Position numbers and translations under genes: made by a program. From the NCBI GenBank assembly GCA_028710885.1, contig JAQTTG010000001.1, forward strand, positions 248,001 to 312,000: a DNA stretch of 64,000 bases. The letters run 5' to 3'. Below the pieces are notes generated by a model. The model was not told the origin of the DNA. It did not search any database and saw only the letters and a program-made list of their open reading frames with translations. Shown one piece after another: positions 1 through 64,000 of this stretch (position 1 is the stretch's first letter; each line of letters begins with the position of its first letter). This DNA is from Sulfuricurvum sp. (GTDB lineage Bacteria > Campylobacterota > Campylobacteria > Campylobacterales > Sulfurimonadaceae).

Positions 1-33
1 AGCCCAGTGAAATTTCCCTGCTTCGGAGTAACC

Positions 34-708
34 ATGGAGTCTGAATTTTTAGCCACAATGATTTTGACTTTTAAACTCGCTGCAATTACAACGATGATAT
101 TACTCGTCATTGCAATCCCACTTGCAGCTTTTTTGGTCTTCGGAAAAATGCGATTTAAAAGCATTCTTGAGACCATTGTCTCTATGCCTCTGGTTCTCCC
201 ACCTTCGGTATTGGGATTTTATCTCCTCGTAGCATTTAGCCCCTCTTCATTTATCGGAAAATTCTTAACTGATCACGGCATTCGTCTAGCATTTAGTTTC
301 GAAGGGCTTGTTGTGGGATCAGTTATATTTAGCCTCCCTTTTATGGTCCACCCAATTCAATCGGCACTTAGTCAAGTACCTAAATCAATCTTTGAGGCCG
401 CCTATACCCTCGGTAAATCAAAACTGCAAACCATGATACATGTTATTCTCCCATCAATACGACATGGACTGATATCGGGAATTGTACTCGCCTTTGCCCA
501 TACAGTCGGAGAGTTTGGAGTAATTCTGATGATCGGCGGAAATATCCCCGGTGAGACACGTGTTGCCTCCATCGCTATCTATGACGAAGTTGAATCACTT
601 AACTATGCACTGGCACATCAATATGCTTTAACCTTGTTTGCCGTAACCTTTGCCATACTTCTTCTTGTTTATACCCTTAATAAGAAATCGCTGGGGGATA
701 TTAGATGA
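34..708 (+). CDS. modB: Molybdate ABC transporter permease ModB
   Basis: Inner-membrane permease that should carry molybdate (or tungstate) into the cytoplasm together with ModC. About five hydrophobic segments are visible, with the cytoplasmic ABC-contact loop EAAYTLGKS near residue 130 and a GEFGVILMIGG stretch typical of ModB/CysT permeases. I place the start at the ATG at 34 because GGAG lies at 24-27. An in-frame GTG at 7 would add nine residues but has no visible ribosome binding site. The stop overlaps the modC start by 4 nt, indicating one operon. A periplasmic ModA gene is probably upstream, outside the window. At 224 residues it has normal family length. Molybdate rather than another oxyanion is supported by the ModC partner and the nearby Mop protein. 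Confidence 0.9.
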   Translation: MESEFLATMILTFKLAAITTMILLVIAIPLAAFLVFGKMRFKSILETIVSMPLVLPPSVLGFYLLVAFSPSSFIGKFLTDHGIRLAFSFEGLVVGSVIFSLPFMVHPIQSALSQVPKSIFEAAYTLGKSKLQTMIHVILPSIRHGLISGIVLAFAHTVGEFGVILMIGGNIPGETRVASIAIYDEVESLNYALAHQYALTLFAVTFAILLLVYTLNKKSLGDIR

Positions 709-1580
709 TATTGATAAATATTAAAAAACATCTCGATACCGCGGAAGGCTCATTTGAAGCCCATTTCAAGCTTGAAGTCAACACCAGTGAGTTTCTTACC
801 CTATTTGGTCCATCTGGTGCCGGTAAGACAACCTTGATGCGTATGATTGCCGGCTTAGAAACACCCGATAGCGGTGTTATCGAAGTCGATGATGAAATAT
901 GGTTTGACAGCGCTCGTAACATTAATCTAACGCCTCAAAAACGAAGTATTGGATTTGTATTTCAAGACTATGCACTTTTCCCCACGATGAGTGTACGTAA
1001 AAATCTCCTCTTTGCTACGGAAAACGACGAACAACGGCAGAATGTCGATGAACTAATCGAAATAATCGAGCTCACTGCACTCGCTCACCGCCTTCCATCG
1101 ACCCTCTCAGGAGGACAAAAACAGCGGGTCGCATTAGCACGTGCATTAGTGCGTCGCCCAAAAATTCTCTTACTGGATGAACCTCTCTCTGCGCTCGATC
1201 CCACTATGCGGCAAAAACTGCAAAACGAACTTCTCCTCATTCATAAGAAACTCGATGTAACAACCCTTTTGGTGAGCCATGACATTGCCGAGACTGTAAA
1301 ACTCTCCGATCGAATAGCAGCGGTAGAAAAAGGTAAAATTGTCCGTTTATGCCCACCAATGGAATTTTTCAGTTCTAAAACTCTTAGTGGAAAACTTCAG
1401 CTGATTGGAGAGGTATTAAAAATCGAAGAAGATTTCCCGGTAGCAGTGGTTACATTACTCGTCGCATCGACAATCGTACGAGCTGTTATCAGTACCGATC
1501 AGGCATCATTATTAAATATTGGTTCGCATGCCATTATTTCATCCAAAGCATTTAACCCGATCGTCATGCCGATTCAGTAA
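705..1580 (+). CDS. modC: Molybdate ABC transporter ATP-binding protein ModC
   Basis: ATPase that powers the ModB permease. Visible in order are Walker A GPSGAGKTT (residues 35-43), the Q-loop in FVFQDYALFP, the signature LSGGQKQR, Walker B ILLLDEPLSALD and the switch His in LVSHD. The tail after about residue 225 reads as one TOBE/Mop-like regulatory domain (start KLQLIGEV). That makes 291 residues, shorter than the roughly 350-residue ModC of enterobacteria. The ATG overlaps the modB stop (ATGA). TOBE domains in this family bind oxyanion and damp transport when the cell is replete. ABC function is certain; the molybdate assignment rests on ModB and family resemblance. Confidence 0.9.
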   Translation: MILINIKKHLDTAEGSFEAHFKLEVNTSEFLTLFGPSGAGKTTLMRMIAGLETPDSGVIEVDDEIWFDSARNINLTPQKRSIGFVFQDYALFPTMSVRKNLLFATENDEQRQNVDELIEIIELTALAHRLPSTLSGGQKQRVALARALVRRPKILLLDEPLSALDPTMRQKLQNELLLIHKKLDVTTLLVSHDIAETVKLSDRIAAVEKGKIVRLCPPMEFFSSKTLSGKLQLIGEVLKIEEDFPVAVVTLLVASTIVRAVISTDQASLLNIGSHAIISSKAFNPIVMPIQ

Positions 1581-1600
1581 AATCATAAAGAGAACATAGT

Positions 1601-2140
1601 TTATTTACCAATTATTTTTTTAAACATAGATTTTAAAAATCCATCTTTGATAACCATCTTGTCTATGTATTCATCATATGTCATTTTTTTATCAGAGAGA
1701 AGTTGTGTTAAATATGCCTCAGACTCTGCCAGCCCCTTATTTTTTTCTATCGATAAGAGTTCAGCATATAGCTTAGAAATTTCATTCACAAGCTGAGCAT
1801 CTGCGGCTCGTCGGTGAGCAACATATCCTACAACACGATTTTCATATGGATGTTTTCGTATTTCAAAGTGTGTTGTAACCCAATAATAATCACCATTTTT
1901 TGCCAAATTTTTGACTACTGCAAAAATATCTTGATTTTTTTTAAGCCGTTCCCACATCAATTTGAAAATTATTGCCGGCATATCGGGATGACGAATAATA
2001 TTATGCGGTTTGTACATCAATTCATCAGCACTGTATCCGGAGATTTGACAAAAATCACCATTAACATATTCTATATTACCACTCTTATCAGTACGACTTA
2101 CAATCAAAATTTGCGGGTCAATTTTTATTTGATTATTCAT
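1601..2140 (-). CDS. Stand-alone PAS energy-taxis sensor, Aer/CetB type
   Basis: A cytoplasmic PAS protein (179 aa) with one domain at roughly residues 18-115. It matches the FAD-binding Aer/CetB class: DKSGNIEYVNGDFCQISGYS, then the hallmark NIIRHPDMP, then KNGDYYWVTTHFE. In Campylobacter jejuni, CetB senses redox state through FAD and passes the signal to the partner CetA, which carries the signalling domain. No CetA-like neighbour is present here, and the C-terminal 60 residues are helical without a known output domain. A -10 box TATAAT lies at 2176-2181 on the minus strand, with AAGGGG upstream of the ATG. The domain call is firm; the taxis role is inferred from the family. Confidence 0.8.
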   Translation of the reverse strand: MNNQIKIDPQILIVSRTDKSGNIEYVNGDFCQISGYSADELMYKPHNIIRHPDMPAIIFKLMWERLKKNQDIFAVVKNLAKNGDYYWVTTHFEIRKHPYENRVVGYVAHRRAADAQLVNEISKLYAELLSIEKNKGLAESEAYLTQLLSDKKMTYDEYIDKMVIKDGFLKSMFKKIIGK

Positions 2141-2175
2141 ACTATATTATTCCCCTTATAAAAACGATTTAATAT

Positions 2176-2181
2176 ATTATA
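2176..2181 (-). promoter_or_regulatory. -10 box for the PAS sensor gene
   Basis: TATAAT on the minus strand, 35 nt upstream of the ATG at 2140. As for most promoters in this window no convincing -35 box is seen, which is usual for Campylobacterota sigma-70 promoters. Confidence 0.5.
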
Positions 2182-2351
2182 TTCATTTTTGGTATTATTT
2201 ATAGATGATTATTGTAGAAATTTTATCCATGTCGCCTTATTTATTAATACCAGACAATACGTTATTTAGATGGTTATTCGTAATAAACGCTTTGTGCGAC
2301 GATATCATCGTTATCTAGATTAAAAGACGACTGAATATTTTTGAAGCGTAA

Positions 2352-2404
2352 ACGCCTCAATCAATACTATCCAAACGATATTGACTGAGACGTCTGTTTT
2401 TTTT
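2352..2404 (+). terminator. Strong plus-strand intrinsic terminator without an obvious gene
   Basis: Arms at 2352-2366 and 2379-2393 pair at 13 of 15 positions around a 12-nt loop. Eight T residues follow at 2397-2404 on the plus strand. Both flanking genes run on the minus strand, so this polarity fits neither. On the minus strand the hairpin follows the globin-like gene directly but has no U-tract. It may end a small plus-strand RNA starting somewhere in 2165-2340, or serve as a weak terminator for the minus-strand gene. Confidence 0.55.
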
Positions 2405-2407
2405 ATA

Positions 2408-2959
2408 TTAACCGCATCGGCTCAGATATTTAAAATCAACAAAATCAGTCCAGATAGAGCTATATGGATATCGTGTAATTTCAATGGAAAAGTTACGACG
2501 ATTAATCATCCATATCGAAAGAGGCTCAATCCAGTTCCAAAATTCTTCAATACATTCCGATGGCATTGAGAGATCATTAATTGCTTTTTTATACATTGCC
2601 AACCACACTTCTCTAGCCTTTTCATCAACTGTTATTTGGAAATAACGCATTCGCAAAGAAGGACATCCAACAATCGGCAAAGAATATTTACCACGCGATA
2701 ATATATCCACAAAAAAATCAGCCGTCTTTTTAGTGGCAAATTCAAATAAATCATCTTCAAATGGCAAAAAGTTTTCGATACCGCAAAGACGCAATAAGTT
2801 ATGGTGATAACGAACCATTTGTCTGATTTTATCAGCACCCCAAATCATATATAAACGATGAGAAGGATAAAGAACCTCAGGATACATGCTCTCATGATGA
2901 TTCAATAGAGCCCTATTCTTTTCGAGTGACAATTTACTTTCATCCATAATCTGTGTCAT
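2408..2959 (-). CDS. Truncated-globin-like protein
   Basis: A 183-residue protein resembling group II truncated haemoglobins. Helices equivalent to B-E are suggested by IRQMVRYHHNLL and TADFFVDIL, followed by the F-helix region GCPSLRMRY and helix G REVWLAMYKKAI. In M. tuberculosis GlbO-type globins the last R of RLRMRH is followed by the haem-ligating proximal His. Here that position reads Tyr and two residues are missing, so haem coordination must differ or be lost. Flanking N- and C-terminal extensions are unassigned. I place the start at 2959 because GGAGG sits six bases before it; an upstream in-frame ATG at 2971 would put that site inside the coding region. Nitric oxide or oxygen handling is only a family-based guess. 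Confidence 0.6.
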   Translation of the reverse strand: MTQIMDESKLSLEKNRALLNHHESMYPEVLYPSHRLYMIWGADKIRQMVRYHHNLLRLCGIENFLPFEDDLFEFATKKTADFFVDILSRGKYSLPIVGCPSLRMRYFQITVDEKAREVWLAMYKKAINDLSMPSECIEEFWNWIEPLSIWMINRRNFSIEITRYPYSSIWTDFVDFKYLSRCG

Positions 2960-2996
2960 TGTTCCCTCCATTTAGGTTAAAAGACTTGCAATAAAA

Positions 2997-3020
2997 CGTT
3001 ATGTCTTTTGTGACATAACG
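2997..3020 (-). promoter_or_regulatory. Palindromic operator at the globin-like gene promoter
   Basis: Perfect 9-bp inverted arms CGTTATGTC and GACATAACG flank a 6-bp spacer. The site lies immediately downstream of a minus-strand TATAAT box (3023-3028), so it would cover the transcription start. That placement suits a repressor. It resembles a dimeric regulator site, perhaps of the Crp/FNR superfamily, but I cannot name the regulator. Confidence 0.5.
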
Positions 3021-3022
3021 AA

Positions 3023-3028
3023 ATTATA
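3023..3028 (-). promoter_or_regulatory. -10 box for the globin-like gene
   Basis: TATAAT on the minus strand. Predicted transcription start is near 3016, inside the palindrome at 2997-3020, giving a leader of about 55 nt before the ATG at 2959. Confidence 0.5.
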
Positions 3029-3096
3029 GGATAAATTTCTTAAACAATTGTAAAAAAATAAATAAGTAACTGGGTTATAAAACACAATGGAATAGT

Positions 3097-3117
3097 TTTC
3101 CGGGTCAATCCCGGAAA
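3097..3117 (-). terminator. Hairpin downstream of the Mop gene
   Basis: Perfect 8-bp arms TTTCCGGG and CCCGGAAA around a 5-nt loop, starting nine bases past the stop of the Mop gene. The U-tract is poor, so termination strength is doubtful. Confidence 0.4.
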
Positions 3118-3125
3118 TAGATGTA

Positions 3126-3539
3126 TTATTTAGCGAGAATGATGAAACTGGCTTTGATAAGAGCGTAAACGGTATCGCCTACTTTAAAATCCAAATCTTC
3201 AACAGCATCTTCCGTGATAACAGCTGTCAAAGTTTGATCTCCCATTGAGAGTTTAAGCTCACTGTTAACCATACCGTTTTTAACTTCGGTAACTTTTGTT
3301 TCAATCACATTTCGGGTACTGATTTTTCCCGGTTTTTCTTTTGCAACCATCACAAATGGTGCCTTGATGATAGCGTATACACTCTCACCTACTGTTAAAG
3401 CCATCTCTTCCACCGATTCGTTGGTTACGACTGCTTTTAAAACTTTATCCCCTACTGAAAGAACGACCTCACTATTGATCTGTCCGGCTTTAACTTCGGT
3501 AATAATACCTTTTAGCTCATTGCGTGCACTGGTTTTCAT
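3126..3539 (-). CDS. Molybdate-binding protein with two Mop repeats
   Basis: A small soluble protein (137 aa) made of two similar Mop/TOBE repeats of about 65 residues. Repeat one starts at SARNELKG and repeat two at STRNVIET. Each continues through an NSEVVLSVGD- or NSELKLSMGD-type strand and ends in YAIIKAPFVMVAK or YALIKASFIILAK. Such di-Mop proteins bind molybdate or tungstate in the cytoplasm as storage or buffering proteins. There is no DNA-binding domain, so it is not ModE. It lies 1.5 kb from modBC but in a separate unit. AAAGGAATG precedes the ATG. Function is inferred from the fold and context. Confidence 0.85.
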   Translation of the reverse strand: MKTSARNELKGIITEVKAGQINSEVVLSVGDKVLKAVVTNESVEEMALTVGESVYAIIKAPFVMVAKEKPGKISTRNVIETKVTEVKNGMVNSELKLSMGDQTLTAVITEDAVEDLDFKVGDTVYALIKASFIILAK

Positions 3540-3622
3540 GACATTCCTTTTGTATATATTCTGAATGTCTGCGGTTATGAAAGTATCCGATAATTTAACT
3601 TAAACATTAGCTTATATTTATT

Positions 3623-3641
3623 TTGATATTACGTATATCAA
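3623..3641. promoter_or_regulatory. Possible operator between the Mop gene and the regulator
   Basis: Inverted arms TTGATAT and ATATCAA separated by 5 bp, in the divergent spacer between the Mop gene and the response regulator. AT-rich palindromes of this kind are reminiscent of ModE sites, but the region is AT-rich and chance is a real possibility. Confidence 0.25.
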
Positions 3642-3686
3642 GATTACTTTTACTATAAAATATATCGTCTATTTTTTTATCAATGC

Positions 3687-3692
3687 TATAAT
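3687..3692 (+). promoter_or_regulatory. Extended -10 box predicting a leaderless mRNA
   Basis: TGCTATAAT, an extended -10 element, ends only six bases before the ATG at 3699 of the response regulator. No Shine-Dalgarno sequence is present. The transcript should therefore start at or within a base or two of the start codon. Confidence 0.55.
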
Positions 3693-3698
3693 CTTCCC

Positions 3699-4388
3699 AT
3701 GCAAACAAATCAACCTATACGCCTAAAGATCTTACTGCTTGAAGACGATGAAACTCTCTCAGAAATCATCCAAGAATTCCTCGAAGAGCAAGGATATGAA
3801 GTTATTTGTGTATTTGATGGCTTTGAAGCTGTTGATACCATTTATGATACCGATTTTGACCTCTATCTACTCGATATCAAAGTGCCGTTTCAAAACGGTT
3901 TTGATGTTTTAACCCAATTACGTGAAGACGGCAGAGAGAGCCCAGCTATCTTTATCAGTTCACTTTCAAGTATAGACGATCTTTCTAAAGCTTTTGATGC
4001 AGGTTGCGACGATTTTTTACGAAAACCTTTTGAACTAAAAGAGCTCGGCATCCGGATCAATTCACTCACAAAACGGAAGTTTTACCACAAATCCGATGAC
4101 AAGATTAAAATTACGAAAGATATCTATTTTCATCTTCAACAAAATCGTCTTTACCATCACGACAAAGAGATTCCATTGGCCCGAAAAGAGTCCAAAATAC
4201 TGAAAATGTTACTCGCTCATCCGGGAGAAGTGATAAGCAATGAACAATTTTTTGCCTCTGCATGGGATTACGATGATGATACCGGTGAAGAGAGTCTACG
4301 CACCCATATTAAAAACCTACGTAAGCTTTTAGGCAAAGAAACTATTATCAACATTCGAGGACAAGGGTACTATCTTGCTCAAAGTTGA
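3699..4388 (+). CDS. OmpR-family response regulator
   Basis: A DNA-binding response regulator of 229 aa. The receiver domain (about 8-120) carries the acidic pair EDD, the phospho-acceptor Asp59 in YLLDIKVP, Ser in FISS and the Lys of FLRKPF. A winged-helix domain follows at about 135-229 and ends in the typical NIRGQGYYL. The kinase gene overlaps its end by 14 nt, so the two form a cognate pair. The stimulus and regulon are not evident. The start has no ribosome binding site but lies directly behind a -10 box. Confidence 0.9.
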   Translation: MQTNQPIRLKILLLEDDETLSEIIQEFLEEQGYEVICVFDGFEAVDTIYDTDFDLYLLDIKVPFQNGFDVLTQLREDGRESPAIFISSLSSIDDLSKAFDAGCDDFLRKPFELKELGIRINSLTKRKFYHKSDDKIKITKDIYFHLQQNRLYHHDKEIPLARKESKILKMLLAHPGEVISNEQFFASAWDYDDDTGEESLRTHIKNLRKLLGKETIINIRGQGYYLAQS

Positions 4389-5535
4389 ACGAACTTCACT
4401 GATTCAATTTGTCTCACTTTTTGTTGTCTTAATCATCTCATTTTTACTTACTTTCTCAGTTCTTTATTACTACTACCAAAAAAATATCTTTTTCGAAGTA
4501 CGACAAACATCAATCCTCTACTATGCAGGTAAAGTATATGAAAAAATTTATTCAGCTTCATCACTCGAAGAAGTTTCTCAGCGTTTAGTCAAAGATTCCC
4601 GTTTTGACATCGCTTTGTTAAATGATAAGAAAGAGATCGTTTATTCTTCAGCACCAGTTTTTAATAACATCCCTTTTAAAAAAGGTATTTTTGAGTTTAA
4701 ACACCATCTTTACGAAATTGAATCGATAGAGATGGCAAAACTCCACCACTACCGTTATATTGTCATCCGTACCTATTCAATAGAACGAGAACTTACACAA
4801 ACACGAAGGACTATTTATATCGCTTTATTCTCTTCCATTATCTTTATGACCCTTGTGATTTATGCTCTATCCAAACTCTTTCTTCGCCCTTTGCGTGAAT
4901 ACATCGGAAAACTTGATGGATTTATACGTGATACTACCCACGAGCTCAATACCCCTCTTTCCATTATTACTATGAGTGTTGAACGTCTTAATGAAGATAT
5001 AGATGATCCTAAACTCCAAAAGCATCTCAATCGTATGACAGTTGCGCTTCGTACAATCTCACACCTCTATAATGATCTTACTTTTCTGACGCTCTATCAA
5101 CAAGAATCAAAAAATGAAAATTTAGTAGAACTGCATACTCTTTTAGAAGAAAGAATTCACTATTTTCGTCCTTTAGCAGATACCAAAAAAATCATTTTCT
5201 CTCTCAATATTACGCCAAAAAGACTCATGCTGAATCCTGAAAAAATTTCTCGAGTGATTGATAATCTTCTCTCGAATGCCATCAAATATAACAAGCGTTC
5301 AGGAAGTATAACGATCACATTGAATAATGATTATTTACGTATCAGCGATACCGGTATCGGAATACCCGAGGAAAAATTAAGCGATATTTTCCTCCGATAC
5401 ACTCGCTTTGATGATGCAAACGGTGGTTTCGGTATCGGATTAAACATCGTCTATATCATTTGTCAGGAATATGGCTTTCCTATTTCAGTTCATTCAAAAA
5501 TTGGAGAAGGTACAACCTTCGAAATTACCTTTTAA
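4375..5535 (+). CDS. Membrane sensor histidine kinase
   Basis: Cognate kinase of the preceding regulator (386 aa). Two membrane segments, at about 11-33 and 145-167, enclose a periplasmic sensor of about 110 residues without a recognisable fold. The HisKA domain has the phospho-His189 in TTHELNTPLS. The ATPase domain shows NLLSNAIKYN, the D-box ISDTGIGIP and GFGIGLNIV, so it should be catalytically competent. No HAMP domain is obvious. Translation probably begins at TTG 4375 with AGGG upstream, inside the end of the regulator gene, which suggests coupling. The signal sensed is unknown. Confidence 0.88.
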   Translation: MLKVERTSLIQFVSLFVVLIISFLLTFSVLYYYYQKNIFFEVRQTSILYYAGKVYEKIYSASSLEEVSQRLVKDSRFDIALLNDKKEIVYSSAPVFNNIPFKKGIFEFKHHLYEIESIEMAKLHHYRYIVIRTYSIERELTQTRRTIYIALFSSIIFMTLVIYALSKLFLRPLREYIGKLDGFIRDTTHELNTPLSIITMSVERLNEDIDDPKLQKHLNRMTVALRTISHLYNDLTFLTLYQQESKNENLVELHTLLEERIHYFRPLADTKKIIFSLNITPKRLMLNPEKISRVIDNLLSNAIKYNKRSGSITITLNNDYLRISDTGIGIPEEKLSDIFLRYTRFDDANGGFGIGLNIVYIICQEYGFPISVHSKIGEGTTFEITF

Positions 5536-5539
5536 TCCT

Positions 5540-6127
5540 TTATCGTGATAAATTCATCATTGTATTAATAACTTTATAGGGCAATTTATGCTTTAAAAGC
5601 ATTTGTATCTCTTCATAAGAGTACATTTTATAAGGGAGCTTTGCTGCTTGTAAATGAGCTATTACCTCTTTTTCGCGTAAGTGCTTATTTCGAAGACCTT
5701 CGATGATATCAATTACTCTCCATCCATTAGGACCGATATAAAGCAATTTTTTTTCTGATTCTTCCACCATACTTAGAGCATTTGGATTTTTGTTCAAAAT
5801 TTCACGCACTTCATAAGTTTGATTTTCTTTTATTTTTTGATTTAACAAACCCATATTAATTTTATTTTCGACTTTTTCACTTTCTTCTTCTTTAGTTATC
5901 TTTTTGGATACCTCTTTTTTGACAACTACCTTTTTTATCGGCACTATTTTACTATCTGATTTATTCTCATCATCTACCATTAATGGTACTGTTTCATCCA
6001 TTTTTTCATTCAAAAACTGAGAGAGGTTATTGTCAGGACTTTGTATCGTTTCATTTTCAAATGTGAGCGTAGTACATCCAAAAAATGTGAGAGAGATTAA
6101 GGATATTGCCATTGTTTTAAAATTCAT
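5540..6127 (-). CDS. Predicted lipoprotein of unknown function
   Basis: The N-terminus is a lipoprotein signal peptide with lipobox TFFGC (Cys18), so the mature protein should be lipid-anchored in the cell envelope. A low-complexity, highly charged linker follows (KKVVVKKEVSKKITKEEE). The C-terminal 100 residues look folded, with RVIDIIEGLRNKHLREKEV and a helical end. I recognise no family. It is convergent with the kinase gene, with only four bases between the stops. The protein is 195 aa. Confidence 0.7.
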   Translation of the reverse strand: MNFKTMAISLISLTFFGCTTLTFENETIQSPDNNLSQFLNEKMDETVPLMVDDENKSDSKIVPIKKVVVKKEVSKKITKEEESEKVENKINMGLLNQKIKENQTYEVREILNKNPNALSMVEESEKKLLYIGPNGWRVIDIIEGLRNKHLREKEVIAHLQAAKLPYKMYSYEEIQMLLKHKLPYKVINTMMNLSR

Positions 6128-6220
6128 TTTAGCACCAAATATTTATTTAAATAATATAATATAACATTAAAACTTATATAGTATTTATTCTGAAATTGTC
6201 TCTTTCCAATTTATATTGGT

Positions 6221-6226
6221 TATAAT
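6221..6226 (+). promoter_or_regulatory. -10 box for the MASE1-GGDEF gene
   Basis: TATAAT, with the predicted start near 6233. This supports the downstream ATG at 6252 over the upstream TTG at 6216, which would lie before the transcription start. Confidence 0.5.
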
Positions 6227-6251
6227 CCTAATCAGCTATATAGGAGACGGT

Positions 6252-7745
6252 ATGAATACGTTCAGAACAAAATCCATTCCGTTGATTTATCTTCTCCCAT
6301 TCATAATGCTAAGCTATATACTACTCAGTAAAGTCAGCCTATTTTTTACCAGTATGCCAGAGGGTATAGGGATTATTTGGTTTCCTAATGGCTTATTATT
6401 ATCTCTTTTCATCTTACGGCCAATGCGAGAATGGATTTGGATCGTTATTGCGATCATACCTGCTGAAATCATAGCAGATATACAAATGTTCACCGTATTT
6501 CAAGCCTTTCAGTTTGTTGTAATCAATCTGAGTGAAACCATGTTTTCTGCTTATTTACTCCATAAGCTCTCACCTGAGAAAGAGACATTTAACAACATAC
6601 GCTATGTTATGCTTTTTATCATCTTTGCTCTAGCTATCAATCCATCCATAAGTGCATTTTTTGGCGCTATGATTTATAACACACAAATTTCTTCTCAGAA
6701 TAACTTTATAGCTTTTTGGCGTATTTGGTTTTTTGGTGATTCTCTCGGAATACTTTTTTTAACCCCTCTCATTATCTCATGGAGTGAATATCCCAAGAAA
6801 TTTTTATTTACTCAACATCTTTTCGAATCAATTTTGACGGATGCTATTAGTATATATCTTGCTGTGGAATTATTTTCGATCCAATTTACCCCTAGTGTTC
6901 TCCCTACTACACCGATGATTTTTATTTTAATTACACTATGGGTCGTATATCGAAACGGGATGCGTTCAGGCATTATGATAGGATTTATCATCAGCATGAT
7001 TGCTATCTATTTTACTATCCATCACCAAGGGCCGTTTACAATCTTTGATCCGGTACAAAACACCATCTATATCCAAGAATTTATTGCTGCGATGATTACT
7101 TCAACCCTCTTTTTCGGTGTATTTCTCCGTCAAGTAAATGAAACCAACAGTTTACTTTTGCAATCCAATACCGCATTAGAATCATTGGCTCAAAATCTCG
7201 AAAATGAAGTTATGCAAAAAACAGCACAATTACGTGAAGCCAATGAAAAATTAACTGAACTTGCTACTACTGATCCACTCACACATATCCATAATCGACG
7301 ATTTTTAGAAGATAATGCTAATCTCTCTATTGCTCATGCAATGCGCTACAACATCCCCTTATCTCTTATTATGTTTGATATCGATTTTTTTAAATCTATC
7401 AATGATACATATGGACATCAATGCGGTGATAATGTCTTAATTAGCATTACCAAAAGTGTTAAAACACGCCTTCGTAAAGAGGATGTTTTTGCTCGCATCG
7501 GCGGAGAAGAGTTTGTGATAATGATTCCCCAGCCGCTTGAGCAGGCAATCATATTGGCGACTGAACTAAAAGAGGTTATTGCCGCATTAACAATCCCTAC
7601 TGAATCACAGCCTATATCTTGTACTGTCAGCATGGGAATTTCCACATTTTCAACTCATTTAAATAAACTTGAAACCCTCTTGCACGATGCTGATATAAAA
7701 CTCTATCAGGCAAAAGAGGAAGGTCGAAATCGAATTGTTTGGTAA
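6252..7745 (+). CDS. Diguanylate cyclase with MASE1 membrane sensor
   Basis: Makes cyclic di-GMP from two GTP. The N-terminal 290 residues are a multi-span MASE1-type integral sensor, with GIIWFPNGLLLSLF and PAEIIADI as typical pieces. A short coiled linker leads to a GGDEF domain. The active-site motif reads GGEEF, an accepted variant, and an inhibitory I-site RKED sits five residues before it, so both catalysis and product inhibition look intact. The start at 6252 is chosen for TAGGAG at 6241-6246. It probably shapes surface or motility behaviour. The ligand is unknown. Confidence 0.88.
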   Translation: MNTFRTKSIPLIYLLPFIMLSYILLSKVSLFFTSMPEGIGIIWFPNGLLLSLFILRPMREWIWIVIAIIPAEIIADIQMFTVFQAFQFVVINLSETMFSAYLLHKLSPEKETFNNIRYVMLFIIFALAINPSISAFFGAMIYNTQISSQNNFIAFWRIWFFGDSLGILFLTPLIISWSEYPKKFLFTQHLFESILTDAISIYLAVELFSIQFTPSVLPTTPMIFILITLWVVYRNGMRSGIMIGFIISMIAIYFTIHHQGPFTIFDPVQNTIYIQEFIAAMITSTLFFGVFLRQVNETNSLLLQSNTALESLAQNLENEVMQKTAQLREANEKLTELATTDPLTHIHNRRFLEDNANLSIAHAMRYNIPLSLIMFDIDFFKSINDTYGHQCGDNVLISITKSVKTRLRKEDVFARIGGEEFVIMIPQPLEQAIILATELKEVIAALTIPTESQPISCTVSMGISTFSTHLNKLETLLHDADIKLYQAKEEGRNRIVW

Positions 7746-7784
7746 TAAACACTCAAATAATCACACGAATTACTCTTATGAATG

Positions 7785-7790
7785 TATAAT
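7785..7790 (+). promoter_or_regulatory. -10 box for the first SlyD-type gene
   Basis: TATAAT, predicting a leader of about 27 nt before ATG 7824. It rules out the upstream in-frame ATG at 7782, which would lie before the transcription start. Confidence 0.5.
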
Positions 7791-7823
7791 GGTCAAAAAA
7801 GTTTAATACACAAGAGAGTCCCT

Positions 7824-8297
7824 ATGGCTATTACCAAAAATACAATCGTTACACTCGATTATCATATCAATGACACCGAAGGAAACCTTCTTCACGAAGA
7901 AGAGGAATCCCTAGTCTATCTTCACGGTGGTTACGGTCACATTTTTCCAACAGTTGAAAAAGCATTAGAGGGAAAAACAATCGGGGAATCATTTTCGATA
8001 ATTCTATCATCAGATAAAGCGTTTGGAGACTACAATCCCGCACTTGTTATCACAGAAGATCTCAGTGAATTGCCGACAGAAGTAAGCGTAGGTATGGAAC
8101 TCGACGGATATTTTGAAGAAGATGCGGATGATGTCATCATCTATACCGTTACCGAAATCAACGGTAATCAAGCCACGATGGATGGTAATCACCCACTTGC
8201 AGGCATGGATCTGGTTTTCGAAGGTACGGTTTTAGATATACATGAAGCAACAAGCGAAGAGATCAAAGAGATACTTGAGTTTCATCACCACCATTAA
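7824..8297 (+). CDS. SlyD-type FKBP peptidyl-prolyl isomerase
   Basis: Cytoplasmic proline isomerase and chaperone of the SlyD branch (157 aa). The split FKBP domain shows NTIVTLDYHINDTEGNLL, YLHGGYGHIFPTVEKALEG and FGDYNPALV, with the inserted chaperone flap in between and the return strand GNHPLAGMDLVFEG. The tail ends in four His residues, a much reduced version of the metal-binding tail of E. coli SlyD. A similar protein is encoded about 0.8 kb downstream, so this looks like a local duplication. The start at 7824 follows the -10 box position. Confidence 0.88.
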   Translation: MAITKNTIVTLDYHINDTEGNLLHEEEESLVYLHGGYGHIFPTVEKALEGKTIGESFSIILSSDKAFGDYNPALVITEDLSELPTEVSVGMELDGYFEEDADDVIIYTVTEINGNQATMDGNHPLAGMDLVFEGTVLDIHEATSEEIKEILEFHHHH

Positions 8298-8318
8298 CAA
8301 TATCGGAGTTTACACTCT

Positions 8319-8340
8319 CTCATCCCTCTTTGGGGATGAG
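8319..8340. terminator. Hairpin between convergent genes
   Basis: Perfect 8-bp arms CTCATCCC and GGGATGAG around a 6-nt loop, between the SlyD-type gene and the convergent hydrolase. No good U-tract on either strand. Confidence 0.4.
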
Positions 8341-8362
8341 AATTCATCTGATAAAGATAGCT

Positions 8363-9004
8363 TTATTCCAGCCACCCTTCTACCTCTTCGATAAAAAAGT
8401 CATCCGATCCATCCAAAACATGATTTGCACCTTCAATGCCGTATTGTCGGTAATGTGCTCCGACTAATGATGCACGTTGAATTGCAAACCTTTCATCCTC
8501 ACTATTATCTCTCCCCCAAACATCCAACGTTTTGATCTTAATATGAGCCATATTATCGGTACATGAAATCAACTTGCTCTTGTTTCCGCGACACCCGACA
8601 GCAATGTATCCCGCAATCGGTGCATTGGGATGGGAAACCAGATAGCTGCTAGTCATCCCCGCACCCAGTGAATGCCCCATCAGATAAATCGTTTTAACCC
8701 CTTTGCTATGCAAAAAGTCGATCGCCTGATCGATCATTGCATCGACTTTCGGCTGCTCTTTCTCATAATCTTCATACGCTTCGTATTGATTGGGCATCTG
8801 CAATGATAATGTGTGAAAGCCGATATCTTTATTGAGTGCCAGTCGCAGAGGCTTTACCACTTTGAAATCAGGGTTCATCCCTTTGCCGTGTGCCAAAATA
8901 ATCCCTTGATCACTTTGTCCTTGCAGATAAAGGGCGTTTTCAGGGATTGACGCGGCAAACATATACACCGGAAGTAGAATCGATAGCAGGGAAAGACGAC
9001 GCAT
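8363..9004 (-). CDS. Exported alpha/beta hydrolase
   Basis: Secreted or periplasmic hydrolase of 213 aa. A signal peptide (MRRLSLLSILLPVYMFAAS) precedes an alpha/beta-hydrolase domain. The oxyanion-region motif LAHGKG, the nucleophile elbow GHSLGAG and a C-terminal His in GANHVLDG are visible, and WGRDNSEDE could supply the acid. The substrate is not evident; it resembles DUF3530-like or dienelactone-type hydrolases only loosely. AAGGAT lies upstream of the ATG. It sits between two SlyD-type genes on the opposite strand. Confidence 0.75.
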   Translation of the reverse strand: MRRLSLLSILLPVYMFAASIPENALYLQGQSDQGIILAHGKGMNPDFKVVKPLRLALNKDIGFHTLSLQMPNQYEAYEDYEKEQPKVDAMIDQAIDFLHSKGVKTIYLMGHSLGAGMTSSYLVSHPNAPIAGYIAVGCRGNKSKLISCTDNMAHIKIKTLDVWGRDNSEDERFAIQRASLVGAHYRQYGIEGANHVLDGSDDFFIEEVEGWLE

Positions 9005-9080
9005 GTGAGCATCCTTCTATTTTTGCATAAGCATACTCATTATCTATAAATTTTGTGTAAAAAAGAACTCAATGTAGTGT

Positions 9081-9086
9081 TAGAAT
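9081..9086 (+). promoter_or_regulatory. Probable -10 box for the second SlyD-type gene
   Basis: TAGAAT, 29 nt before ATG 9116, with AAAAGGAAA as ribosome binding site in between. Confidence 0.35.
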
Positions 9087-9115
9087 TTCATCATTATCAT
9101 TAAAAGGAAAATAGT

Positions 9116-9553
9116 ATGATTATCGCTAAAAATTGTATCGTAACTCTCAAGTACCGTGTCACGGATACAGATGAAGAACTGATTGATCCAGGTTCTGATC
9201 CGATTATTTATATCCATGGTGGATACGAAAGCATTTTCACACCAATCGAAGAAGCACTGGAAGGGAAATCCATCGGAGATTCATTCAAAGTGGCTCTTAG
9301 CGCTCACGAAGCATTCGGTGACTACAACGATGATCTTCTTATACGCGAGTCTTTAGATAATCTTCCCGAAAACCTTGAAGTAGGTATGCAAATGGAAGGA
9401 AATGATATCTTGTATATGGTTACTGAAATTCAAGAAGATCATGCCATTCTTGATGGTAATCATCCTTTTGCTGGACTAAATCTCATTTTTGAGGGATCAG
9501 TCAACGATATTCGACCGGCAACCGAAGAAGAAATTAAAAACGCCGCTATTTAA
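9116..9553 (+). CDS. Second SlyD-type FKBP peptidyl-prolyl isomerase
   Basis: A paralogue of the upstream isomerase (145 aa) with the same order of motifs: NCIVTLKYRVTDTDEEL, YIHGGYESIFTPIEEALEG, FGDYNDDLL and GNHPFAGLNLIFEG. It lacks any His-rich tail, so metal binding is unlikely. It has its own ribosome binding site and probable promoter and is not co-transcribed with the first copy, from which it is separated by a minus-strand gene. The role is proline isomerisation or holdase activity in the cytoplasm. Why two are kept is unclear. Confidence 0.88.
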   Translation: MIIAKNCIVTLKYRVTDTDEELIDPGSDPIIYIHGGYESIFTPIEEALEGKSIGDSFKVALSAHEAFGDYNDDLLIRESLDNLPENLEVGMQMEGNDILYMVTEIQEDHAILDGNHPFAGLNLIFEGSVNDIRPATEEEIKNAAI

Positions 9554-9562
9554 AGGGATTAA

Positions 9563-9829
9563 ATTCCTACTCTCGACACAGCTGCATATTCCGTTGGAAG
9601 TGCTGATTCCGAAAGCGTCGGCGTAGGGGTTTTCACCCATCGCCCTTATCCATCTTTCCCCGCATACATCGTATTCGGAGACAAAACCCTCTATGAACTC
9701 GCCGAACAACTGCCGAGCAATAAAGATGAGATGCTGAGTATCAGCGGTATCGGAGAGGTAAAATTCGAGCGGTATGGGGAAGCGTTTCTGAAGCTCTCGA
9801 ATGAATTGAGAGTAAAAGAGGGTCTATAA
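9563..9829 (+). pseudogene. Remnant of a RecQ-type helicase 3' end (HRDC domain)
   Basis: The stretch 9554-9877 has no intact gene. One frame, opening after a TAA at 9560-9562 and ending in TAA at 9827-9829, encodes an HRDC domain: PAYIVFGDKTLYELAEQLPS, then SISGIGEVKFERYGEAFLKL. This is the usual C-terminus of RecQ helicases. The segment lacks a start codon, a ribosome binding site and all helicase motifs, and the residues before PAYIVF do not resemble a helicase. I read it as the 3' scar of a deleted gene. A stand-alone HRDC protein from a rare start is less likely. Confidence 0.6.
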
Positions 9830-9864
9830 ACGAACATAGTAAAAGATTTTTTCTCTACCCGTTG

Positions 9865-9870
9865 TATAAT
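9865..9870 (+). promoter_or_regulatory. -10 box predicting a leaderless mRNA for the nucleotidyltransferase
   Basis: TATAAT ending seven bases before ATG 9878, with no Shine-Dalgarno sequence. Transcription should start at the start codon or one base away. Confidence 0.5.
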
Positions 9871-9877
9871 AATCATT

Positions 9878-10192
9878 ATGAAACCGACAAAAGAACATAT
9901 TTTAGACTACCTACACGAACTCAAACACGAGTTACACGCCGATGGCATCGTCCAAATCGGGTTATTTGGCAGTTACGCACGTGGTGAAAATACCCTCTAC
10001 AGCGATATAGATGTCGCCATTAAAAAAGAGGAAAGCTACCTGCAACACCGCAATGCATACACCTATTTTGAAGAGGTTGCAAAAATCAAAAAACGACTCT
10101 TTGAAAAATTTCATCGCAGCAGTGACGTATTTGATTTGGACAGCCGTTCGAGTATGAAAGACTCTATCCTAAAGGATATCATCTATGTATAG
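9878..10192 (+). CDS. MNT-type minimal nucleotidyltransferase
   Basis: A 104-residue minimal nucleotidyltransferase of the DNA polymerase beta superfamily. The catalytic signature is intact: GLFGSYARGE followed by SDIDVAI, with a further Asp in VFDLDS. In MNT/HEPN modules the MNT protein usually AMPylates and silences a HEPN RNase toxin encoded immediately downstream. Here the downstream frame begins at 10185, overlapping the stop, but ends after 12 codons, and an HNH gene follows. The MNT gene may therefore be an orphan antitoxin. The nucleotidyltransferase fold is well supported; the toxin-antitoxin role is inferred. Confidence 0.85.
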   Translation: MKPTKEHILDYLHELKHELHADGIVQIGLFGSYARGENTLYSDIDVAIKKEESYLQHRNAYTYFEEVAKIKKRLFEKFHRSSDVFDLDSRSSMKDSILKDIIYV

Positions 10193-10223
10193 TGAAAGAG
10201 CGGTTGAGTGGTCAAGATATTAA
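10185..10223 (+). pseudogene. Possible 5' stub of a HEPN partner gene
   Basis: An ATG overlapping the nucleotidyltransferase stop opens a frame reading MYSERAVEWSRY and then TAA. The overlap is the arrangement expected for a HEPN/DUF86 partner, but nothing resembling the HEPN RxxxxH motif follows in any frame. It is too short to prove homology. If real, the partner was cut off where the AT-rich HNH segment begins. Confidence 0.3.
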
Positions 10224-10248
10224 TTTATTCACAAGAAGAGAATATTTA

Positions 10249-10908
10249 ATGGAAAAAAAATTTGAATTTATATCAGCAGAAAAAGCACCTGTATCAGAGG
10301 AAGAAATCATTGCAGATTTAAAATTAGTAGCCAAAAATTTAAATGAAAAAAATATTACTTCCAGACAATATGCTGAATATGGCAAATATGCTTCTACAAC
10401 AGTTAGTCGTAAATTTGGAAGTTGGAATCAAGCACTTGAAATTGCTGGTTTAAAATTATCAAACGAATGTAATATTTCGGACGAACGACTTTATAATAAT
10501 CTACTAAATCTATGGGAACATCTTGGACGCCAACCAAGCAGACGTGATTTAACAAATAAATTATCTGAATTTTCTCAAAGTCCATACAATCGGAGATTTA
10601 CAACATGGACAAATGCGCTTCAATCGTTTGTGATATGGGCAAATAGTGAAGAATTAACTGCACCTGCGAGTACAGAATATTTAGTTAAAAAAATGTCAAC
10701 TAGTCGTGACCCATCACTTAGACTACGCTTTCAAGTTATGCGAAGAGATAACTTTACTTGCCAACAATGCGGTGCCAGCCCAGCAAAAGATCCATCAACG
10801 GAATTACATTTAGATCATATCTTTCCTTGGAGCAAAGGAGGAGAGACAACCTTTGAAAATTTGCAAACTTTGTGTTCAAATTGTAATCTTGGAAAAAGCA
10901 ATTTATAA
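10249..10908 (+). CDS. HNH endonuclease with homing-endonuclease-associated repeats
   Basis: A 219-residue protein. The first 150 residues contain two or three HNH-associated DNA-binding repeats, recognisable by RKFGSWNQALEIAGL and RRFTTWTNALQSF. The C-terminus is a complete HNH nuclease: MRRDNFTCQQCG, LHLDHIFPWSKGG and NLQTLCSNCNLGKSN, giving the four zinc Cys and the catalytic His. The gene is visibly richer in A and T than its neighbours and is followed by palindromic repeats, as expected for a mobile or homing nuclease. The start ATG 10249 has AAGAG upstream; a GTG at 10192 in frame is possible but lacks a site. Target unknown. Confidence 0.8.
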   Translation: MEKKFEFISAEKAPVSEEEIIADLKLVAKNLNEKNITSRQYAEYGKYASTTVSRKFGSWNQALEIAGLKLSNECNISDERLYNNLLNLWEHLGRQPSRRDLTNKLSEFSQSPYNRRFTTWTNALQSFVIWANSEELTAPASTEYLVKKMSTSRDPSLRLRFQVMRRDNFTCQQCGASPAKDPSTELHLDHIFPWSKGGETTFENLQTLCSNCNLGKSNL

Positions 10909-10922
10909 CTAATTCTATACCG

Positions 10923-10980
10923 TTCACCCTGAGCCTGTCGAAGGGTGAATTGTTCATGGTTCGACACGCTCACCACGAAC
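10923..10980. repeat. Paired palindromic extragenic repeat
   Basis: Two adjacent hairpin units in opposite orientation. The first has arms TTCACCCT (10923-10930) and AGGGTGAA (10942-10949). The second has arms GTTCATGG (10952-10959) and CCACGAAC (10973-10980) with one mismatch. The unit cores, CTGTCGA and TTCGACA-type, are roughly inverted copies. The sequence closely resembles a dispersed REP-like repeat carrying TTCGACA-GCTCA seen in many bacterial genomes. It marks the 3' edge of the HNH segment. No second copy was noticed in this window. Confidence 0.7.
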
Positions 10981-11013
10981 GTGAACTAAATTATCTGTAA
11001 AAAATTTAATAAA

Positions 11014-11427
11014 TCATTCCTTCACTTTCCCCCGCATTTTCTTGATATTCCCATGCTTCGTTTTACTGTCCATTCGCCGTTTCTGAGAGTTGCGGGTCGG
11101 TTTGGTCGCTTTACGCTTTTTTTGGACAACTGTGACACTTTTTATCAGCTCTTTGAGCCTCTCCAAAGCCGCTTCTTTGTTCTCTTCTTGAGAGCGTGAC
11201 TCTTGGGATTTGATGTTGATGACACCCTCTTTGGTGATCCGATGATCGGTGAGTTCTAAGAGTCGATCTTTGTAAAAGTCGGGAAGGGTGGAGGCGCTAA
11301 TATCGAAACGGAGATGGATCGCAGTGGAGACTTTGTTCACATTTTGCCCCCCTGCTCCCTGAGAACGGATAGCGGTAATCTCGATCTCAGAATCGGGGAT
11401 GCTAACGGAGTGGGAGATTTGTAGCAT
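11014..11427 (-). CDS. arfB: Peptidyl-tRNA hydrolase ArfB, ribosome rescue
   Basis: Releases stalled peptides from ribosomes that lack a stop codon. The release-factor-like catalytic loop [13 protein letters not shown] carries the GGQ motif, near residue 25. The basic tail, rich in Lys and Arg ([16 protein letters not shown]), fits the ArfB tail that enters the empty mRNA channel. At 137 residues it has normal length. It lies 18 bp behind rhlE on the same strand, probably in one transcript. No canonical release-factor domains 1-2 are present, so it is not PrfA or PrfB. Confidence 0.9.
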
Positions 11428-11445
11428 GAAATGTCGTCCGAGAGA

Positions 11446-12825
11446 TTATCTCCCGCGACCGCCCGATTTTTTCGGTGAAGGTTTTTTAGAGTTACCGAAA
11501 GCACTGTTTCTGGTTGACGAATTTCCCTGAGCTGAATCTTCATCACGTGCAAGGCGAGGTCCGCGCTTACCGGCAAATTTTGGCTGAACAGGAGCTTTTT
11601 TACGTTTGTTTCCAAATGCACCGGCAGTTTTTCCCTTTTTCTCAGCCTCTTTCGAGAGACTTTTACCGCGCGTTTTGACGAGGGCATTGTCCGCAGGTGG
11701 CTCAAATCCGGCAACCAAGATCGTCTCGACATTTTTGCCGAGCATCGTGATAATCTTCGACCATGAGATATGTTCGGCGGAGGAGAGAAGCGTGATAGCC
11801 AGACCGTCATTACCTGCACGTCCCGTTCGTCCGATACGGTGAAGATAGTCGGTGCTGACATGGGGGATGTCGTAGTTGATAACGACATCGAGTCCTTCAA
11901 TATCCAAGCCGCGCGCAGCGATATCGGTCGCTACGAGAATACGTGTATTTCCTTCTCGAAACTCAGTGAGTGCCCGATCTCTGGCACCATGTTTTTTATC
12001 GCCGTGAATCACGACGTTTTTGAGCCCGCTGGCGGTAAGATCGGTACTTACCTCATCCGCTTCGGCTTTGGTGCGGGTAAAGACGAGGACTTGGGGATAG
12101 TTGTTCGAACCGATCAGGTACGATAAAAGCTCTTTTTTACGCTCTTTTTCAACCGGATGAACCACTTGACGCAATGTCATATCGGCGGCTTTGAGATTAT
12201 CGATCTCTACCAACAGCGGTTTGTTGAGGATCTTTTCGCTCAACTGTTTGACCGCACCCGTCATCGTTGCCGAAAAGAGCATATTTTGCCGTTTTAGCGG
12301 AAGTAAATCGATGATCTGCCCCACTTCACGGATAAATCCCATATCAAAGATCGTATCGGCTTCGTCAAACACCAAATATTCGATGCGAGACAATGGAACA
12401 TGTCCTTGTTTATTGAGCTCGATCAGGCGTCCTGGAGTGGCGACGATAATATCAACTCCCTCCTCCAGCTCTTTTGCCTGACGAGCCATATTGGCTCCTC
12501 CGTACAAGGCGATAGTAGTGATTTCAAGCCCTGCGCCGTACGAACGGATCGCTTCTGCTACCTGTGATGCGAGCTCACGTGTCGGAACAATCACCAATGC
12601 TCGGGCACTTGATTGTTTGGTACCGCCAGCACTGATGAGTTTATGGATGATCGGAAGGGCAAACGCGGCAGTTTTTCCTGTCCCTGTTTGAGCAGCTCCG
12701 AGGATATCCCGCCCACGCAATACGAGAGGAATGACCTGTGATTGGATCGGAGTCGGCTCACTGTACCCTTTTTCATTTAGAGTATCGAGAAGGTGCGGGC
12801 TAAGCCCTAAAGTCGTAAATGACAT
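11446..12825 (-). CDS. rhlE: DEAD-box RNA helicase, RhlE type
   Basis: ATP-dependent RNA helicase of 459 aa. Motifs in order are the Q-motif PTPIQSQVIP, AQTGTGKTAAF, PTRELA, TPGR, DEAD, SAT and HRIGRTGRAG. The C-terminal 80 residues are basic and rich in Lys, Arg, Gly and Ser, usual for RhlE-type enzymes acting in ribosome assembly or RNA decay. AAGG lies upstream of the ATG. The arfB gene follows directly. RhlE versus other DEAD-box subfamilies is judged from motif spacing and tail. Confidence 0.9.
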   Translation of the reverse strand: MSFTTLGLSPHLLDTLNEKGYSEPTPIQSQVIPLVLRGRDILGAAQTGTGKTAAFALPIIHKLISAGGTKQSSARALVIVPTRELASQVAEAIRSYGAGLEITTIALYGGANMARQAKELEEGVDIIVATPGRLIELNKQGHVPLSRIEYLVFDEADTIFDMGFIREVGQIIDLLPLKRQNMLFSATMTGAVKQLSEKILNKPLLVEIDNLKAADMTLRQVVHPVEKERKKELLSYLIGSNNYPQVLVFTRTKAEADEVSTDLTASGLKNVVIHGDKKHGARDRALTEFREGNTRILVATDIAARGLDIEGLDVVINYDIPHVSTDYLHRIGRTGRAGNDGLAITLLSSAEHISWSKIITMLGKNVETILVAGFEPPADNALVKTRGKSLSKEAEKKGKTAGAFGNKRKKAPVQPKFAGKRGPRLARDEDSAQGNSSTRNSAFGNSKKPSPKKSGGRGR

Positions 12826-12943
12826 ATGGTGAGTACCTTTTTGGTATGTTATTAATATATATTAACATTTTATCGCTTCAAACCTCCCATTTCTGGCATT
12901 TTTTTTGCTAGGATACGGCAATTGAATTTTTGGGAGAATATGA

Positions 12944-14155
12944 GTGAAAGCACTGGCGCTTTTAATAGGATATATCACGTTAACATGGGGAGCACTGACA
13001 ACAAGCGGTATTGTTCTCGACAAAAAAACCAATAAGCCGATTTGCGATGCGATTGTCATTTCAGATTCAAAAGAATATCGTACCGATTGTAACGGTACAT
13101 TTATAATCCCTCAATCAAAATCCATAGGTATTCGGGCAATCGGTTATGACCGTAAGTTTTATGTCAGTGGTGGAAAAATGTACCTCAATCGTTTTATCCC
13201 AAAAGCACTTTATCTCTCAAGTTTTGGTGCCACTAACGGTAAAATCATGAGTAATGCCAAGCAGATCATTCAGAATACAGAAGTCAATGCCCTAGTCATT
13301 GATATCAAAATGGATCGAGGACAAATCGCTTTTAAAACCGATAATCCAATTGCCAATAAAATCGGTGCACAAGATTTGATTTTATTCAAAGATATCAAAA
13401 AATTTGTTGCCGATTTGCACAAAGAAGGAATCTATGTCATCGCCCGTATTGTTTCGTTCAAAGATACTCCTTATGTAACTGCTCATCCTGAGATGGGTGT
13501 CCATACAAATGATGGATCACTGTTTAAAGACAAAGAAGGATTGTACTGGATCGATGCATCTCACAAAGAGCCTCGTGCTTATATTCTGAGTATTGCATCA
13601 GAAGTTGCTGCATCAGGATTTGATGAAATACAATTCGATTATGTCCGTTTTCCAGATCGAAAGGGGATAAAGTTTGCAGTCGAAAACACACAAGCTGAAC
13701 GGGTAAAAGCTATTTCAGGATTTTTAGAAGAGGCACGTCGTGTTTTACTACCATACAATGTCTTTTTATCTGCCGATATTTTCGGTTATGTGAGTTGGAA
13801 TGATGCCGATATCGATATCGGTCAGCGGGTTGATGCGCTCTCACCTTATGTCGATTATCTCTCGCCTATGCTCTATCCAAGTGGTTTTCATATGGGAATT
13901 CCGGGACATCCTAACCCTGTTCAAGCAAATTATGAGATTGTCAAACAATCCCTCGATCAAGCCCTCAAAAAATCGGGAACTTCCCCTATGGCTTATCGTC
14001 CATGGCTCCAAGCATTTCGTGATTACGCATTCGACCGTCGTATATATGGAGCCCAAGAGATTAGTGACCAGATTCGAGGATGTGATGATTTTGGAAGTTG
14101 CGGATGGATACTATGGAATCCACGCAATGTTTATACTCAGCAAGGGTTAAAGTAA
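12944..14155 (+). CDS. Exported DUF4015 putative glycoside hydrolase
   Basis: A 403-residue exported protein. A signal peptide (ALALLIGYITLTWGA) is followed by a short carboxypeptidase-regulatory-like beta domain (about 20-85). The main domain (about 90-400) is of the DUF4015 type, a TIM-barrel family related to glycoside hydrolases. Conserved pieces are NALVIDIKMDRG, GFDEIQFDYVRFPD, LSADIFGY and YLSPMLYPSGFH. The acidic residues in DEIQFDYVRFP are the likely catalytic ones. The start is GTG 12944 with GGGAG upstream; an ATG at 12940 is out of frame. The substrate is unknown. Confidence 0.8.
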   Translation: MKALALLIGYITLTWGALTTSGIVLDKKTNKPICDAIVISDSKEYRTDCNGTFIIPQSKSIGIRAIGYDRKFYVSGGKMYLNRFIPKALYLSSFGATNGKIMSNAKQIIQNTEVNALVIDIKMDRGQIAFKTDNPIANKIGAQDLILFKDIKKFVADLHKEGIYVIARIVSFKDTPYVTAHPEMGVHTNDGSLFKDKEGLYWIDASHKEPRAYILSIASEVAASGFDEIQFDYVRFPDRKGIKFAVENTQAERVKAISGFLEEARRVLLPYNVFLSADIFGYVSWNDADIDIGQRVDALSPYVDYLSPMLYPSGFHMGIPGHPNPVQANYEIVKQSLDQALKKSGTSPMAYRPWLQAFRDYAFDRRIYGAQEISDQIRGCDDFGSCGWILWNPRNVYTQQGLK

Positions 14156-14186
14156 AAATTAAGTACAATAAAAAGAAAGAGGTATT

Positions 14187-14564
14187 ATGAATTCTGAAAA
14201 AGTCATCTCCGGTTTTTTTATCATTCTCGCACTTACCCTCAATTTCGGTTTTGTGTATGGTGATTTTGATGTTATGGCGTATCACAGTGCTTATGAGTTG
14301 GTAGCTGCAATCACGATTAATATCATTGCAACTATCATGAAACTCGGTGATAAAACTCAAACCGGATCAGTTCTCCTCGCTACCAGCTTCGTAGCCGACT
14401 TGCAATTAATTGCAGCAGCCACTTTTTGGGGAATTACAAATATGACAGGTATTATGACGCCTGAACTTTTTACTATTGTTGTTTCATTAGCTGCGGGAGC
14501 ATTGGTTGCCAACATTATCTCCGTCACTCTTTTCGTCGGTGAAACACTTCTGCTTAAACGTTAA
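14187..14564 (+). CDS. Small four-span membrane protein, DUF6394-like
   Basis: A 125-residue integral membrane protein with about four hydrophobic segments and a short hydrophilic loop KLGDKTQTG. It resembles a Campylobacterota family that I recall as DUF6394, often encoded beside K+ channel proteins. That name is from memory and not checked. Here it is 11 bp upstream of an RCK-domain channel gene in the same direction, which suggests a partner or accessory role in potassium transport. AAAGAGG lies upstream of the ATG. Confidence 0.65.
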   Translation: MNSEKVISGFFIILALTLNFGFVYGDFDVMAYHSAYELVAAITINIIATIMKLGDKTQTGSVLLATSFVADLQLIAAATFWGITNMTGIMTPELFTIVVSLAAGALVANIISVTLFVGETLLLKR

Positions 14565-14575
14565 GCTTTTTTACC

Positions 14576-16234
14576 ATGAACAGTAACGAAGCATCCCTTT
14601 GGCTTTTTTTGCGGAAAATGAGGACTCCTCTCATCATCCTCAATCTCGCCCATGCCATACCGGTTATTCTTCTTACCCTTGTACCGGGTACCGGTGATAA
14701 TGGACAACCTCTACATCTCAGTTTCTTTGATGCCATGTACGTGGTTGCCTATACCGCAACAACTATTGGTTTTGGTGAGATTCCCTATGCTTTCAGCTAT
14801 GCACAGCGTATTGTTGTTTTTTTAACCATCTACGCCACCGTTCCGGCATGGATTTATGCTTTGGGTTCTATTATTGCCCTTTTACAAGATAAAACATTCA
14901 CCTATGCACTTAAAATCAATGCTTTTCGACGTAAAGTAAAACATCTCAGACAAGATTTTATCATCGTCTGCGGATATACTGATGCAGGTAAATTATTGAT
15001 TGACAGAATCAATAAAGACAATCTTTACAGAATTGTCGTAATCGACAAAAGTATCGAAAAAATCGAATCATTACAAAGCGAACTCTATCTCCCCTCTATC
15101 CCGGCGATTGTAGCCGATGCTTCCATGACGGATGTACTTAAATCTTCGGGAATCGAATCTCCCCACTGTAAATTTCTTGTCTCACTGTTCGATGATGATC
15201 AACTCAACATGAAAATATCAGTTCGTGCCCGTATCTTGAATCAAAATTTAAAAATTATTGCACGTTCAGGAATCAGACACGGTGGAGAGAACCTCTCTAA
15301 TATCGGTGTCAATCATGTTATCGATGCTTTTTCAATTATTTCTAAACGGATTGATTTTGCTCTGCGTTCTCCATATTTGTTTAATCTGCTCAGCTGGATA
15401 CAAGGCGGAAACTTGCATGTCAGTAAAAGTGATATTCTCCCAAGAGGAAAATACATTGTGTGCAGCAAAGGGCGTTTTGGTAAAACACTTCAAAATACCC
15501 TCGATAACAACCACATTGCCTATACCTACCTCGATATCAACAAAGAGACACATGAAAAAGTCTCTTCTGATCAAGATTTTTTTATCGAATCAGGAATTAA
15601 AGATGCCTCTTGCATTATTGCCGGAACCAATGATGATGCGATCAATCTCTCAATCATTGCTACAGCCCGTTCTCTCAATCCCGATATATTTGTCATCGTA
15701 CGCGAAAATGAACTCGAAGAGAGAAGTCTCTTTTCCAATCTCCGTGCCGATAAAATATTTGTTCTCGATCAAATCGCCGCACTCGATGGCTACAACTACA
15801 TTGATCGCCCGATGACTTTCAAATTTATCGACGAAATTTCCAAATTTGATAATGAGATGTTTGTCGATACTCTGCTCAGTATTACCAAAAGAGTCAATAA
15901 ACGTCCAGCCCTTCTTGAAATGGAGATCGACGAGCAACATATGTATGCATTAAGCCGATATCTCAATGAAGCACCGGTTACTATAGAACAATTGCTCAAT
16001 AATCCCTATCGTGACGGTGAAGATTTAGAAATCGTTATCTTAGGGTTGGAACGTGAAAATGGAGCATTTATACTACTCCCACAAGGGGATACTCTGCTTC
16101 AGCATAATGATCATCTCCTCTTTGCAACAACCCGCCCTAGTTTGGATAGATTCCAAACCATTGTAAATCATTACTATGAGCTTTATTTTGTCATTCACGG
16201 TGTTGAAGCACGACGGTTAAAATTCCCGTTCTAA
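14576..16234 (+). CDS. Potassium channel protein with RCK/TrkA domains
   Basis: A two-span channel fused to cytoplasmic regulatory domains (552 aa). TM1 is near residues 17-37, the pore helix and filter read TATTIGFGE near 61-70, and TM2 follows at 80-104. The filter TIGFGE replaces the textbook TVGYGD and may alter selectivity. Behind it are two TrkA-N-like Rossmann domains, with VCGYTDAGKLL and a second at about 290, and a final TrkA-C-like domain near 460-540 (EIVILGLERENGAFIL). No Shine-Dalgarno sequence is seen, so translation may be coupled to the preceding gene. It most likely mediates gated K+ flux. Confidence 0.85.
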   Translation: MNSNEASLWLFLRKMRTPLIILNLAHAIPVILLTLVPGTGDNGQPLHLSFFDAMYVVAYTATTIGFGEIPYAFSYAQRIVVFLTIYATVPAWIYALGSIIALLQDKTFTYALKINAFRRKVKHLRQDFIIVCGYTDAGKLLIDRINKDNLYRIVVIDKSIEKIESLQSELYLPSIPAIVADASMTDVLKSSGIESPHCKFLVSLFDDDQLNMKISVRARILNQNLKIIARSGIRHGGENLSNIGVNHVIDAFSIISKRIDFALRSPYLFNLLSWIQGGNLHVSKSDILPRGKYIVCSKGRFGKTLQNTLDNNHIAYTYLDINKETHEKVSSDQDFFIESGIKDASCIIAGTNDDAINLSIIATARSLNPDIFVIVRENELEERSLFSNLRADKIFVLDQIAALDGYNYIDRPMTFKFIDEISKFDNEMFVDTLLSITKRVNKRPALLEMEIDEQHMYALSRYLNEAPVTIEQLLNNPYRDGEDLEIVILGLERENGAFILLPQGDTLLQHNDHLLFATTRPSLDRFQTIVNHYYELYFVIHGVEARRLKFPF

Positions 16235-16236
16235 CC

Positions 16237-18771
16237 ATGACTAGCCTCCCAATCCATGCAGTAATTGACACTATTCGTACGGTAATATCAAATCATAATC
16301 GTCTCATTCTTCAAGCCCCTCCTGGTGCCGGAAAGACAACAGCTGTTCCCTTGGCACTATTAAATGAACCATGGCTTGAGGGCAAACAGATCATTATGTT
16401 GGAACCACGCCGTATCGCCACCCGTTCAGCCGCATCACGTATGGCACAGCTTTTGAATGAAAAAGTAGGTGAAAGAGTAGGCTACCAAATTCGAGCCGAA
16501 AAAAAAATCAGCAATAAAACAAAAATTTTGGTCGTCACTGAAGGTATTTTGACCCGTATGCTCCAACGTGATCCTTCCCTAGAAAATATCGCGCTTATTA
16601 TCTTCGATGAGTTTCATGAACGCCATCTCCACAGTGATCTTTCCCTCGCTTTTGCTATACAATCCCAAGAAATTTTGCGAGGCGACCTTAAAATCATCGT
16701 CATGTCGGCAACACTCGATACAGATGCCCTACAATCGTTGTTAAATCACCCTCCTCTAATCACTAGCCAAGGGCGAAGCTATCCAATCACGATAGAGTAT
16801 TTACCGCCTAATATTCCTGCCATAGAAACAAAAAACATTCTCACTCAATTGATGGAAACACTAAAAAATGTAATTCAAAACGATGAGGGGAGCATTCTCG
16901 TTTTTTTACCCGGTACTCGTGAAATCAAAGTACTCGAATTTACCCTAAAAGCGTATTGTGCTTCGATGGATATTGTGATCGCTCCACTGTATGGTGAACT
17001 CACAAAAACCGATCAAGAGCGAGCAATCGAACCATCACAAAAGCGTAAAATTGTCCTCGCAACCAATATTGCCGAAACAAGTCTTACCATTGAGGGAATC
17101 CGTATTGTTATCGACTCAGGATTAGAAAAAGTTCTCACATTCGATCCACGCAGTGGTATGGAGAGACTCATCACTCAAAAAATCTCCCGTGCTTCCGCTG
17201 ATCAGCGCGCAGGACGTGCAGGACGTACGAACAGTGGAAAATGTTACCGCCTTTGGAGCAAAGTTGCTCACCACTCCCTCTCTCCTCATAAAGAACCGGA
17301 AATCCGCTTATGCGACCTCACCCCACTAGCCCTAGAACTCAGTGCATGGGGAGATTCAGAACTTTCATGGATCACACCACCACCAAAAAAAGCACTCGAA
17401 CATGGTATGGCACTGCTTAATTCATTGGAGGCCGTCGATACTAAAGGGGTACTCACTTCTCATGGTAATGCCATTATGGAGATGGGAATTCATCCTCGAT
17501 TGGCTCATATGATTGTCATATCTCGTTCTTTGAATCTTCAAAGCGAAGCGATTCTTCTCGCAATACTAATCAATGAAAGGGATATTTTTAACGCTGACAA
17601 CCGTCGTACTTCAGATATTCGAGAACGCTTTTGGATTCTTTGTGACCGAATAAAATCTAAACCGATCCCCTCTGTAATGATCGAAACAGTAGATTATCTC
17701 CTCAAAACAGCGCATGAACTCTCAAAACGGCTAGGCTTATCCCTACATTTATCGGATCATTGTCACGCTGGCATGATTGCCCTGTTGCTCGCCCTCGCCT
17801 ATCCTGACCGTATTGCCCGTCTACGCTCACCCAAAAGTGATAAATATCTCATGAGCAATGCCAAAGAGGCGATCCTCTCTCGTGAAGATGATTTGATCGG
17901 CGAAGAGTGGCTTGTGATTGCCGAAAGCAGCGGAGAATCAACAATGGCACGAATATACCGTTGTGCACCTCTGGAGATTGATCTTGTGGAACGTTACGCA
18001 CCAACACTCTTTATTAATGAAGAAATCATTACATGGAACAGCGAGTCGATGCGAGTCGATGCGAGGAAAATTCGACGGCTTGGAGTCATCATTATCGAGT
18101 CGCACCCTATACAACATCCTGACTCAAATCAGATAAAAAAAGCCCTTATGGATGGAATCCGATCTCTAGGGATAGATACCCTCTCATGGTCTCCAAAAGC
18201 ACTCTCTTTACGCCACCGTCTTCAAACACTCCATTATTATCTTCCCGACCAATCATTCGGTGATTTTAGCGATGAAAACCTTCTCGCCTCACTTGAAACA
18301 TGGCTATTACCTCATCTCACTACTCAAACGTCATTACGAGAATGCAATTCAATCGATCTGCATATGATTTTAGCATCACGCCTCTCGTGGGAGGAGACGA
18401 AACTGCTTGATACTTTATTACCTACCCATTTTACCGCACCTACCGGTACTACTGTTGCACTGGACTATTCTGACCCCGAATCAATTGTTTTAGCGGTACG
18501 AATACAGGAAGTTTTCGGTCTAAGCAACCATCCTAGTATTGTAGATGGCAAGGTGCCACTCTTGGTTCATTTGCTCTCCCCTGCACGCCGTCCGATACAA
18601 GTAACGCGTGATTTAGTCGGATTTTGGAACGGTTCATACGCAGATGTCAAAAAAGAGCTAAAAGGGAGATATCCAAAACATTATTGGCCGGATGATCCGC
18701 TCAATGCCGAGGCAACGAGTAAAACAAAAAAATTTATTTCATCAATGAAAGAAAAAAAGTATCCTCATTAG
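16237..18771 (+). CDS. hrpB: ATP-dependent helicase HrpB
   Basis: A DExH-box RNA helicase of 844 aa. Motifs are APPGAGKTT (I), DEFHERH (II), SATLD (III), NIAETSLTIEGI (V) and QRAGRAGRT (VI). Winged-helix, ratchet and the HrpB-specific C-terminal domain follow, ending in GRYPKHYWPDDP, which is typical for HrpB. The length is close to that of E. coli HrpB. It starts 2 bp after the channel gene. Its last 38 bp overlap the 3' end of the opposing sensor kinase gene. Its cellular role is not settled even in model species. Confidence 0.93.
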   Translation: MTSLPIHAVIDTIRTVISNHNRLILQAPPGAGKTTAVPLALLNEPWLEGKQIIMLEPRRIATRSAASRMAQLLNEKVGERVGYQIRAEKKISNKTKILVVTEGILTRMLQRDPSLENIALIIFDEFHERHLHSDLSLAFAIQSQEILRGDLKIIVMSATLDTDALQSLLNHPPLITSQGRSYPITIEYLPPNIPAIETKNILTQLMETLKNVIQNDEGSILVFLPGTREIKVLEFTLKAYCASMDIVIAPLYGELTKTDQERAIEPSQKRKIVLATNIAETSLTIEGIRIVIDSGLEKVLTFDPRSGMERLITQKISRASADQRAGRAGRTNSGKCYRLWSKVAHHSLSPHKEPEIRLCDLTPLALELSAWGDSELSWITPPPKKALEHGMALLNSLEAVDTKGVLTSHGNAIMEMGIHPRLAHMIVISRSLNLQSEAILLAILINERDIFNADNRRTSDIRERFWILCDRIKSKPIPSVMIETVDYLLKTAHELSKRLGLSLHLSDHCHAGMIALLLALAYPDRIARLRSPKSDKYLMSNAKEAILSREDDLIGEEWLVIAESSGESTMARIYRCAPLEIDLVERYAPTLFINEEIITWNSESMRVDARKIRRLGVIIIESHPIQHPDSNQIKKALMDGIRSLGIDTLSWSPKALSLRHRLQTLHYYLPDQSFGDFSDENLLASLETWLLPHLTTQTSLRECNSIDLHMILASRLSWEETKLLDTLLPTHFTAPTGTTVALDYSDPESIVLAVRIQEVFGLSNHPSIVDGKVPLLVHLLSPARRPIQVTRDLVGFWNGSYADVKKELKGRYPKHYWPDDPLNAEATSKTKKFISSMKEKKYPH

Positions 18772-19948
18772 ACTCTACTCTAACCGTTATATCCAAAAAT
18801 GAAGAGAGTTCTCTAATTATTTTAAGGCCAAGATTGGAATTAAATAATGCTGGTGATTCTTCCATAGAAATTTGATTGCCAAATGTAATACGTGATTCTG
18901 ACGCACTCAACGTAATGGTAATTGAGGAGTTGGCTGGAGCATGATTAATACAGTTTTCAAGTACAGTTAAAACCAGTTTTGTCAAAGAATGCCGATAAGT
19001 TGTCAGTATAAAAGTGGCTTCCGTTTCCAAAATAATTGATTGTTGTTTCCGCTGCAACAAAGGAGCAGCGTACGCAGTTACATCAGCGATCAAATCTGCT
19101 ACATCAATACTTTCGCGAGATTCATCTTGGGATACCTGACTTTGATGAACAAGAAGAAGTTCTTTTAGATATTTAAGGAGCTTAGCAATATCGCCATTGG
19201 CTTGAATCAAAAATTTCTCTTTATCGGCAGCAGGCTCCAGTGCATATTGATCAAGGCGTGCTTTTAATATCGCCATCGGAGTTTTGATTTGATGGGCAGC
19301 TTCCTTGAACATCTCCCGCTCTTTATTACGGAAAAAAGCCACTTTGTTAACAAGGCTCTGTAATGCCCAAGCGAGTCTTTGTATTTCAACACTCGCAGAA
19401 GAAACTGGAAATTTTTCTGGATGACCATTTATATCTATTGCATCACATGCGCGAACTAGTTCTTCCATCGGCTCAAGCAATTTTCGCAATACAATGTAAA
19501 AAAGAAAACTCAAAAGGCTCAAAGCTCCAAAAAATGAGAGATACAGTTTAACAGTCAAATGCCCCAAACTTTTATCGATAAGACGCGTATCACTGCTCAC
19601 CATAAAAAAGGTTCCATTTTTAAGTTTTGTAACGACTGCAATACGATCAGATGGAAGTTTAGGTACTTTAGGTGTTAAAATAATTTTAAAACGGGGATTG
19701 CTGATGGCATTATCCACACTCAATGTCCGAATGTAATCTATACCCTGAAGATAGCGAAGATCAGCAGAAGGATTGGATAAATCAAGATATTCCGTAGAAA
19801 TTTCTGAGGATACATGATACAACAATGCACTCAAATCTTCAATTCTATCCTGACGTTCCATCTTGAGAATCAAAACAGCTAGTGTAGAAAATATTAGAAA
19901 TGCCGTTACAAGAAAAAAAGCGATGATTTTGCTCTTAAGGGTGTTCAA
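18734..19948 (-). CDS. Sensor histidine kinase of the metal-efflux operon
   Basis: Membrane kinase (404 aa) with segments near 7-28 and 132-158 flanking a periplasmic sensor, then a HAMP-like linker and HisKA with His in AAHQIKTPMA. The ATPase domain keeps the N-box LENCINHAP, but where a DxGxG D-box is expected it reads ITFGNQIS, and no Asp is seen. G2 (NLGLKIIREL) is present. Activity may be altered, as in some CrdS-like kinases. The gene overlaps the regulator gene by 14 nt and the opposing hrpB by 38 nt. It probably senses Cu or a related metal and controls the pump operon. Confidence 0.82.
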   Translation of the reverse strand: MNTLKSKIIAFFLVTAFLIFSTLAVLILKMERQDRIEDLSALLYHVSSEISTEYLDLSNPSADLRYLQGIDYIRTLSVDNAISNPRFKIILTPKVPKLPSDRIAVVTKLKNGTFFMVSSDTRLIDKSLGHLTVKLYLSFFGALSLLSFLFYIVLRKLLEPMEELVRACDAIDINGHPEKFPVSSASVEIQRLAWALQSLVNKVAFFRNKEREMFKEAAHQIKTPMAILKARLDQYALEPAADKEKFLIQANGDIAKLLKYLKELLLVHQSQVSQDESRESIDVADLIADVTAYAAPLLQRKQQSIILETEATFILTTYRHSLTKLVLTVLENCINHAPANSSITITLSASESRITFGNQISMEESPALFNSNLGLKIIRELSSFLDITVRVESNEDTFFLSLMK

Positions 19949-20585
19949 TCATGTACCCTCGTGTTTTAACAGTTTTGATCAGTTCAGCACCTAATTTTTT
20001 TCTTAGCGTATTAATCAGTACATCAACGGTATTGGATGTAATATCTCCTGGATGGTCATAAACACTTTCAATGATCTCATCACGAGAGACTATGTGTCCT
20101 AAACGGCTCAACAGCGTAAAAAGAACGGCATCTTCTTTTTTTGTCAAAATAACCTTATCACCATTCAAAATGACTTGACGTAAAGAGATATCGATACTGA
20201 GTGCTCCAAACAATATTTTTGAAGGGGCAAAACGGCGGGAGAGTGCATTAATCCTAGCGAGAAGTTCACCGATATCAAACGGCTTTTCAATATAGTCATC
20301 TGCCCCTTGATTCAACCCTTCTATTTTATCTTCGGATGTTCCATAAGCACTCATAACCAATATCCCGCATTGAGGATTTTTTATTTTTGCTGGAGATATC
20401 AGTGATAATCCGCTATCACTTCCCATCAAATTTCGGTCTATTAAAATCACACCATACCCATAGCCATCGATATGTTCAGTCGCCATTGCAAAGGTACCGA
20501 CAGCATCTACTGTGTATTTAGCCGACAAAATCGATTCTAAAAGCTCCCGTAAATCAGGATCATCTTCTACAATCAGGATTCGCAT
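19935..20585 (-). CDS. OmpR-family response regulator of the metal-efflux operon
   Basis: A DNA-binding regulator of 216 aa. The receiver has the acidic EDD, the phospho-Asp in ILIDRNLMG, Ser in VMSAYG and Lys in YIEKPF. The winged helix ends in KTVKTRGYMIEHP. It lies between the DUF3240 gene (2 bp gap) and its kinase (14-nt overlap), so it should be the cognate regulator of this efflux operon, comparable in arrangement to CrdR/CusR. The operator is not identified. Confidence 0.9.
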   Translation of the reverse strand: MRILIVEDDPDLRELLESILSAKYTVDAVGTFAMATEHIDGYGYGVILIDRNLMGSDSGLSLISPAKIKNPQCGILVMSAYGTSEDKIEGLNQGADDYIEKPFDIGELLARINALSRRFAPSKILFGALSIDISLRQVILNGDKVILTKKEDAVLFTLLSRLGHIVSRDEIIESVYDHPGDITSNTVDVLINTLRKKLGAELIKTVKTRGYMIEHP

Positions 20586-20587
20586 AA

Positions 20588-20893
20588 TTAAATAACGCCT
20601 TCATCAAGAAATGGAGTAATACGGTAATAAATACCTGAATTAGCAAATTGTATTTTCATCTCGCGAATAACCTCAGGAAGTGTTTCCGTAGGAAAAAGAA
20701 CCCTAATAGCAATTTTTCGTTTCCAACCGGTCACTTTTTCTATTACGGTATATTCAGAGTGGTCTTTGTTATATGACTTTACTTGATAGGAGTTAAACCG
20801 CTCAATTTCAGGGCGTTCCAACAACCAATCAACTACAATATCTTCAATATCCGGAGTAATGACTATAGTCATAAGTTGGCGCATTTCGTTCAT
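20588..20893 (-). CDS. DUF3240 family protein of the efflux operon
   Basis: A small cytoplasmic protein (101 aa) with an alternating strand-helix pattern (LMTIVITPDIEDIVVDWLL and VIREMKIQFANSGIYYRI), likely a ferredoxin-like, PII-like fold. I recognise it as DUF3240, a family repeatedly found next to heavy-metal RND pump genes. Function is unknown; a metal-sensing or pump-modulating role is a guess. Its start overlaps the pump gene by 4 nt and no Cys is present in the protein. Confidence 0.75.
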   Translation of the reverse strand: MNEMRQLMTIVITPDIEDIVVDWLLERPEIERFNSYQVKSYNKDHSEYTVIEKVTGWKRKIAIRVLFPTETLPEVIREMKIQFANSGIYYRITPFLDEGVI

Positions 20894-23800
20894 GCTATCT
20901 CCTCTTTTTCAGTTGGGGTAGATTCAAGCCATCGATAAAAAATCGGTAAAAGAATCAATGTTAACAATGTCGATGTGATTAATCCGCCAATGACAACAAT
21001 AGCCAGCGGTTTTTGAATTTCAGATCCCGGTCCAGTAGCAAACAACAATGGCACAAGACCCAATGCCGCGATACTCGCAGTCATCATAACAGGTCTAAAT
21101 CGCCGTTTAGCCCCTTCAATAACTACAACATGAATAGAATTCCCAAGAGCGCGTAATTGATTGAAATACGTAACCATTACGACCCCATTGAGAACGGCTA
21201 TCCCCAAGAGAGCAATGAATCCGACCGATGCCGGAACGGAAAGATATTCACCCGAAAGCCATAACGCCATCACTCCTCCAATCATCGCAAAAGGGATATT
21301 GGTTAGAACTAGCCCGGCCTGACGCATTGAGCCGAACGTGATAAAGAGCAATACAAAAATAAAGGCAATTGCAATGGGGACAACGATTGCAAGACGTGCC
21401 GCAGCTCGCTGCTGGTTTTCAAATTCACCACCCCATTTGAGATAGTACCCATCAGGTAATTCTACCTCTTTTTCCACTTTGGCTTTAGCTTCTTCGACAA
21501 AACTAACCAAATCTCGTCCCTGAACGTTACTTCGGATAACCGACATTCTCATGCCACTTTCACGATTAATGAGAACTGGCCCTTCAATCCGTTCAATTTT
21601 TGCTAAAGTACTTAGCGGAATACTTTTTCCATTAGGAAGAGCTATTAACATATTACTAAACGCTGTCACAGAATCACGAAAGTTATTTTCACCGCGAACA
21701 ATAATAGGGCTACGGCGACCTTCTTGGATCACTATTCCTATTTGACTCCCTTCTAACGCAGTTTTAAGCAGTTCTTGTACTTCATCAACACTCAGACCGA
21801 AATTCCCTGCAGCGAGGCGATCGATATCTATTTGGAGATATTGCATCCCTTCATTTATCGGTGTAAATACATCAATACTTCCCTGTGTTTTTTGCAATAT
21901 TCCTGTAATCTGTGAGGAAAGCTGGTTAAGTTTTTTTAAATCTGTTCCAAAAACTTTGAGAGCAACATCACCTCGCACTCCGGTCAACATCTCCGATATA
22001 CGCATTTCGATAGGTTGTCCAAATGCGAAAGCAATTCCGGGAAATTCAACAGCAACTTGACGCATCTCATTTAAAATCCACTCTTTGTCGTGAACACGCC
22101 ATTCTTTCATCGGTTTGAGAACAAAAAAAGCATCACTTTGTCCCAATCCCATAGGATCAAGCCCCAATTCATCAGAACCAGTACGGGCAACAATGGTCTT
22201 TATTTCTGGAACTTTATCCATCATTTTTTTTTCGATACGGAGTATCAGTTCTTTGGAAGCATCAATATTTACAGAAGGAATTGTTTCAAAACTGATAACA
22301 ACATCGCCCTCATCCAATACCGGCATAAATGTTTTACCTATTTGTGTGTAAAGAAAACCGGCAAGAAGCAGTGCCCCAAGCGCGCCAAAAGTAACTTTCC
22401 GCCCATTAGACAACGCCCAATTCAGTGCAGGTTCATAAATACCCATCAATTTACGCACCAACCAAGATTCATGATCATGCTCAACTTTGAGTAGAACTGA
22501 TGCTAATACCGGAATAAGTGTCATTGAGAGTATCAAAGATGCCAATAATGCGAAAATGATAGTAAGTGCCACGGGAACAAACATTTTCCCCTCTATCCCT
22601 TCTAATGATACCAAAGGCAAAAAAACCATTGCAATAATCAAAATACCCGATACGACAGGGGTAGACACTTCTTTGGTAGCACGATAAATAATGTGAAGTT
22701 TCGGAATATTTTTACCGTGTGAATGGCCCAAATGACCGATAATGTTTTCAACAACAACAATCCCTGAGTCTACCAACATCCCAATCGCAATGGTCAGCCC
22801 CCCAAGACTCATCAGATTAGCCGACATTCCAAACTGCCGGATCAGAATAAAGGTTACCAGTACGGCCATAGGAACCATTACGGCAACTGTTATCGCCGCA
22901 CGCAGATCCCCCAAGAAAAGCAAAAGGAGAATAAGTACAAGTACAATTGCCTCAACCAATGCTTTAGAGACGGTATAAATAGACTTATCCACGAGATTGC
23001 TACGGTCATAATAAACATCAAGACTTACCCCTTTAGGTAGTTTAATTGATGATATTTTTTCTTTAATCTGCTCGGTGATATCACGGGCATTTGCCCCTTT
23101 CAAGGACAGAACAAGTCCTGCTACTGTTTCACCTGTTCCATTTTTTGTCATAAAACCGCTGCGAGTAAGTTTATCCATTTCGACAGTAGCAACATCTCCG
23201 ATACGGATGATTCTACCACCTGTACTACGTAATACAATAGAACGGATATCATCGAGTGTTTTGATGTTTCCTTCCGAACGAACAAGGAATGCTTCTTCTC
23301 CCTCGTGTATCCGTCCGGCACCATCATTTTTATTGTTCGTCTTTAGTGCTTCTTCGACCTCTTTGACCGATATTCCCAACGGTCCTAAAATCGAGTAATT
23401 TGGTTTAACGAGATAACTCTTAACCTCCCCGCCTAGACTGTTTACATCAGCGACACCAGGAATTGTTCGTAAAATTGGGCGTATTGTCCAATCCAATAAT
23501 GTACGTTTTTCGGCAAGTGAAAGATTCCCCTCTACCGTAAACATAAATATTTCTCCCAATGGTGTCGTGATTGGAGCCAGACCACCGCTGACTGATACAG
23601 GAAGGGTACCCATCATACCATTAAGTTTTTCACTGATTTGAGCTCGTGCCCAGTAAATATCCGTTCCATCATTAAAATCGATAGTTATATCGGCTATCCC
23701 ATATTTTGCAGTCGATCGGAGAAGTTTTTGGTTTGGAATACCGAGCATTTCAGTTTCGATAGGGGCTATTATTCTGGTTTCGACCTCTTCAGGTGTCATA

Positions 23801-23961
23801 CCGGGAGCTTTCATGATAATTTTAACCTGAGGGGAAGAAACCTCAGGAAAAGCATCAAAAGGAAGCTTTGTAAACGCTGTATATCCCCCGACTAGAAGCA
23901 TGATCATTGCAACAAAGACAAGAATTCGTTGCGTGAGTGCTAATGAGATAATTTTATTCAT
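20890..23961 (-). CDS. Heavy-metal efflux RND pump, CusA/CzcA family
   Basis: Inner-membrane proton-driven pump of 1023 aa with the usual 12 spans and two large periplasmic loops. The transmembrane signature reads AIGMLVDSGIVVVEN. This fits the A-x-G-x3-D-x6-EN pattern of the monovalent (Cu/Ag) or related class rather than the DFG-x3-D pattern of Zn/Co/Cd CzcA. Met-containing stretches such as MRISEMLTG support Cu/Ag only weakly. It overlaps the adaptor and DUF3240 genes by 4 nt on each side. With the adaptor and TolC-like protein it should form a trans-envelope efflux complex. The metal is not settled. Confidence 0.9.
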   Translation of the reverse strand: MNKIISLALTQRILVFVAMIMLLVGGYTAFTKLPFDAFPEVSSPQVKIIMKAPGMTPEEVETRIIAPIETEMLGIPNQKLLRSTAKYGIADITIDFNDGTDIYWARAQISEKLNGMMGTLPVSVSGGLAPITTPLGEIFMFTVEGNLSLAEKRTLLDWTIRPILRTIPGVADVNSLGGEVKSYLVKPNYSILGPLGISVKEVEEALKTNNKNDGAGRIHEGEEAFLVRSEGNIKTLDDIRSIVLRSTGGRIIRIGDVATVEMDKLTRSGFMTKNGTGETVAGLVLSLKGANARDITEQIKEKISSIKLPKGVSLDVYYDRSNLVDKSIYTVSKALVEAIVLVLILLLLFLGDLRAAITVAVMVPMAVLVTFILIRQFGMSANLMSLGGLTIAIGMLVDSGIVVVENIIGHLGHSHGKNIPKLHIIYRATKEVSTPVVSGILIIAMVFLPLVSLEGIEGKMFVPVALTIIFALLASLILSMTLIPVLASVLLKVEHDHESWLVRKLMGIYEPALNWALSNGRKVTFGALGALLLAGFLYTQIGKTFMPVLDEGDVVISFETIPSVNIDASKELILRIEKKMMDKVPEIKTIVARTGSDELGLDPMGLGQSDAFFVLKPMKEWRVHDKEWILNEMRQVAVEFPGIAFAFGQPIEMRISEMLTGVRGDVALKVFGTDLKKLNQLSSQITGILQKTQGSIDVFTPINEGMQYLQIDIDRLAAGNFGLSVDEVQELLKTALEGSQIGIVIQEGRRSPIIVRGENNFRDSVTAFSNMLIALPNGKSIPLSTLAKIERIEGPVLINRESGMRMSVIRSNVQGRDLVSFVEEAKAKVEKEVELPDGYYLKWGGEFENQQRAAARLAIVVPIAIAFIFVLLFITFGSMRQAGLVLTNIPFAMIGGVMALWLSGEYLSVPASVGFIALLGIAVLNGVVMVTYFNQLRALGNSIHVVVIEGAKRRFRPVMMTASIAALGLVPLLFATGPGSEIQKPLAIVVIGGLITSTLLTLILLPIFYRWLESTPTEKEEIA

Positions 23962-25022
23962 TTAGTAGCGTCCTCTCCGCTGAGCCACATCCCTTTAAGT
24001 GGCACTAGTCCACGTATTGCGATCTGCTCATTCCCTTTGAGAGGAGCTGTGATAATAAAAGTAGTACATTCCTCTTTTAGTACTTTAATCGGGGTTGGTG
24101 AAAATCCCCGTATCGTTTTAACAAAAATGACACTTTCTCCTTTATTTCGAACCAACCCATTTTTAGGAACTACAATACTGTTCATACCAGGAGATTGAAT
24201 CGCAGCCTGAATAAACTGTCCTGGACGGACCAATTCTTTCCCTGATATGATTACCGCGCGAATAATGACTGACTGATTTTGAAGTTCTACACCACTCGAT
24301 ATTTTAATTACTTTTGCTATCGCACCCAAATTTGTCCGAATGATATCTCCGATTTTGATATTTTTTGCGACAGATGCCGGTGTTTGTACCTCTACCCATA
24401 GAGTAGAAAGATCGGCTATTTTGTAAATCGGACTCATTGCATCTATTCTTTGCCCGATGAGTGCAGATTGTTCGAGTATAATCCCATTTATGGGAGCGAT
24501 GATAGCACTGGACGTACTCAAAACCCCTGTTTTTGTAGGAGATATCCCCATCATTTTCATCATCCCTCGTTTTTCTGCCAATTCAGCGGAAAGAAGAGAA
24601 ATATCTTGCTTGCTTTTCAAAAATTCCCGCTCTGAAATGATCCCTTCATTAAAAAGTATTTCATCCTTTTTAACAAGAGATTCTAAACGACTCAAACGAG
24701 AAGCTGTTTGCATATATTCACGCTGAAGGGTCAAACCATCCGTAGACGATACAGTCGCTACTGTTTGCCCTGCCCTCACAGTATCACCTACACCAAAATA
24801 AACTTTTTGGACAACACCATCATGCATCGAGGATGCGATCGAAAGCTGACTCGGCGGAATCACGACAGTTGCCGGAAGATTTGACTGAGAAAGTGTCTGC
24901 GTATTCGAAAGCGGTGCGGTAATAATTCCAATATCCACAATTTGCTTAGGGGTAAGGATAATTTCTTTCGCATTCAATGCGATGATCACTCCAAAAATGG
25001 GAAGAATTAACAGTTTATTCAT
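23958..25022 (-). CDS. Efflux RND periplasmic adaptor subunit, CusB/CzcB type
   Basis: Membrane-fusion protein of 354 aa bridging the pump and the outer-membrane channel. An N-terminal hydrophobic signal segment (LLILPIFGVIIALNA) is followed by a barrel-sandwich lipoyl-like half (VQKVYFGVGDTVRAGQTVA), a coiled hairpin (about 110-150), the return half (SAIIAPINGIILEQSALIG) and beta-barrel and membrane-proximal domains. There is no N-terminal Met-rich metal site as in E. coli CusB. It overlaps both neighbours by 4 nt, so expression is coupled. Confidence 0.9.
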   Translation of the reverse strand: MNKLLILPIFGVIIALNAKEIILTPKQIVDIGIITAPLSNTQTLSQSNLPATVVIPPSQLSIASSMHDGVVQKVYFGVGDTVRAGQTVATVSSTDGLTLQREYMQTASRLSRLESLVKKDEILFNEGIISEREFLKSKQDISLLSAELAEKRGMMKMMGISPTKTGVLSTSSAIIAPINGIILEQSALIGQRIDAMSPIYKIADLSTLWVEVQTPASVAKNIKIGDIIRTNLGAIAKVIKISSGVELQNQSVIIRAVIISGKELVRPGQFIQAAIQSPGMNSIVVPKNGLVRNKGESVIFVKTIRGFSPTPIKVLKEECTTFIITAPLKGNEQIAIRGLVPLKGMWLSGEDATK

Positions 25023-26206
25023 TTTATTTCCTCAATAGGGGGAATTATTTTTTGGATCTCTCCGAGTGTGTCATAATAGTTTTCCAGCGTAGTGAATAAC
25101 TCTTTTTGATTACCTAAAAATACACGACGAGCATCAAGAAGTTCAAGTAATGTACCATACCCTTCATCATAACTTTTTTGTGCCATAGATTCCATCTCTT
25201 TTGACTGAGCAATCACGCCCTGCTGAGAAATTATCATCATTGAAAAAGAGTGAAGCATTTGCTGATATCGGAGAATTTTTTGCATTGTTTCATAACGGTA
25301 AGCATCTTCTCTGAGATGATTTTCGACCAATTTGCTTTCTGTATTTTTGATAAGAGGTTCATTTCGATGTAAAATAGGAATTGGCATAGACAATGATGCA
25401 ACAATTGCTTTTTGATCAAACATTTCTTGATATCCGAGACTCGCTTTTACCCCTGGAATAACCGATTCAATGGCGATCTCTTTTTCTGCACGATATTCAT
25501 CATTCACCGCTTTATAATAGATCATCATCGGCAGTTTTTCCATAATAACGTTTACATTGTTATCTATCGGCTTAGGGAGTGCGATGGGCATTATTTCGAT
25601 CGTAGAATCATAACGGGCACTTTCACTAAGTAACTGTAAAGCACTCTCACGCTTAAGATGAGCCATCGCAGATTCTTGTTTAGTCTTCTCTTCTTCGACT
25701 TGCAGTTTGAGCAAATTTGCTTTGGAAATTGCCCCTTGAGCAAACCGCTTTTCCCCTTTTTGGCGCAAGGTAGTTGCCAGTGTCAATGTTTTATCTGCTT
25801 CTTCGGAGATCATTGTTGCAACCGTGTAAAGATATGCTTTTTGACGTATATTACCGTTCAGCTCATTTTCTTTTTGGTGTATCAAAGCCTGAAGCTGTAT
25901 CCCTTTTGCATCCAATATCCGCTCTTTTGCCGAACGTAAAGCCGGCTTTTGAATAGACTGTATTACAGCAATACCATACTCATTTTTTCTCTGTATTCCC
26001 TCTGGCTTTGTGTTGGCGTACGAAAGAGAAAGTTCAGGATTATCCCAAAGTCGAAGAGATTCTTTTTGATAAAAATACTGTTGCATTATCTCTTTATCCG
26101 CTTTCAATGAACTGTCACTTTGATGTGCATGGTCCATAAGTTCTCCCAGAGAATAAGGAGCTGCAAAAAGAGGGAGTGCCAAAATCTGGAGCCAGATCAA
26201 ACGCAT
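25019..26206 (-). CDS. TolC-family outer-membrane efflux protein
   Basis: Outer-membrane channel of the RND complex (395 aa). A signal peptide (LIWLQILALPLFA) precedes two helical repeats typical of TolC/CzcC proteins, with GELMDHAHQSD at the start of the first and QKSYDEGYGTLLELLDARR near the end. It is the first gene of a six-gene operon running to the sensor kinase. A TATAAT box at 26231-26236 and AAGGGT in front of the ATG mark the operon start. Confidence 0.88.
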   Translation of the reverse strand: MRLIWLQILALPLFAAPYSLGELMDHAHQSDSSLKADKEIMQQYFYQKESLRLWDNPELSLSYANTKPEGIQRKNEYGIAVIQSIQKPALRSAKERILDAKGIQLQALIHQKENELNGNIRQKAYLYTVATMISEEADKTLTLATTLRQKGEKRFAQGAISKANLLKLQVEEEKTKQESAMAHLKRESALQLLSESARYDSTIEIMPIALPKPIDNNVNVIMEKLPMMIYYKAVNDEYRAEKEIAIESVIPGVKASLGYQEMFDQKAIVASLSMPIPILHRNEPLIKNTESKLVENHLREDAYRYETMQKILRYQQMLHSFSMMIISQQGVIAQSKEMESMAQKSYDEGYGTLLELLDARRVFLGNQKELFTTLENYYDTLGEIQKIIPPIEEIK

Positions 26207-26230
26207 GATTACCCTTTTTAAATTTAATTT

Positions 26231-26236
26231 ATTATA
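26231..26236 (-). promoter_or_regulatory. -10 box of the metal-efflux operon
   Basis: TATAAT on the minus strand, with predicted start near 26224 and a leader of about 18 nt to the TolC-family ATG. No clear operator repeat was seen. Confidence 0.45.
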
Positions 26237-26321
26237 GAGTACAAATCATACCTGCAGTAGATGAGAAAATCATTAAGAAAAATATATGTAAAAAATAAAG
26301 AGATGCTAAAATTAAAATAAC

Positions 26322-26891
26322 TTAAATACTGACCCGATCTTCCATCGCCTTGGTAAGCGAGAGAATATCGACGTTTTCCAAACTCACTCCTGTCGGAACC
26401 CCTTGTGCAATACGACTGAATCGGACATCAAAATGACTTAATTTGTCTTCGATATAAAGCATTACCCCTTGATTCGCAATCGAAGGAGTCATGGCAAAAA
26501 TAACCTCTTTTATTCCACTTTGAACGATACCGCGCAAATGGGCGAGATCAAGCTCTTCGAGAGAATCGAGAACAAAATAACGACCGTCAAAAAGACCATT
26601 TTCTTCAAATGTTAAAATGTCTTTTGCATTTTCAACAATACAAAGCACTTCATGATTACGAAACTCATCACTGCAAATAGCACACAATTCATCTTCACTC
26701 AGACCACCACAGGATCGGCATTTTTTTAAAGATGTAACAGCATTTTCAATAGCATGAGCTAGTTTGAGCGCACCGAAGCTATCATGCATAACCATATGAT
26801 AAGCCAAACGGGTAGCTGATTTTTGTCCGATAGTCGGGAGTTGCTGTAATGCGTCGACGAGGCGATTAAATTTCTCTAGGGAACGTTTCAT
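26322..26891 (-). CDS. recR: Recombination protein RecR
   Basis: DNA-binding clamp acting with RecO and RecF in loading RecA at gaps (189 aa). The N-terminal helix-hairpin-helix QLPTIGQKSATRLAYH, the zinc finger CRSCGGLSEDELCAIC and the Toprim domain starting at LCIVENAKD are all present. The recO gene is about 28 kb away in this window. No ribosome binding site precedes the ATG, but a TACAAT box ends six bases upstream, so the mRNA may be leaderless. Confidence 0.95.
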   Translation of the reverse strand: MKRSLEKFNRLVDALQQLPTIGQKSATRLAYHMVMHDSFGALKLAHAIENAVTSLKKCRSCGGLSEDELCAICSDEFRNHEVLCIVENAKDILTFEENGLFDGRYFVLDSLEELDLAHLRGIVQSGIKEVIFAMTPSIANQGVMLYIEDKLSHFDVRFSRIAQGVPTGVSLENVDILSLTKAMEDRVSI

Positions 26892-26897
26892 GGACGT

Positions 26898-26903
26898 ATT
26901 GTA
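26898..26903 (-). promoter_or_regulatory. -10 box predicting a leaderless recR mRNA
   Basis: TACAAT on the minus strand with six bases between it and the recR ATG at 26891, and no Shine-Dalgarno sequence. The arrangement matches those at 3687 and 9865. Confidence 0.45.
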
Positions 26904-26970
26904 GCAAAGGTTGTTCCAAAAATAGTTTAGTCGTAGTGGCTCAATTAAGCTAACACTCTTTTTCTCATGG

Positions 26971-26976
26971 TATAAT
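26971..26976 (+). promoter_or_regulatory. -10 box for dnaJ
   Basis: TATAAT, with predicted start near 26983 and GGAG at 26999-27002 ahead of GTG 27009. No heat-shock inverted repeat (CIRCE-like) or HspR-type repeat was seen here. Confidence 0.5.
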
Positions 26977-27008
26977 TCGCAAAAAAATAGTCTTTTCGGA
27001 GTGAATAC

Positions 27009-28124
27009 GTGGAAAACCTCAGTTATTATGAAATTTTAGAAGTCACTAAAAATGCTAATGGTGATGAGATCAAAAAGGCGTATCGCCGTATGGCAAAGCT
27101 CTATCACCCGGACCGTAATCCTAATGATTCAGAAGCAGAGCACAAATTTAAACTCTGTAATGAAGCGTATCAAGTCCTCAGTGACGATCAACAGCGCTCG
27201 ATCTATGACCGATACGGCAAAGAGGGTCTCCAAGGGGGTGGCGGTCGTAGAAGTAGCGGCGGCTTTGATGATCTCGGAAGTATTTTCGAAGAAATGTTTA
27301 ACGGATTCGGTGGTGGAGGCCGTAAACAATCACGTGCGCCAAGTGACAAATTTCCACTCGATATGGGTGTTGAAATGCGCATTAGCTTCAAAGAAGCCGT
27401 CTTTGGATGTGAAAAAGAGGTTAAATTCAGTACTAAAAATTCATGTAAAACATGTAAAGGAACTGGAGCAAAAGAGGGTAAAGTAACCACTTGTAGCCAA
27501 TGTGGCGGCAAAGGACAAGTATATGTGCGTCAAGGATTTATGACCTTTTCACAAACCTGTCCTGCATGTCATGGCGAAGGGACAATGGCAAGTGAAAAAT
27601 GCGTCGATTGTAATGGAAAAAGTTACACTGAGAGCAAAGAGAGTGTTAGCATAAAAGTACCTGCCGGTATCGATACTGGCAACCGTTTACGAGTATCAGG
27701 ACGCGGTAACACTGGAAAAAGCGGTGTACGCGGCGACATGTATGTCACATTTGAAGTAGAAGAAGATAACCACTTTATCCGAAGTGGCAATGATATATAT
27801 CTCGAAGTTCCCGTATTTTTCACCCAAGCAGTTCTAGGTGAAGATATCCTCATCCCTTCACTTAATGGTGAGGTGACTTTAGAACTCGAAACCGGCACGA
27901 AAGATGGCCAACAGTATCGTTTCCGAGGAGAAGGGGTTGCGGATGTCCATGGACGCGGAAAAGGGGATCTAATCGCTCAAATTCACCTTACCTACCCTAA
28001 CCGCCTCAATTCTACGCAAGAAGAACTATTACAAAAGCTCCAAGAGAGTTTCGGTATTGAATCAAAACCTCATGAGAGTTTGTTTGAATCAACGTTTGAA
28101 AAAGTCAAAGGGTGGTTTAAATAA
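27009..28124 (+). CDS. dnaJ: Chaperone protein DnaJ
   Basis: Hsp40 co-chaperone that stimulates DnaK ATPase and delivers substrates (371 aa). The J domain has YHPDRNP, followed by a Gly/Phe-rich linker ([14 protein letters not shown]). Four zinc motifs are present, [24 protein letters not shown] and CVDCNGKS, then the C-terminal substrate-binding domains. Length and order are standard. Translation starts at GTG 27009. It stands alone, not beside dnaK or grpE. Confidence 0.96.
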
Positions 28125-28172
28125 TAAGAAGTTATTATTTATCTAGTATCTCAATACGAAGGTAAATAGTAT

Positions 28173-29897
28173 TTGAAAAAACATCAATTATTAAAGATTT
28201 TTTATTTTTTGGCTGCATGCTGGACTTTACTAATAGCTTTTTTTATTGGCTTTATAATTTATCAAAAACAGCATGAAATTCAAACTTTAGCTTTGCTAGA
28301 AGCAAAAACAAGTATCAATAAAGATCTTTCTTTTCGGACTTGGATTGCTTCAAAAGGGGGAGTATATGCCCCTATTTCTAAAAATACTCCGATAAATCCT
28401 TATTTAAAAGTTACTCATCGTGATGTAAATACTACAGATGGGCTACAGTTAACACTTATTAATCCTGCTTACGCTTTACGACAAATCACCGATTCGTACC
28501 AAAAATATTCTACCGTTAAAGACCACCTTACTAGCCTAAAACTTCTCAACCCGCATAACGCTCCTGAACCTTGGGAAAGAGATGCTTTGCAACAAATTGA
28601 AATAACACATAATGACCTCTATCATTTTAATGATCAAAATACCTTGCATTACATGAAACCTTTTTTTATTGATGAACAATGTATGAAATGTCATAAAGAC
28701 CAAGGATATAAAATCGGTGATATACGCGGTGGACTTTCTATTGCAATCCCCCTAAACAATTATGAAAAAATATTTATTACCCCGATGCGCAACAATATTA
28801 TCATCTTATTTATCATTTGGATAATGGGACTATTTGGAATTTATCGTGGATATCGTATATCACATGATAGAATTCATGAAAAAATTGCTTTATATGAACA
28901 AAATCTTTTATCTCTGGTATCTCTCATTGAACAGCGAGACAATTACACTGCTGGGCACGGAAGACGTGTCGGAGAATACTCTCGACTAATAGCCAAGCAA
29001 ATGGGATTATCACTCGAACAGCAAGAAGAGCTCTATAGAGCAGGTACTATCCACGATATTGGCAAAGTAGCCATTCCTGACTCGATTTTACTCAAACCAG
29101 GTGCATTGGATACTATAGAACGCACTCTGATTGAGGAACACGTCAATGCAGGCTACAACCTTTTAAAACAATTCGATATCTTTGCTTCTCTTGCTGAGAT
29201 TGTTCGCTACCATCATGAGAGAATTGACGGTAGTGGATATCCAAATAAGTTAAAAGGTGATATGGTTCCTTTACTTGCTCAGATTATGGCTGTCGCTGAT
29301 TGTTTTGATGCAATGACAACAAATCGTATCTATAAAGGCCGTAAATCATTACAAGAAGCATTAGATGAATTATCATCTATACGCGGCGTTAAATTCCTTC
29401 CTGAAGTTATCGATGCTGCACTTATTTCACTGTCAAATCTATCCCTTGAAGCCATTACGTCACAGCGCCCAACATCGCCGTTGGAGATGGAACGATTCTC
29501 CTATTTTTACAAAGATGCACTGACGGGAGTTTACACTTCAGCCTATCTAAATTTTCTCTTTTTTGAACCAGATTTTGGGCAATATGAGCAATTATGGATG
29601 GTCAATCTAGGAAATATCAGCCAATTTAATAAAGCATATGGATGGTCAAAGGGTGATGATCTCCTCAAGCGCTATGCACAAATGTTGCAAGAGCGTTATC
29701 CTCAATTACCTATTATCCGTTTTCAGGGAGATGATTTTATTATTTTTAGAAAAGATAATGAAAAACCGCAATTGATTGATTTCTATGCAGAATGGCTAAA
29801 AGAAGTCGGTATTGCCATTTCGATCTCGGTCATTCCTCTGGATTCAGAAACAACAACCAGTTTGGATATATTGCAGTCATATTTGGCAAAACATTAA
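28173..29897 (+). CDS. HD-GYP phosphodiesterase with haem-c-type sensor and degenerate GGDEF
   Basis: Membrane-bound c-di-GMP signalling protein (574 aa). After TM1 (about 12-32) the periplasmic domain is of the Tll0287-like/DUF3365 type (RTWIASKGGVYAP) and carries CMKCH at 170-174, a covalent haem c site. TM2 is near 208-225. A full HD-GYP domain follows (GHGRRVGEYS, GTIHDIGKVAIPD, HHERIDGSGYPN), which should hydrolyse c-di-GMP. The C-terminal 120 residues resemble a GGDEF domain with FQGDDF in place of GGDEF, probably inactive. It may couple redox state or NO/O2 to c-di-GMP. The start is TTG 28173 with AAGGT upstream. Confidence 0.85.
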   Translation: MKKHQLLKIFYFLAACWTLLIAFFIGFIIYQKQHEIQTLALLEAKTSINKDLSFRTWIASKGGVYAPISKNTPINPYLKVTHRDVNTTDGLQLTLINPAYALRQITDSYQKYSTVKDHLTSLKLLNPHNAPEPWERDALQQIEITHNDLYHFNDQNTLHYMKPFFIDEQCMKCHKDQGYKIGDIRGGLSIAIPLNNYEKIFITPMRNNIIILFIIWIMGLFGIYRGYRISHDRIHEKIALYEQNLLSLVSLIEQRDNYTAGHGRRVGEYSRLIAKQMGLSLEQQEELYRAGTIHDIGKVAIPDSILLKPGALDTIERTLIEEHVNAGYNLLKQFDIFASLAEIVRYHHERIDGSGYPNKLKGDMVPLLAQIMAVADCFDAMTTNRIYKGRKSLQEALDELSSIRGVKFLPEVIDAALISLSNLSLEAITSQRPTSPLEMERFSYFYKDALTGVYTSAYLNFLFFEPDFGQYEQLWMVNLGNISQFNKAYGWSKGDDLLKRYAQMLQERYPQLPIIRFQGDDFIIFRKDNEKPQLIDFYAEWLKEVGIAISISVIPLDSETTTSLDILQSYLAKH

Positions 29898-29900
29898 TAT

Positions 29901-29921
29901 TTCTCCCCAACAGGGGAAAAA
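29901..29921. terminator. Hairpin between convergent HD-GYP and ccsBA genes
   Basis: CCCC and GGGG arms around AACA, extended by A/T pairs with one mismatch, lie in the 25-bp gap between the two stops. It could serve both genes. The U-tracts are weak. Confidence 0.35.
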
Positions 29922-29922
29922 T

Positions 29923-32900
29923 CTATTTTGTAGAACGTTTCGGATATGCCATCGCTATTACTATGGCGATCACGGCGTATGTCCATGGTACAAAATCGGG
30001 AACCGGAACCGGATCACCTTTAGCATACGAATGCATCCCTGCGAGATAATAGTTTACACCGAAATAAGTCATCAAGACGGCAGTAAAAGCTAATAAAGAA
30101 ATCACACTATAGATAAAATCACTGTAAGCACCTTTGATAAATCGAACATGCAATACAACCGCATAAACGAGAATGGTTACTAAAGCCCATGTCTCTTTTG
30201 GATCCCATCCCCAATAACGTCCCCAACTCTCATTCGCCCAAACACCGCCGAGAAAATTTCCTACAGTCAAAAGAACCAAACCGAAAATTAAACTCATCTC
30301 ATTAATCGCATTAAGTTCTTTTATCGCTAAATTCAAACGATCAGCATTATGTGTTTTTTTGAAAATAAACAATATCAGTGTGATCATTCCCAATAACGCA
30401 CCTAGTCCCAAGAAACCATAACTGGCAGTAATCATAGAGACATGGATACTAAGCCAGTACGATTGAAGAACCGGAACCAGATTAGTCACTTGCGGGTCCA
30501 TCCAGTTTAAATGAGCGACAAAAAGGATAAGTCCCGTCATGATTGCCGTTGCCGCCATGGTCATTACCGATTTGCGTGAAAAAATAAATCCTGCCAACAT
30601 ACTTGCCCATCCGATATAAACCATCGATTCATAACCGTTTGACCACGGAGCATGCCCTGCTATATACCAGCGCATAATCAAGCCGCTCGTATGCGCAATA
30701 AAAAATAAAACAAGAAGTCCGAAAGAGACTTTTGTGAGCATTTCCCCTTTAAAGGTTGGTTTGAGTATCTTGATAAACGATAAAATCAATAATGTAAACC
30801 CAACAACAAAATAAAGAGGCCATAACTGCTCGAATATATTTGTTTTATTGTACATAATCTCAATAGAAATTTTCTTTTGGCTTGGATAAACACTCGCACC
30901 GACGAAACGTTGATATTTTTCGATACGGGTCAATGCAGCGTTTGCTTTATCCCAATTGTTAGTTTTAATCGCTTCATCAATCGTACTAAAATAACCGATT
31001 GCCAATAGACGGACAATTTCAGATTCTTTGGGAGGAAACGTTTGCAATGCATCAATTGTTGCATCCCATTTATGATTTTTATCATTCGGAACAGGCCACA
31101 TACGTACTAAAGCCCCAGTATAAACCATATAAGCAACATTAACACGTTCATCAACTTGTAGCAATGCTTTGTCTAGCTTATCTCGTTTTCCGGGTGCTTT
31201 ACGATTGGCATCATCAACCAACGTAGCTAATTTATATCCACTTATTTGATCTGGAGATTCAAAAAATTGTGAAAAAGCTGCTGTTTTTGCATCTGGCGAA
31301 AGCCCTATCAGCTTATTAATCTCTTTATCACCTGTGCGTATAATTGCAATCTCACGCCATGCATCAGGACGAAGCATCATGCCTAGAATTACCTGATTTG
31401 AACTTAATCCCAAAAAGGTATCGTTACGATTTAGCTTTGCCAAAATCTCATGCGATAGAGTATCTATCGGCTTCATACGGCCACTGGCATCTTGTACAAT
31501 CAAACGTCCGAAATTATCTGCATGAGTTTTATCAAAAGATTCTGCAATTTTAATAACTGGGTTTGATTCATCAGATGCCATTACATTTGTTGATGAAAAA
31601 ACCAACATTACCAATGCTAAAGAGGCAACAATTTTTTGAGCATCAAGTGATTTTAGTTTTGCACTCAGTGCATTAAAACGGCTATTGCTAACAATCAACA
31701 TTCCAAACATTCCAATCGCTAATAACAAATATCCTAAATAGGTAATCCAAGTTCCCGGATCATGATTAACCGAAAGGACCGTTCCCAGTTCATCTTGATC
31801 GTATGAAGATTGAAAAAATCGATACCCTTGGTAATCTAAAACATGATTCATATAAATTCGAAAATTAAAATTTTTATGATTTGCTGCATCAAAAACAGTC
31901 ACTTCACTTGCATACGATGCCGGTGACATTGATCCAGGATATCGCTCAAGTTCAAAATCACGCAGCCCGATTCCAAATGGCAACTTACGTTCAATCGACC
32001 CATATGCCGCTTCGATTACCGTGTCCCCTAATACAATCTGTTTTAAATCTCCAACTTCACCTGGTGTTCCGAGAACCACTGCCGTATCTTTTTTATCACC
32101 GATAGTAAAGCTGAGTGTTAGAGCATCAGCACCTTTAGACATTGGTCCTTTTGCCGGTTTTGAAACTAGTTGCATTGATCCTTTTGGAAAGAAATCACGC
32201 AATACAAATCCACTTTGTGAAGTTTGAAAAAGTGTCCGTTTAGTCAGTTCATGTTTACCGGCATTTAAAGTAGCATTTTTTTGTGTATCCATACTGAGTG
32301 TTGCCAAAGCTGAAGGGGTATTGATGTATGCTTTTCCACCCTCTACACTCAATGCTATAACCGGTTTATCATACGTTTTGTTTGAATCAAAATCAATAAC
32401 AATATCATTTGCTTCTACAGATTCACCACGTTTTAACGTGACTTGTTGTGCCCCTTGTGCTCCTGTAACCATAAAGTTAAAAAGCGGTTCTCCTTTAGGA
32501 TCTGCGGCAGCTTCATAATTGGCATCTCCCATGTAATTATCCAATTTGACATTGATCAATTCTCCATCTACAGATAAAACATGTTCAAAATGATTTGTCG
32601 TACGTTTTGAGAGATAAAGAGGTTCATTAAATGAATACATTTTCCCCTCTTTACGTACGTTAAAACTTACATACGGTTCAGAACTGACAATCGCAACATT
32701 ACTTTGTCCCTCACGAATATGCATTGTCCCCTCATAACCGACATAACGTGTTACAGCAGCGCCGATCAATATAATGAGAAACGAAACATGAAACGTTAAT
32801 ACTAAAAATTTTGCTTTGCGTATCATTTTAAAATTGATGATATTTAAAATCAGATTGAGCGCTAAAATACCCAAAAGTATTTCAAACCATCGTGCATTAT

Positions 32901-33033
32901 ACACATCTGCTTTTGCACTCATAGTACCATAATCGTTTTCGATAAATGTTGCATAACCGATAGAAACGGCAAAAATGAGCATGAGAACCGCCATGGTTTT
33001 CATAGAACCCAACAAGGAGAGTATTTTATTCAT
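29923..33033 (-). CDS. ccsBA: Fused cytochrome c biogenesis protein CcsBA
   Basis: System II cytochrome c synthase in one chain (1036 aa). It exports haem and attaches it to CxxCH motifs in the periplasm. The N-terminal CcsB/ResB part has membrane segments near 10-30 and 45-65 and a segment near 430, with a large periplasmic domain between. A second periplasmic stretch leads into the CcsA part, with the haem-handling WWD-type motif WANESWGRYWGWDPKETW near residue 925 and conserved His residues in the flanking spans. Fusion of the two is typical of Campylobacterota. Its products probably include the haem sensor encoded just beside it. Confidence 0.94.
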   Translation of the reverse strand: MNKILSLLGSMKTMAVLMLIFAVSIGYATFIENDYGTMSAKADVYNARWFEILLGILALNLILNIINFKMIRKAKFLVLTFHVSFLIILIGAAVTRYVGYEGTMHIREGQSNVAIVSSEPYVSFNVRKEGKMYSFNEPLYLSKRTTNHFEHVLSVDGELINVKLDNYMGDANYEAAADPKGEPLFNFMVTGAQGAQQVTLKRGESVEANDIVIDFDSNKTYDKPVIALSVEGGKAYINTPSALATLSMDTQKNATLNAGKHELTKRTLFQTSQSGFVLRDFFPKGSMQLVSKPAKGPMSKGADALTLSFTIGDKKDTAVVLGTPGEVGDLKQIVLGDTVIEAAYGSIERKLPFGIGLRDFELERYPGSMSPASYASEVTVFDAANHKNFNFRIYMNHVLDYQGYRFFQSSYDQDELGTVLSVNHDPGTWITYLGYLLLAIGMFGMLIVSNSRFNALSAKLKSLDAQKIVASLALVMLVFSSTNVMASDESNPVIKIAESFDKTHADNFGRLIVQDASGRMKPIDTLSHEILAKLNRNDTFLGLSSNQVILGMMLRPDAWREIAIIRTGDKEINKLIGLSPDAKTAAFSQFFESPDQISGYKLATLVDDANRKAPGKRDKLDKALLQVDERVNVAYMVYTGALVRMWPVPNDKNHKWDATIDALQTFPPKESEIVRLLAIGYFSTIDEAIKTNNWDKANAALTRIEKYQRFVGASVYPSQKKISIEIMYNKTNIFEQLWPLYFVVGFTLLILSFIKILKPTFKGEMLTKVSFGLLVLFFIAHTSGLIMRWYIAGHAPWSNGYESMVYIGWASMLAGFIFSRKSVMTMAATAIMTGLILFVAHLNWMDPQVTNLVPVLQSYWLSIHVSMITASYGFLGLGALLGMITLILFIFKKTHNADRLNLAIKELNAINEMSLIFGLVLLTVGNFLGGVWANESWGRYWGWDPKETWALVTILVYAVVLHVRFIKGAYSDFIYSVISLLAFTAVLMTYFGVNYYLAGMHSYAKGDPVPVPDFVPWTYAVIAIVIAMAYPKRSTK

Positions 33034-33104
33034 TTATAAACCTATTAATAGAATATGGATGCAATTGTAGTCTCACAATAGTAAACAGAGGTTAAAGAGT
33101 TTGA

Positions 33105-34457
33105 TTAAACACCTTCGAGTAACATAGCTTCAGCAACCCGTTTGAATGCTGCAATGTTCGCACCATCCACAAAATTTCGCTCACGTCCAGACTCTTTCGC
33201 AGTTAATGAGACCCTCTTGTAAATTTGACGCATTAATTCATCAAGCTTACGATCTACCTTATCAAAATCCCATTTTTCCATCGAAGCATTTTGGCTCATC
33301 TCAAATTCGCTTACTGCAACCCCTCCGGCATTGGAAGCTTTTCCAGGTGAAAAAAGAATACCTTCTTGTAAAAACAACTCGATCGCGCCCGTTTCTGTTG
33401 GCATATTTGCCCCTTCTACCACGGCTACACATCCATTTTCTATCAATTTTTGAGCATCTAAAAGGCTTAACTCATTTTGAGTAGCACATGGGAATGCTGC
33501 AAAACAAGGAATCTGCCATACGGCATGAGCATCTTGGGGATATTGAGCTTTCGGAGTATAAACCGCTTCAGGATCAAGTTTTGCGTATTCAGCAAGAGAA
33601 AGACGTTTGCCTTCTTCTTTCAGCTCGCGCACAACATTGAGCTTTATACCTTTGGGATCATAAATCGTTCCGTCACTATCGCTGCATGTTACGACCAAAG
33701 CCCCAATTTGCTGAAGCTTTTCAATCGTATGGATCGCAACATTCCCTGCACCGCTTACCGTACACACTTTCCCTTCCAAAGATTCTTGCAGCTCTACATT
33801 CAACATTTCACGTGCAAAATAGACTACGCCATATCCCGTCGCCTGAGGACGCATGAGCGATCCACCAAATGCATAGGGTTTACCACTCAGCACTCCGTCG
33901 TATTGATGAGTTATCCGTTTATACTCACCAAAAAGATACCCGATTTCTCTGGATCCTACTCCAATATCTCCAGCAGGTACATCGATACGCGCACCGATAT
34001 ACTGATGTAGTTCACGCATAAAAGCGCGGCAGAATTTCATAATCTCAAAATCACTTTTCCCTTTGGGATCGAAATCGCTTCCCCCTTTTGCTCCACCGAT
34101 AGGCAATCCAGTTAACGAATTTTTAAAGATCTGCTCAAACGCTAAAAACTTTAATACACCTATGCTCACACTTGGGTGGAAACGAAGACCACCTTTATAA
34201 GGTCCAAGAGCATTGTTAAATTGGATACGATAGCCATTGTTAATTTGAACATGATTTTGATCATCTACCCATTGCACTTTAAACTGAATAACTCTGTCAG
34301 GAGTTACTAAACGCTCCAAAATAGCATAAGCATCGTATCTAGGATCACTATCAACTACAGATTCTAGAGAATGAAGAACTTCGCTCACAGCTTGCAAAAA
34401 TGTATTATCAACTGCACATGACGATTTTTCGAGATTGGCTAAGATTTTTTCGACCAT
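33105..34457 (-). CDS. gdhA: Glutamate dehydrogenase
   Basis: Interconverts 2-oxoglutarate plus ammonium and glutamate, probably with NADPH (450 aa, hexameric class). Substrate and catalytic residues are in YKGGLRFHPSV and GGAKGGSDFDPKGKSD. The nucleotide-binding domain begins at VCTVSGAGNVAIHTIEKL, and NAGGVAVSEFEMSQN is a conserved late motif. It lies 16 bp downstream of polA on the same strand. The genome section also encodes GltBD, so two routes of ammonium assimilation are present. NADP preference is inferred from family and length. Confidence 0.94.
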   Translation of the reverse strand: MVEKILANLEKSSCAVDNTFLQAVSEVLHSLESVVDSDPRYDAYAILERLVTPDRVIQFKVQWVDDQNHVQINNGYRIQFNNALGPYKGGLRFHPSVSIGVLKFLAFEQIFKNSLTGLPIGGAKGGSDFDPKGKSDFEIMKFCRAFMRELHQYIGARIDVPAGDIGVGSREIGYLFGEYKRITHQYDGVLSGKPYAFGGSLMRPQATGYGVVYFAREMLNVELQESLEGKVCTVSGAGNVAIHTIEKLQQIGALVVTCSDSDGTIYDPKGIKLNVVRELKEEGKRLSLAEYAKLDPEAVYTPKAQYPQDAHAVWQIPCFAAFPCATQNELSLLDAQKLIENGCVAVVEGANMPTETGAIELFLQEGILFSPGKASNAGGVAVSEFEMSQNASMEKWDFDKVDRKLDELMRQIYKRVSLTAKESGRERNFVDGANIAAFKRVAEAMLLEGV

Positions 34458-34473
34458 TTTAATCCCTTTACGA

Positions 34474-37200
34474 TTATTTCAATTCACCCCAGTGATTCCC
34501 GATATGCATCGACGTTTTCAGCGGAACACGAAGTTCTAAGATACTCTCCATCACCTCGACGAAACGGCTCGCATATTCCTCCGCCACATCTTCATCCACC
34601 TCAAAAATCAGTTCATCGTGGATTTGCAGCAGCATCTTGGCACGGAGGTTTTCAGTGCGGATCATCGTGTCAATTTTGTTCATCGAGAGCTTGATGAGAT
34701 CACTTGCTGAGCCTTGAAATACGGTATTGACCGATTCGCGCTCGTAGGCGGCTTTGAGCATCGGGGTCGCACTGCCGAAATCAAAATAGCGGCGGCGGTG
34801 CAACAGTGTCTCAACGTAGCCCATCTCTTTGGCCTGCTCAACGATACCGCTAAAGTACCCTTTGACACTCGGGAAGGTCTCGAAATAACGTTCGATAATC
34901 TCTTTTGCCTCTTTGGTCGAAATGCCCAACGTATCGGAGAGCTTTTTCTGTCCCATCCCGTACAATAGTCCGAAATTGACCGTTTTGGCGATGTTACGCT
35001 TACTTGCCGCTTCCGCTTCGCCGAATAACGCTATCGCCGTTTGCATGTGGATGTCATGCCCTTCGTTGAACGCATTCACCAATACACTGTCTTGGCTAAA
35101 ATGGGCAAGAAGACGCAGTTCGATCTGCGAATAGTCGATTCCGATCAGTTTTTTCCCCTCAGGGGCGACAAATGCTTCACGGATACGCATCCCCAATGCG
35201 GTTTTGACGGGGATATTTTGGAGATTCGGATTTTTAGAACTGAGCCGTCCCGTCGCCGTCCCCGTCTGGACAAATGAGGTGTAGATACGGGAATCGGAAT
35301 CGTTTTGCGCTAGTGCAATGAGCGGCTCTATATAGGTGGAAAAGAGCTTGTGATATTCGCGGTACTGCAACAGCATCGGTATGACGGGATGCTCATCTTT
35401 CAGTCCATCCAAAACCTGCTCATCCGTGCTGTATCCCGTCTTGGTTTTTTTACCGTGAGCAAGTCCAAGTGTTTCAAAAAGAATAACTCCCAGCTGTTTC
35501 GGAGAGTTGAGATTAAATACGGTTCCGCATGCAGTATGGATCTGTTCGGTTAGGGATGCGATCTCTTTCGCCACTTCGGTTTTAAACGCTTCGAGTGTCG
35601 CAACATCGACCGCTATCCCTTCTCTCTCCATTCCAAGAAGTGTCAATGTAAACGGAAACTCAACATTGATCGCTTCATTGAGCGCTTCATCTCCCCCTTT
35701 TAGCAGGAGCTGTTCACGCAATACCTCATACAGACGATAGGTGATGTAGGCATCTTCTCCCGCATATTTACAGGCATCTTCGATGGCGACAGAGGCGAAG
35801 TTTTCCCCTTTCTTGACTGTGTCTTTGAAATGGATCATCTCATGGTGCAAAAGGTTCTGGGAAAGGTTATCCATAGAGAGAGAACGCGCGGAATCGGTGA
35901 GCCACGCAAGCACCATCGTATCGGCATGGATAGATAAGCGATCAACCCCTAAAAATCGGGTGACGAAATGGAGGTCGAATTTGATATTATGTCCGATAAC
36001 ACGATGTTCAAAGATGGCTAAAATAGCTTTCTTAGCAACTTCAGCACTTATTTGATCCCCTACCCCCAGATAGCTGTGCATCATCGGAACATAGTAGCCG
36101 CTCTTTCCGTCAACACTGAAACTAAACCCGACGAGATGATCTTTGGTCGGGTCAAGTCCCGTCGTCTCGGTATCAAAAGCGACAATAGCATCGTGAGGGA
36201 TGGTTTGGATAAGAGTAAATAACGTCTCATCATTATCAATCAGTATACTGCATCCATCTATACTCTCGCAGTGAGGAACTTCTACCTTTTCTACTTTTGC
36301 AGGTGCAGTAGTGGGTTGCGACTCTTCAAACAGTGCTTTGGCTTTGAGGGTACGCAATACCGCATTCATCTCATAGTGAACCAAATCATCATAAATCGGT
36401 AAAAACGGATTTTCAAAATGCATCGCAAATTCAGAAAAATCGAGATGATCGAATACGTCGTCTTTGAGCCGTACCAGCTCGCGGGAGCGAAATGCATCGT
36501 CACGGTATGTTTCTAACAACCCTTTGATCCTAGACGGTGTCACCTCTTCGAGTCTTTCATAAAGAGCATCGAGTGTACCAAATTGTGTTAAAAGTTTTTC
36601 AGCTGTGACTTTTCCGATCCCTTTGACGCCAGGGACGTTATCGGCGGTATCACCAATAAGGGATTGATAATCGATGAACTGACGGGGATGAACACCATAC
36701 TTTTCAGAGCAATGACGCTCATTCATCACTTTTTTGCTGATCGCATCGACGAGGACGACCCGATCGTCATCGATGAGCTGATAGAGGTCTTTATCGTGCG
36801 ATACGACACGAACCAAAAAGCCGTGTTGACGTGCTTGACGCACAACCGAAGCAATCATATCATCGGCTTCAAAACCGCTCTGTGATAGCGATTTATAGCC
36901 CATTTTATCGATCCATTCTATCGCGATGGGGAGCTGCATCACCAGCTCTTCGGGTGCGGGAGATCGGTTGGCTTTGTAATTTGGATCGATTTCGGCACGG
37001 AAGCTCGGACCTTTGGCATCGAGGGCAAAAATCAAATAATCACTGCTGTGGTCTTTATGAAGTGAGGCGATAAAGTTGATAAATCCGGTCAAAAGACCGG
37101 TCGGGAAACCTTGTTTATTTTTAAGAGGGGGAAGAGCATAAAAACTACGAAAGAAAAATCCAAATGTATCGATTATAGTAACGGTTTGTTGCGCCATCAA
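34474..37200 (-). CDS. polA: DNA polymerase I
   Basis: Repair and Okazaki-fragment polymerase (908 aa). The 5' nuclease domain covers about 1-290 (LIFALDAKGPSFRAEI and the H3TH region VKGIGKVTAEKLL). The proofreading domain follows with active-looking FDTETTGLDP and NIKFDLHF. The polymerase domain has motif A DYSQIELRLLAHF, motif B KRNIAKTVNFGLLYGMG and motif C QIHDELIFEVD. All three activities look intact. It sits in a minus-strand run with uvrA and an HDOD gene, 6 bp from the latter. An alternative Met is the second codon. Confidence 0.96.
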   Translation of the reverse strand: MMAQQTVTIIDTFGFFFRSFYALPPLKNKQGFPTGLLTGFINFIASLHKDHSSDYLIFALDAKGPSFRAEIDPNYKANRSPAPEELVMQLPIAIEWIDKMGYKSLSQSGFEADDMIASVVRQARQHGFLVRVVSHDKDLYQLIDDDRVVLVDAISKKVMNERHCSEKYGVHPRQFIDYQSLIGDTADNVPGVKGIGKVTAEKLLTQFGTLDALYERLEEVTPSRIKGLLETYRDDAFRSRELVRLKDDVFDHLDFSEFAMHFENPFLPIYDDLVHYEMNAVLRTLKAKALFEESQPTTAPAKVEKVEVPHCESIDGCSILIDNDETLFTLIQTIPHDAIVAFDTETTGLDPTKDHLVGFSFSVDGKSGYYVPMMHSYLGVGDQISAEVAKKAILAIFEHRVIGHNIKFDLHFVTRFLGVDRLSIHADTMVLAWLTDSARSLSMDNLSQNLLHHEMIHFKDTVKKGENFASVAIEDACKYAGEDAYITYRLYEVLREQLLLKGGDEALNEAINVEFPFTLTLLGMEREGIAVDVATLEAFKTEVAKEIASLTEQIHTACGTVFNLNSPKQLGVILFETLGLAHGKKTKTGYSTDEQVLDGLKDEHPVIPMLLQYREYHKLFSTYIEPLIALAQNDSDSRIYTSFVQTGTATGRLSSKNPNLQNIPVKTALGMRIREAFVAPEGKKLIGIDYSQIELRLLAHFSQDSVLVNAFNEGHDIHMQTAIALFGEAEAASKRNIAKTVNFGLLYGMGQKKLSDTLGISTKEAKEIIERYFETFPSVKGYFSGIVEQAKEMGYVETLLHRRRYFDFGSATPMLKAAYERESVNTVFQGSASDLIKLSMNKIDTMIRTENLRAKMLLQIHDELIFEVDEDVAEEYASRFVEVMESILELRVPLKTSMHIGNHWGELK

Positions 37201-37206
37201 TCGACT

Positions 37207-38025
37207 TTATTTAGGCTGAATTGCGTCAAATATTGAATCAATAGCTACTTGTAATTTTACTATATCATATCCTGCTGCTTGTGCTTTTTGAATACCAAGA
37301 GTGATACCATGTTCGTTTAATGGATCATTTATCGGAATAATTGTTTTCACAATGTTCAATGCTGTTGAATACTCTTTTATCTCTTCAGGAGCATTTTCGG
37401 GTGTATCTGAAAAAGCGATCATATCTACAAACTCTTTCTCAAAATTCCAATGGGTAAAAATTGCCGCTGTAACAGTAGCTGTTGTCTCTTGAATATAAGT
37501 ACGTTCCACCATAGCAATATCCACAGTCGAACTAATATCTGATTTAAAACTGCTTGCAAAATCTTCTTGAATAACATCACTGGCAATAATAATTTTCCCT
37601 GTCTCCTGTAAAAAAGAAGCCAAAAACAATTTATCTGATTTAGTACGATCAATCTTTCCATACCAGGCATGCATCAATGCCGCTTGCATGGAAGATATTT
37701 CTGCAAAACGGTCTGAACTAATGCCATAAGGTTCCATATCGACATTCAAAAGTTTTCGTACCGAATTACCGATACCAATAGATCTCGTCATACTCATACC
37801 GAATAAGGAGACTGCTTGAGAAACATTACTAATCTCTCGTCTAAAACTGTACAACGGGGAATTTGCAGCCTTGAGCAAATTAGCAACAATCATCGGATCG
37901 TGTTCAACTGTTTTGACTAAATCCTGAATTGATGAGTTTGGATCATTGCAAATACGTTGCATATCAAAGACCGTTTTAGGAAGTGGCGGTAAAGATTTAA
38001 TACTGTTTATTATTGAGCTTTTCAT
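37207..38025 (-). CDS. HDOD domain protein
   Basis: A 272-residue signalling protein made almost entirely of an HDOD domain, a relative of HD phosphohydrolases lacking most of the metal-binding His/Asp pairs. Typical pieces are SLPPLPKTVFDMQRICND, ANLLKAANSPLYSF and SVSLFG-like AVSLFGMSMTRSIGIGN. HDOD proteins in Campylobacterota and elsewhere act in regulation and motility, but the function of this one is unknown. It lies between uvrA and polA in the same direction. AGGACAATGA precedes the ATG. Confidence 0.85.
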   Translation of the reverse strand: MKSSIINSIKSLPPLPKTVFDMQRICNDPNSSIQDLVKTVEHDPMIVANLLKAANSPLYSFRREISNVSQAVSLFGMSMTRSIGIGNSVRKLLNVDMEPYGISSDRFAEISSMQAALMHAWYGKIDRTKSDKLFLASFLQETGKIIIASDVIQEDFASSFKSDISSTVDIAMVERTYIQETTATVTAAIFTHWNFEKEFVDMIAFSDTPENAPEEIKEYSTALNIVKTIIPINDPLNEHGITLGIQKAQAAGYDIVKLQVAIDSIFDAIQPK

Positions 38026-38055
38026 TCATTGTCCTATACAAAGCAAGTATTGTTA

Positions 38056-40872
38056 TTATAACCTATTTAGCTCATTTGCCAAATATTTTCCGGTAAAACT
38101 TCCCGTTTTTTCCCAATCTCTGGCAACACTTTCAGGATCACCCTCTGCGACAAGTAATCCACCGCCGCTTCCCCCCTCAGGCCCCATATCGATGATATAG
38201 TCTGCATTTTTAATCATATCGAGGTTATGTTCGATAACGAGCACCGAATTACCTAGTTCAACAAAATTATGAAGCACCTTAGTAAGACGGTTAACGTCGT
38301 CGAAATGGAGTCCAGTCGTCGGTTCATCAAGAATATACAGAGTGTTTCCGGTATCGCGACGACTCAGCTCTTTTGCCAATTTAATACGTTGTGCTTCCCC
38401 GCCTGAGAGAGTTACCGCATTTTGTCCTAACGTGATGTAATCAAGCCCCACATCACTCAGCGTTTGTAAAATCGCTTTAATTTTTGGAATCGGGGCAAAA
38501 AATTCCAATGCTTCACCCACTGACATATTCAGAACATCTGAAATATTTTTTCCTTTGTACTCTACTTGCAGTGTTTGGAGATTGTATCGACTGCCGTGAC
38601 ATGCATCACATTTGACCATGATATCGGGTAAAAAGTGCATCTCGATCTTGATTTCCCCTTCTCCCTGACATTTTTCACATCGACCGCCTTTGACGTTGAA
38701 ACTAAAGCGTGACGCCGTATATCCACGGATTTGTGCCTCTTTGGTTTTTGCCATTAGATTACGAATCTCATCCATCACCCCCGTATAGGTGGCGGGATTG
38801 GAACGCGGAGTCCGCCCGATCGGACTTTGATCGAGATAGATCACTTTATCGAGTTTCTCTAGTCCCTCCACTTCGACTCCAGCTACACGGTTTATTTTAC
38901 GAGCATGGTTGAGGATCTCACGCGTGACGGGGAGAAGTGTTTGCAAAATCAATGAACTTTTCCCACTTCCGCTCACACCTGTCACACACACAAAATTATG
39001 CAAAGGAATCTCAACAGAAAGGTTTTCAATATTATTCAAAGTGACATTTTTAATACTCATCCACTCTTTCTGAGCCCTACGGTAAAAATACTCGATTTTT
39101 TTCCGTCCGGAAAGATACTGAGCAGTCAGCGTATCGGACTTTTTCATCTCATCGAGAGTTCCGGCAAAAACGACGTTTCCGCCGAATTTTCCGGCACCTG
39201 GACCGATGTCGACGATATAATCGGCATTCTCAATCGTCTCTTTGTCATGTTCGACGACGATAACAGTGTTCCCTTTTTCCTGCAATGATCGCAACGTTCG
39301 GATCAGTTTTAGGGTATCGCGTTCATGAAGTCCAATACTCGGCTCATCGAGAACGTACATTACCCCCGTCAAACCACTCCCAATTTGGCTCGCAATACGG
39401 ATACGCTGAGCTTCTCCTCCGCTGATGGTGCGGGCATCACGGCTGAGAGAAATATATCCCAACCCAACATCAAAAAGGAAAAAGAGACGCTCTCGTATTT
39501 CATTCAAAATCGAGCTCGCGATCATCGCACTTTGTTCACTCAAACCTTCAAAAGTTTTGGGATCGGCAAACCACGCATACGAATCTTTGAGCGGCATTGA
39601 GATGACCTCTCCGATCCCTTTTTCCGCAACACGCACCGCAAGTGATTCACGCTTGAGACGATGCGAGTTACAGATATTACACGGTTTTTCGGACATATAA
39701 TCAGCAAGGTCTTTTTCATCTTTGAAAATATCGTAGGCGATACGGACGATCCCAGGCCATACGCGTCGTATCGGGTGATCTTGCCATTTAAACTCCACTT
39801 CATCGACACTGCCGTGAAGGATCGCTTTTTTCTGATACTCTTCGAGAGCATAAAACGGTACGGTGATATTGATCCCCTCTGCGGCACAAAATGCTTTGAG
39901 AAAGGTGAAATAGTATCCCTTATTAAACCCGTAAACGATTTTGATTGCCCCTTTTTCAATAGGTAATTCAGAGTCGATAATTTTGTCATAATCGAGGGCG
40001 TATCGTATCCCAAGCCCGTCACATTCTGAACATGCCCCTTTTGGAGAGTTAAACGAAAACGAGAGCGGCTCGAGTGGATCAAAACTCACCTTACAATCAA
40101 AACATGCACTGTGTTCACTGTAATGAATTAATTTCTCTGCCATACCAATTTCATCATGATTTTGGATCTCGATCTCTACCTCACCATAACTCTCTTTGAG
40201 TGCTTTTTCAACATCTTGCGCAACACGGTCATGATTATCGTCTTTAACAATCAAACGGTCTATAACGACTTTCAAAGTATGCTTCTTAGTTTTTGAAAGT
40301 TCGATCTCTTCATCCAAACGAACCATAACCCCATCTATCATGGCACGAACATACCCCTTGTGACGAAGCGATTCGAGAATATCAGCAAAGGATCCCTTTT
40401 TTTCCCTCACTAATGGAGCCAAAATAACAATCTTTGAACCCTCAGGAAGTTTCAGAACCTGATTAATAATATCTTGAGCCGACATTTTTGATATCTGTTT
40501 GCCACACAAATGACAATGCTGTATTCCGATACGAGCATATAAAAGACGTAAATAGTCATAAATTTCAGTTATTGTCCCAACGGTAGAACGAGGGTTTTTA
40601 GAAGTCGTTTTTTGATCAATCGCGATGGCTGGGGTGAGCCCTTCGATTTTATCCACATCAGGTTTACCAACACGATCTAAAAATTGACGTGCATAGCTTG
40701 AAAGTGACTCAATATAACGGCGTTGCCCCTCGGCATAGAGAGTATCAAATGCGAGAGTTGATTTTCCACTGCCGCTGATCCCCGTACAGACCACCAACTT
40801 ATTTTTCGGAATTTCCAAAGAGATATTTTTAAGGTTATGCTCGCGCGCCCCAATAATTTTAATCATATTCAT
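38056..40872 (-). CDS. uvrA: Excinuclease ABC subunit A
   Basis: Damage-recognition ATPase of nucleotide excision repair (938 aa). Two ABC modules are seen: Walker [20 protein letters not shown] and [16 protein letters not shown], with signatures [13 protein letters not shown] and [13 protein letters not shown]. Zinc-binding Cys pairs occur in [29 protein letters not shown] and CDACHGSRY. Length and order are standard. It is in a minus-strand run with polA, with a TauE-like transporter gene 5 bp upstream. Confidence 0.96.
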
Positions 40873-40877
40873 AATAT

Positions 40878-41615
40878 TTACCTCGCAATCAGTTTATATG
40901 CCGTAATGACAAAAATAATAATGTAAAAAACAACCAAAATCTGCTTGTAATGGTTAACTTTAATTCTATGCAACAGCCAAATTCCAAAAAAAATCCCTAT
41001 TAAAGAGCTGAATGCCATAATCATTCCAGCGTGGAGATTGACAAGCCCAAGCCATAGTAACGTTGAAAAACCAGAAATCGATGTAAACATAACAAAAAAG
41101 AGCCCAACAGCAGAAGCTTTTTTGAGAGGAAACCCCATAAAACTTACCAATATTGGTGTCATTAGAATCGAGCCTCCAACACCTAACATTCCCGAAAAGA
41201 CCCCTATAGCTCCACCTATAGCCCCATATAAAGGACGGTTAATAACTTCTGCACGCGTCGGTACTGGGTTTGAAAAAGCTAAACGTCCCAAAGTAAATGC
41301 CACGATACTTAAAAAAAGCCACTCAAGTATCGTAGCTGCAAGCAATTTAACTAAAAAGCCGCCGATTATCGCTCCAAATATTCCGCCATATCCAAAATAT
41401 TTAATATCATTTACAACATACGTCTGGTTTTTATGATGAATCCATGCCGCCATTAAAGAACCTGCTACCATTTGCATTATGGATATACCGATCGCTTCTT
41501 TGATTCCAAAACCTAGATAAAGCAATATAGGAACACTCACAGTGCCGCCACCGATTCCAAAAAAACCTGAAAGGGCCCCGACTCCAACCCCTAAAAGTGC
41601 TAATTCAATTGTCAT
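40878..41615 (-). CDS. TauE/SafE-family sulfite exporter-like permease
   Basis: Integral membrane protein (245 aa from ATG 41615) with about eight spans in two repeats. Each repeat carries the conserved Gly-rich motif, [19 protein letters not shown] in the first and [19 protein letters not shown] in the second. The family exports or imports small sulfur-containing or organic anions such as sulfite or sulfoacetate. In a sulfur-oxidising host, sulfite export would make sense, but that is inference. The reading frame stays open to an ATG at 41663 inside a structured region without a ribosome site. I prefer 41615. It is 5 bp upstream of uvrA. Confidence 0.82.
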
Positions 41616-41639
41616 TTCATCACTTTTCTGCCTCACATA

Positions 41640-41772
41640 GAGACAAGCGTTTCTAGGAAACATCGCAGAGCGAGCGCTTCCCTTGTTTTATGCCTTAACG
41701 GCAAGTATAACCAATGGTGCTTAAGCCCCGATGGTATTCAAAATAATTTTTGTATCGCGCGATTATACTTGC
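41640..41772 (-). ncRNA. Candidate structured RNA or leader upstream of the TauE-like gene
   Basis: A minus-strand TATAAT (41762-41767) would start a transcript near 41755 running into the TauE-like gene. The region is unusually rich in self-complementarity: a long-range inverted repeat GCAAGTATAA/TTATACTTGC (41701-41710 and 41763-41772), a GCTTAAGC palindrome, a GCC-GGC hairpin and a GTTTC-GAAAC hairpin just before the gene. I cannot match it to a named riboswitch, to 6S RNA or to SRP RNA. Confidence 0.35.
41762..41767 (-). promoter_or_regulatory. -10 box for the TauE-uvrA run
   Basis: TATAAT on the minus strand inside the right arm of the inverted repeat at 41763-41772, about 147 nt before the preferred TauE ATG. 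No -35 box is evident. Confidence 0.4.
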
Positions 41773-41816
41773 TTCAGGCTTCAAAGAACCCCCTTTTATA
41801 TAACTTGATTTTACGA

Positions 41817-41822
41817 TATAAT
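41817..41822 (+). promoter_or_regulatory. -10 box for the CheX-fliN-fliO operon
   Basis: TATAAT 32 bases before ATG 41855, followed by AAAGGAT as ribosome binding site. A sigma-54 GG-N10-GC element was not recognised here, so the operon looks sigma-70 driven. Confidence 0.5.
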
Positions 41823-41854
41823 CAATCTACATACTTAATCTCTAAAGGATAGCG

Positions 41855-42277
41855 ATGTTGCCCATTATTGTTCAAGCAGCCGAGAATTTTTGTCTCCATC
41901 AACTCTCATTTGTATGTCAATCTATGGAAAACATTAATCAAAAGAGAACACTTCTTGCTTATATCGATATTGAAACTGACGAAGGGGTATTTCATCGTGC
42001 TTATGTAGGTTGTGATTATTCATTGGTCCAAGTAATTGCTGAAATATTCTTAGGCGAAAACACGAACGACGAGCAAACATTAATCGATATGCTTTTAGAA
42101 ATAACCAATATGATCGTTGGCAGTGCAAAAGTTTTAGCTGCTGAAGCATATGAAAAAACCATGCTCATTGCTACACCATTTTTTGTTTTAGACAATTCAG
42201 TTCACACAACTTTCGATAGCGTACACCATTTAGGAATAGAAAACGGTGCCATGATGCTTGCACTAAAAAGGCTTTAA
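41855..42277 (+). CDS. CheX-like chemotaxis phosphatase domain protein
   Basis: A 140-residue cytoplasmic protein of the CheC/CheX/FliY phosphatase-like fold. The helix EITNMIVGSAKVLAAE matches the ExxN phosphatase motif of CheX, in which Glu and Asn dephosphorylate CheY-P. It lies 2 bp upstream of fliN, so it probably acts at the flagellar switch or on CheY-type regulators. The first 40 residues, with the helix QAAENFCLHQLSF, suit the family. The phosphatase role is inferred from the fold and context, and the protein could be scaffolding only. Confidence 0.65.
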   Translation: MLPIIVQAAENFCLHQLSFVCQSMENINQKRTLLAYIDIETDEGVFHRAYVGCDYSLVQVIAEIFLGENTNDEQTLIDMLLEITNMIVGSAKVLAAEAYEKTMLIATPFFVLDNSVHTTFDSVHHLGIENGAMMLALKRL

Positions 42278-42279
42278 AA

Positions 42280-42624
42280 ATGGAAGAAACTTTATTAACA
42301 CCGACTATTCATCCCAAAGATCAACCTTTTGATCCGATCAAAGAACTTTCATGGATGGACTACGAAGGGCTTTTGGATATGGAAGTTGAATTTGTTGCTG
42401 ACTTGGGACAAACCACCCTCTCATTGGGCGAAATACTAAAACTGGAAAAAGGGTCCGTAATCGATTTAGGCAAACCGGCAGGTGAAAGTGTTGAATCCTA
42501 TGTAAACCGACGTATTATCGGAAAAGGTGAAGTTATGGTTTACGAAAAAAATCTGGCTATTCGTATCAATGAGGTACTCGATTCAAGTGCCGTCCTTTAT
42601 TACCTTTCAAAAGAGAGACTATGA
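42280..42624 (+). CDS. fliN: Flagellar motor switch protein FliN
   Basis: C-ring component (114 aa) of the SpoA/FliN family. The SpoA domain spans about 38-108 with VEFVADLGQTTLSLGEILKL, GSVIDLGKPAGESVESYV and KGEVMVYEKNLAIRI. It helps switch rotation direction and supports flagellar type III export. The stop overlaps the following fliO-like start (ATGA). The order fliN then fliO-like matches what I recall of Helicobacter pylori HP0584-HP0583. Confidence 0.9.
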   Translation: MEETLLTPTIHPKDQPFDPIKELSWMDYEGLLDMEVEFVADLGQTTLSLGEILKLEKGSVIDLGKPAGESVESYVNRRIIGKGEVMVYEKNLAIRINEVLDSSAVLYYLSKERL

Positions 42625-43517
42625 AAATCATCCTTGCTATTTTACTAATTCCCGTATTTTTATGGGGTTCTAAAATTCTCAGTTATAACGTATATGATAG
42701 AAATGACCGCGTAGATGTAATGCTTACATTTGACACTCCCTACGAGGGAGTACTTCGACAAAATCGCCAAGAAAACACTGTCGTTATAAAACTCGAAGGT
42801 GCAACAATTGATGCTCCAAAAATAAAAAGTATCAATTCAAAATACTTAAATAAAATCACTATTGCACCACAAGGTGAACAAATCGAAATTGTTGCCAAAA
42901 TCTCAAATGACGTCATGATGCAAGCGTCCAAAACATCCGATTCTTATGGTCTCAGACTTCGTTTTATGAATCAAACTGTCTCAAACTCTACTGAGACATC
43001 TCCTGTAGATGAAACTGCACTTACCGGACTCCCCACAAAAAGTGGTAGTGAATTCGAACAAAGTTATTATGTTGTAATTGCTATTTTGTTAATCGGTATC
43101 GCTATCTTATTTTGGCTAAAACAAAATATTGCCAAACGTGCTGAAACCATACATAATGAGCCTAAAGCTCCATGGTTATTTAATAAAAAGTCCTCTGCAG
43201 AAACCCAAGAAAATATGACTATACCTATTAAAACAACTTCCGATACTGGCGGGGTTCATATACGATTTCAAAAAACGCTCGACAATACAAATACAGTAGC
43301 AATGCTCGATTATGGAACAATGAGCTATCTGGTTATTTTGGGTAATAACACTCTTTTACTGGATAAATTTCAAGACAATGTCCCTATTACTCAAAATGAA
43401 TTTGAAACTCTTTTACAGTCCAAGCATCGTGAGCTAGACGGATATTTTCAACTTGCCCCTGCAGCACAAGACGAAATGTTCGATTCCTACAAAGAAAAAG
43501 CTTCAGGTTCCTATTGA
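42621..43517 (+). CDS. fliO: Probable flagellar export protein FliO, epsilon type
   Basis: A 298-residue single-span protein. A signal-like N-terminus and a periplasmic AMIN-like beta domain (about 20-115) precede one membrane segment (VVIAILLIGIAILFWL, near 152-167). The cytoplasmic part ends in a FliO-like strand pattern (VAMLDYGTMSYLVILGNNTL). Helicobacter FliO has an extended periplasmic domain of this sort and is encoded beside fliN, as here. FliO helps assemble the FliP pore of the flagellar export gate. The sequence is divergent, so the call leans on architecture and position. Confidence 0.68.
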   Translation: MKIILAILLIPVFLWGSKILSYNVYDRNDRVDVMLTFDTPYEGVLRQNRQENTVVIKLEGATIDAPKIKSINSKYLNKITIAPQGEQIEIVAKISNDVMMQASKTSDSYGLRLRFMNQTVSNSTETSPVDETALTGLPTKSGSEFEQSYYVVIAILLIGIAILFWLKQNIAKRAETIHNEPKAPWLFNKKSSAETQENMTIPIKTTSDTGGVHIRFQKTLDNTNTVAMLDYGTMSYLVILGNNTLLLDKFQDNVPITQNEFETLLQSKHRELDGYFQLAPAAQDEMFDSYKEKASGSY

Positions 43518-43527
43518 TTTAGAATGC

Positions 43528-43548
43528 CAAAGGAACAATATTCCTTTG
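43528..43548. terminator. Hairpin between convergent fliO and Sel1 genes
   Basis: Perfect arms CAAAGGAA and TTCCTTTG around a 5-nt loop, in the 38-bp gap between the two stops. It may serve either strand; U-tracts are poor. Confidence 0.4.
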
Positions 43549-43555
43549 ACAACAT

Positions 43556-44020
43556 TTACACATTATTCAATTCGTAACGCGCATAAACATCATATGCTTC
43601 TTCCCCGCCCGTTGAAGCCAAGACCTCTTTTATTAAAACAGCCGCTTCTTTACGACTCCCTCCGGCATATCCTTTGGCATAAATTTCTGCCAAAGTAACT
43701 TTTGCCGCAGGTTCACCTTGAGCCACTGCCATTTTCAGGTAATACGCTGCTTTGTCAAAATCCTCAGGTACACCCATAGCATTCGCAAATGCGAATCCTG
43801 CACTTACCTGCGCAGGTAATATTCCAGCTTCAGCCGCTGATGCATAATATTCCGTCGATTTCGTAAAATTACGCGCTACACCTTGCCCATTATAGTAAAG
43901 GGTTGCAAGAGCAAACATACAACGCGGATCCATTTCATCTTTTGAAAACCACTCATAAGCTTCCTCAAAACGTTTTGTAGCGTACGCATTCATACCAGCA
44001 TTGTAAAAATCGATTGACAT
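43556..44020 (-). CDS. Sel1/TPR repeat protein
   Basis: A 154-residue cytoplasmic protein of Sel1-like helical repeats, for example ALATLYYNGQGVARNFTKS and the next unit FANAMGVPEDFDKAAYYLKM. Such repeats usually mediate protein contacts. There is no signal peptide when the ATG at 44020 is used; that start has AAAAGGAAATAATA upstream. An in-frame ATG at 44080 would add 20 residues but has no site. It stands 79 bp behind the small membrane gene, at the end of a long minus-strand run. Partner unknown. Confidence 0.75.
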   Translation of the reverse strand: MSIDFYNAGMNAYATKRFEEAYEWFSKDEMDPRCMFALATLYYNGQGVARNFTKSTEYYASAAEAGILPAQVSAGFAFANAMGVPEDFDKAAYYLKMAVAQGEPAAKVTLAEIYAKGYAGGSRKEAAVLIKEVLASTGGEEAYDVYARYELNNV

Positions 44021-44099
44021 TATTATTTCCTTTTTGATGCGATTGTAGCCAAAGAGGCTAACACTAAAGTAACCGTGCAAAGGAAGTTGTTTGAACTAA

Positions 44100-44426
44100 T
44101 CAGAAAAAAAGCCAAATCAGCAGTGCAAACCCAATTGTAAGATTAATCCAGCTTCCGCCATCTTTAAAAAGCATTACCAAGAGTTCATAATATTGCCGAT
44201 TTATAACAGATACACTCATTGCTAATCTCACTTGAGCAAAATGTGTGATATCACTTCCCCAAATAAAAGCAATAATTTCAGGAGCAATAAAAAAAAGAAT
44301 GACACCAACAAACCCCCAAATGGTTTTAGCAGGTTTCATGGACATAAAAACTTTTCGAGTAGCTGGATTTTTAACTATTTGTTGAGTTTTAGCTTTAATT
44401 TTATTGTGCATTATCGTAATTAACAC
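44100..44426 (-). CDS. Small membrane protein of unknown function
   Basis: A 108-residue protein with two hydrophobic segments, at about 35-55 (IWGFVGVILFFIAPEIIAFI) and 92-108 (INLTIGFALLIWLFF at the very C-terminus). A basic N-terminal stretch (NKIKAKTQQIVKNPATRK) should stay in the cytoplasm. I recognise no family. The GTG at 44426 overlaps the end of dusB by 7 nt, suggesting coupling; an internal ATG at 44411 is the alternative start. Neither has a strong ribosome site. Confidence 0.6.
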   Translation of the reverse strand: MLITIMHNKIKAKTQQIVKNPATRKVFMSMKPAKTIWGFVGVILFFIAPEIIAFIWGSDITHFAQVRLAMSVSVINRQYYELLVMLFKDGGSWINLTIGFALLIWLFF

Positions 44427-45409
44427 TCACATTTCATATCAGAGGCTTTAAAACCTTCGCCAATTTGACGGTGTGTGAGAAAAAACTCATCGACGACGGC
44501 GCGAAAGTGGATAGGATCATCAATTCGGTTGACGAGATCACGTAATGCCGATGCTCCCTCATACCCTTTTGAATACGTATGAACGTGTTTACGAAATGTT
44601 ACAACACCACGTACACCGTAGCAACTCACCATCCCGTCCAAATGTTCCATAATTATCGCATGTTTGATTAGAGGATCAACAGTTGAACTCCCCGATTTAA
44701 GCTGATGAAAAATCCACGGTGCACCGACGGCTCCGCGACCGATCATAACCCCATCAGCTTTTGTATGTTTTAATACCCATTGTGCTTTCTCGTAAGAATC
44801 AATATCACCATTGGCAATTACTGGGATACCTACAGCGGCTTTGATCTCACCGATAGCGTCATAATCTACAGGAGCTTTGAATTTACCTGCACGTGTACGC
44901 CCATGAACGGCGATAAAATCGGCACCGCATTCTTGAACTAGTTTTGCTATCTCAATATGATTTTTAGACTCGAAACCGAGACGGATTTTAACACTCAGCG
45001 TCGATTTATTCGATGTTTTTTTAATCATATCAATAATACGTGCCATACGAGGTAAATCATTTAAAAGAGCACTTCCTGATCCGTGGCAAACGATTTTTGG
45101 AACCGGGCACCCGCAATTGAGATCGATAATATCGATATTATCCACCGAGTTCAAAACCTCTACCGCACGACGAACAATATCTTCTTCCGCACCGGCAATC
45201 TGAACGGAATAAGGGTCTTCATTCGGACTTCGTTCCATCATTCTAAGTGTTTTGGTTGAACCATATGCAAGTGCATTGGAACTTAACATTTCGCTTACCG
45301 TCAAATCAGCACCGAATTTTTTTACAACATTGCGAAATGGAAGATCTGTATATCCGGCAAGTGGTGCAAGAGCATAGATTGGAGTATTAAAAGAGAGCTT
45401 TGGAGTCAT
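44420..45409 (-). CDS. dusB: tRNA dihydrouridine synthase, DusB type
   Basis: FMN enzyme that reduces uridines in the tRNA D-loop (329 aa). Recognisable are APLAGYTDLPFR, the active-site Cys in NCGCPVPKI, the FMN/tRNA motifs KIRLGFES and AVHGRTRAGKF, and the phosphate-binding VIANGDIDS with GVMIGRGAVGAPWIF. Both length and motifs fit DusB/Nifr3. CCAAGG lies upstream of the ATG. It sits in the minus-strand run that begins at gltB. Confidence 0.93.
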   Translation of the reverse strand: MTPKLSFNTPIYALAPLAGYTDLPFRNVVKKFGADLTVSEMLSSNALAYGSTKTLRMMERSPNEDPYSVQIAGAEEDIVRRAVEVLNSVDNIDIIDLNCGCPVPKIVCHGSGSALLNDLPRMARIIDMIKKTSNKSTLSVKIRLGFESKNHIEIAKLVQECGADFIAVHGRTRAGKFKAPVDYDAIGEIKAAVGIPVIANGDIDSYEKAQWVLKHTKADGVMIGRGAVGAPWIFHQLKSGSSTVDPLIKHAIIMEHLDGMVSCYGVRGVVTFRKHVHTYSKGYEGASALRDLVNRIDDPIHFRAVVDEFFLTHRQIGEGFKASDMKCEC

Positions 45410-45457
45410 AAAATTACCTTGGAGGGGAAAAGGAGCAAAGAATGCTACCTTTTATTG

Positions 45458-46483
45458 TCAGTCACAGCTTCTACGAAGAAAAATAGCAATATCGTAATGT
45501 TTATTAGCACGTTTAAGATCACGATATGCTTTGAAAATCAAATAATCGTCTTTCGAAGTATTATTGAGAATTTCATTTGCTGTATCAATCATTTGCAAAT
45601 CATAAAGAGTAAATAAATATCCTTCCATTGCATCATCATTTTTCTCACTTAACATTTCAAATAGACGAATACGTTGCTCAGGAAGCATATTTTTAGACAT
45701 TGCATCAGAAACGTCAATCCAATCTTCATTCGTTAGTTTCAATCCATTTAGTAAAATTGCAAGCTCATCATTTTCCATGATGATACCGTTTTCTCCTGCA
45801 TTGATTCGTTGAACAAAATCCAATAAAGAAGCTTTTGTAAAAAAGTTTTTATATTTCATAACAGAACCGACAGATGCCGTTTTAACATACGATTCATACG
45901 CTTTAGTACATACGATTTCACCGTAGCTATCAGGACGAGACAAAACACTATCCGCATCAATCTCACCGCGCTCAAGGCGGTTTAGATTGTTTTGAATTGC
46001 AATTGAAGTATTTGAAGCCAAATGGAATTTTTTGATATCCACTTTTTTCTTCTCTTTTACATCACGCATCAATTCAAGTGCTTCATCAATTTTTTCATTA
46101 CCGATTGATCGAAGTGTCTCATAAGGGAAAATAAGAGCATTATCGATTAATTTTCCCATCAATTTATAAGCATCGCTTTTATAAACATAATTACGATCAT
46201 TAAGCCCCAATAACGAATCACGTAATGCATCAATCATTTTTTCATGGTCTTTATTCAAACGGCGTAGTTTAAAATTGCCTACAAGAGCATATACGCCCAT
46301 GTGCAATATACTTGCTAAATACAATATCGCTACAGGAACAACTACCCAAAATGCAATCGGAAGATTTGGAAAATGCATCCCTAATAAATCGAATGAGATC
46401 GAACCGTTATCAATCGAGTATGCTGCTGCACCAACAAGAATCATCAAAATGATCGAGGCAATCGTGTAACGTTTTAGTTGCAT
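45458..46483 (-). CDS. Conserved membrane protein with two N-terminal spans
   Basis: A 341-residue protein with spans near 6-24 and 42-70 (AFWVVVPVAILYLASILHMG), then a long helical cytoplasmic part. The N-terminus has the look of LapA-type envelope proteins, two spans with a short loop, but the similarity is weak and I do not name it. The C-terminal part has TPR-like helices (LFTLYDLQMIDTANEIL). It lies between the DksA-type gene (12 bp) and dusB (48 bp). Function unknown. Confidence 0.7.
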   Translation of the reverse strand: MQLKRYTIASIILMILVGAAAYSIDNGSISFDLLGMHFPNLPIAFWVVVPVAILYLASILHMGVYALVGNFKLRRLNKDHEKMIDALRDSLLGLNDRNYVYKSDAYKLMGKLIDNALIFPYETLRSIGNEKIDEALELMRDVKEKKKVDIKKFHLASNTSIAIQNNLNRLERGEIDADSVLSRPDSYGEIVCTKAYESYVKTASVGSVMKYKNFFTKASLLDFVQRINAGENGIIMENDELAILLNGLKLTNEDWIDVSDAMSKNMLPEQRIRLFEMLSEKNDDAMEGYLFTLYDLQMIDTANEILNNTSKDDYLIFKAYRDLKRANKHYDIAIFLRRSCD

Positions 46484-46495
46484 TGTCTTTCCTTA

Positions 46496-46849
46496 TTAAT
46501 GTTTATTTTTTTCGACGATAGGACGACATACAATACAATATTTTGCATGAGGTTTAACTTTTAAGCGTTGAAAACCAATCTCATCTTCACACATATCACA
46601 AATACCATACTGTTTTGTTTTAATTTTAAAAAGTGCTGCTTCAATCTCTTGCAACTCTTGCATTTGTTGTGAACCAATGGCATTTTCAACCATATTATCA
46701 TTACTGACCGATGCGTAATCTGCTTCATCATTAAGCTCAAGCTCACGTAATTGCTTCATTTCGCTTTCTACGCCGGTGATATTTTTGATAATTTGAGTTT
46801 TGCGCGTCAGCAATATCTCCTCAAAGTACTGCAACTCATTGTCTCTCAT
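46496..46849 (-). CDS. TraR/DksA-family zinc-finger regulator
   Basis: A 117-residue coiled-coil and zinc-finger protein of the DksA type. DksA proteins enter the RNA polymerase secondary channel and, with ppGpp, adjust rRNA and stress transcription. The finger reads CDMCEDEIGFQRL followed by AKYCIVC, giving four Cys. The coiled-coil tip, near residues 40-50 (ELNDEADYASVSND), holds acidic residues needed for DksA action. GAGGAGC precedes the ATG. It is 9 bp from rlmH. Confidence 0.85.
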   Translation of the reverse strand: MRDNELQYFEEILLTRKTQIIKNITGVESEMKQLRELELNDEADYASVSNDNMVENAIGSQQMQELQEIEAALFKIKTKQYGICDMCEDEIGFQRLKVKPHAKYCIVCRPIVEKNKH

Positions 46850-46858
46850 CGATGCTCC

Positions 46859-47317
46859 TCATTTGTGATACGGATGGTTTGCCAACAGTGAATAGGCGCG
46901 ATATATTTGCTCAAGCAATACTGCTTTGGCAATTTTATGACTCATTGTCATTTCAGATAAGCTAATTGCTACATCGCATTGGTCTACAAAGCTCTTTTCA
47001 AAGCCATAAGCTCCGCCTATAAAAAATTGCAACGAAATTTTATCACTTATAAGCTTACTAAATGCAAAACTATCCATTTTTTTCCCGTCCGGATGCAGTG
47101 CAATCGAGTAGTTTTTACCCAACATCGGTGATAAGAGTTTCGAATACGCCACTTGCGATGCTTCTGCACTGATAGTATGTGCTTTAATTATCTCTTTTGG
47201 AAATAATTCTACATCCTCTACTTTCGCAAAACGGGAAATCATTTTCATCTGTTCTTGATAAAGAGGATCATAAAGGGAACGCTCTTTTTTCGCTATCGTA
47301 ATGATAGAAATATTCAT
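46859..47317 (-). CDS. rlmH: 23S rRNA pseudouridine-1915 N3-methyltransferase RlmH
   Basis: SPOUT-family methyltransferase (152 aa) that methylates pseudouridine 1915 in helix 69 of 23S rRNA. The SAM-binding trefoil knot shows [13 protein letters not shown] and [20 protein letters not shown], and the conserved C-terminus [13 protein letters not shown] contacts the substrate. Length is standard. It overlaps thiE by 4 nt. Confidence 0.93.
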
Positions 47318-47871
47318 AACAGTCCTGATCCTATAACATGATAAGTAACATGTTGGAACTGATCATCCAATTTTATACCACCAATAGCGGCTACAGGATG
47401 AGTGGAAAATGCAGCAATATTATCGAGCTCTTTGCCCAATACTTTGGCATCTGGTTTGGTTGCCGTAGAACGATATGCCCCCAAGCCAATATAATTAATA
47501 TTCAGTGTATTTGAAATCTCAATTTCCAATTTATTATGAGTCGAAAGACCTACAATTTTATCTTCACCGATAGCCATTTTTAATATTTTTATCGCCCGTA
47601 CAGGATCAGGATCAATTGCGTATAAATCCTCTTGTCCAATATGAATACCATCACAAAATTGAGCTAATTCATAATGATCATTAATGATCAAAAAACTGTC
47701 CCATATTTTACGAAGCAATATTAAATCGGATTTTATCGTAGCAATATCAGCATGTTTATTACGATATTGTAAAACTTCAGCACCAAATTTTTTAGCACGT
47801 TCTACAAAAAAAGAGAGACTAACTCCCTTTTCATTGAGCGTAGAAGTATCACAAAGAGCGTATAGTTGCAT
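47314..47871 (-). CDS. thiE: Thiamine phosphate synthase, short form
   Basis: Joins the pyrimidine and thiazole phosphates in thiamine synthesis, or salvage. The TIM-barrel motifs are present: [56 protein letters not shown] and AIGGI. At 185 residues it is 20-30 residues shorter than common ThiE, ending at VIGSGLL where the last barrel strand and helix would follow. It is followed by no frameshifted tail that I can see. Activity may be kept or reduced. It overlaps accD by 1 nt and rlmH by 4 nt. Confidence 0.82.
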
Positions 47872-48713
47872 TAGGAAACAAGAAGTTTGAGCATATCACT
47901 CAATGTCTCTTTTAGTTCACTACGGGCAACAATCATATCAATAGAGCCTTTTTCAAGCAAAAATTCAGCTCGTTGGAATCCTTCAGGTAAATCAGATCCA
48001 ATGGTTTGTTTGATAACCCTTTGACCGGCAAAACCAACCAATGCGCCCGGTTCAGCAATAATAATGTCACCCAATGTCGCGAATGAAGCACTTACTCCAC
48101 CCATTGTAGGGTCAGTCAATAATGAAATATACGGAAGCTTCGCATCGGAGAGTTTTGCCAAAGCGGCAGAGGTTTTAGACATTTGCATGAGTGAAAAGGT
48201 ACTCTCCTGCATACGTGCTCCGCCACTGGCGCTAACGATGATAACTCCTTGACGCTTTTCTAACGCACGGTTGACTGCACGGACGATTTTTTCACCCTCT
48301 ACCGATCCGAGCGACCCGCCCATGAAGTTAAAATCAAATACAACCAACTGTGCAGGGACCGAATTGATCGTACACTCACCGCTGACAACGGATGAATAAG
48401 TACCATTTTTGGCATATCCTTCTTCAATGCGCGCCGCATAACTTTTTTTATCGACAAAATTAAGTGGATCTATTGGACGAAGGTTACTGTCATATTCAAC
48501 AAAACTCCCCTCATCGGTAATCAGCGCAAGACGCTCTTTAACTCCAATACGGAGGTGAAATCCGCATTTAGGGCATACATGATTTTGTTTTTCAATCTCT
48601 TTGTAGTACATCAATGACTGACAAGAGGGGCATTTTACCCAGTGAGACGGAGCCTCGCTTTTCGTGGGTTGTTTTTTCTTTTCGGAGTCTCCGAACAGGT
48701 TAAATAGACTCAA
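47871..48713 (-). CDS. accD: Acetyl-CoA carboxylase carboxyltransferase subunit beta
   Basis: Half of the carboxyltransferase that forms malonyl-CoA for fatty-acid synthesis (280 aa); it pairs with AccA, not in this window. The N-terminal zinc finger reads CPSCQSLMYYKEIE and CPKCGFHLRIG. The crotonase-like domain shows VVFDFNFMGGSLGSVEGEKI and ASGGARMQESTFSLMQM. Length and layout are standard. It overlaps the inositol-phosphatase gene by 4 nt. Confidence 0.95.
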   Translation of the reverse strand: MSLFNLFGDSEKKKQPTKSEAPSHWVKCPSCQSLMYYKEIEKQNHVCPKCGFHLRIGVKERLALITDEGSFVEYDSNLRPIDPLNFVDKKSYAARIEEGYAKNGTYSSVVSGECTINSVPAQLVVFDFNFMGGSLGSVEGEKIVRAVNRALEKRQGVIIVSASGGARMQESTFSLMQMSKTSAALAKLSDAKLPYISLLTDPTMGGVSASFATLGDIIIAEPGALVGFAGQRVIKQTIGSDLPEGFQRAEFLLEKGSIDMIVARSELKETLSDMLKLLVS

Positions 48714-49444
48714 AAATACTCCTTTTCTACAATCAAACGTATCTGCTTAAACAGCTCTTCATCAGGACTCATAAGAATATATCGATCGTCTTGAAACACA
48801 TATAAGTGCTCACTCAGATAGAGTCCTGCTTGGATATCGTATGGTCGCATTGTACCCAAAAATAGCACATATTTCACATAAGGGGCATAGGCTAATGAGA
48901 GGGCAAGTGCTCCGGGAGAGCGAAATTTGAGCTTTTTATCCATTAGTTTTTTTACTAATTCAGGGTGCTCGGGAGCTTTTTCGAAGAGACCGACTTTAGC
49001 CGATACATTGATAATAATTGGATTTTTTTGAGAGGGATTGTTAAGTGCCGCAATGTAGTATTCATCTTTAGTTCGAATAAATAAATCACCGTTTGCGAGA
49101 TTACAAACGATTGCTTCGGTTGTATTTCCATCAATAACTCTAGCGATAGATATACCATAATAAGGAAATATTGAGACGAAATTATCACTTCCGTCGATGG
49201 GATCGAGGTAAATATTTGTAAAAGATTCTGGACTCATCCAGCCGCTCTCTTCTGAAAATATTGATCCAAAAGATGAGAGATGAGAAAAACAGATTGATTC
49301 GGCTTGAAGATCAACCCCGTTACTGATGTCTCCGCCAAAGCCTGTCTCATACGTGGTAAACAAAGAAGCATTATCTTTATTATTAATAAGGGCATGTACT
49401 TCTTGACACGCTCTTATGGCTGCATCAATAAACGAATTCATCAA
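48710..49444 (-). CDS. Inositol monophosphatase-family phosphatase
   Basis: A Mg-dependent phosphatase of 244 aa. Metal-site motifs are FSEESGW and LDPIDGSDNF. The late motif is MRPYDIQAGL, where family members usually have WDxAAG, so the Trp is replaced and substrate preference may differ from SuhB. Candidate substrates are inositol phosphates, PAP (CysQ-like) or fructose bisphosphate; I cannot choose. It overlaps accD and gltD by 4 nt each. An additional Met lies at codon two. Confidence 0.83.
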   Translation of the reverse strand: MMNSFIDAAIRACQEVHALINNKDNASLFTTYETGFGGDISNGVDLQAESICFSHLSSFGSIFSEESGWMSPESFTNIYLDPIDGSDNFVSIFPYYGISIARVIDGNTTEAIVCNLANGDLFIRTKDEYYIAALNNPSQKNPIIINVSAKVGLFEKAPEHPELVKKLMDKKLKFRSPGALALSLAYAPYVKYVLFLGTMRPYDIQAGLYLSEHLYVFQDDRYILMSPDEELFKQIRLIVEKEYF

Positions 49445-50823
49445 CCAAGCAATGATTTTACGATAGAACGTGCCGCTTCGCGTCCATCATATGCAGCAGT
49501 TACTACGAGATCGGCACCACGATAACAATCGCCTCCAGCATATATTCCGGATGTGGTTGTTTCTAATTTATCATTAACAATAATTCCACCCCAGCTGTTG
49601 ACAGAAATACCGTTTTCAGCCAAAAATGGCGGCACACATGGATCAAAACCAAGAGCCATAATAATAACATCAGCATTGACGTTAAAATCACCCCCCTTAA
49701 CCTCTTCCATTTTTTGACGACCGGATTCATCTTTTGCACCCAAGACCGTTTTTGCCATGTGTATTCCAACAGCTTTACCTGCATCACCAAGAATTACCTC
49801 TTTTGGGGAAGCATGAAAAACAAATTCAACACCCTCTTCAATCGCATTCTTATACTCTTTAACCGATCCAGGCATATTGTGTGCATCACGTCGATATAAA
49901 CATGTTACATTTTTAGCACCTTCGCGTTTAGCTGTACGAACACAGTCCATAGCCGTATCACCACCACCGATTACAACAACATCAAGATCTTTAAAATCAA
50001 ATTTTTTCTCATACGAGAGAGAGAAATTTTTACGCTGAATAGCGCTAAGATATTCCATCGACATGTAAACATTCGATGCATTTTCACCGGAAATTTTAGC
50101 TCCCTTAGCTTTTGTTGCACCAATAGCGATAAAGACCGCATCATGCTGATCAGCGATTTCATCAAACTCGATATCTTTGCCCACTTCGCAGTTCGGAACC
50201 AATTTCAATCCTGCCTCAATCAATAAATTGACACGGCGCTCCACAATCTTTTTGTCAAGTTTAAAATTTGGAATACCATACGTGAGCAATCCACCCGCTC
50301 GATCCGAGCGCTCATACATCGTTACGGCAATACCCGAACGGAGCAGATAGGTTGCCGCGGAGAGACCCGCGGGACCAGAACCGATAATCGCTACTTTTTT
50401 ATCCGTTGTAATCCCCGGAAAGTATGGTTTTAACCCTTGTTTGAACCCCTCTTCATTGATAAACGTCTCAATAGAGCCGATTGTGATTGCACCGTGACCG
50501 TCATTAAGTGTACAGTCACCTTCACATAAACGGTCATGCGGACATACACGCCCCATCACTTCAGGAAATGGTGAAGGCTCATTGGAGAGATTAAACGCAA
50601 ATTTTAGATCTTTTTCCGCAACCGCTTTTAGCCATTGAGGGATATAGTTGTGTAACGGGCATTTATTCAAACAAAATGGATCACCGCATTGAATACAACG
50701 ATCACTTTGAGGTGTCGCATCACTTGCACTCATCGGCTCATAAATCTCGCTAAAATCTTTTAGACGCTGTAAAACATGACGTTTTGTGGGATCAATACGC
50801 TCAATCGTTAAAAATTCTCTCAT
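49441..50823 (-). CDS. gltD: Glutamate synthase small subunit
   Basis: NAD(P)H-linked electron-donating subunit of glutamate synthase (460 aa). The N-terminal Fe-S region has CIQCGDPFCLNKCPLHNYIP and VCPHDRLCEGDC. The FAD site reads VAIIGSGPAGLSAATYL and the NAD(P) site VVIGGGDTAMDCVRTAKREG, with the late motif IYAGGDCYRGADLVVTAAYD. It lies 5 bp downstream of gltB. The subunits together make two glutamates from glutamine and 2-oxoglutarate. Confidence 0.95.
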   Translation of the reverse strand: MREFLTIERIDPTKRHVLQRLKDFSEIYEPMSASDATPQSDRCIQCGDPFCLNKCPLHNYIPQWLKAVAEKDLKFAFNLSNEPSPFPEVMGRVCPHDRLCEGDCTLNDGHGAITIGSIETFINEEGFKQGLKPYFPGITTDKKVAIIGSGPAGLSAATYLLRSGIAVTMYERSDRAGGLLTYGIPNFKLDKKIVERRVNLLIEAGLKLVPNCEVGKDIEFDEIADQHDAVFIAIGATKAKGAKISGENASNVYMSMEYLSAIQRKNFSLSYEKKFDFKDLDVVVIGGGDTAMDCVRTAKREGAKNVTCLYRRDAHNMPGSVKEYKNAIEEGVEFVFHASPKEVILGDAGKAVGIHMAKTVLGAKDESGRQKMEEVKGGDFNVNADVIIMALGFDPCVPPFLAENGISVNSWGGIIVNDKLETTTSGIYAGGDCYRGADLVVTAAYDGREAARSIVKSLLG

Positions 50824-50828
50824 ATTTC

Positions 50829-53800
50829 TTAGTCCCCTTTATCCGGATTGAGTGGCAATTTGGTTAAATTTTTCGGGCGAACAAGCCAAAAATTTCGGAT
50901 TTCAACACGGAAATTTTTGAGAAGCTCTTGTGCCATCTCGCTTTCTGTTTCAGCAACGTACTCTTTTAAAAGGCGTTTGAGGTAATGACGTGCTTCGTCT
51001 CCATCGTCGGTATCGATACGAAGAGCATCGATCAACTCTCGGTTAACGTTTTCGACAAAACTGTGGTCTTGGTCGTAGACAAACGCAAATCCGCCTGTCA
51101 TCCCCGCACCAAAATTGATACCTGTTTTACCGAGGATAACAACAACCCCGCCGGTCATGTATTCACACGCATTGTCACCTGTTCCCTCTACGATAGCGAG
51201 AGCACCGGAGTTACGAACCGCAAAACGCTCACCGACAGAACCGGAAATAAAGAGTTTACCCCCCGTCGCACCGTAAAGACAGGTATTTCCGCCGGCAGCA
51301 TACGCTTCACCCTGATTTTGGGAACGGATGACGATTTTACCGCCATGCATCCCTTTACCGATGTAGTCATTGGCTACACCATCGAGACGAATAGAGACAC
51401 CGTTGATCAAAAATGCACCCAGAGCTTGTCCCGCGATCCCTCGGAGATTGAGCTTAATCGTGTTCTCTTTAAGCCCTTTGTCTCCATAGTATTGTGCGAT
51501 TTCACCGCTGATACGAGCACCGAAACTACGGTTTAGATTACAAATGTCTCGGACAATTTTTACCGGTCGTTCCGGTGTTTTAATCGCATCCATCGCTTCT
51601 GCGAGAACATCTTGCTCAAACTCATTCAAATCAAACGGCTCATTACTCGCTGATTGACACGTATTAACACCCTCTTCTCGGTGCAATACGGAGCTGAAGT
51701 CAAATTTCTGTGCAAATTCGGTATCAATAACGCGAAGTAAATCACTGCGACCTACCATCTCTTCCATTGTTTTGTACCCGAGTTGCGCCATGATTTTACG
51801 GACATCTTCAGCCAAGTAGGTAAAGTAGTTGATCAGTTGTTCAACCGTTCCGTTGAAAAATTCACCGCGTAATTTTTCGTTCTGCGTTGCAATACCGACG
51901 GAGCATTTGTTGACGTGACAAATGCGAAGCATTTTACATCCGATGATGGTCAAAGCCCCTGTACCGAATGCATAGCTCTCCGCACCGAGCAGTGCCGCTT
52001 TAACAATATCGGTACCTGTTTTGAGTCCGCCGTCCGTTTGAACATGTACCAATCCGCGCAAGTTGTTCACTTTGAGCGCATTGTGTGCTTCTGAGAGGCC
52101 GAGTTCCCACGGATTACCCGCAAATTTGATCGACGTGAGCGGTGCCGCACCCGTACCGCCATCCCCACCGGAGATAATGATTTTGTCGGCATACGCTTTC
52201 GCAACACCCGCCGCGATCGTACCAACACCCGCAGAAGAGACGAGTTTAACGGCTACTTTGGCATTCGGATTGACTTGTTTCATATCAAAAATTAGCTGTG
52301 CCAAATCCTCGATCGAATAGATGTCATGATGCGGCGGTGGAGAAATGAGTGTGACACCCGGCATCGTATAACGTAACCGTGCAATAAGACCACTGACTTT
52401 ATGACCCGGAAGCTGTCCACCCTCACCCGGTTTTGCCCCTTGAGCTACTTTGATCTGAATCTCTTCGGCAGAGCGGAGATACGCCGGAGTTACTCCGAAA
52501 CGTCCTGATGCGACCTGTTTGATTTTAGAGTTTTTGAGTGTACCGAAACGAGCAGCGTCTTCTCCACCCTCACCCGAATTGCTTTGTGCACCGATGGTGT
52601 TCATCGCAACTGCGATGCACTCATGCGCTTCAGGTGAAATAGATCCAAGTGACATTGCTGCTGATGCAAATCGTTTGAAAATCGTCTCTTTAGGTTCTAC
52701 TTCAGAGATATCGATTGCAGGGCGATCTGATTTAAACTCAAAAAAATCACGGATGAATTTTTGACCGCGACTGTTGATCAAGCTACTCAGCTTATCAAAA
52801 TCTTCACGTTTGCCGCTTTTAGAGACACGATGTATCGCATGAATAACATCCGGATTAAAATCATGATGTTCTTGCCCATTGTAAAATTTATAAAATCCTC
52901 CAATTTTGAGTGGGAAAATATGATTAAAACCATTTTTTTCAAATGCATCTTTATGATTGCGTTCTAATCTTGCATCAATATCATCATACGACAATCCAGG
53001 AAGCATCGCATGGGACTCTCCGAAACATTCATGAACGATCTCTTTACTCAAACCGATGACATCGAATAATCCTGAGTTACGGTACGATGCAATCGTCGCA
53101 ATCCCCATTTTAGACATAATTTTCAAAAGTCCTGCATTAAGGGCATGATGAACCGATTTAAATGCTTCTGAACAGTTAAACTCTTTTTCATTTCGCTCTG
53201 CGCGTGCCGCTACCGTAGCAAACAATAGGCTAGGATAAACTGCGCTCGCACCATACGCGATCAAAGTTGCTGCACCGTGAGAGTCAATTACTTCAGACGT
53301 ACACGCAACAATCGATGCTAAATGGCGAATTCTCTCATCAAGCAATGCACGACTAATTCGTCCTACTGCCATGACCATCGGAATCACTTTATGTTCATTA
53401 TCTAAGCCACTGTCATCAAGAATAACAATTCGAACACCCTCTTCACGTACGGCTTTAATAACTTGTTCTACCAATGATTGCAATGCAATTTTCAAAGAAC
53501 CTTTATATGCGGTTGAAAACTCTTGATTGGTATAAAACGATTGATGACGCGGAGATTTTTTATCCCCGAACGATTTAAGAACCTCAAGTTTTTCACGGAT
53601 AATGATCGGTGAAATCGCTTTAAGACGATTCGCATGCGACGGTATCTCATCCAAAATATTATGAGTTTCTCCAAATCCAGTATTGAGACTCATCACCACT
53701 TTTTCACGAATCGGGTCAATCGGAGGATTGGTAACTTGAGCAAAACGTTGTTTGAAATAATCACTAAAATGGCGCTGAACACTACTAAACGCCGCTAGTG

Positions 53801-55274
53801 GAGTATCATCCCCCATTGATCCGACAGCCTCTTTACCATCACGCATCATCGGCTCAATTACCTGATCTACTACCTCTTGAGTAATGTTGAAATAGCGTTG
53901 TCGTTCAATCAAATTGCTCACATCATAATCGCAACGGGTAACGTATTGTTCATCCACGTGTTCTTGAAGATAAATCATGTGATCGTTGAGCCATTTCATG
54001 TACGGATTCGATGATTTAAGATATTGATTAATATCTTCGTCTTTGAGTACTTTTCCGAATTTCAAATCCAAGCCGATCATTTGGCCCGATTGCAAACGTC
54101 CACGTTCTTTGATTTGATCTTCACTGATGTCGATTACACCGTATTCGCTCGCGATGAGAAGCGTGTCATCATGGGTAATAATGTATTTGGAAGGGCGAAG
54201 ACCGTTACGATCGAGGACACACCCGATATAACGACCGTCGGTAAGAGAGAATGCCGCAGGACCGTCCCATGCTTCGAAAACAGTAGAGTGGTACTCATAG
54301 AAGGCGCGAAGCTTCGGGTCCATATGCGGAGCATTTTGCCACGGAGCAGGGATAACGGCACGCGCCGCTTTGAAGAAATCCATTCCGTTAATGATCAAAA
54401 ATTCAAAAAAGTTGTCGGCACTTGCACTGTCCGAACCGCCCGGTTGGAGGATCGGTAAAAGACGTGCGATCTCGGCATCGGTAAATACTTCACTCTTTAT
54501 CGATTCGGATTTGACCGCCACGTTAAAGCGGTTTGCTTCAACCGAGTTGATCTCACCATTGTGAGCTACCGCACGGAACGGTTGAGCCAAACGCCATTTA
54601 GGGAGAGTATTGGTCGAAAAGCGTTGGTGAAAAAGGGCAAAAGAGATTTTAAAATTTTCGTTTTGTAAATCGGTATAAAACTCTTTGATATGCGTCGGCA
54701 TAATCAAACCTTTGTACGATACAACTCGTGCTGACATAGAAGCGATGTAAAAATCAACCTCTGCTACCAAAGCATGTTCTATCTCTTTACGGCTCAAATA
54801 GAGCAATGCATCGAAACGTTGACTTGCCATTAATGAATTTGGGGTAACAAAAATATGAAAAATTTCCGGCAACGATGCAAGTGCTTGTTCACCCAATGCA
54901 TTAGTGTCAACAGGAACACGACGATTAAGAACTACTTTAAGGTCATTATCATTACAAATTTTTTCAAAATGTTCCAAATGTGAAACATTATTGGTAAATA
55001 CCACTGCAACAGCATACATTTCAGGAAGTTCAACCCCTGCATCCAATGCCGTAGAACGCATAAAATCATGCGGAATTGATAAAAGTAATCCGCTTCCGTC
55101 TCCTGTTTTACCATCAGCGGCTACTGCGCCACGGTGCATCATACGCTCTAACGCCGTAATCGCGTTTTCCAAATTTTCATGCGAAGGACGGTTTTTGATA
55201 TTTGCAATCAATCCAAATCCGCAGTTATCTTTAAATGATCGTAATAGGTCTTGGTATTCCACTCTAATCGTCAC
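50829..55274 (-). CDS. gltB: Glutamate synthase large subunit
   Basis: Large subunit of GOGAT (1481 aa). The amidotransferase domain has its nucleophile Cys in DNCGFGLIAN near residue 18, after a short leader that must be removed. Class II motifs FSTNTLPKWRLAQPFR and HNGEINSVEANR follow. The synthase domain contains the FMN region and the 3Fe-4S Cys set CKMLRICHVNKCSVG, and a C-terminal GXGXG beta-helix domain closes it. The start at GTG 55274 is very close to its AAAG; the GTG at 55262, with AAGGTGA upstream, is a good alternative. It leads the minus-strand run to 43.6 kb. Confidence 0.95.
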   Translation of the reverse strand: MTIRVEYQDLLRSFKDNCGFGLIANIKNRPSHENLENAITALERMMHRGAVAADGKTGDGSGLLLSIPHDFMRSTALDAGVELPEMYAVAVVFTNNVSHLEHFEKICNDNDLKVVLNRRVPVDTNALGEQALASLPEIFHIFVTPNSLMASQRFDALLYLSRKEIEHALVAEVDFYIASMSARVVSYKGLIMPTHIKEFYTDLQNENFKISFALFHQRFSTNTLPKWRLAQPFRAVAHNGEINSVEANRFNVAVKSESIKSEVFTDAEIARLLPILQPGGSDSASADNFFEFLIINGMDFFKAARAVIPAPWQNAPHMDPKLRAFYEYHSTVFEAWDGPAAFSLTDGRYIGCVLDRNGLRPSKYIITHDDTLLIASEYGVIDISEDQIKERGRLQSGQMIGLDLKFGKVLKDEDINQYLKSSNPYMKWLNDHMIYLQEHVDEQYVTRCDYDVSNLIERQRYFNITQEVVDQVIEPMMRDGKEAVGSMGDDTPLAAFSSVQRHFSDYFKQRFAQVTNPPIDPIREKVVMSLNTGFGETHNILDEIPSHANRLKAISPIIIREKLEVLKSFGDKKSPRHQSFYTNQEFSTAYKGSLKIALQSLVEQVIKAVREEGVRIVILDDSGLDNEHKVIPMVMAVGRISRALLDERIRHLASIVACTSEVIDSHGAATLIAYGASAVYPSLLFATVAARAERNEKEFNCSEAFKSVHHALNAGLLKIMSKMGIATIASYRNSGLFDVIGLSKEIVHECFGESHAMLPGLSYDDIDARLERNHKDAFEKNGFNHIFPLKIGGFYKFYNGQEHHDFNPDVIHAIHRVSKSGKREDFDKLSSLINSRGQKFIRDFFEFKSDRPAIDISEVEPKETIFKRFASAAMSLGSISPEAHECIAVAMNTIGAQSNSGEGGEDAARFGTLKNSKIKQVASGRFGVTPAYLRSAEEIQIKVAQGAKPGEGGQLPGHKVSGLIARLRYTMPGVTLISPPPHHDIYSIEDLAQLIFDMKQVNPNAKVAVKLVSSAGVGTIAAGVAKAYADKIIISGGDGGTGAAPLTSIKFAGNPWELGLSEAHNALKVNNLRGLVHVQTDGGLKTGTDIVKAALLGAESYAFGTGALTIIGCKMLRICHVNKCSVGIATQNEKLRGEFFNGTVEQLINYFTYLAEDVRKIMAQLGYKTMEEMVGRSDLLRVIDTEFAQKFDFSSVLHREEGVNTCQSASNEPFDLNEFEQDVLAEAMDAIKTPERPVKIVRDICNLNRSFGARISGEIAQYYGDKGLKENTIKLNLRGIAGQALGAFLINGVSIRLDGVANDYIGKGMHGGKIVIRSQNQGEAYAAGGNTCLYGATGGKLFISGSVGERFAVRNSGALAIVEGTGDNACEYMTGGVVVILGKTGINFGAGMTGGFAFVYDQDHSFVENVNRELIDALRIDTDDGDEARHYLKRLLKEYVAETESEMAQELLKNFRVEIRNFWLVRPKNLTKLPLNPDKGD

Positions 55275-55444
55275 CTTTCACCAGAAAATTTTGGCAAATT
55301 GTATTTTTTAATCTCTTTTTAAACATAAGTAGTTTAATGAGAGATGAAATTTTCTTATTTTAACGATAACAAGGTTAAAAACGGTTAAAATGATGAATAA
55401 TTTTTGATCATTTAAAAAAAAATGTGTAGAGTAGAGCCAGAAAT

Positions 55445-56062
55445 ATGCAGGGATTCATTATCAAACTCACTCGCGCACGTGAAGAAGATATGATTGTTAC
55501 TATCATAGCTGAGGAAAACTTACATACGCTTTATCGCTTCTATGGAGCGCGTCACAGTCCAATCAATATGGGATTTAAAATTGACTTTGAAGCTGAATAT
55601 TCTATGAAAACATCCATCGGAAGATTACGTGATGTTATCCATCTTGGATTTCCATGGATAGGGCAATACGAACGAATCCGTTTATGGCAACAATTCATTT
55701 CCCTTTTTTATCCCCATCTCAAAGATTCTGAATCAATCGGCAATTTTTATTTTTCACTTTTACATGATGCTTCAGTACGATGGAAGGAACAAAATCCAAA
55801 AAGAGTCGCAATTGAATCGTATGTCCGATTGTTAGATTATGAAGGGCGTTTGCACAAAGATCCTATTTGCTTTTTTTGTGATCTGCCGATAGAAAAAGAT
55901 ATCTCATTAATACGTGCTTTTTTACCTGCACATCAAAACTGTTCGCACACACTTACTATCAATCTAAAAGGGTTGGAATGGCTCTATTCCCATGCATCAA
56001 CACTTTTTTTAGATGATAATGAGATAGAACGACTGTGGTATGTTATTAACGAAGGATTATAG
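55445..56062 (+). CDS. recO: Probable recombination mediator RecO, short epsilon form
   Basis: A 205-residue protein that I read as the short, divergent RecO of Campylobacterota. RecO binds ssDNA and SSB and loads RecA together with RecR, whose gene is also in this window. The N-terminus QGFIIKLTRAREEDMIVTII fits the OB-fold start of RecO (KxxREzDxxVxI pattern). A reduced zinc region shows CFFCDLP and only one further Cys in HQNC, fewer than the four of zinc-binding RecO. Identification rests on overall pattern rather than a decisive motif. Confidence 0.7.
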   Translation: MQGFIIKLTRAREEDMIVTIIAEENLHTLYRFYGARHSPINMGFKIDFEAEYSMKTSIGRLRDVIHLGFPWIGQYERIRLWQQFISLFYPHLKDSESIGNFYFSLLHDASVRWKEQNPKRVAIESYVRLLDYEGRLHKDPICFFCDLPIEKDISLIRAFLPAHQNCSHTLTINLKGLEWLYSHASTLFLDDNEIERLWYVINEGL

Positions 56063-56118
56063 GTACATTATTTGCTTATACTTACACAATTTAAAATCAA
56101 TAAATAATTGAGACTATT

Positions 56119-56364
56119 ATGCGCACCAACAAACTCAGAGAAGCTGTATTACGTAAATACATTTCTCAACCTAAGCCCTCTATCTATAAATATACCCACA
56201 ATAAAACAAAACCTTCTACCCTTGAAGAATTTTACCGTGAAGTCCATATTAAACAAGCGATTCATCATGAACACTCTTATCAAAATAAAAATGCTGAGGA
56301 AATTGAATTCCTGATGGTCTCAAATCGCAAGTTGATTGATGATCAGCGCAATCGTTTAAAATAA
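56119..56364 (+). CDS. Small charged protein of unknown function
   Basis: An 81-residue soluble protein, rich in Lys, His and Glu. The N-terminal part (RTNKLREAVLRKYISQPKPS) is basic and the C-terminal part is helical (EEIEFLMVSNRKLIDDQRNR). No family is recognised. It lies 17 bp upstream of the HerA-like ATPase gene in the same direction and could be a small partner of it. The ATG at 56119 has no strong ribosome binding site. It overlaps an alternative frame from 56108 that I consider spurious. Confidence 0.55.
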   Translation: MRTNKLREAVLRKYISQPKPSIYKYTHNKTKPSTLEEFYREVHIKQAIHHEHSYQNKNAEEIEFLMVSNRKLIDDQRNRLK

Positions 56365-56380
56365 TATTCAAAGGATATTT

Positions 56381-57829
56381 ATGCCAGATCCACAGCCTAT
56401 TGCAAAATACGGAGATGAGTTTCTAACACTCTTGCCCTCTATGGCTAATCGACATGGCCTTATTACTGGAGCAACTGGAACTGGTAAAACGATTACGTTG
56501 CAAAAATTGATTGAAAGTTTCGCATCTATTGGTGTCCCTTGCGTAGTTAGTGACATCAAAGGAGATCTAAGCGGTATTGCCCAACTAGGTGGTAATAATT
56601 CAAAAGTTAGCGAAAGACTAATCTCAATGGGGTTGGAAGAAACGTATGATCAATGTCCTGTAACTTTTTGGGATGTATGGGGTGAAAACGGTCATCCTGT
56701 ACGAACAACTATCAGCGATATGGGACCTCTCTTACTTGCTCAATTATTAGGATTAAATGAAACACAAAGTGGTGTTTTAACTCTAACGTTCAAAGTTGCG
56801 GATGATGAAGGGCTAGCATTGCTTGATCTCAAAGATTTACGTGCAATGATTCAAAATGTCGGTGAACGTTCTAAAGAGTTGAGTTTACGCTACGGCAATA
56901 TTTCCAGTGCATCAATCGGAGCAATACAACGTGCGCTGCTAACTCTGGAATCTCAAGGTGGTGAAAAACTTTTTGGTGAACCGATGCTTAACATAAGTGA
57001 TCTTATCCAAAGTGTAGATGGCAAAGGGGTAGTCAATCTCCTCGATGCTACTAAACTGATGAATACGCCAAAACTCTATGCTTCTCTTTTGTTATGGGTA
57101 CTTTCAGAGTTGTTTGAAACTCTCCCAGAAGCAGGAGATTCTAATGTTCCAAAACTTCTTTTCTTTTTTGATGAAGCCCATTTACTCTTTAATGATGCCC
57201 CTAACGTTTTAATCGAAAAAATTGAACAAGTTGTACGACTCATCCGATCTAAAGGGGTTGGTATTTACTTTATTACCCAACACCCCAATGATATTCCTGA
57301 AAAAATAGCCGCACAGTTAGGAAATCGGGTTGCACATGCATTACGTGCTTTTACTCCAAAAGATCAACAAGCTGTACGTGCAGCTGCCGAGACAATGCGG
57401 GATAATGTAAATTTAGATGAAAAAACAGCGTTAATGGAGTTAGGAGTCGGTGAAGCATTAATCTCATTCTTAGATGAAAAAGGGACTCCAGGGATTACCC
57501 AGCGTGCCCTAATAATCCCTCCTCTCTCTCATATCGGACCAATCACGGCTGAACTTCGTCAAACCCTTATCCGTTCTTCCATCGTCGGGGATACTTATGA
57601 TCAGACAATTGACAATGAGTCAGCATATGAGCTTCTCAATAAACGCTTGGGAGAACAAGCAACAAAAAAAGAACAAGATGCTCAAATTTTTGCTCAACAA
57701 AAACAAGAGAGAACCAGCAATAGAGAAAGTGCAGTAGAAGCATTAGCAAAATCAGCAGCCCGTGCCATTGGTTCACAACTTGGCCGAGCTATTATTCGCG
57801 GTGTATTGGGAAGTATATTTAAAAAATAA
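56381..57829 (+). CDS. HerA/FtsK-like ATPase, DUF853 family
   Basis: A 482-residue P-loop ATPase of the DUF853 family, related to HerA bipolar helicases. Walker A reads GATGTGKTITLQKL, near residues 28-41; SDIKGDLSGIAQLGG and the Walker B FFDEAHLLF follow, then a sensor-type YFITQHPNDIPEK. The C-terminus ends in a charged coiled part and AARAIGSQLGRAIIRGVLGS, typical of the family. It has no NurA or nuclease neighbour. Function in bacteria is unclear; DNA translocation is assumed. AAAGGAT precedes the ATG. Confidence 0.87.
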   Translation: MPDPQPIAKYGDEFLTLLPSMANRHGLITGATGTGKTITLQKLIESFASIGVPCVVSDIKGDLSGIAQLGGNNSKVSERLISMGLEETYDQCPVTFWDVWGENGHPVRTTISDMGPLLLAQLLGLNETQSGVLTLTFKVADDEGLALLDLKDLRAMIQNVGERSKELSLRYGNISSASIGAIQRALLTLESQGGEKLFGEPMLNISDLIQSVDGKGVVNLLDATKLMNTPKLYASLLLWVLSELFETLPEAGDSNVPKLLFFFDEAHLLFNDAPNVLIEKIEQVVRLIRSKGVGIYFITQHPNDIPEKIAAQLGNRVAHALRAFTPKDQQAVRAAAETMRDNVNLDEKTALMELGVGEALISFLDEKGTPGITQRALIIPPLSHIGPITAELRQTLIRSSIVGDTYDQTIDNESAYELLNKRLGEQATKKEQDAQIFAQQKQERTSNRESAVEALAKSAARAIGSQLGRAIIRGVLGSIFKK

Positions 57830-57844
57830 AGATTTAATCTATTA

Positions 57845-58249
57845 TTAAATTTCGTAAAAATGGGGTTGATAGGCTTGATCGAGTTCGGAGAGTTTCATTC
57901 CAAAAATGCCTTTCATTTTTTCTTCAATATCATTCCAAAAATATTCTAAAATCAAACTGGATCCTACATTTCCATCAATCTTATAAAATGGCCCTTCTAA
58001 TGCTTCAATAATCTCTATCACCTCAATTTCATGAGGCTGACGTGATAATTTATAGCCACCAGAAGCACCGCGAATGCTGCTTACCAAATTATTACGACGT
58101 AAAATAGAAAGAAGTTGTTCAAGATAACCGTGTGATATTTGTGTCATAGCAGATAACTCACGCACTTGCATCGCCCTCCCCTTTGGAGCATGTGAGAGAA
58201 CATGCATTGCGGCAAGTCCATAGATTGCTTTAGAAGAGAGTGCTGACAT
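57845..58249 (-). CDS. Rrf2-family regulator without cysteines
   Basis: A 134-residue winged-helix regulator of the Rrf2/IscR family. The HTH region is seen in MQVRELSAMTQISHGYLEQLL and the wing in SSIRGASGGYKLSR. Typical IscR or NsrR carry three Cys that bind a Fe-S cluster, but this protein has no Cys at all. It may therefore act without a cluster, like CymR, or with another ligand. The gene overlaps the DUF4395 gene by 1 nt and is co-transcribed from the consensus promoter at 58717-58745. The target is unknown; autoregulation is likely. Confidence 0.88.
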   Translation of the reverse strand: MSALSSKAIYGLAAMHVLSHAPKGRAMQVRELSAMTQISHGYLEQLLSILRRNNLVSSIRGASGGYKLSRQPHEIEVIEIIEALEGPFYKIDGNVGSSLILEYFWNDIEEKMKGIFGMKLSELDQAYQPHFYEI

Positions 58250-58692
58250 TATTCAAAGCCTTTCGGAAAGATTTTTTTAGTAATATAATAAATTTTACAC
58301 GCAATGCAATAACCAAAAAACAACTCTAACGCTGCACACGAGAGAAAAATTCCTGCAATAATGTTAACAACGCTGATAGAACCCATAAATTGCGCAATAC
58401 CTATTGCAATAACAAAACCTAGTCCAAAAAATGCCGCCAAACGTTTAGCACCCGCATCTTCCATATTGATTGGCAAAGAAAATTTTACTTGAAGCATTAA
58501 TGAAAGATTATTAATAATACTAAGTTGTTTTTGCCCAGACAATCTAAAACAAAAATCAATAATTAAAAAAGCTAAGATCACTAAATAGTGTGTCACTAAA
58601 AATCCGATAATACCACTAACCACAAACAACGTATTGATTCGTGTAACGGTAGCATCAACTTGACGAAAAATTAAAGGGCATTGTTGAGCCAT
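58249..58692 (-). CDS. DUF4395 family membrane protein
   Basis: A 147-residue integral membrane protein with about four spans. It matches DUF4395, as I recall it, in CPLIFRQVDATVTRIN near the start and the late GYCIACKIYY. The Cys pair in YCIAC and the early Cys may bind metal or thiol. It lies directly upstream of an Rrf2-type regulator, with the genes overlapping. That links it to redox, sulfur or metal status, but no function is known to me. TAGGAG precedes the ATG at 58692. Confidence 0.75.
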   Translation of the reverse strand: MAQQCPLIFRQVDATVTRINTLFVVSGIIGFLVTHYLVILAFLIIDFCFRLSGQKQLSIINNLSLMLQVKFSLPINMEDAGAKRLAAFFGLGFVIAIGIAQFMGSISVVNIIAGIFLSCAALELFFGYCIACKIYYITKKIFPKGFE

Positions 58693-58716
58693 GACGATCT
58701 CCTAAATATTTATGTC

Positions 58717-58745
58717 ATATTAATAGAGTATTTTTTTATTGTCAA
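58717..58745 (-). promoter_or_regulatory. Consensus sigma-70 promoter of the DUF4395-Rrf2 pair
   Basis: TTGACA (58740-58745), a 17-bp spacer and TAATAT (58717-58722) on the minus strand. This is the one promoter in the window with a full -35 box. The ATACTTGACA...TACTC pattern could also suit Rrf2 binding, so autoregulation is possible. Confidence 0.6.
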
Positions 58746-58784
58746 GTATCCATACCATTTTACTAATGTATAAAAAAATGGTTC

Positions 58785-58805
58785 AAAAAAAAGGGGCGAA
58801 CCCCT
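58785..58805 (-). terminator. Intrinsic terminator of the sensory cassette
   Basis: On the minus strand, AGGGG and CCCCT arms enclose the stable tetraloop TTCG, followed by a run of eight T. It lies nine bases beyond the CheY-like gene and is the best terminator in the window. Confidence 0.8.
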
Positions 58806-58814
58806 CAGAAAATA

Positions 58815-59186
58815 TTAATGACGTTTTTTAACCAATTCACGAACTTTTTGCTCAACGTTTGCCAATGAGTCAAATGGTTTCAACAAATAATGATCAGCCC
58901 CAATTTTATGGCTGTGCAACACTTTGTCCAAAGTCGAATATGCCGTCATCATAATAACGGCGCATGATGGATCTTTCGTTTTTATCTCTTCTAAAACACT
59001 CAAACCATCTCTCTGAGGCATCATAATATCAAGCAAGACTCCATCATACTCTCCTGAGCGGAAATGGCTCATTGCCGTAATCGGATTATCAAAATAGGTG
59101 ACTTTAAAATCCCCTGAACGTCCTAGTGCTTTTTCCAACATAGTACCGATCGATGCCTCATCATCAACAATCATTATACGTATCAT
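58815..59186 (-). CDS. CheY-like single-domain response regulator
   Basis: A 123-residue receiver without an output domain. The acidic pair in IVDDE, the phospho-Asp in VLLDIMMPQ, Thr in MMTAYS and Lys in YLLKPF are all present. Its ATG overlaps the chemoreceptor gene by 4 nt, and a kinase gene lies one further upstream, so it probably receives phosphate from that kinase. It may act on the flagellar motor or on other proteins. A strong terminator follows. Confidence 0.9.
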
Positions 59187-60508
59187 TTTTCCCCTCCAAA
59201 TAGATGTCCAATCGCTGTTCCCATAAGATTTTCTGTTTTTTCTGCAACTAATATATCCAACGCAGTAAATACTTCTTTACTAGCTTCTTCTATCGCTTTG
59301 ATACGCATTTCTATCTGATGTCGCGAGCATAACATTTTTCCATCACCACAATCTGCAATTAATGCATTTGCCTGAGAATGGACAACTGAATGTGGTTTTT
59401 CAAGTCTACTATAAGATTTTAACATACCAAATTCTTGTTTTCCGACTCCATTATCGTACCATTTTCCTAAACGGCATGCGTGATGATCGACAGCTTTAAA
59501 ATCATTCTCTTGACCAAATAAGAAAGCGTACACATTATTTTTATATATAACATGGTCAATTTTTGCCAAATTACTAAAAATGTAATTGCTGATATCCATA
59601 ATTTCATAAACACTGCGAGATGCATTACGTTGAAAAATAGCCATTTTATCACTCATTTGTGATACTTCGTTTTTGGTAAATAAAACAATTTCAGATAATT
59701 GTTCTGTATCTGTTTCAATTTCATTAGTATCTTGCTGCATAGACTGGATCACTATCTCAATCTCTTTAGTCGCTTTTTGAGTTCTCTCAGCTAATTTACG
59801 AACCTCATCGGCTACAACAGCAAATCCACGACCATGCTCACCCGCACGTGCTGCTTCAATAGCCGCATTCAATGCTAAAAGATTGGTTTGATCTGCAATG
59901 TCTTTGATTAGGGATACTACATTGGAAACTTCATGTGATCGAGAGACTAAATTGGCTGTTGTAGAAATAGTCCCTTCCATTAATTCTGAAAGTTTATTCA
60001 TATGCATATCGACATGATTGGCAATCTTTAACCCCTCATCAGAACCTTGCGCTGTTTCACGCGATTGTTCTACCAATTCTTTAAGCTTTTCTAAGATTTC
60101 CATAAATACTTTTTGTGTCGCATATAATGAGCCTCGAATACTCTGCTGATGCATTTCAAGTAGTCCACCGTCTCCAGAATTTCCAACAACTGTAGATTTA
60201 ATCAAAATATATGCTTTATTACCGTTACTCAAATTTTTCTGAATGACTGTTGCTTCGCATTCACCTGCAATAATCTCATCCAAGCCTTTACGTAATTCGC
60301 GAACAACCACATCTTTATTAGTAATTGATAGAGCTTTTGTATTATAAAAAATAGGTTCATCGTTAGTATCTAAAACGATTACTGCTTCTTTATCACTAAT
60401 CGATGCAATCTCTTTATAGAGTGCCAATTCAGCAACTAACATATCACGTTCTACACGTAAAAGGTCTGCCTCTTCTTTGTATTTACTTGCATTTGAATTA
60501 AAAAACAT
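59183..60508 (-). CDS. Soluble chemoreceptor with C-terminal CZB zinc domain
   Basis: A 441-residue cytoplasmic methyl-accepting protein without membrane spans. A coiled start (about 8-35) leads to a PAS-like domain (about 38-115, [14 protein letters not shown]). The signalling hairpin has [20 protein letters not shown] and [16 protein letters not shown]. The C-terminal CZB domain has its zinc ligands in [20 protein letters not shown] and [11 protein letters not shown] domains sense zinc-linked redox signals such as hypochlorous acid. It overlaps the kinase gene upstream by 11 nt and the CheY-like gene downstream by 4 nt. Confidence 0.88.
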
Positions 60509-62405
60509 CTATTTTCTCCTCATATATTTTTAATACGATTTCAAATACTGCACCTTGATTATCATTTGCAACACGTATTATCCCACCGTGCTTATCAATA
60601 ATCGCTTTTGCAACATTTAATCCTATACCCATACTCTTTTTCTTCTCTCCACTGATAGAAAAATCAAAGATACCTTCCAGCATCGATTCAGGTATTCCAC
60701 CGGCATTATCACCAATTCGGACAATAATCTCATCCGCTTGTTGAATCAGCTGAACATCAATTCGGCGTTTTTTGTATGTTATTGTACCCTTTTCAAACTC
60801 ATCTAGCGCATTATTCAGAATAATTATCCATACCTGCTCGAGACGGGTAGATATCCCCATCGTCTGCCATCCAGTCTCATCATATTTCGTCATTGGATTA
60901 AAAAGATCTGTGTTAAATTTTATTGGAACGATATGTTTTGAACGATTGTAAACGATTCTTAATGCATAAACCAATGTCATCTGCACACTGCATGGCTTTA
61001 TCTCTTCTTTACCGGTTCCGGCAAATTCATACATCGAATTCACTATAGATTCAATTCGTTCTATCCCCTCATCAATTGGCTTAAATAAGTTCAAAGCTTC
61101 AGGTAATTTATCTTCACACTCCCATTTTAGTAACTCGACATTTCCTTTGATATATGTTATCGGAGTATTAATTTCATGCGTGATAGCAGCAGCCAAACGC
61201 CCAACACTCATCAATTTCGCATCACTTATTTTTTCTTCTTTATGTCGTTCAAAATCGGTAACATCCACAAAATACAAAACATGGTATTGTTCATTTTTAA
61301 TCAGTGGATTAGGCATTGACCCCATATGTACAGTATAGTAAAATTTGTTCTGATTTAAATCCACTGACACAATGCGACCATTAATATTCCCTTTTTTGAC
61401 TTCTCTAACAATTGTTTCTAATGCCATTTTTTGGGAAGATTTTTTGGACAAGACAGGTTCGAGTCCATGTTGTGTTTCAACCATCCATGCCCATAAATCA
61501 CACGAATTTAAAAATTCTTCAAATTTTCTATACCCTTTAACATTCAAAAATTTTCGGTTCGCCATAATCGCTGTATAACTGTGATCAAATAAAATGGCCA
61601 AGGAGGTATCATAATCGATCAATTGTTTCATGCTTACCAAAATTGCTTGTTTCATCTCACTCACATCATGACCAATAAAAACGATCTCTTCGATTTCGCC
61701 AAATCGATCCAAGACAGCATAAATAGTCGAATCCACGGTAACCGTTTTATTTCCAACCCCAACAACCTCGATAATTCCCCGATATATTTCTCCTGCTTGG
61801 AGACGCGCTCGAACCAAAGTTCTAAGATATACCCAGAAGCGCTCTTCTACAAACCGCATCCAATGTTTTCCCACCATCTCTTCAGATGATATCCCAATAA
61901 GTTTACTCAAAAGTGAATTGACTTCAACAACTTTCCCACTTTGTTCCATCCTAAGAACTAAAGCAGTTTTTGAGATTGACCCGAACATTAAATTAATTTG
62001 TTTAAACGCTTGTTGAGCTTGTTTAGTTTCAATAGATTGTTGGATCAAACGCTCTACTACCTTTTTAACTGCGGTAGGAAGTAACGGTTTAAGGAGGTAT
62101 TTATCTACTCCAACATCAATTGCTTTTAAAAAAAGATCACTTCCATGTGCACTCGAAATAACCACCGTTTTGATTGATGGATTTAATATTTTACTACGAC
62201 TTATGATTTCAAAAATCTGTGGGTTCATCTCCATTGGATGGAGAATTAGTAAATCAATATCATCAAAGTTTTCAGGTAAATGGCTTTGAATACTTAAATT
62301 TGTATTTGTAAAATTCAGCACTTCACCAAATGGATCTTGGCTAGAAAGATTTTGATTATCTATCGACCAGTCGGTTACATAAACAATTTGAACGATTTTA
62401 TTCAT
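60498..62405 (-). CDS. PAS histidine kinase with N-terminal pseudo-receiver
   Basis: A soluble kinase of 635 aa. Residues 1-125 fold like a receiver, with Ser in VVISSAHG and Lys in YLLKPL, but the position of the phospho-Asp reads ILHPME, where Asp is replaced by His. Two PAS domains follow (about 145-255 and 265-390). HisKA has His in [13 protein letters not shown]. The ATPase domain has [18 protein letters not shown] and [10 protein letters not shown], so it is likely active. It is the first gene of the three-gene sensory cassette. Signal and partner remain unknown. Confidence 0.87.
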
Positions 62406-62468
62406 GATTTTTTAGTTTTTCCATAATAGCAGATTATTTTTTTTCATCTTAGCGTAATTTTATTGAGA

Positions 62469-62474
62469 TACAAT
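62469..62474 (+). promoter_or_regulatory. Possible -10 box for the rhodanese gene
   Basis: TACAAT 32 bases before ATG 62507, with GAAGGA at 62491-62496. A second TACAAT at 62481-62486 is too close to the ribosome site to be preferred. Confidence 0.35.
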
Positions 62475-62506
62475 CACGTTTACAATATTTTGAAGGACTT
62501 TATTCG

Positions 62507-63019
62507 ATGAAAAAACTGTTGCTTGTACTCTTGGCATCTATTACATTAAACGCTGAAGATATCTATGAAGGAGATCTTAGTGCCCAAGAAGCACGCGAAA
62601 TGCAGACGAAAGGTACTGCTATCATTGTCGATGTCCGTACGACAATCGAATTTATCTACACCGGACATGGTGAAGGGTTTATCAATATTCCCGCTTATGA
62701 ATGGAGTTATGTTCCCCGATCGATTGACGAGAGGGTAAAAAGTGCTGAATATGAACTCAAAAATGATAAAGTTAAAGGGCATGGGGATATTGAAAAACTC
62801 TATGATGCCAAAGAGGTATTTAACAAAAATTTTGTTACAGATGTCATGTCAGCCATGAAAATGCGTAACGTTGATTCTGTTATCCTCATATGCCGAAGCG
62901 GTCCACGTGCAAAAGCAGCGGCGAATGTCCTAGCTAAAGAAGGAATAAAAGCCTACAATCTCGAAAACGGCTTTATGTTTGGATGGAAAGAGGCAAAAAT
63001 GCCATGGGATGGATACTAA
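62507..63019 (+). CDS. Exported rhodanese-domain protein
   Basis: A 170-residue exported protein. A signal peptide (KKLLLVLLASITLNA) precedes one rhodanese domain. The start ALIVDVRT-like AIIVDVRTTIEF and the active-site loop ILICRSGPRA, with its catalytic Cys, are intact, and the end NLENGFMFGWKEA is typical. It may transfer or bind sulfane sulfur in the periplasm, fitting a sulfur-oxidising lifestyle, although that link is inferred. An insert of about 45 residues (IDERVKSAEYELKND) before the catalytic loop lengthens the domain. Confidence 0.87.
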   Translation: MKKLLLVLLASITLNAEDIYEGDLSAQEAREMQTKGTAIIVDVRTTIEFIYTGHGEGFINIPAYEWSYVPRSIDERVKSAEYELKNDKVKGHGDIEKLYDAKEVFNKNFVTDVMSAMKMRNVDSVILICRSGPRAKAAANVLAKEGIKAYNLENGFMFGWKEAKMPWDGY

Positions 63020-63031
63020 TCTTCCCCTCTT

Positions 63032-63769
63032 TTATCTTCGGATGACATCACTCTCTTTTACCCATAATTTTTCATCTTCTTTGGGCGCTGTCCATACGCG
63101 ATTAACAAAATAACCGCTAATGTGAATCCATCCCTCAGATGGATTACCAGCCGTAAAAGAGCGATGTTCTTCCCATTTATCTACGGGATCTCCATTAGGA
63201 GCATTGTAAATTATCCCCTCAACTGCCATCCGATACGCCGAATTGATCATTTTTTTAGTATCTTTAATAATTGGTGCAGGCGGTGTGGATTTAAGCTCTG
63301 CTACTTTTATTTTTTCGATTGCTTTTACACTATGCGCTTGCGGAATAAGTACTGGTACCTGTTTAAACTCATTTGCCTGAATTTTTTCAATCGGTTTAAT
63401 AGCACTGGCTTTTAAAATAGTAGGTGAAACATGTTTTGCAGTAGTTATCATTGACTTGGCATCATGTAATTCTTGCGCTAATGTACTGTTTTGCTTTTTT
63501 AATTGCGCCATTTCAATCGCATATTGTTGAATTTTTGTTTCAAGTGCCGAAATTTTGTATTGATACCCTTTGACTTCACCCATAACATGTTCACGTTCAT
63601 TTTCACATTTTTCATACACTCTGGGTTCTATCCCGATAACGCTTTGTCCGGCTCTGCACTCATCATATTTTTGACGAAGTTTTGTCACATCCTGAAGGAT
63701 ATTGGAAGTTGCATTAGCTGTACTAAAAAAAGAGACTGATACAAAAGCACTAATAATAATTTTTTTCAT
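63032..63769 (-). CDS. Exported coiled-coil protein with SH3-like C-terminus
   Basis: A 245-residue exported protein. The signal peptide (IIISAFVSVSFFSTANA) is followed by a Cys pair (YDECRAG and YEKCENE) and a coiled coil (about 65-110, KISALETKIQQYAIEMAQL). A Pro/Lys-rich linker with the repeated AIKPIEKIQ and AVKAIEKIKV-like phrases leads to a C-terminal domain resembling a bacterial SH3 (GWIHISGYFVNRVW). It probably acts at the cell wall. I do not know the family. It is convergent with the rhodanese gene. Confidence 0.65.
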   Translation of the reverse strand: MKKIIISAFVSVSFFSTANATSNILQDVTKLRQKYDECRAGQSVIGIEPRVYEKCENEREHVMGEVKGYQYKISALETKIQQYAIEMAQLKKQNSTLAQELHDAKSMITTAKHVSPTILKASAIKPIEKIQANEFKQVPVLIPQAHSVKAIEKIKVAELKSTPPAPIIKDTKKMINSAYRMAVEGIIYNAPNGDPVDKWEEHRSFTAGNPSEGWIHISGYFVNRVWTAPKEDEKLWVKESDVIRR

Positions 63770-63770
63770 C

Positions 63771-64000
63771 TTATTGCACCTTTTTTTTCATCAGTTTTAC
63801 GCCCATTTCCAAATGATGAGTATACGGGAACTGATCAAACGCCGCCATCGACTCAATCGTATGCGTATGGCTCAGTATTTCCAAATCACGGTACAGTGTT
63901 TCGGGATTGCAGGATATGTAGAGGAGATGATCAAAGCGTGAAGCAAACGCACACGGTTCCTCTCCCAATCCCGCACGCGGAGGATCGACAAAGAGCGTTT
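63771..64000 (-). CDS. trmA: tRNA (uracil-5-)-methyltransferase TrmA, 3' part
   Basis: Only the C-terminal end is in the window; the gene runs on past base 64000. Reading inward from the edge gives FVDPPRAGLGEEPCAF, then LLYISCNPETLYRDLEIL and AAFDQFPYTHHLEMGVKL. These contain the SAM/catalytic DPPRAGL segment, the SCNP motif near the catalytic Cys and the TrmA-specific FDQFPYTHH end. TrmA makes ribothymidine-54 in tRNA. An apparent start at 63968 is an internal TTG and not the gene start. Confidence 0.88.
   Translation of the reverse strand, partial: TLFVDPPRAGLGEEPCAFASRFDHLLYISCNPETLYRDLEILSHTHTIESMAAFDQFPYTHHLEMGVKLMKKKVQ

Follow-up and report, generated by a model that had tools for sequence, protein, structure and literature searches.

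What is the structured DNA that lies between tauE and a cheX-like gene in this Sulfuricurvum genome, and how did it come to be there? The window, that is the whole stretch of 64,000 nucleotides that was analysed, carries tauE, a gene of the sulfite exporter family that is followed by uvrA, at 40878–41615 on the minus strand (Pfam PF01925) and the cheX-like gene at 41855–42277 on the plus strand (Pfam PF13690). An earlier note on this DNA had described the spacer between them as 239 bp without a protein gene, holding a structured element. This was built on a 10-bp perfect inverted repeat that spans 72 bp and contains further palindromes, with a -10 box in one arm. A riboswitch-like leader, a non-coding RNA and the relic of a miniature mobile element were all offered as readings. 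The features themselves are real. The spacer runs for 239 bp from the tauE start at 41615 (minus) to the cheX start at 41855 (plus). A longer tauE reading frame, with its ATG at 41663, begins within inserted DNA, and the start conserved among relatives, where the alignment of their tauE begins, is at 41615. The arms of the inverted repeat are at 41701–41710 and 41763–41772, an inner palindrome lies at 41710–41735, and the right arm contains the -10-like TATAAT (minus strand, 41767–41762).

Is this structure a property of the locus? A DNA search over 60 genomes matched 23 of them, counting the window's own, and 11 fetched loci besides the window carry both genes; having been picked by sequence similarity, these loci do not sample the 41 genomes of the genus at random. 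The spacer is 126–130 bp in nine of these congeners and 223 and 229 bp in the other two, against 239 bp in the window. About 112 bp of the window's spacer (41627–41738) is missing from all 11 syntenic spacers. The same alignment identified a block of 13 invariant columns, CGCGCGATTATAC (41756–41768), which all 12 spacers share without change. Read on the minus strand, this block is TATAAT and then CGCGCG, and most simply it holds the -10 element of the tauE promoter (41767–41762). The insert would sit between this promoter and the start codon, leaving the conserved block untouched. From the position of the -10, the tauE-uvrA transcript has probably gained a hairpin-rich 5' leader of about 140 nt, compared with roughly 20–25 nt in relatives. 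Next after the -10 is a palindrome, TCGCGCGA (41755–41762), the CGCGCG of which is invariant in the 12 spacers; an operator is one possible role for it, a discriminator rich in G+C another. A simple promoter and terminator scan found two promoter-like sites, both on the plus strand, against 1.8 expected, and one terminator-like site; the tauE -10 was not flagged. A tRNA and tmRNA search of the window found none. The two longer congeners (L005 and L006) have a different palindrome closer to cheX. It belongs to a further dispersed palindrome family (GGCAGGGACAAATGTCCCTACAACCCCCTAAAGCTACCCG...), which is also present at another locus in four genomes (L205, L207, L209, L212).

By its sequence, the extra DNA of about 112 bp is composed of two nested dispersed repeats, a three-hairpin host element of about 72 bp with a core of about 36–40 bp inside it. 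The composite, at 41627–41738 on the plus strand, is read as a degenerate copy of the host element enlarged by the core, from the pieces recognised by our host element model R1 and from alignment with a filled copy elsewhere. Host hairpin 1 (TCTGCC...GACAAGC; 41627–41648, plus) was placed by alignment with intact copies in the same genome. The core follows on the minus strand at 41649–41690, ends approximate, and was recognised by the conserved positions and pairs of the core pattern, with a conserved 32-nt centre at 41657–41688. The hairpin 2 segment, GCCTTAACGGCAAG (41692–41705, plus), is an exact match to its pattern, which is found at five other places in the same genome with at most one mismatch. 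Hairpin 3 (41710–41735, plus) is the inner palindrome and was placed by model alignment; the GTAG of most copies is degenerate here. The model recognises the window copy in pieces only (41679–41738, 18.7 bits, E 0.013; 41627–41678, 10.7 bits, E 0.91). The main link is the match of 41636–41705 to a filled copy at another locus, which is 83% over 70 bases (E 3.3e-14). Pieces of the insert of 34–80 bases match loci that have neither tauE nor cheX (L009, L010, L013, L016–L020). The window copy is worn. Its core has a G-G at core pair 7-11 and a TCT loop, the complementarity of the core flanks is low (score 8, against a mean of 9.8 for mismatched pairs), and as RNA it folds only modestly better than its shuffles (z -0.92 on the plus strand; z -2.47 on the minus strand, with 2 of 200 shuffles as good).

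The 72-bp inverted repeat does not hold as a unit. Of 3000 shuffles of the spacer, 56 contained an inverted repeat of 10 bp whose arms were at most 60 bp apart; across the window there are 6 repeats of this kind, and 20 shuffles of it gave a mean of 6.2 and a maximum of 12. Because this is the chance rate across the window, the repeat by itself proves nothing. Its left arm (41701–41710) is the end of host hairpin 2 with the linker, and its right arm (41763–41772) is in the native tauE promoter and is mostly supplied by the invariant block. The left arm is therefore in extra DNA absent from the congeners and the right arm in the promoter, which makes the inverted repeat a coincidence of the junction; it was rejected as a unit. 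Could the remainder also be chance palindromes in an AT-rich spacer? The inverted repeat alone would allow it, occurring as it does at the window's chance rate, but the 83% match over 70 bases and the family-wide recurrence of both repeats leave this explanation with almost no credibility. The inserted sequence, unlike the inverted repeat, recurs at other loci far beyond chance.

A riboswitch or another cis-acting leader RNA controlling tauE-uvrA is very improbable too. The location between promoter and start codon is what such an RNA would have, and the minus strand does fold somewhat better than shuffles, yet none of the 11 fetched congeners has the insert in this spacer, and the sequence of the insert recurs at unrelated loci. 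The Rfam covariance-model search proposed in the earlier note gave, for the whole window, no match at gathering score; relaxing the limit to E ≤ 10 near the spacer brought up none of relevance. A low-threshold search of 16 further loci gave nothing convincing, the matches being weak and unrelated; one, to YenS, covers a host copy at 24.2 bits where the cut-off is 80. The riboswitch-like leader is accordingly not supported, the element not being conserved before tauE, and a locus-specific non-coding RNA gene finds no support. The extra DNA, made up of nested dispersed repeats that the 11 syntenic congeners lack in this spacer, is what the third reading, a relic of a miniature mobile element, would lead one to expect.

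How widespread is the host element? In the copies of the window's own genome the unit reads TCTGCCYC-loop-GRGGCA, then AGCTTTAGTGCC-NTAGC-GGCWAGC, and then GTAG with a variable hairpin ending near GGCGTTY. The model was built from 17 copies, and a search of the genus at E ≤ 0.01 gave 567 matches summed over 40 of 41 Sulfuricurvum genomes, with 0–45 per genome and 9 in the window's own. In a draw of 150 Campylobacterota genomes the element is present in 15, from 7 of 39 genera; the other 135 have none at E ≤ 0.001. Outside the window's family, four genomes of family f20 (G055, G161, G175, G196) and one of family f4 (G195) have 9–32 host copies each. This patchy distribution suggests transfer or loss. 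A plasmid and phage search with one host copy gave no match. Among viral contigs the core was found in none and the host motif in one stretch; this IMG/VR contig (L198) has a host element copy at about 1295–1370, and is a possible vehicle between genomes.

The structure of the host element is conserved between its copies. Across 57 aligned copies (56 distinct), some of which built the model so that the alignment leans towards structure, 98.2% of cells are paired, and both partners of 16 of the 21 pairs change together in at least one place. Double-change cells number 145, against 29.3 ± 4.2 in shuffled alignments. For one well-scoring copy (L150), folding on both strands is far better than in its shuffles (z -4.3 to -4.8). 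In 45 of the 56 distinct copies there is a GTAG whose last base is the first base of hairpin 3. By crude ORF calls, 35 of the 57 copies lie between co-directional genes (22 antisense and 13 sense), 13 lie over a predicted ORF, 5 are convergent, 2 are divergent and 2 are one-sided. At paired positions on the element's own strand, G-T exceeds A-C by 63 to 8, or by 24 to 5 when one G-T-rich pair is left out. The ratio is 27:3 in antisense copies (8:3 when the pair is dropped; the 23 sequences include L162:320–396, classed as ORF-overlapping) and 16:3 in sense copies (9:2 without it), with the caution that these counts are small and that the RNA rules of the model bias towards G-T.

The core is found at 37 places in 18 of 41 Sulfuricurvum genomes with up to three mismatches, while its reversed control gives 0. 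The copy at 41657–41688 is the single one found in the window's own genome. A genome collection yielded 35 stretches, of which 34 are titled Campylobacterales (Sulfuricurvum, Sulfurimonas, Sulfurimonadaceae, Helicobacteraceae or Campylobacterales) and one is titled 'bacterium' alone. From loci, 59 distinct copies with at most four substitutions were gathered, and the consensus on the core's own strand is about CA-AAACAAGSGWASCGCTCSC-NNN-GSGATGTTTC-YTYGA. Core pair 17-23 is G-C in 42 of the 59 and C-G in 15, and core pair 7-11 is G-C in 44 and C-G in 11, these being counts of copies and not of independent events. The compensatory changes that the earlier note asked for in relatives are thus present in both repeats at the level of the family, between dispersed copies and not between orthologous leaders. 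Loop 1 of the core is GNA in 57 of 59 copies and loop 2 in 40 of 59. In three longer variants (L134, L135, L145) the stem is extended on both sides. GNA and GNNA loops on at least two G-C pairs are described in PMC4686876 as unusually stable DNA mini-hairpins.

The flanks of the core are of 19 types among 58 copies, and the left flank is more complementary to the right than expected under permutation, with a mean score of 11.9 where permuted flanks have 9.9; 1 in 2000 permutations reached that value. Half-core searches located the left half at 38 places, some in contexts other than REP, and the right half in REP context at 33 places; four right-half places without a left-half match (G016:C4:1151834, G014:C43:12639, G015:C2:234858, G063:C87:5784) were left out. 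Among the loci viewed from these searches, as opposed to whole genomes, there was no long autonomous parent with core ends.

Has the core been inserted into these sites, or has it been lost from others? Next to a ferredoxin-like gene, so classed by eye from its four-cysteine motif, there is a locus at which three genomes (G012, G002, G016) have the host element with the core, whereas three others (G024, G011, G035) and the window's own genome have the host element without it. The core-less locus is 251 bp long, and with the core it is 291 bp (G012, G002) or 279 bp (G016). The host element is absent from seven further loci viewed (L105, L106, L108–L112), a comparison that leaves out L107, where the contig ends. 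Presence or absence at one site alone cannot tell insertion from loss. When the joined flanks of 44 core copies were compared with 228 loci at up to three mismatches, 15 had matches. Nine of these are variants of one REP-like palindrome (of the forms CCCTTCGACA^AGCTCAGGGCGAAC and GGTTCGACA^AGCTCACCACGAAC), two are GAAACGCCA^AGCAGTTGGCG (L077), one is a hairpin-3-like palindrome (L038) and one is another palindrome family (L067, whose flanks match the GGCAGGGACAAATGTCCCTACAACCCCCTAAAGCTACCCG family). The remaining two were discounted, one because its matches are themselves filled copies, with one reversed-control match (L040), and the other as a single weak match (L082). For the 14 other than L040 the reversed control is 0. 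In genome G029 the empty REP-like palindrome is found at 50 places (at most one mismatch), against 9 places for the core in all contexts. For a core in REP context no clean empty orthologous site was found, the relatives having another palindrome family or no repeat (L214, L215). A separate observation concerns the window at 10921–10981, where there is a core-less inverted pair of REP-like palindromes (CGTTCACCCTGAGCCTGTCGAAGGG ... GGTTCGACACGCTCACCACGAACG) of the family that often hosts the core elsewhere.

An account in which the core was never inserted, but is an ancestral part of composite palindromes and has been lost from most of them, appeals to a familiar property of such DNA, as nested palindromes are easily deleted. 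The common junction of core-bearing host copies also suggests that some may have spread as a composite. However, the same core with the same ends is found in 19 flank types, and the joined flanks match core-less palindromes of different families, so that loss is distinctly unlikely as the general explanation. Very probably the structured region before tauE is not a dedicated regulatory RNA. In this lineage a copy of the dispersed, REP-like host element with its three hairpins would have come to rest downstream of the tauE promoter and ahead of the start codon. That copy is degenerate, and between hairpins 1 and 2 it holds the smaller core. Both elements would be non-autonomous, recognised as folded single strands and moved by some enzyme, and for its entry into palindromes the core would favour a CA^A step. 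The G-T excess is on the same strand in both gene orientations, and this, together with the core's GNA loops, suggests a folded single strand with a fixed polarity, which is more likely to be DNA than host mRNA. Quite possibly, although we propose it tentatively, the core is a repeat that parasitises repeats. It would be a single-stranded DNA element of about 36–40 bp with two GNA-loop mini-hairpins, entering palindromes of several unrelated dispersed families near CA^A in Sulfuricurvum and close relatives, its own hairpin extending that of the host, and moved by some enzyme acting on folded single strands.

Do host copies instead persist for what they do in transcripts, as sites of processing or stability or as a small RNA, and not as mobile DNA? 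The preference for G-T over A-C on one strand and the 35 of 57 copies between co-directional genes would suit this, and the G-T pairing of GTAG repeats is taken as a hint of RNA function in PMC3733652. Nevertheless, we think it rather unlikely, as copies occur in both gene orientations, the excess stays on the same strand of the element in both, and the G-T count is biased by the RNA rules of the model. Less doubtful, and still short of likely, is the possibility that a RAYT (Y1) transposase moves the host element, which would then be a GTAG-tagged REP of the ordinary sort. The foot of hairpin 3 bears GTAG in 45 of 56 distinct copies, and Y1_Tnp matches are present in 19 of 41 Sulfuricurvum genomes, but neither repeat is near any of 11 Y1 loci (lost or missed transposases being possible), and three genomes rich in host copies (G012, G024 and G035, with 44, 36 and 36) have no Y1 match. 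The core is found in genomes both with and without a Y1 match, such as G015, with four places and no match. No link to RAYT as the mobiliser was seen at the 11 Y1 loci read after a genus-wide search. In the window's own genome, one locus (L091; G000:C13:46500-51000, at 951–1029 and 1858–2391) has a gene for a 177-aa Y1-type transposase with a 26-bp inverted repeat about 0.8 kb away, which is perhaps its own REP. Kinship with attC and with IS110 was also considered and provisionally set aside.

Free-living Campylobacterota have two dispersed repeat families with strong structural covariation. The host element, with up to 45 copies per genome and mostly between co-directional genes in our sample, may have a part in forming leaders and the stretches between cistrons. 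Comparison of filled sites with empty ones can reveal the target choice of so small a core, so that the spread of transposase-less palindromes becomes a testable question, and the best-populated genomes, without a detectable Y1 transposase, invite a search for another mobiliser. In the open-access literature, by the titles and abstract openings of the papers listed, no description of either family was found for Sulfuricurvum, Sulfurimonas or Epsilonproteobacteria. The string TTCGACAAGCTCA had no match there, and other short repeat strings gave unrelated titles among those listed. A table in PMC12306157 names Sulfurimonas gotlandica, and the data of that paper might include these families.

Which known systems do these repeats resemble? 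GTAG repeats are reported in Proteobacteria 'alpha to epsilon' in PMC3733652, section 5 of which gives GTAG next to the stem as the hallmark of GTAG-tagged REPs; the main text names no Sulfuricurvum, Sulfurimonas, Campylobacter or Helicobacter. The host family may be among the epsilon-proteobacterial repeats of that report. As described there, GTAG-tagged REPs and BIMEs share several traits with the host element: they are dispersed, short and palindromic, their stems change in a compensatory way, and GTAG stands at the stem's foot. The host element differs in having two further conserved hairpins before its GTAG hairpin, and it reaches 45 copies per genome. GTAG lies beside the stem in most host copies and is degenerate in the window copy. 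The absence of the host element from the 11 Y1 loci lowers the RAYT claim only, since REPs need not all adjoin one. As for dispersal outside genes, there are 0–45 copies per genome in 41 genomes, and crude ORF calls place 13 of 57 copies over a predicted ORF. REPINs, for which PMC3116915 proposes a single-stranded intermediate by analogy with IS608, are likewise miniature, transposase-less and hairpin-forming, and inverted pairs of REP-like palindromes also occur in this genus. REPINs as described there are paired REPs, two inverted REPs replicating as a unit, while the host unit is three different hairpins and the core enters inside such palindromes.

The very small mobile repeats of cyanobacteria are reportedly the subject of Elhai et al. 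2008. The core is likewise a tiny dispersed repeat thought to be mobile, short and with both filled and empty sites. Compared by description only, the cyanobacterial repeats are about 20 bp and tandemly repeated (PMC2884548), whereas the core is a folded unit of about 36–40 bp within other palindromes. With the IS200/IS605 family (IS608) the likeness would lie in the proposed recognition of hairpins in single-stranded DNA, an analogy drawn by inference, and no transposase gene bounded by core or host ends was found. Small dispersed palindromes are an old kind of element, and the host element seems to add to them a member that is new or has been described little. What is unusual is that one tiny core would have entered different palindromes time after time, and a core that recurs in this way looks like a new variant.
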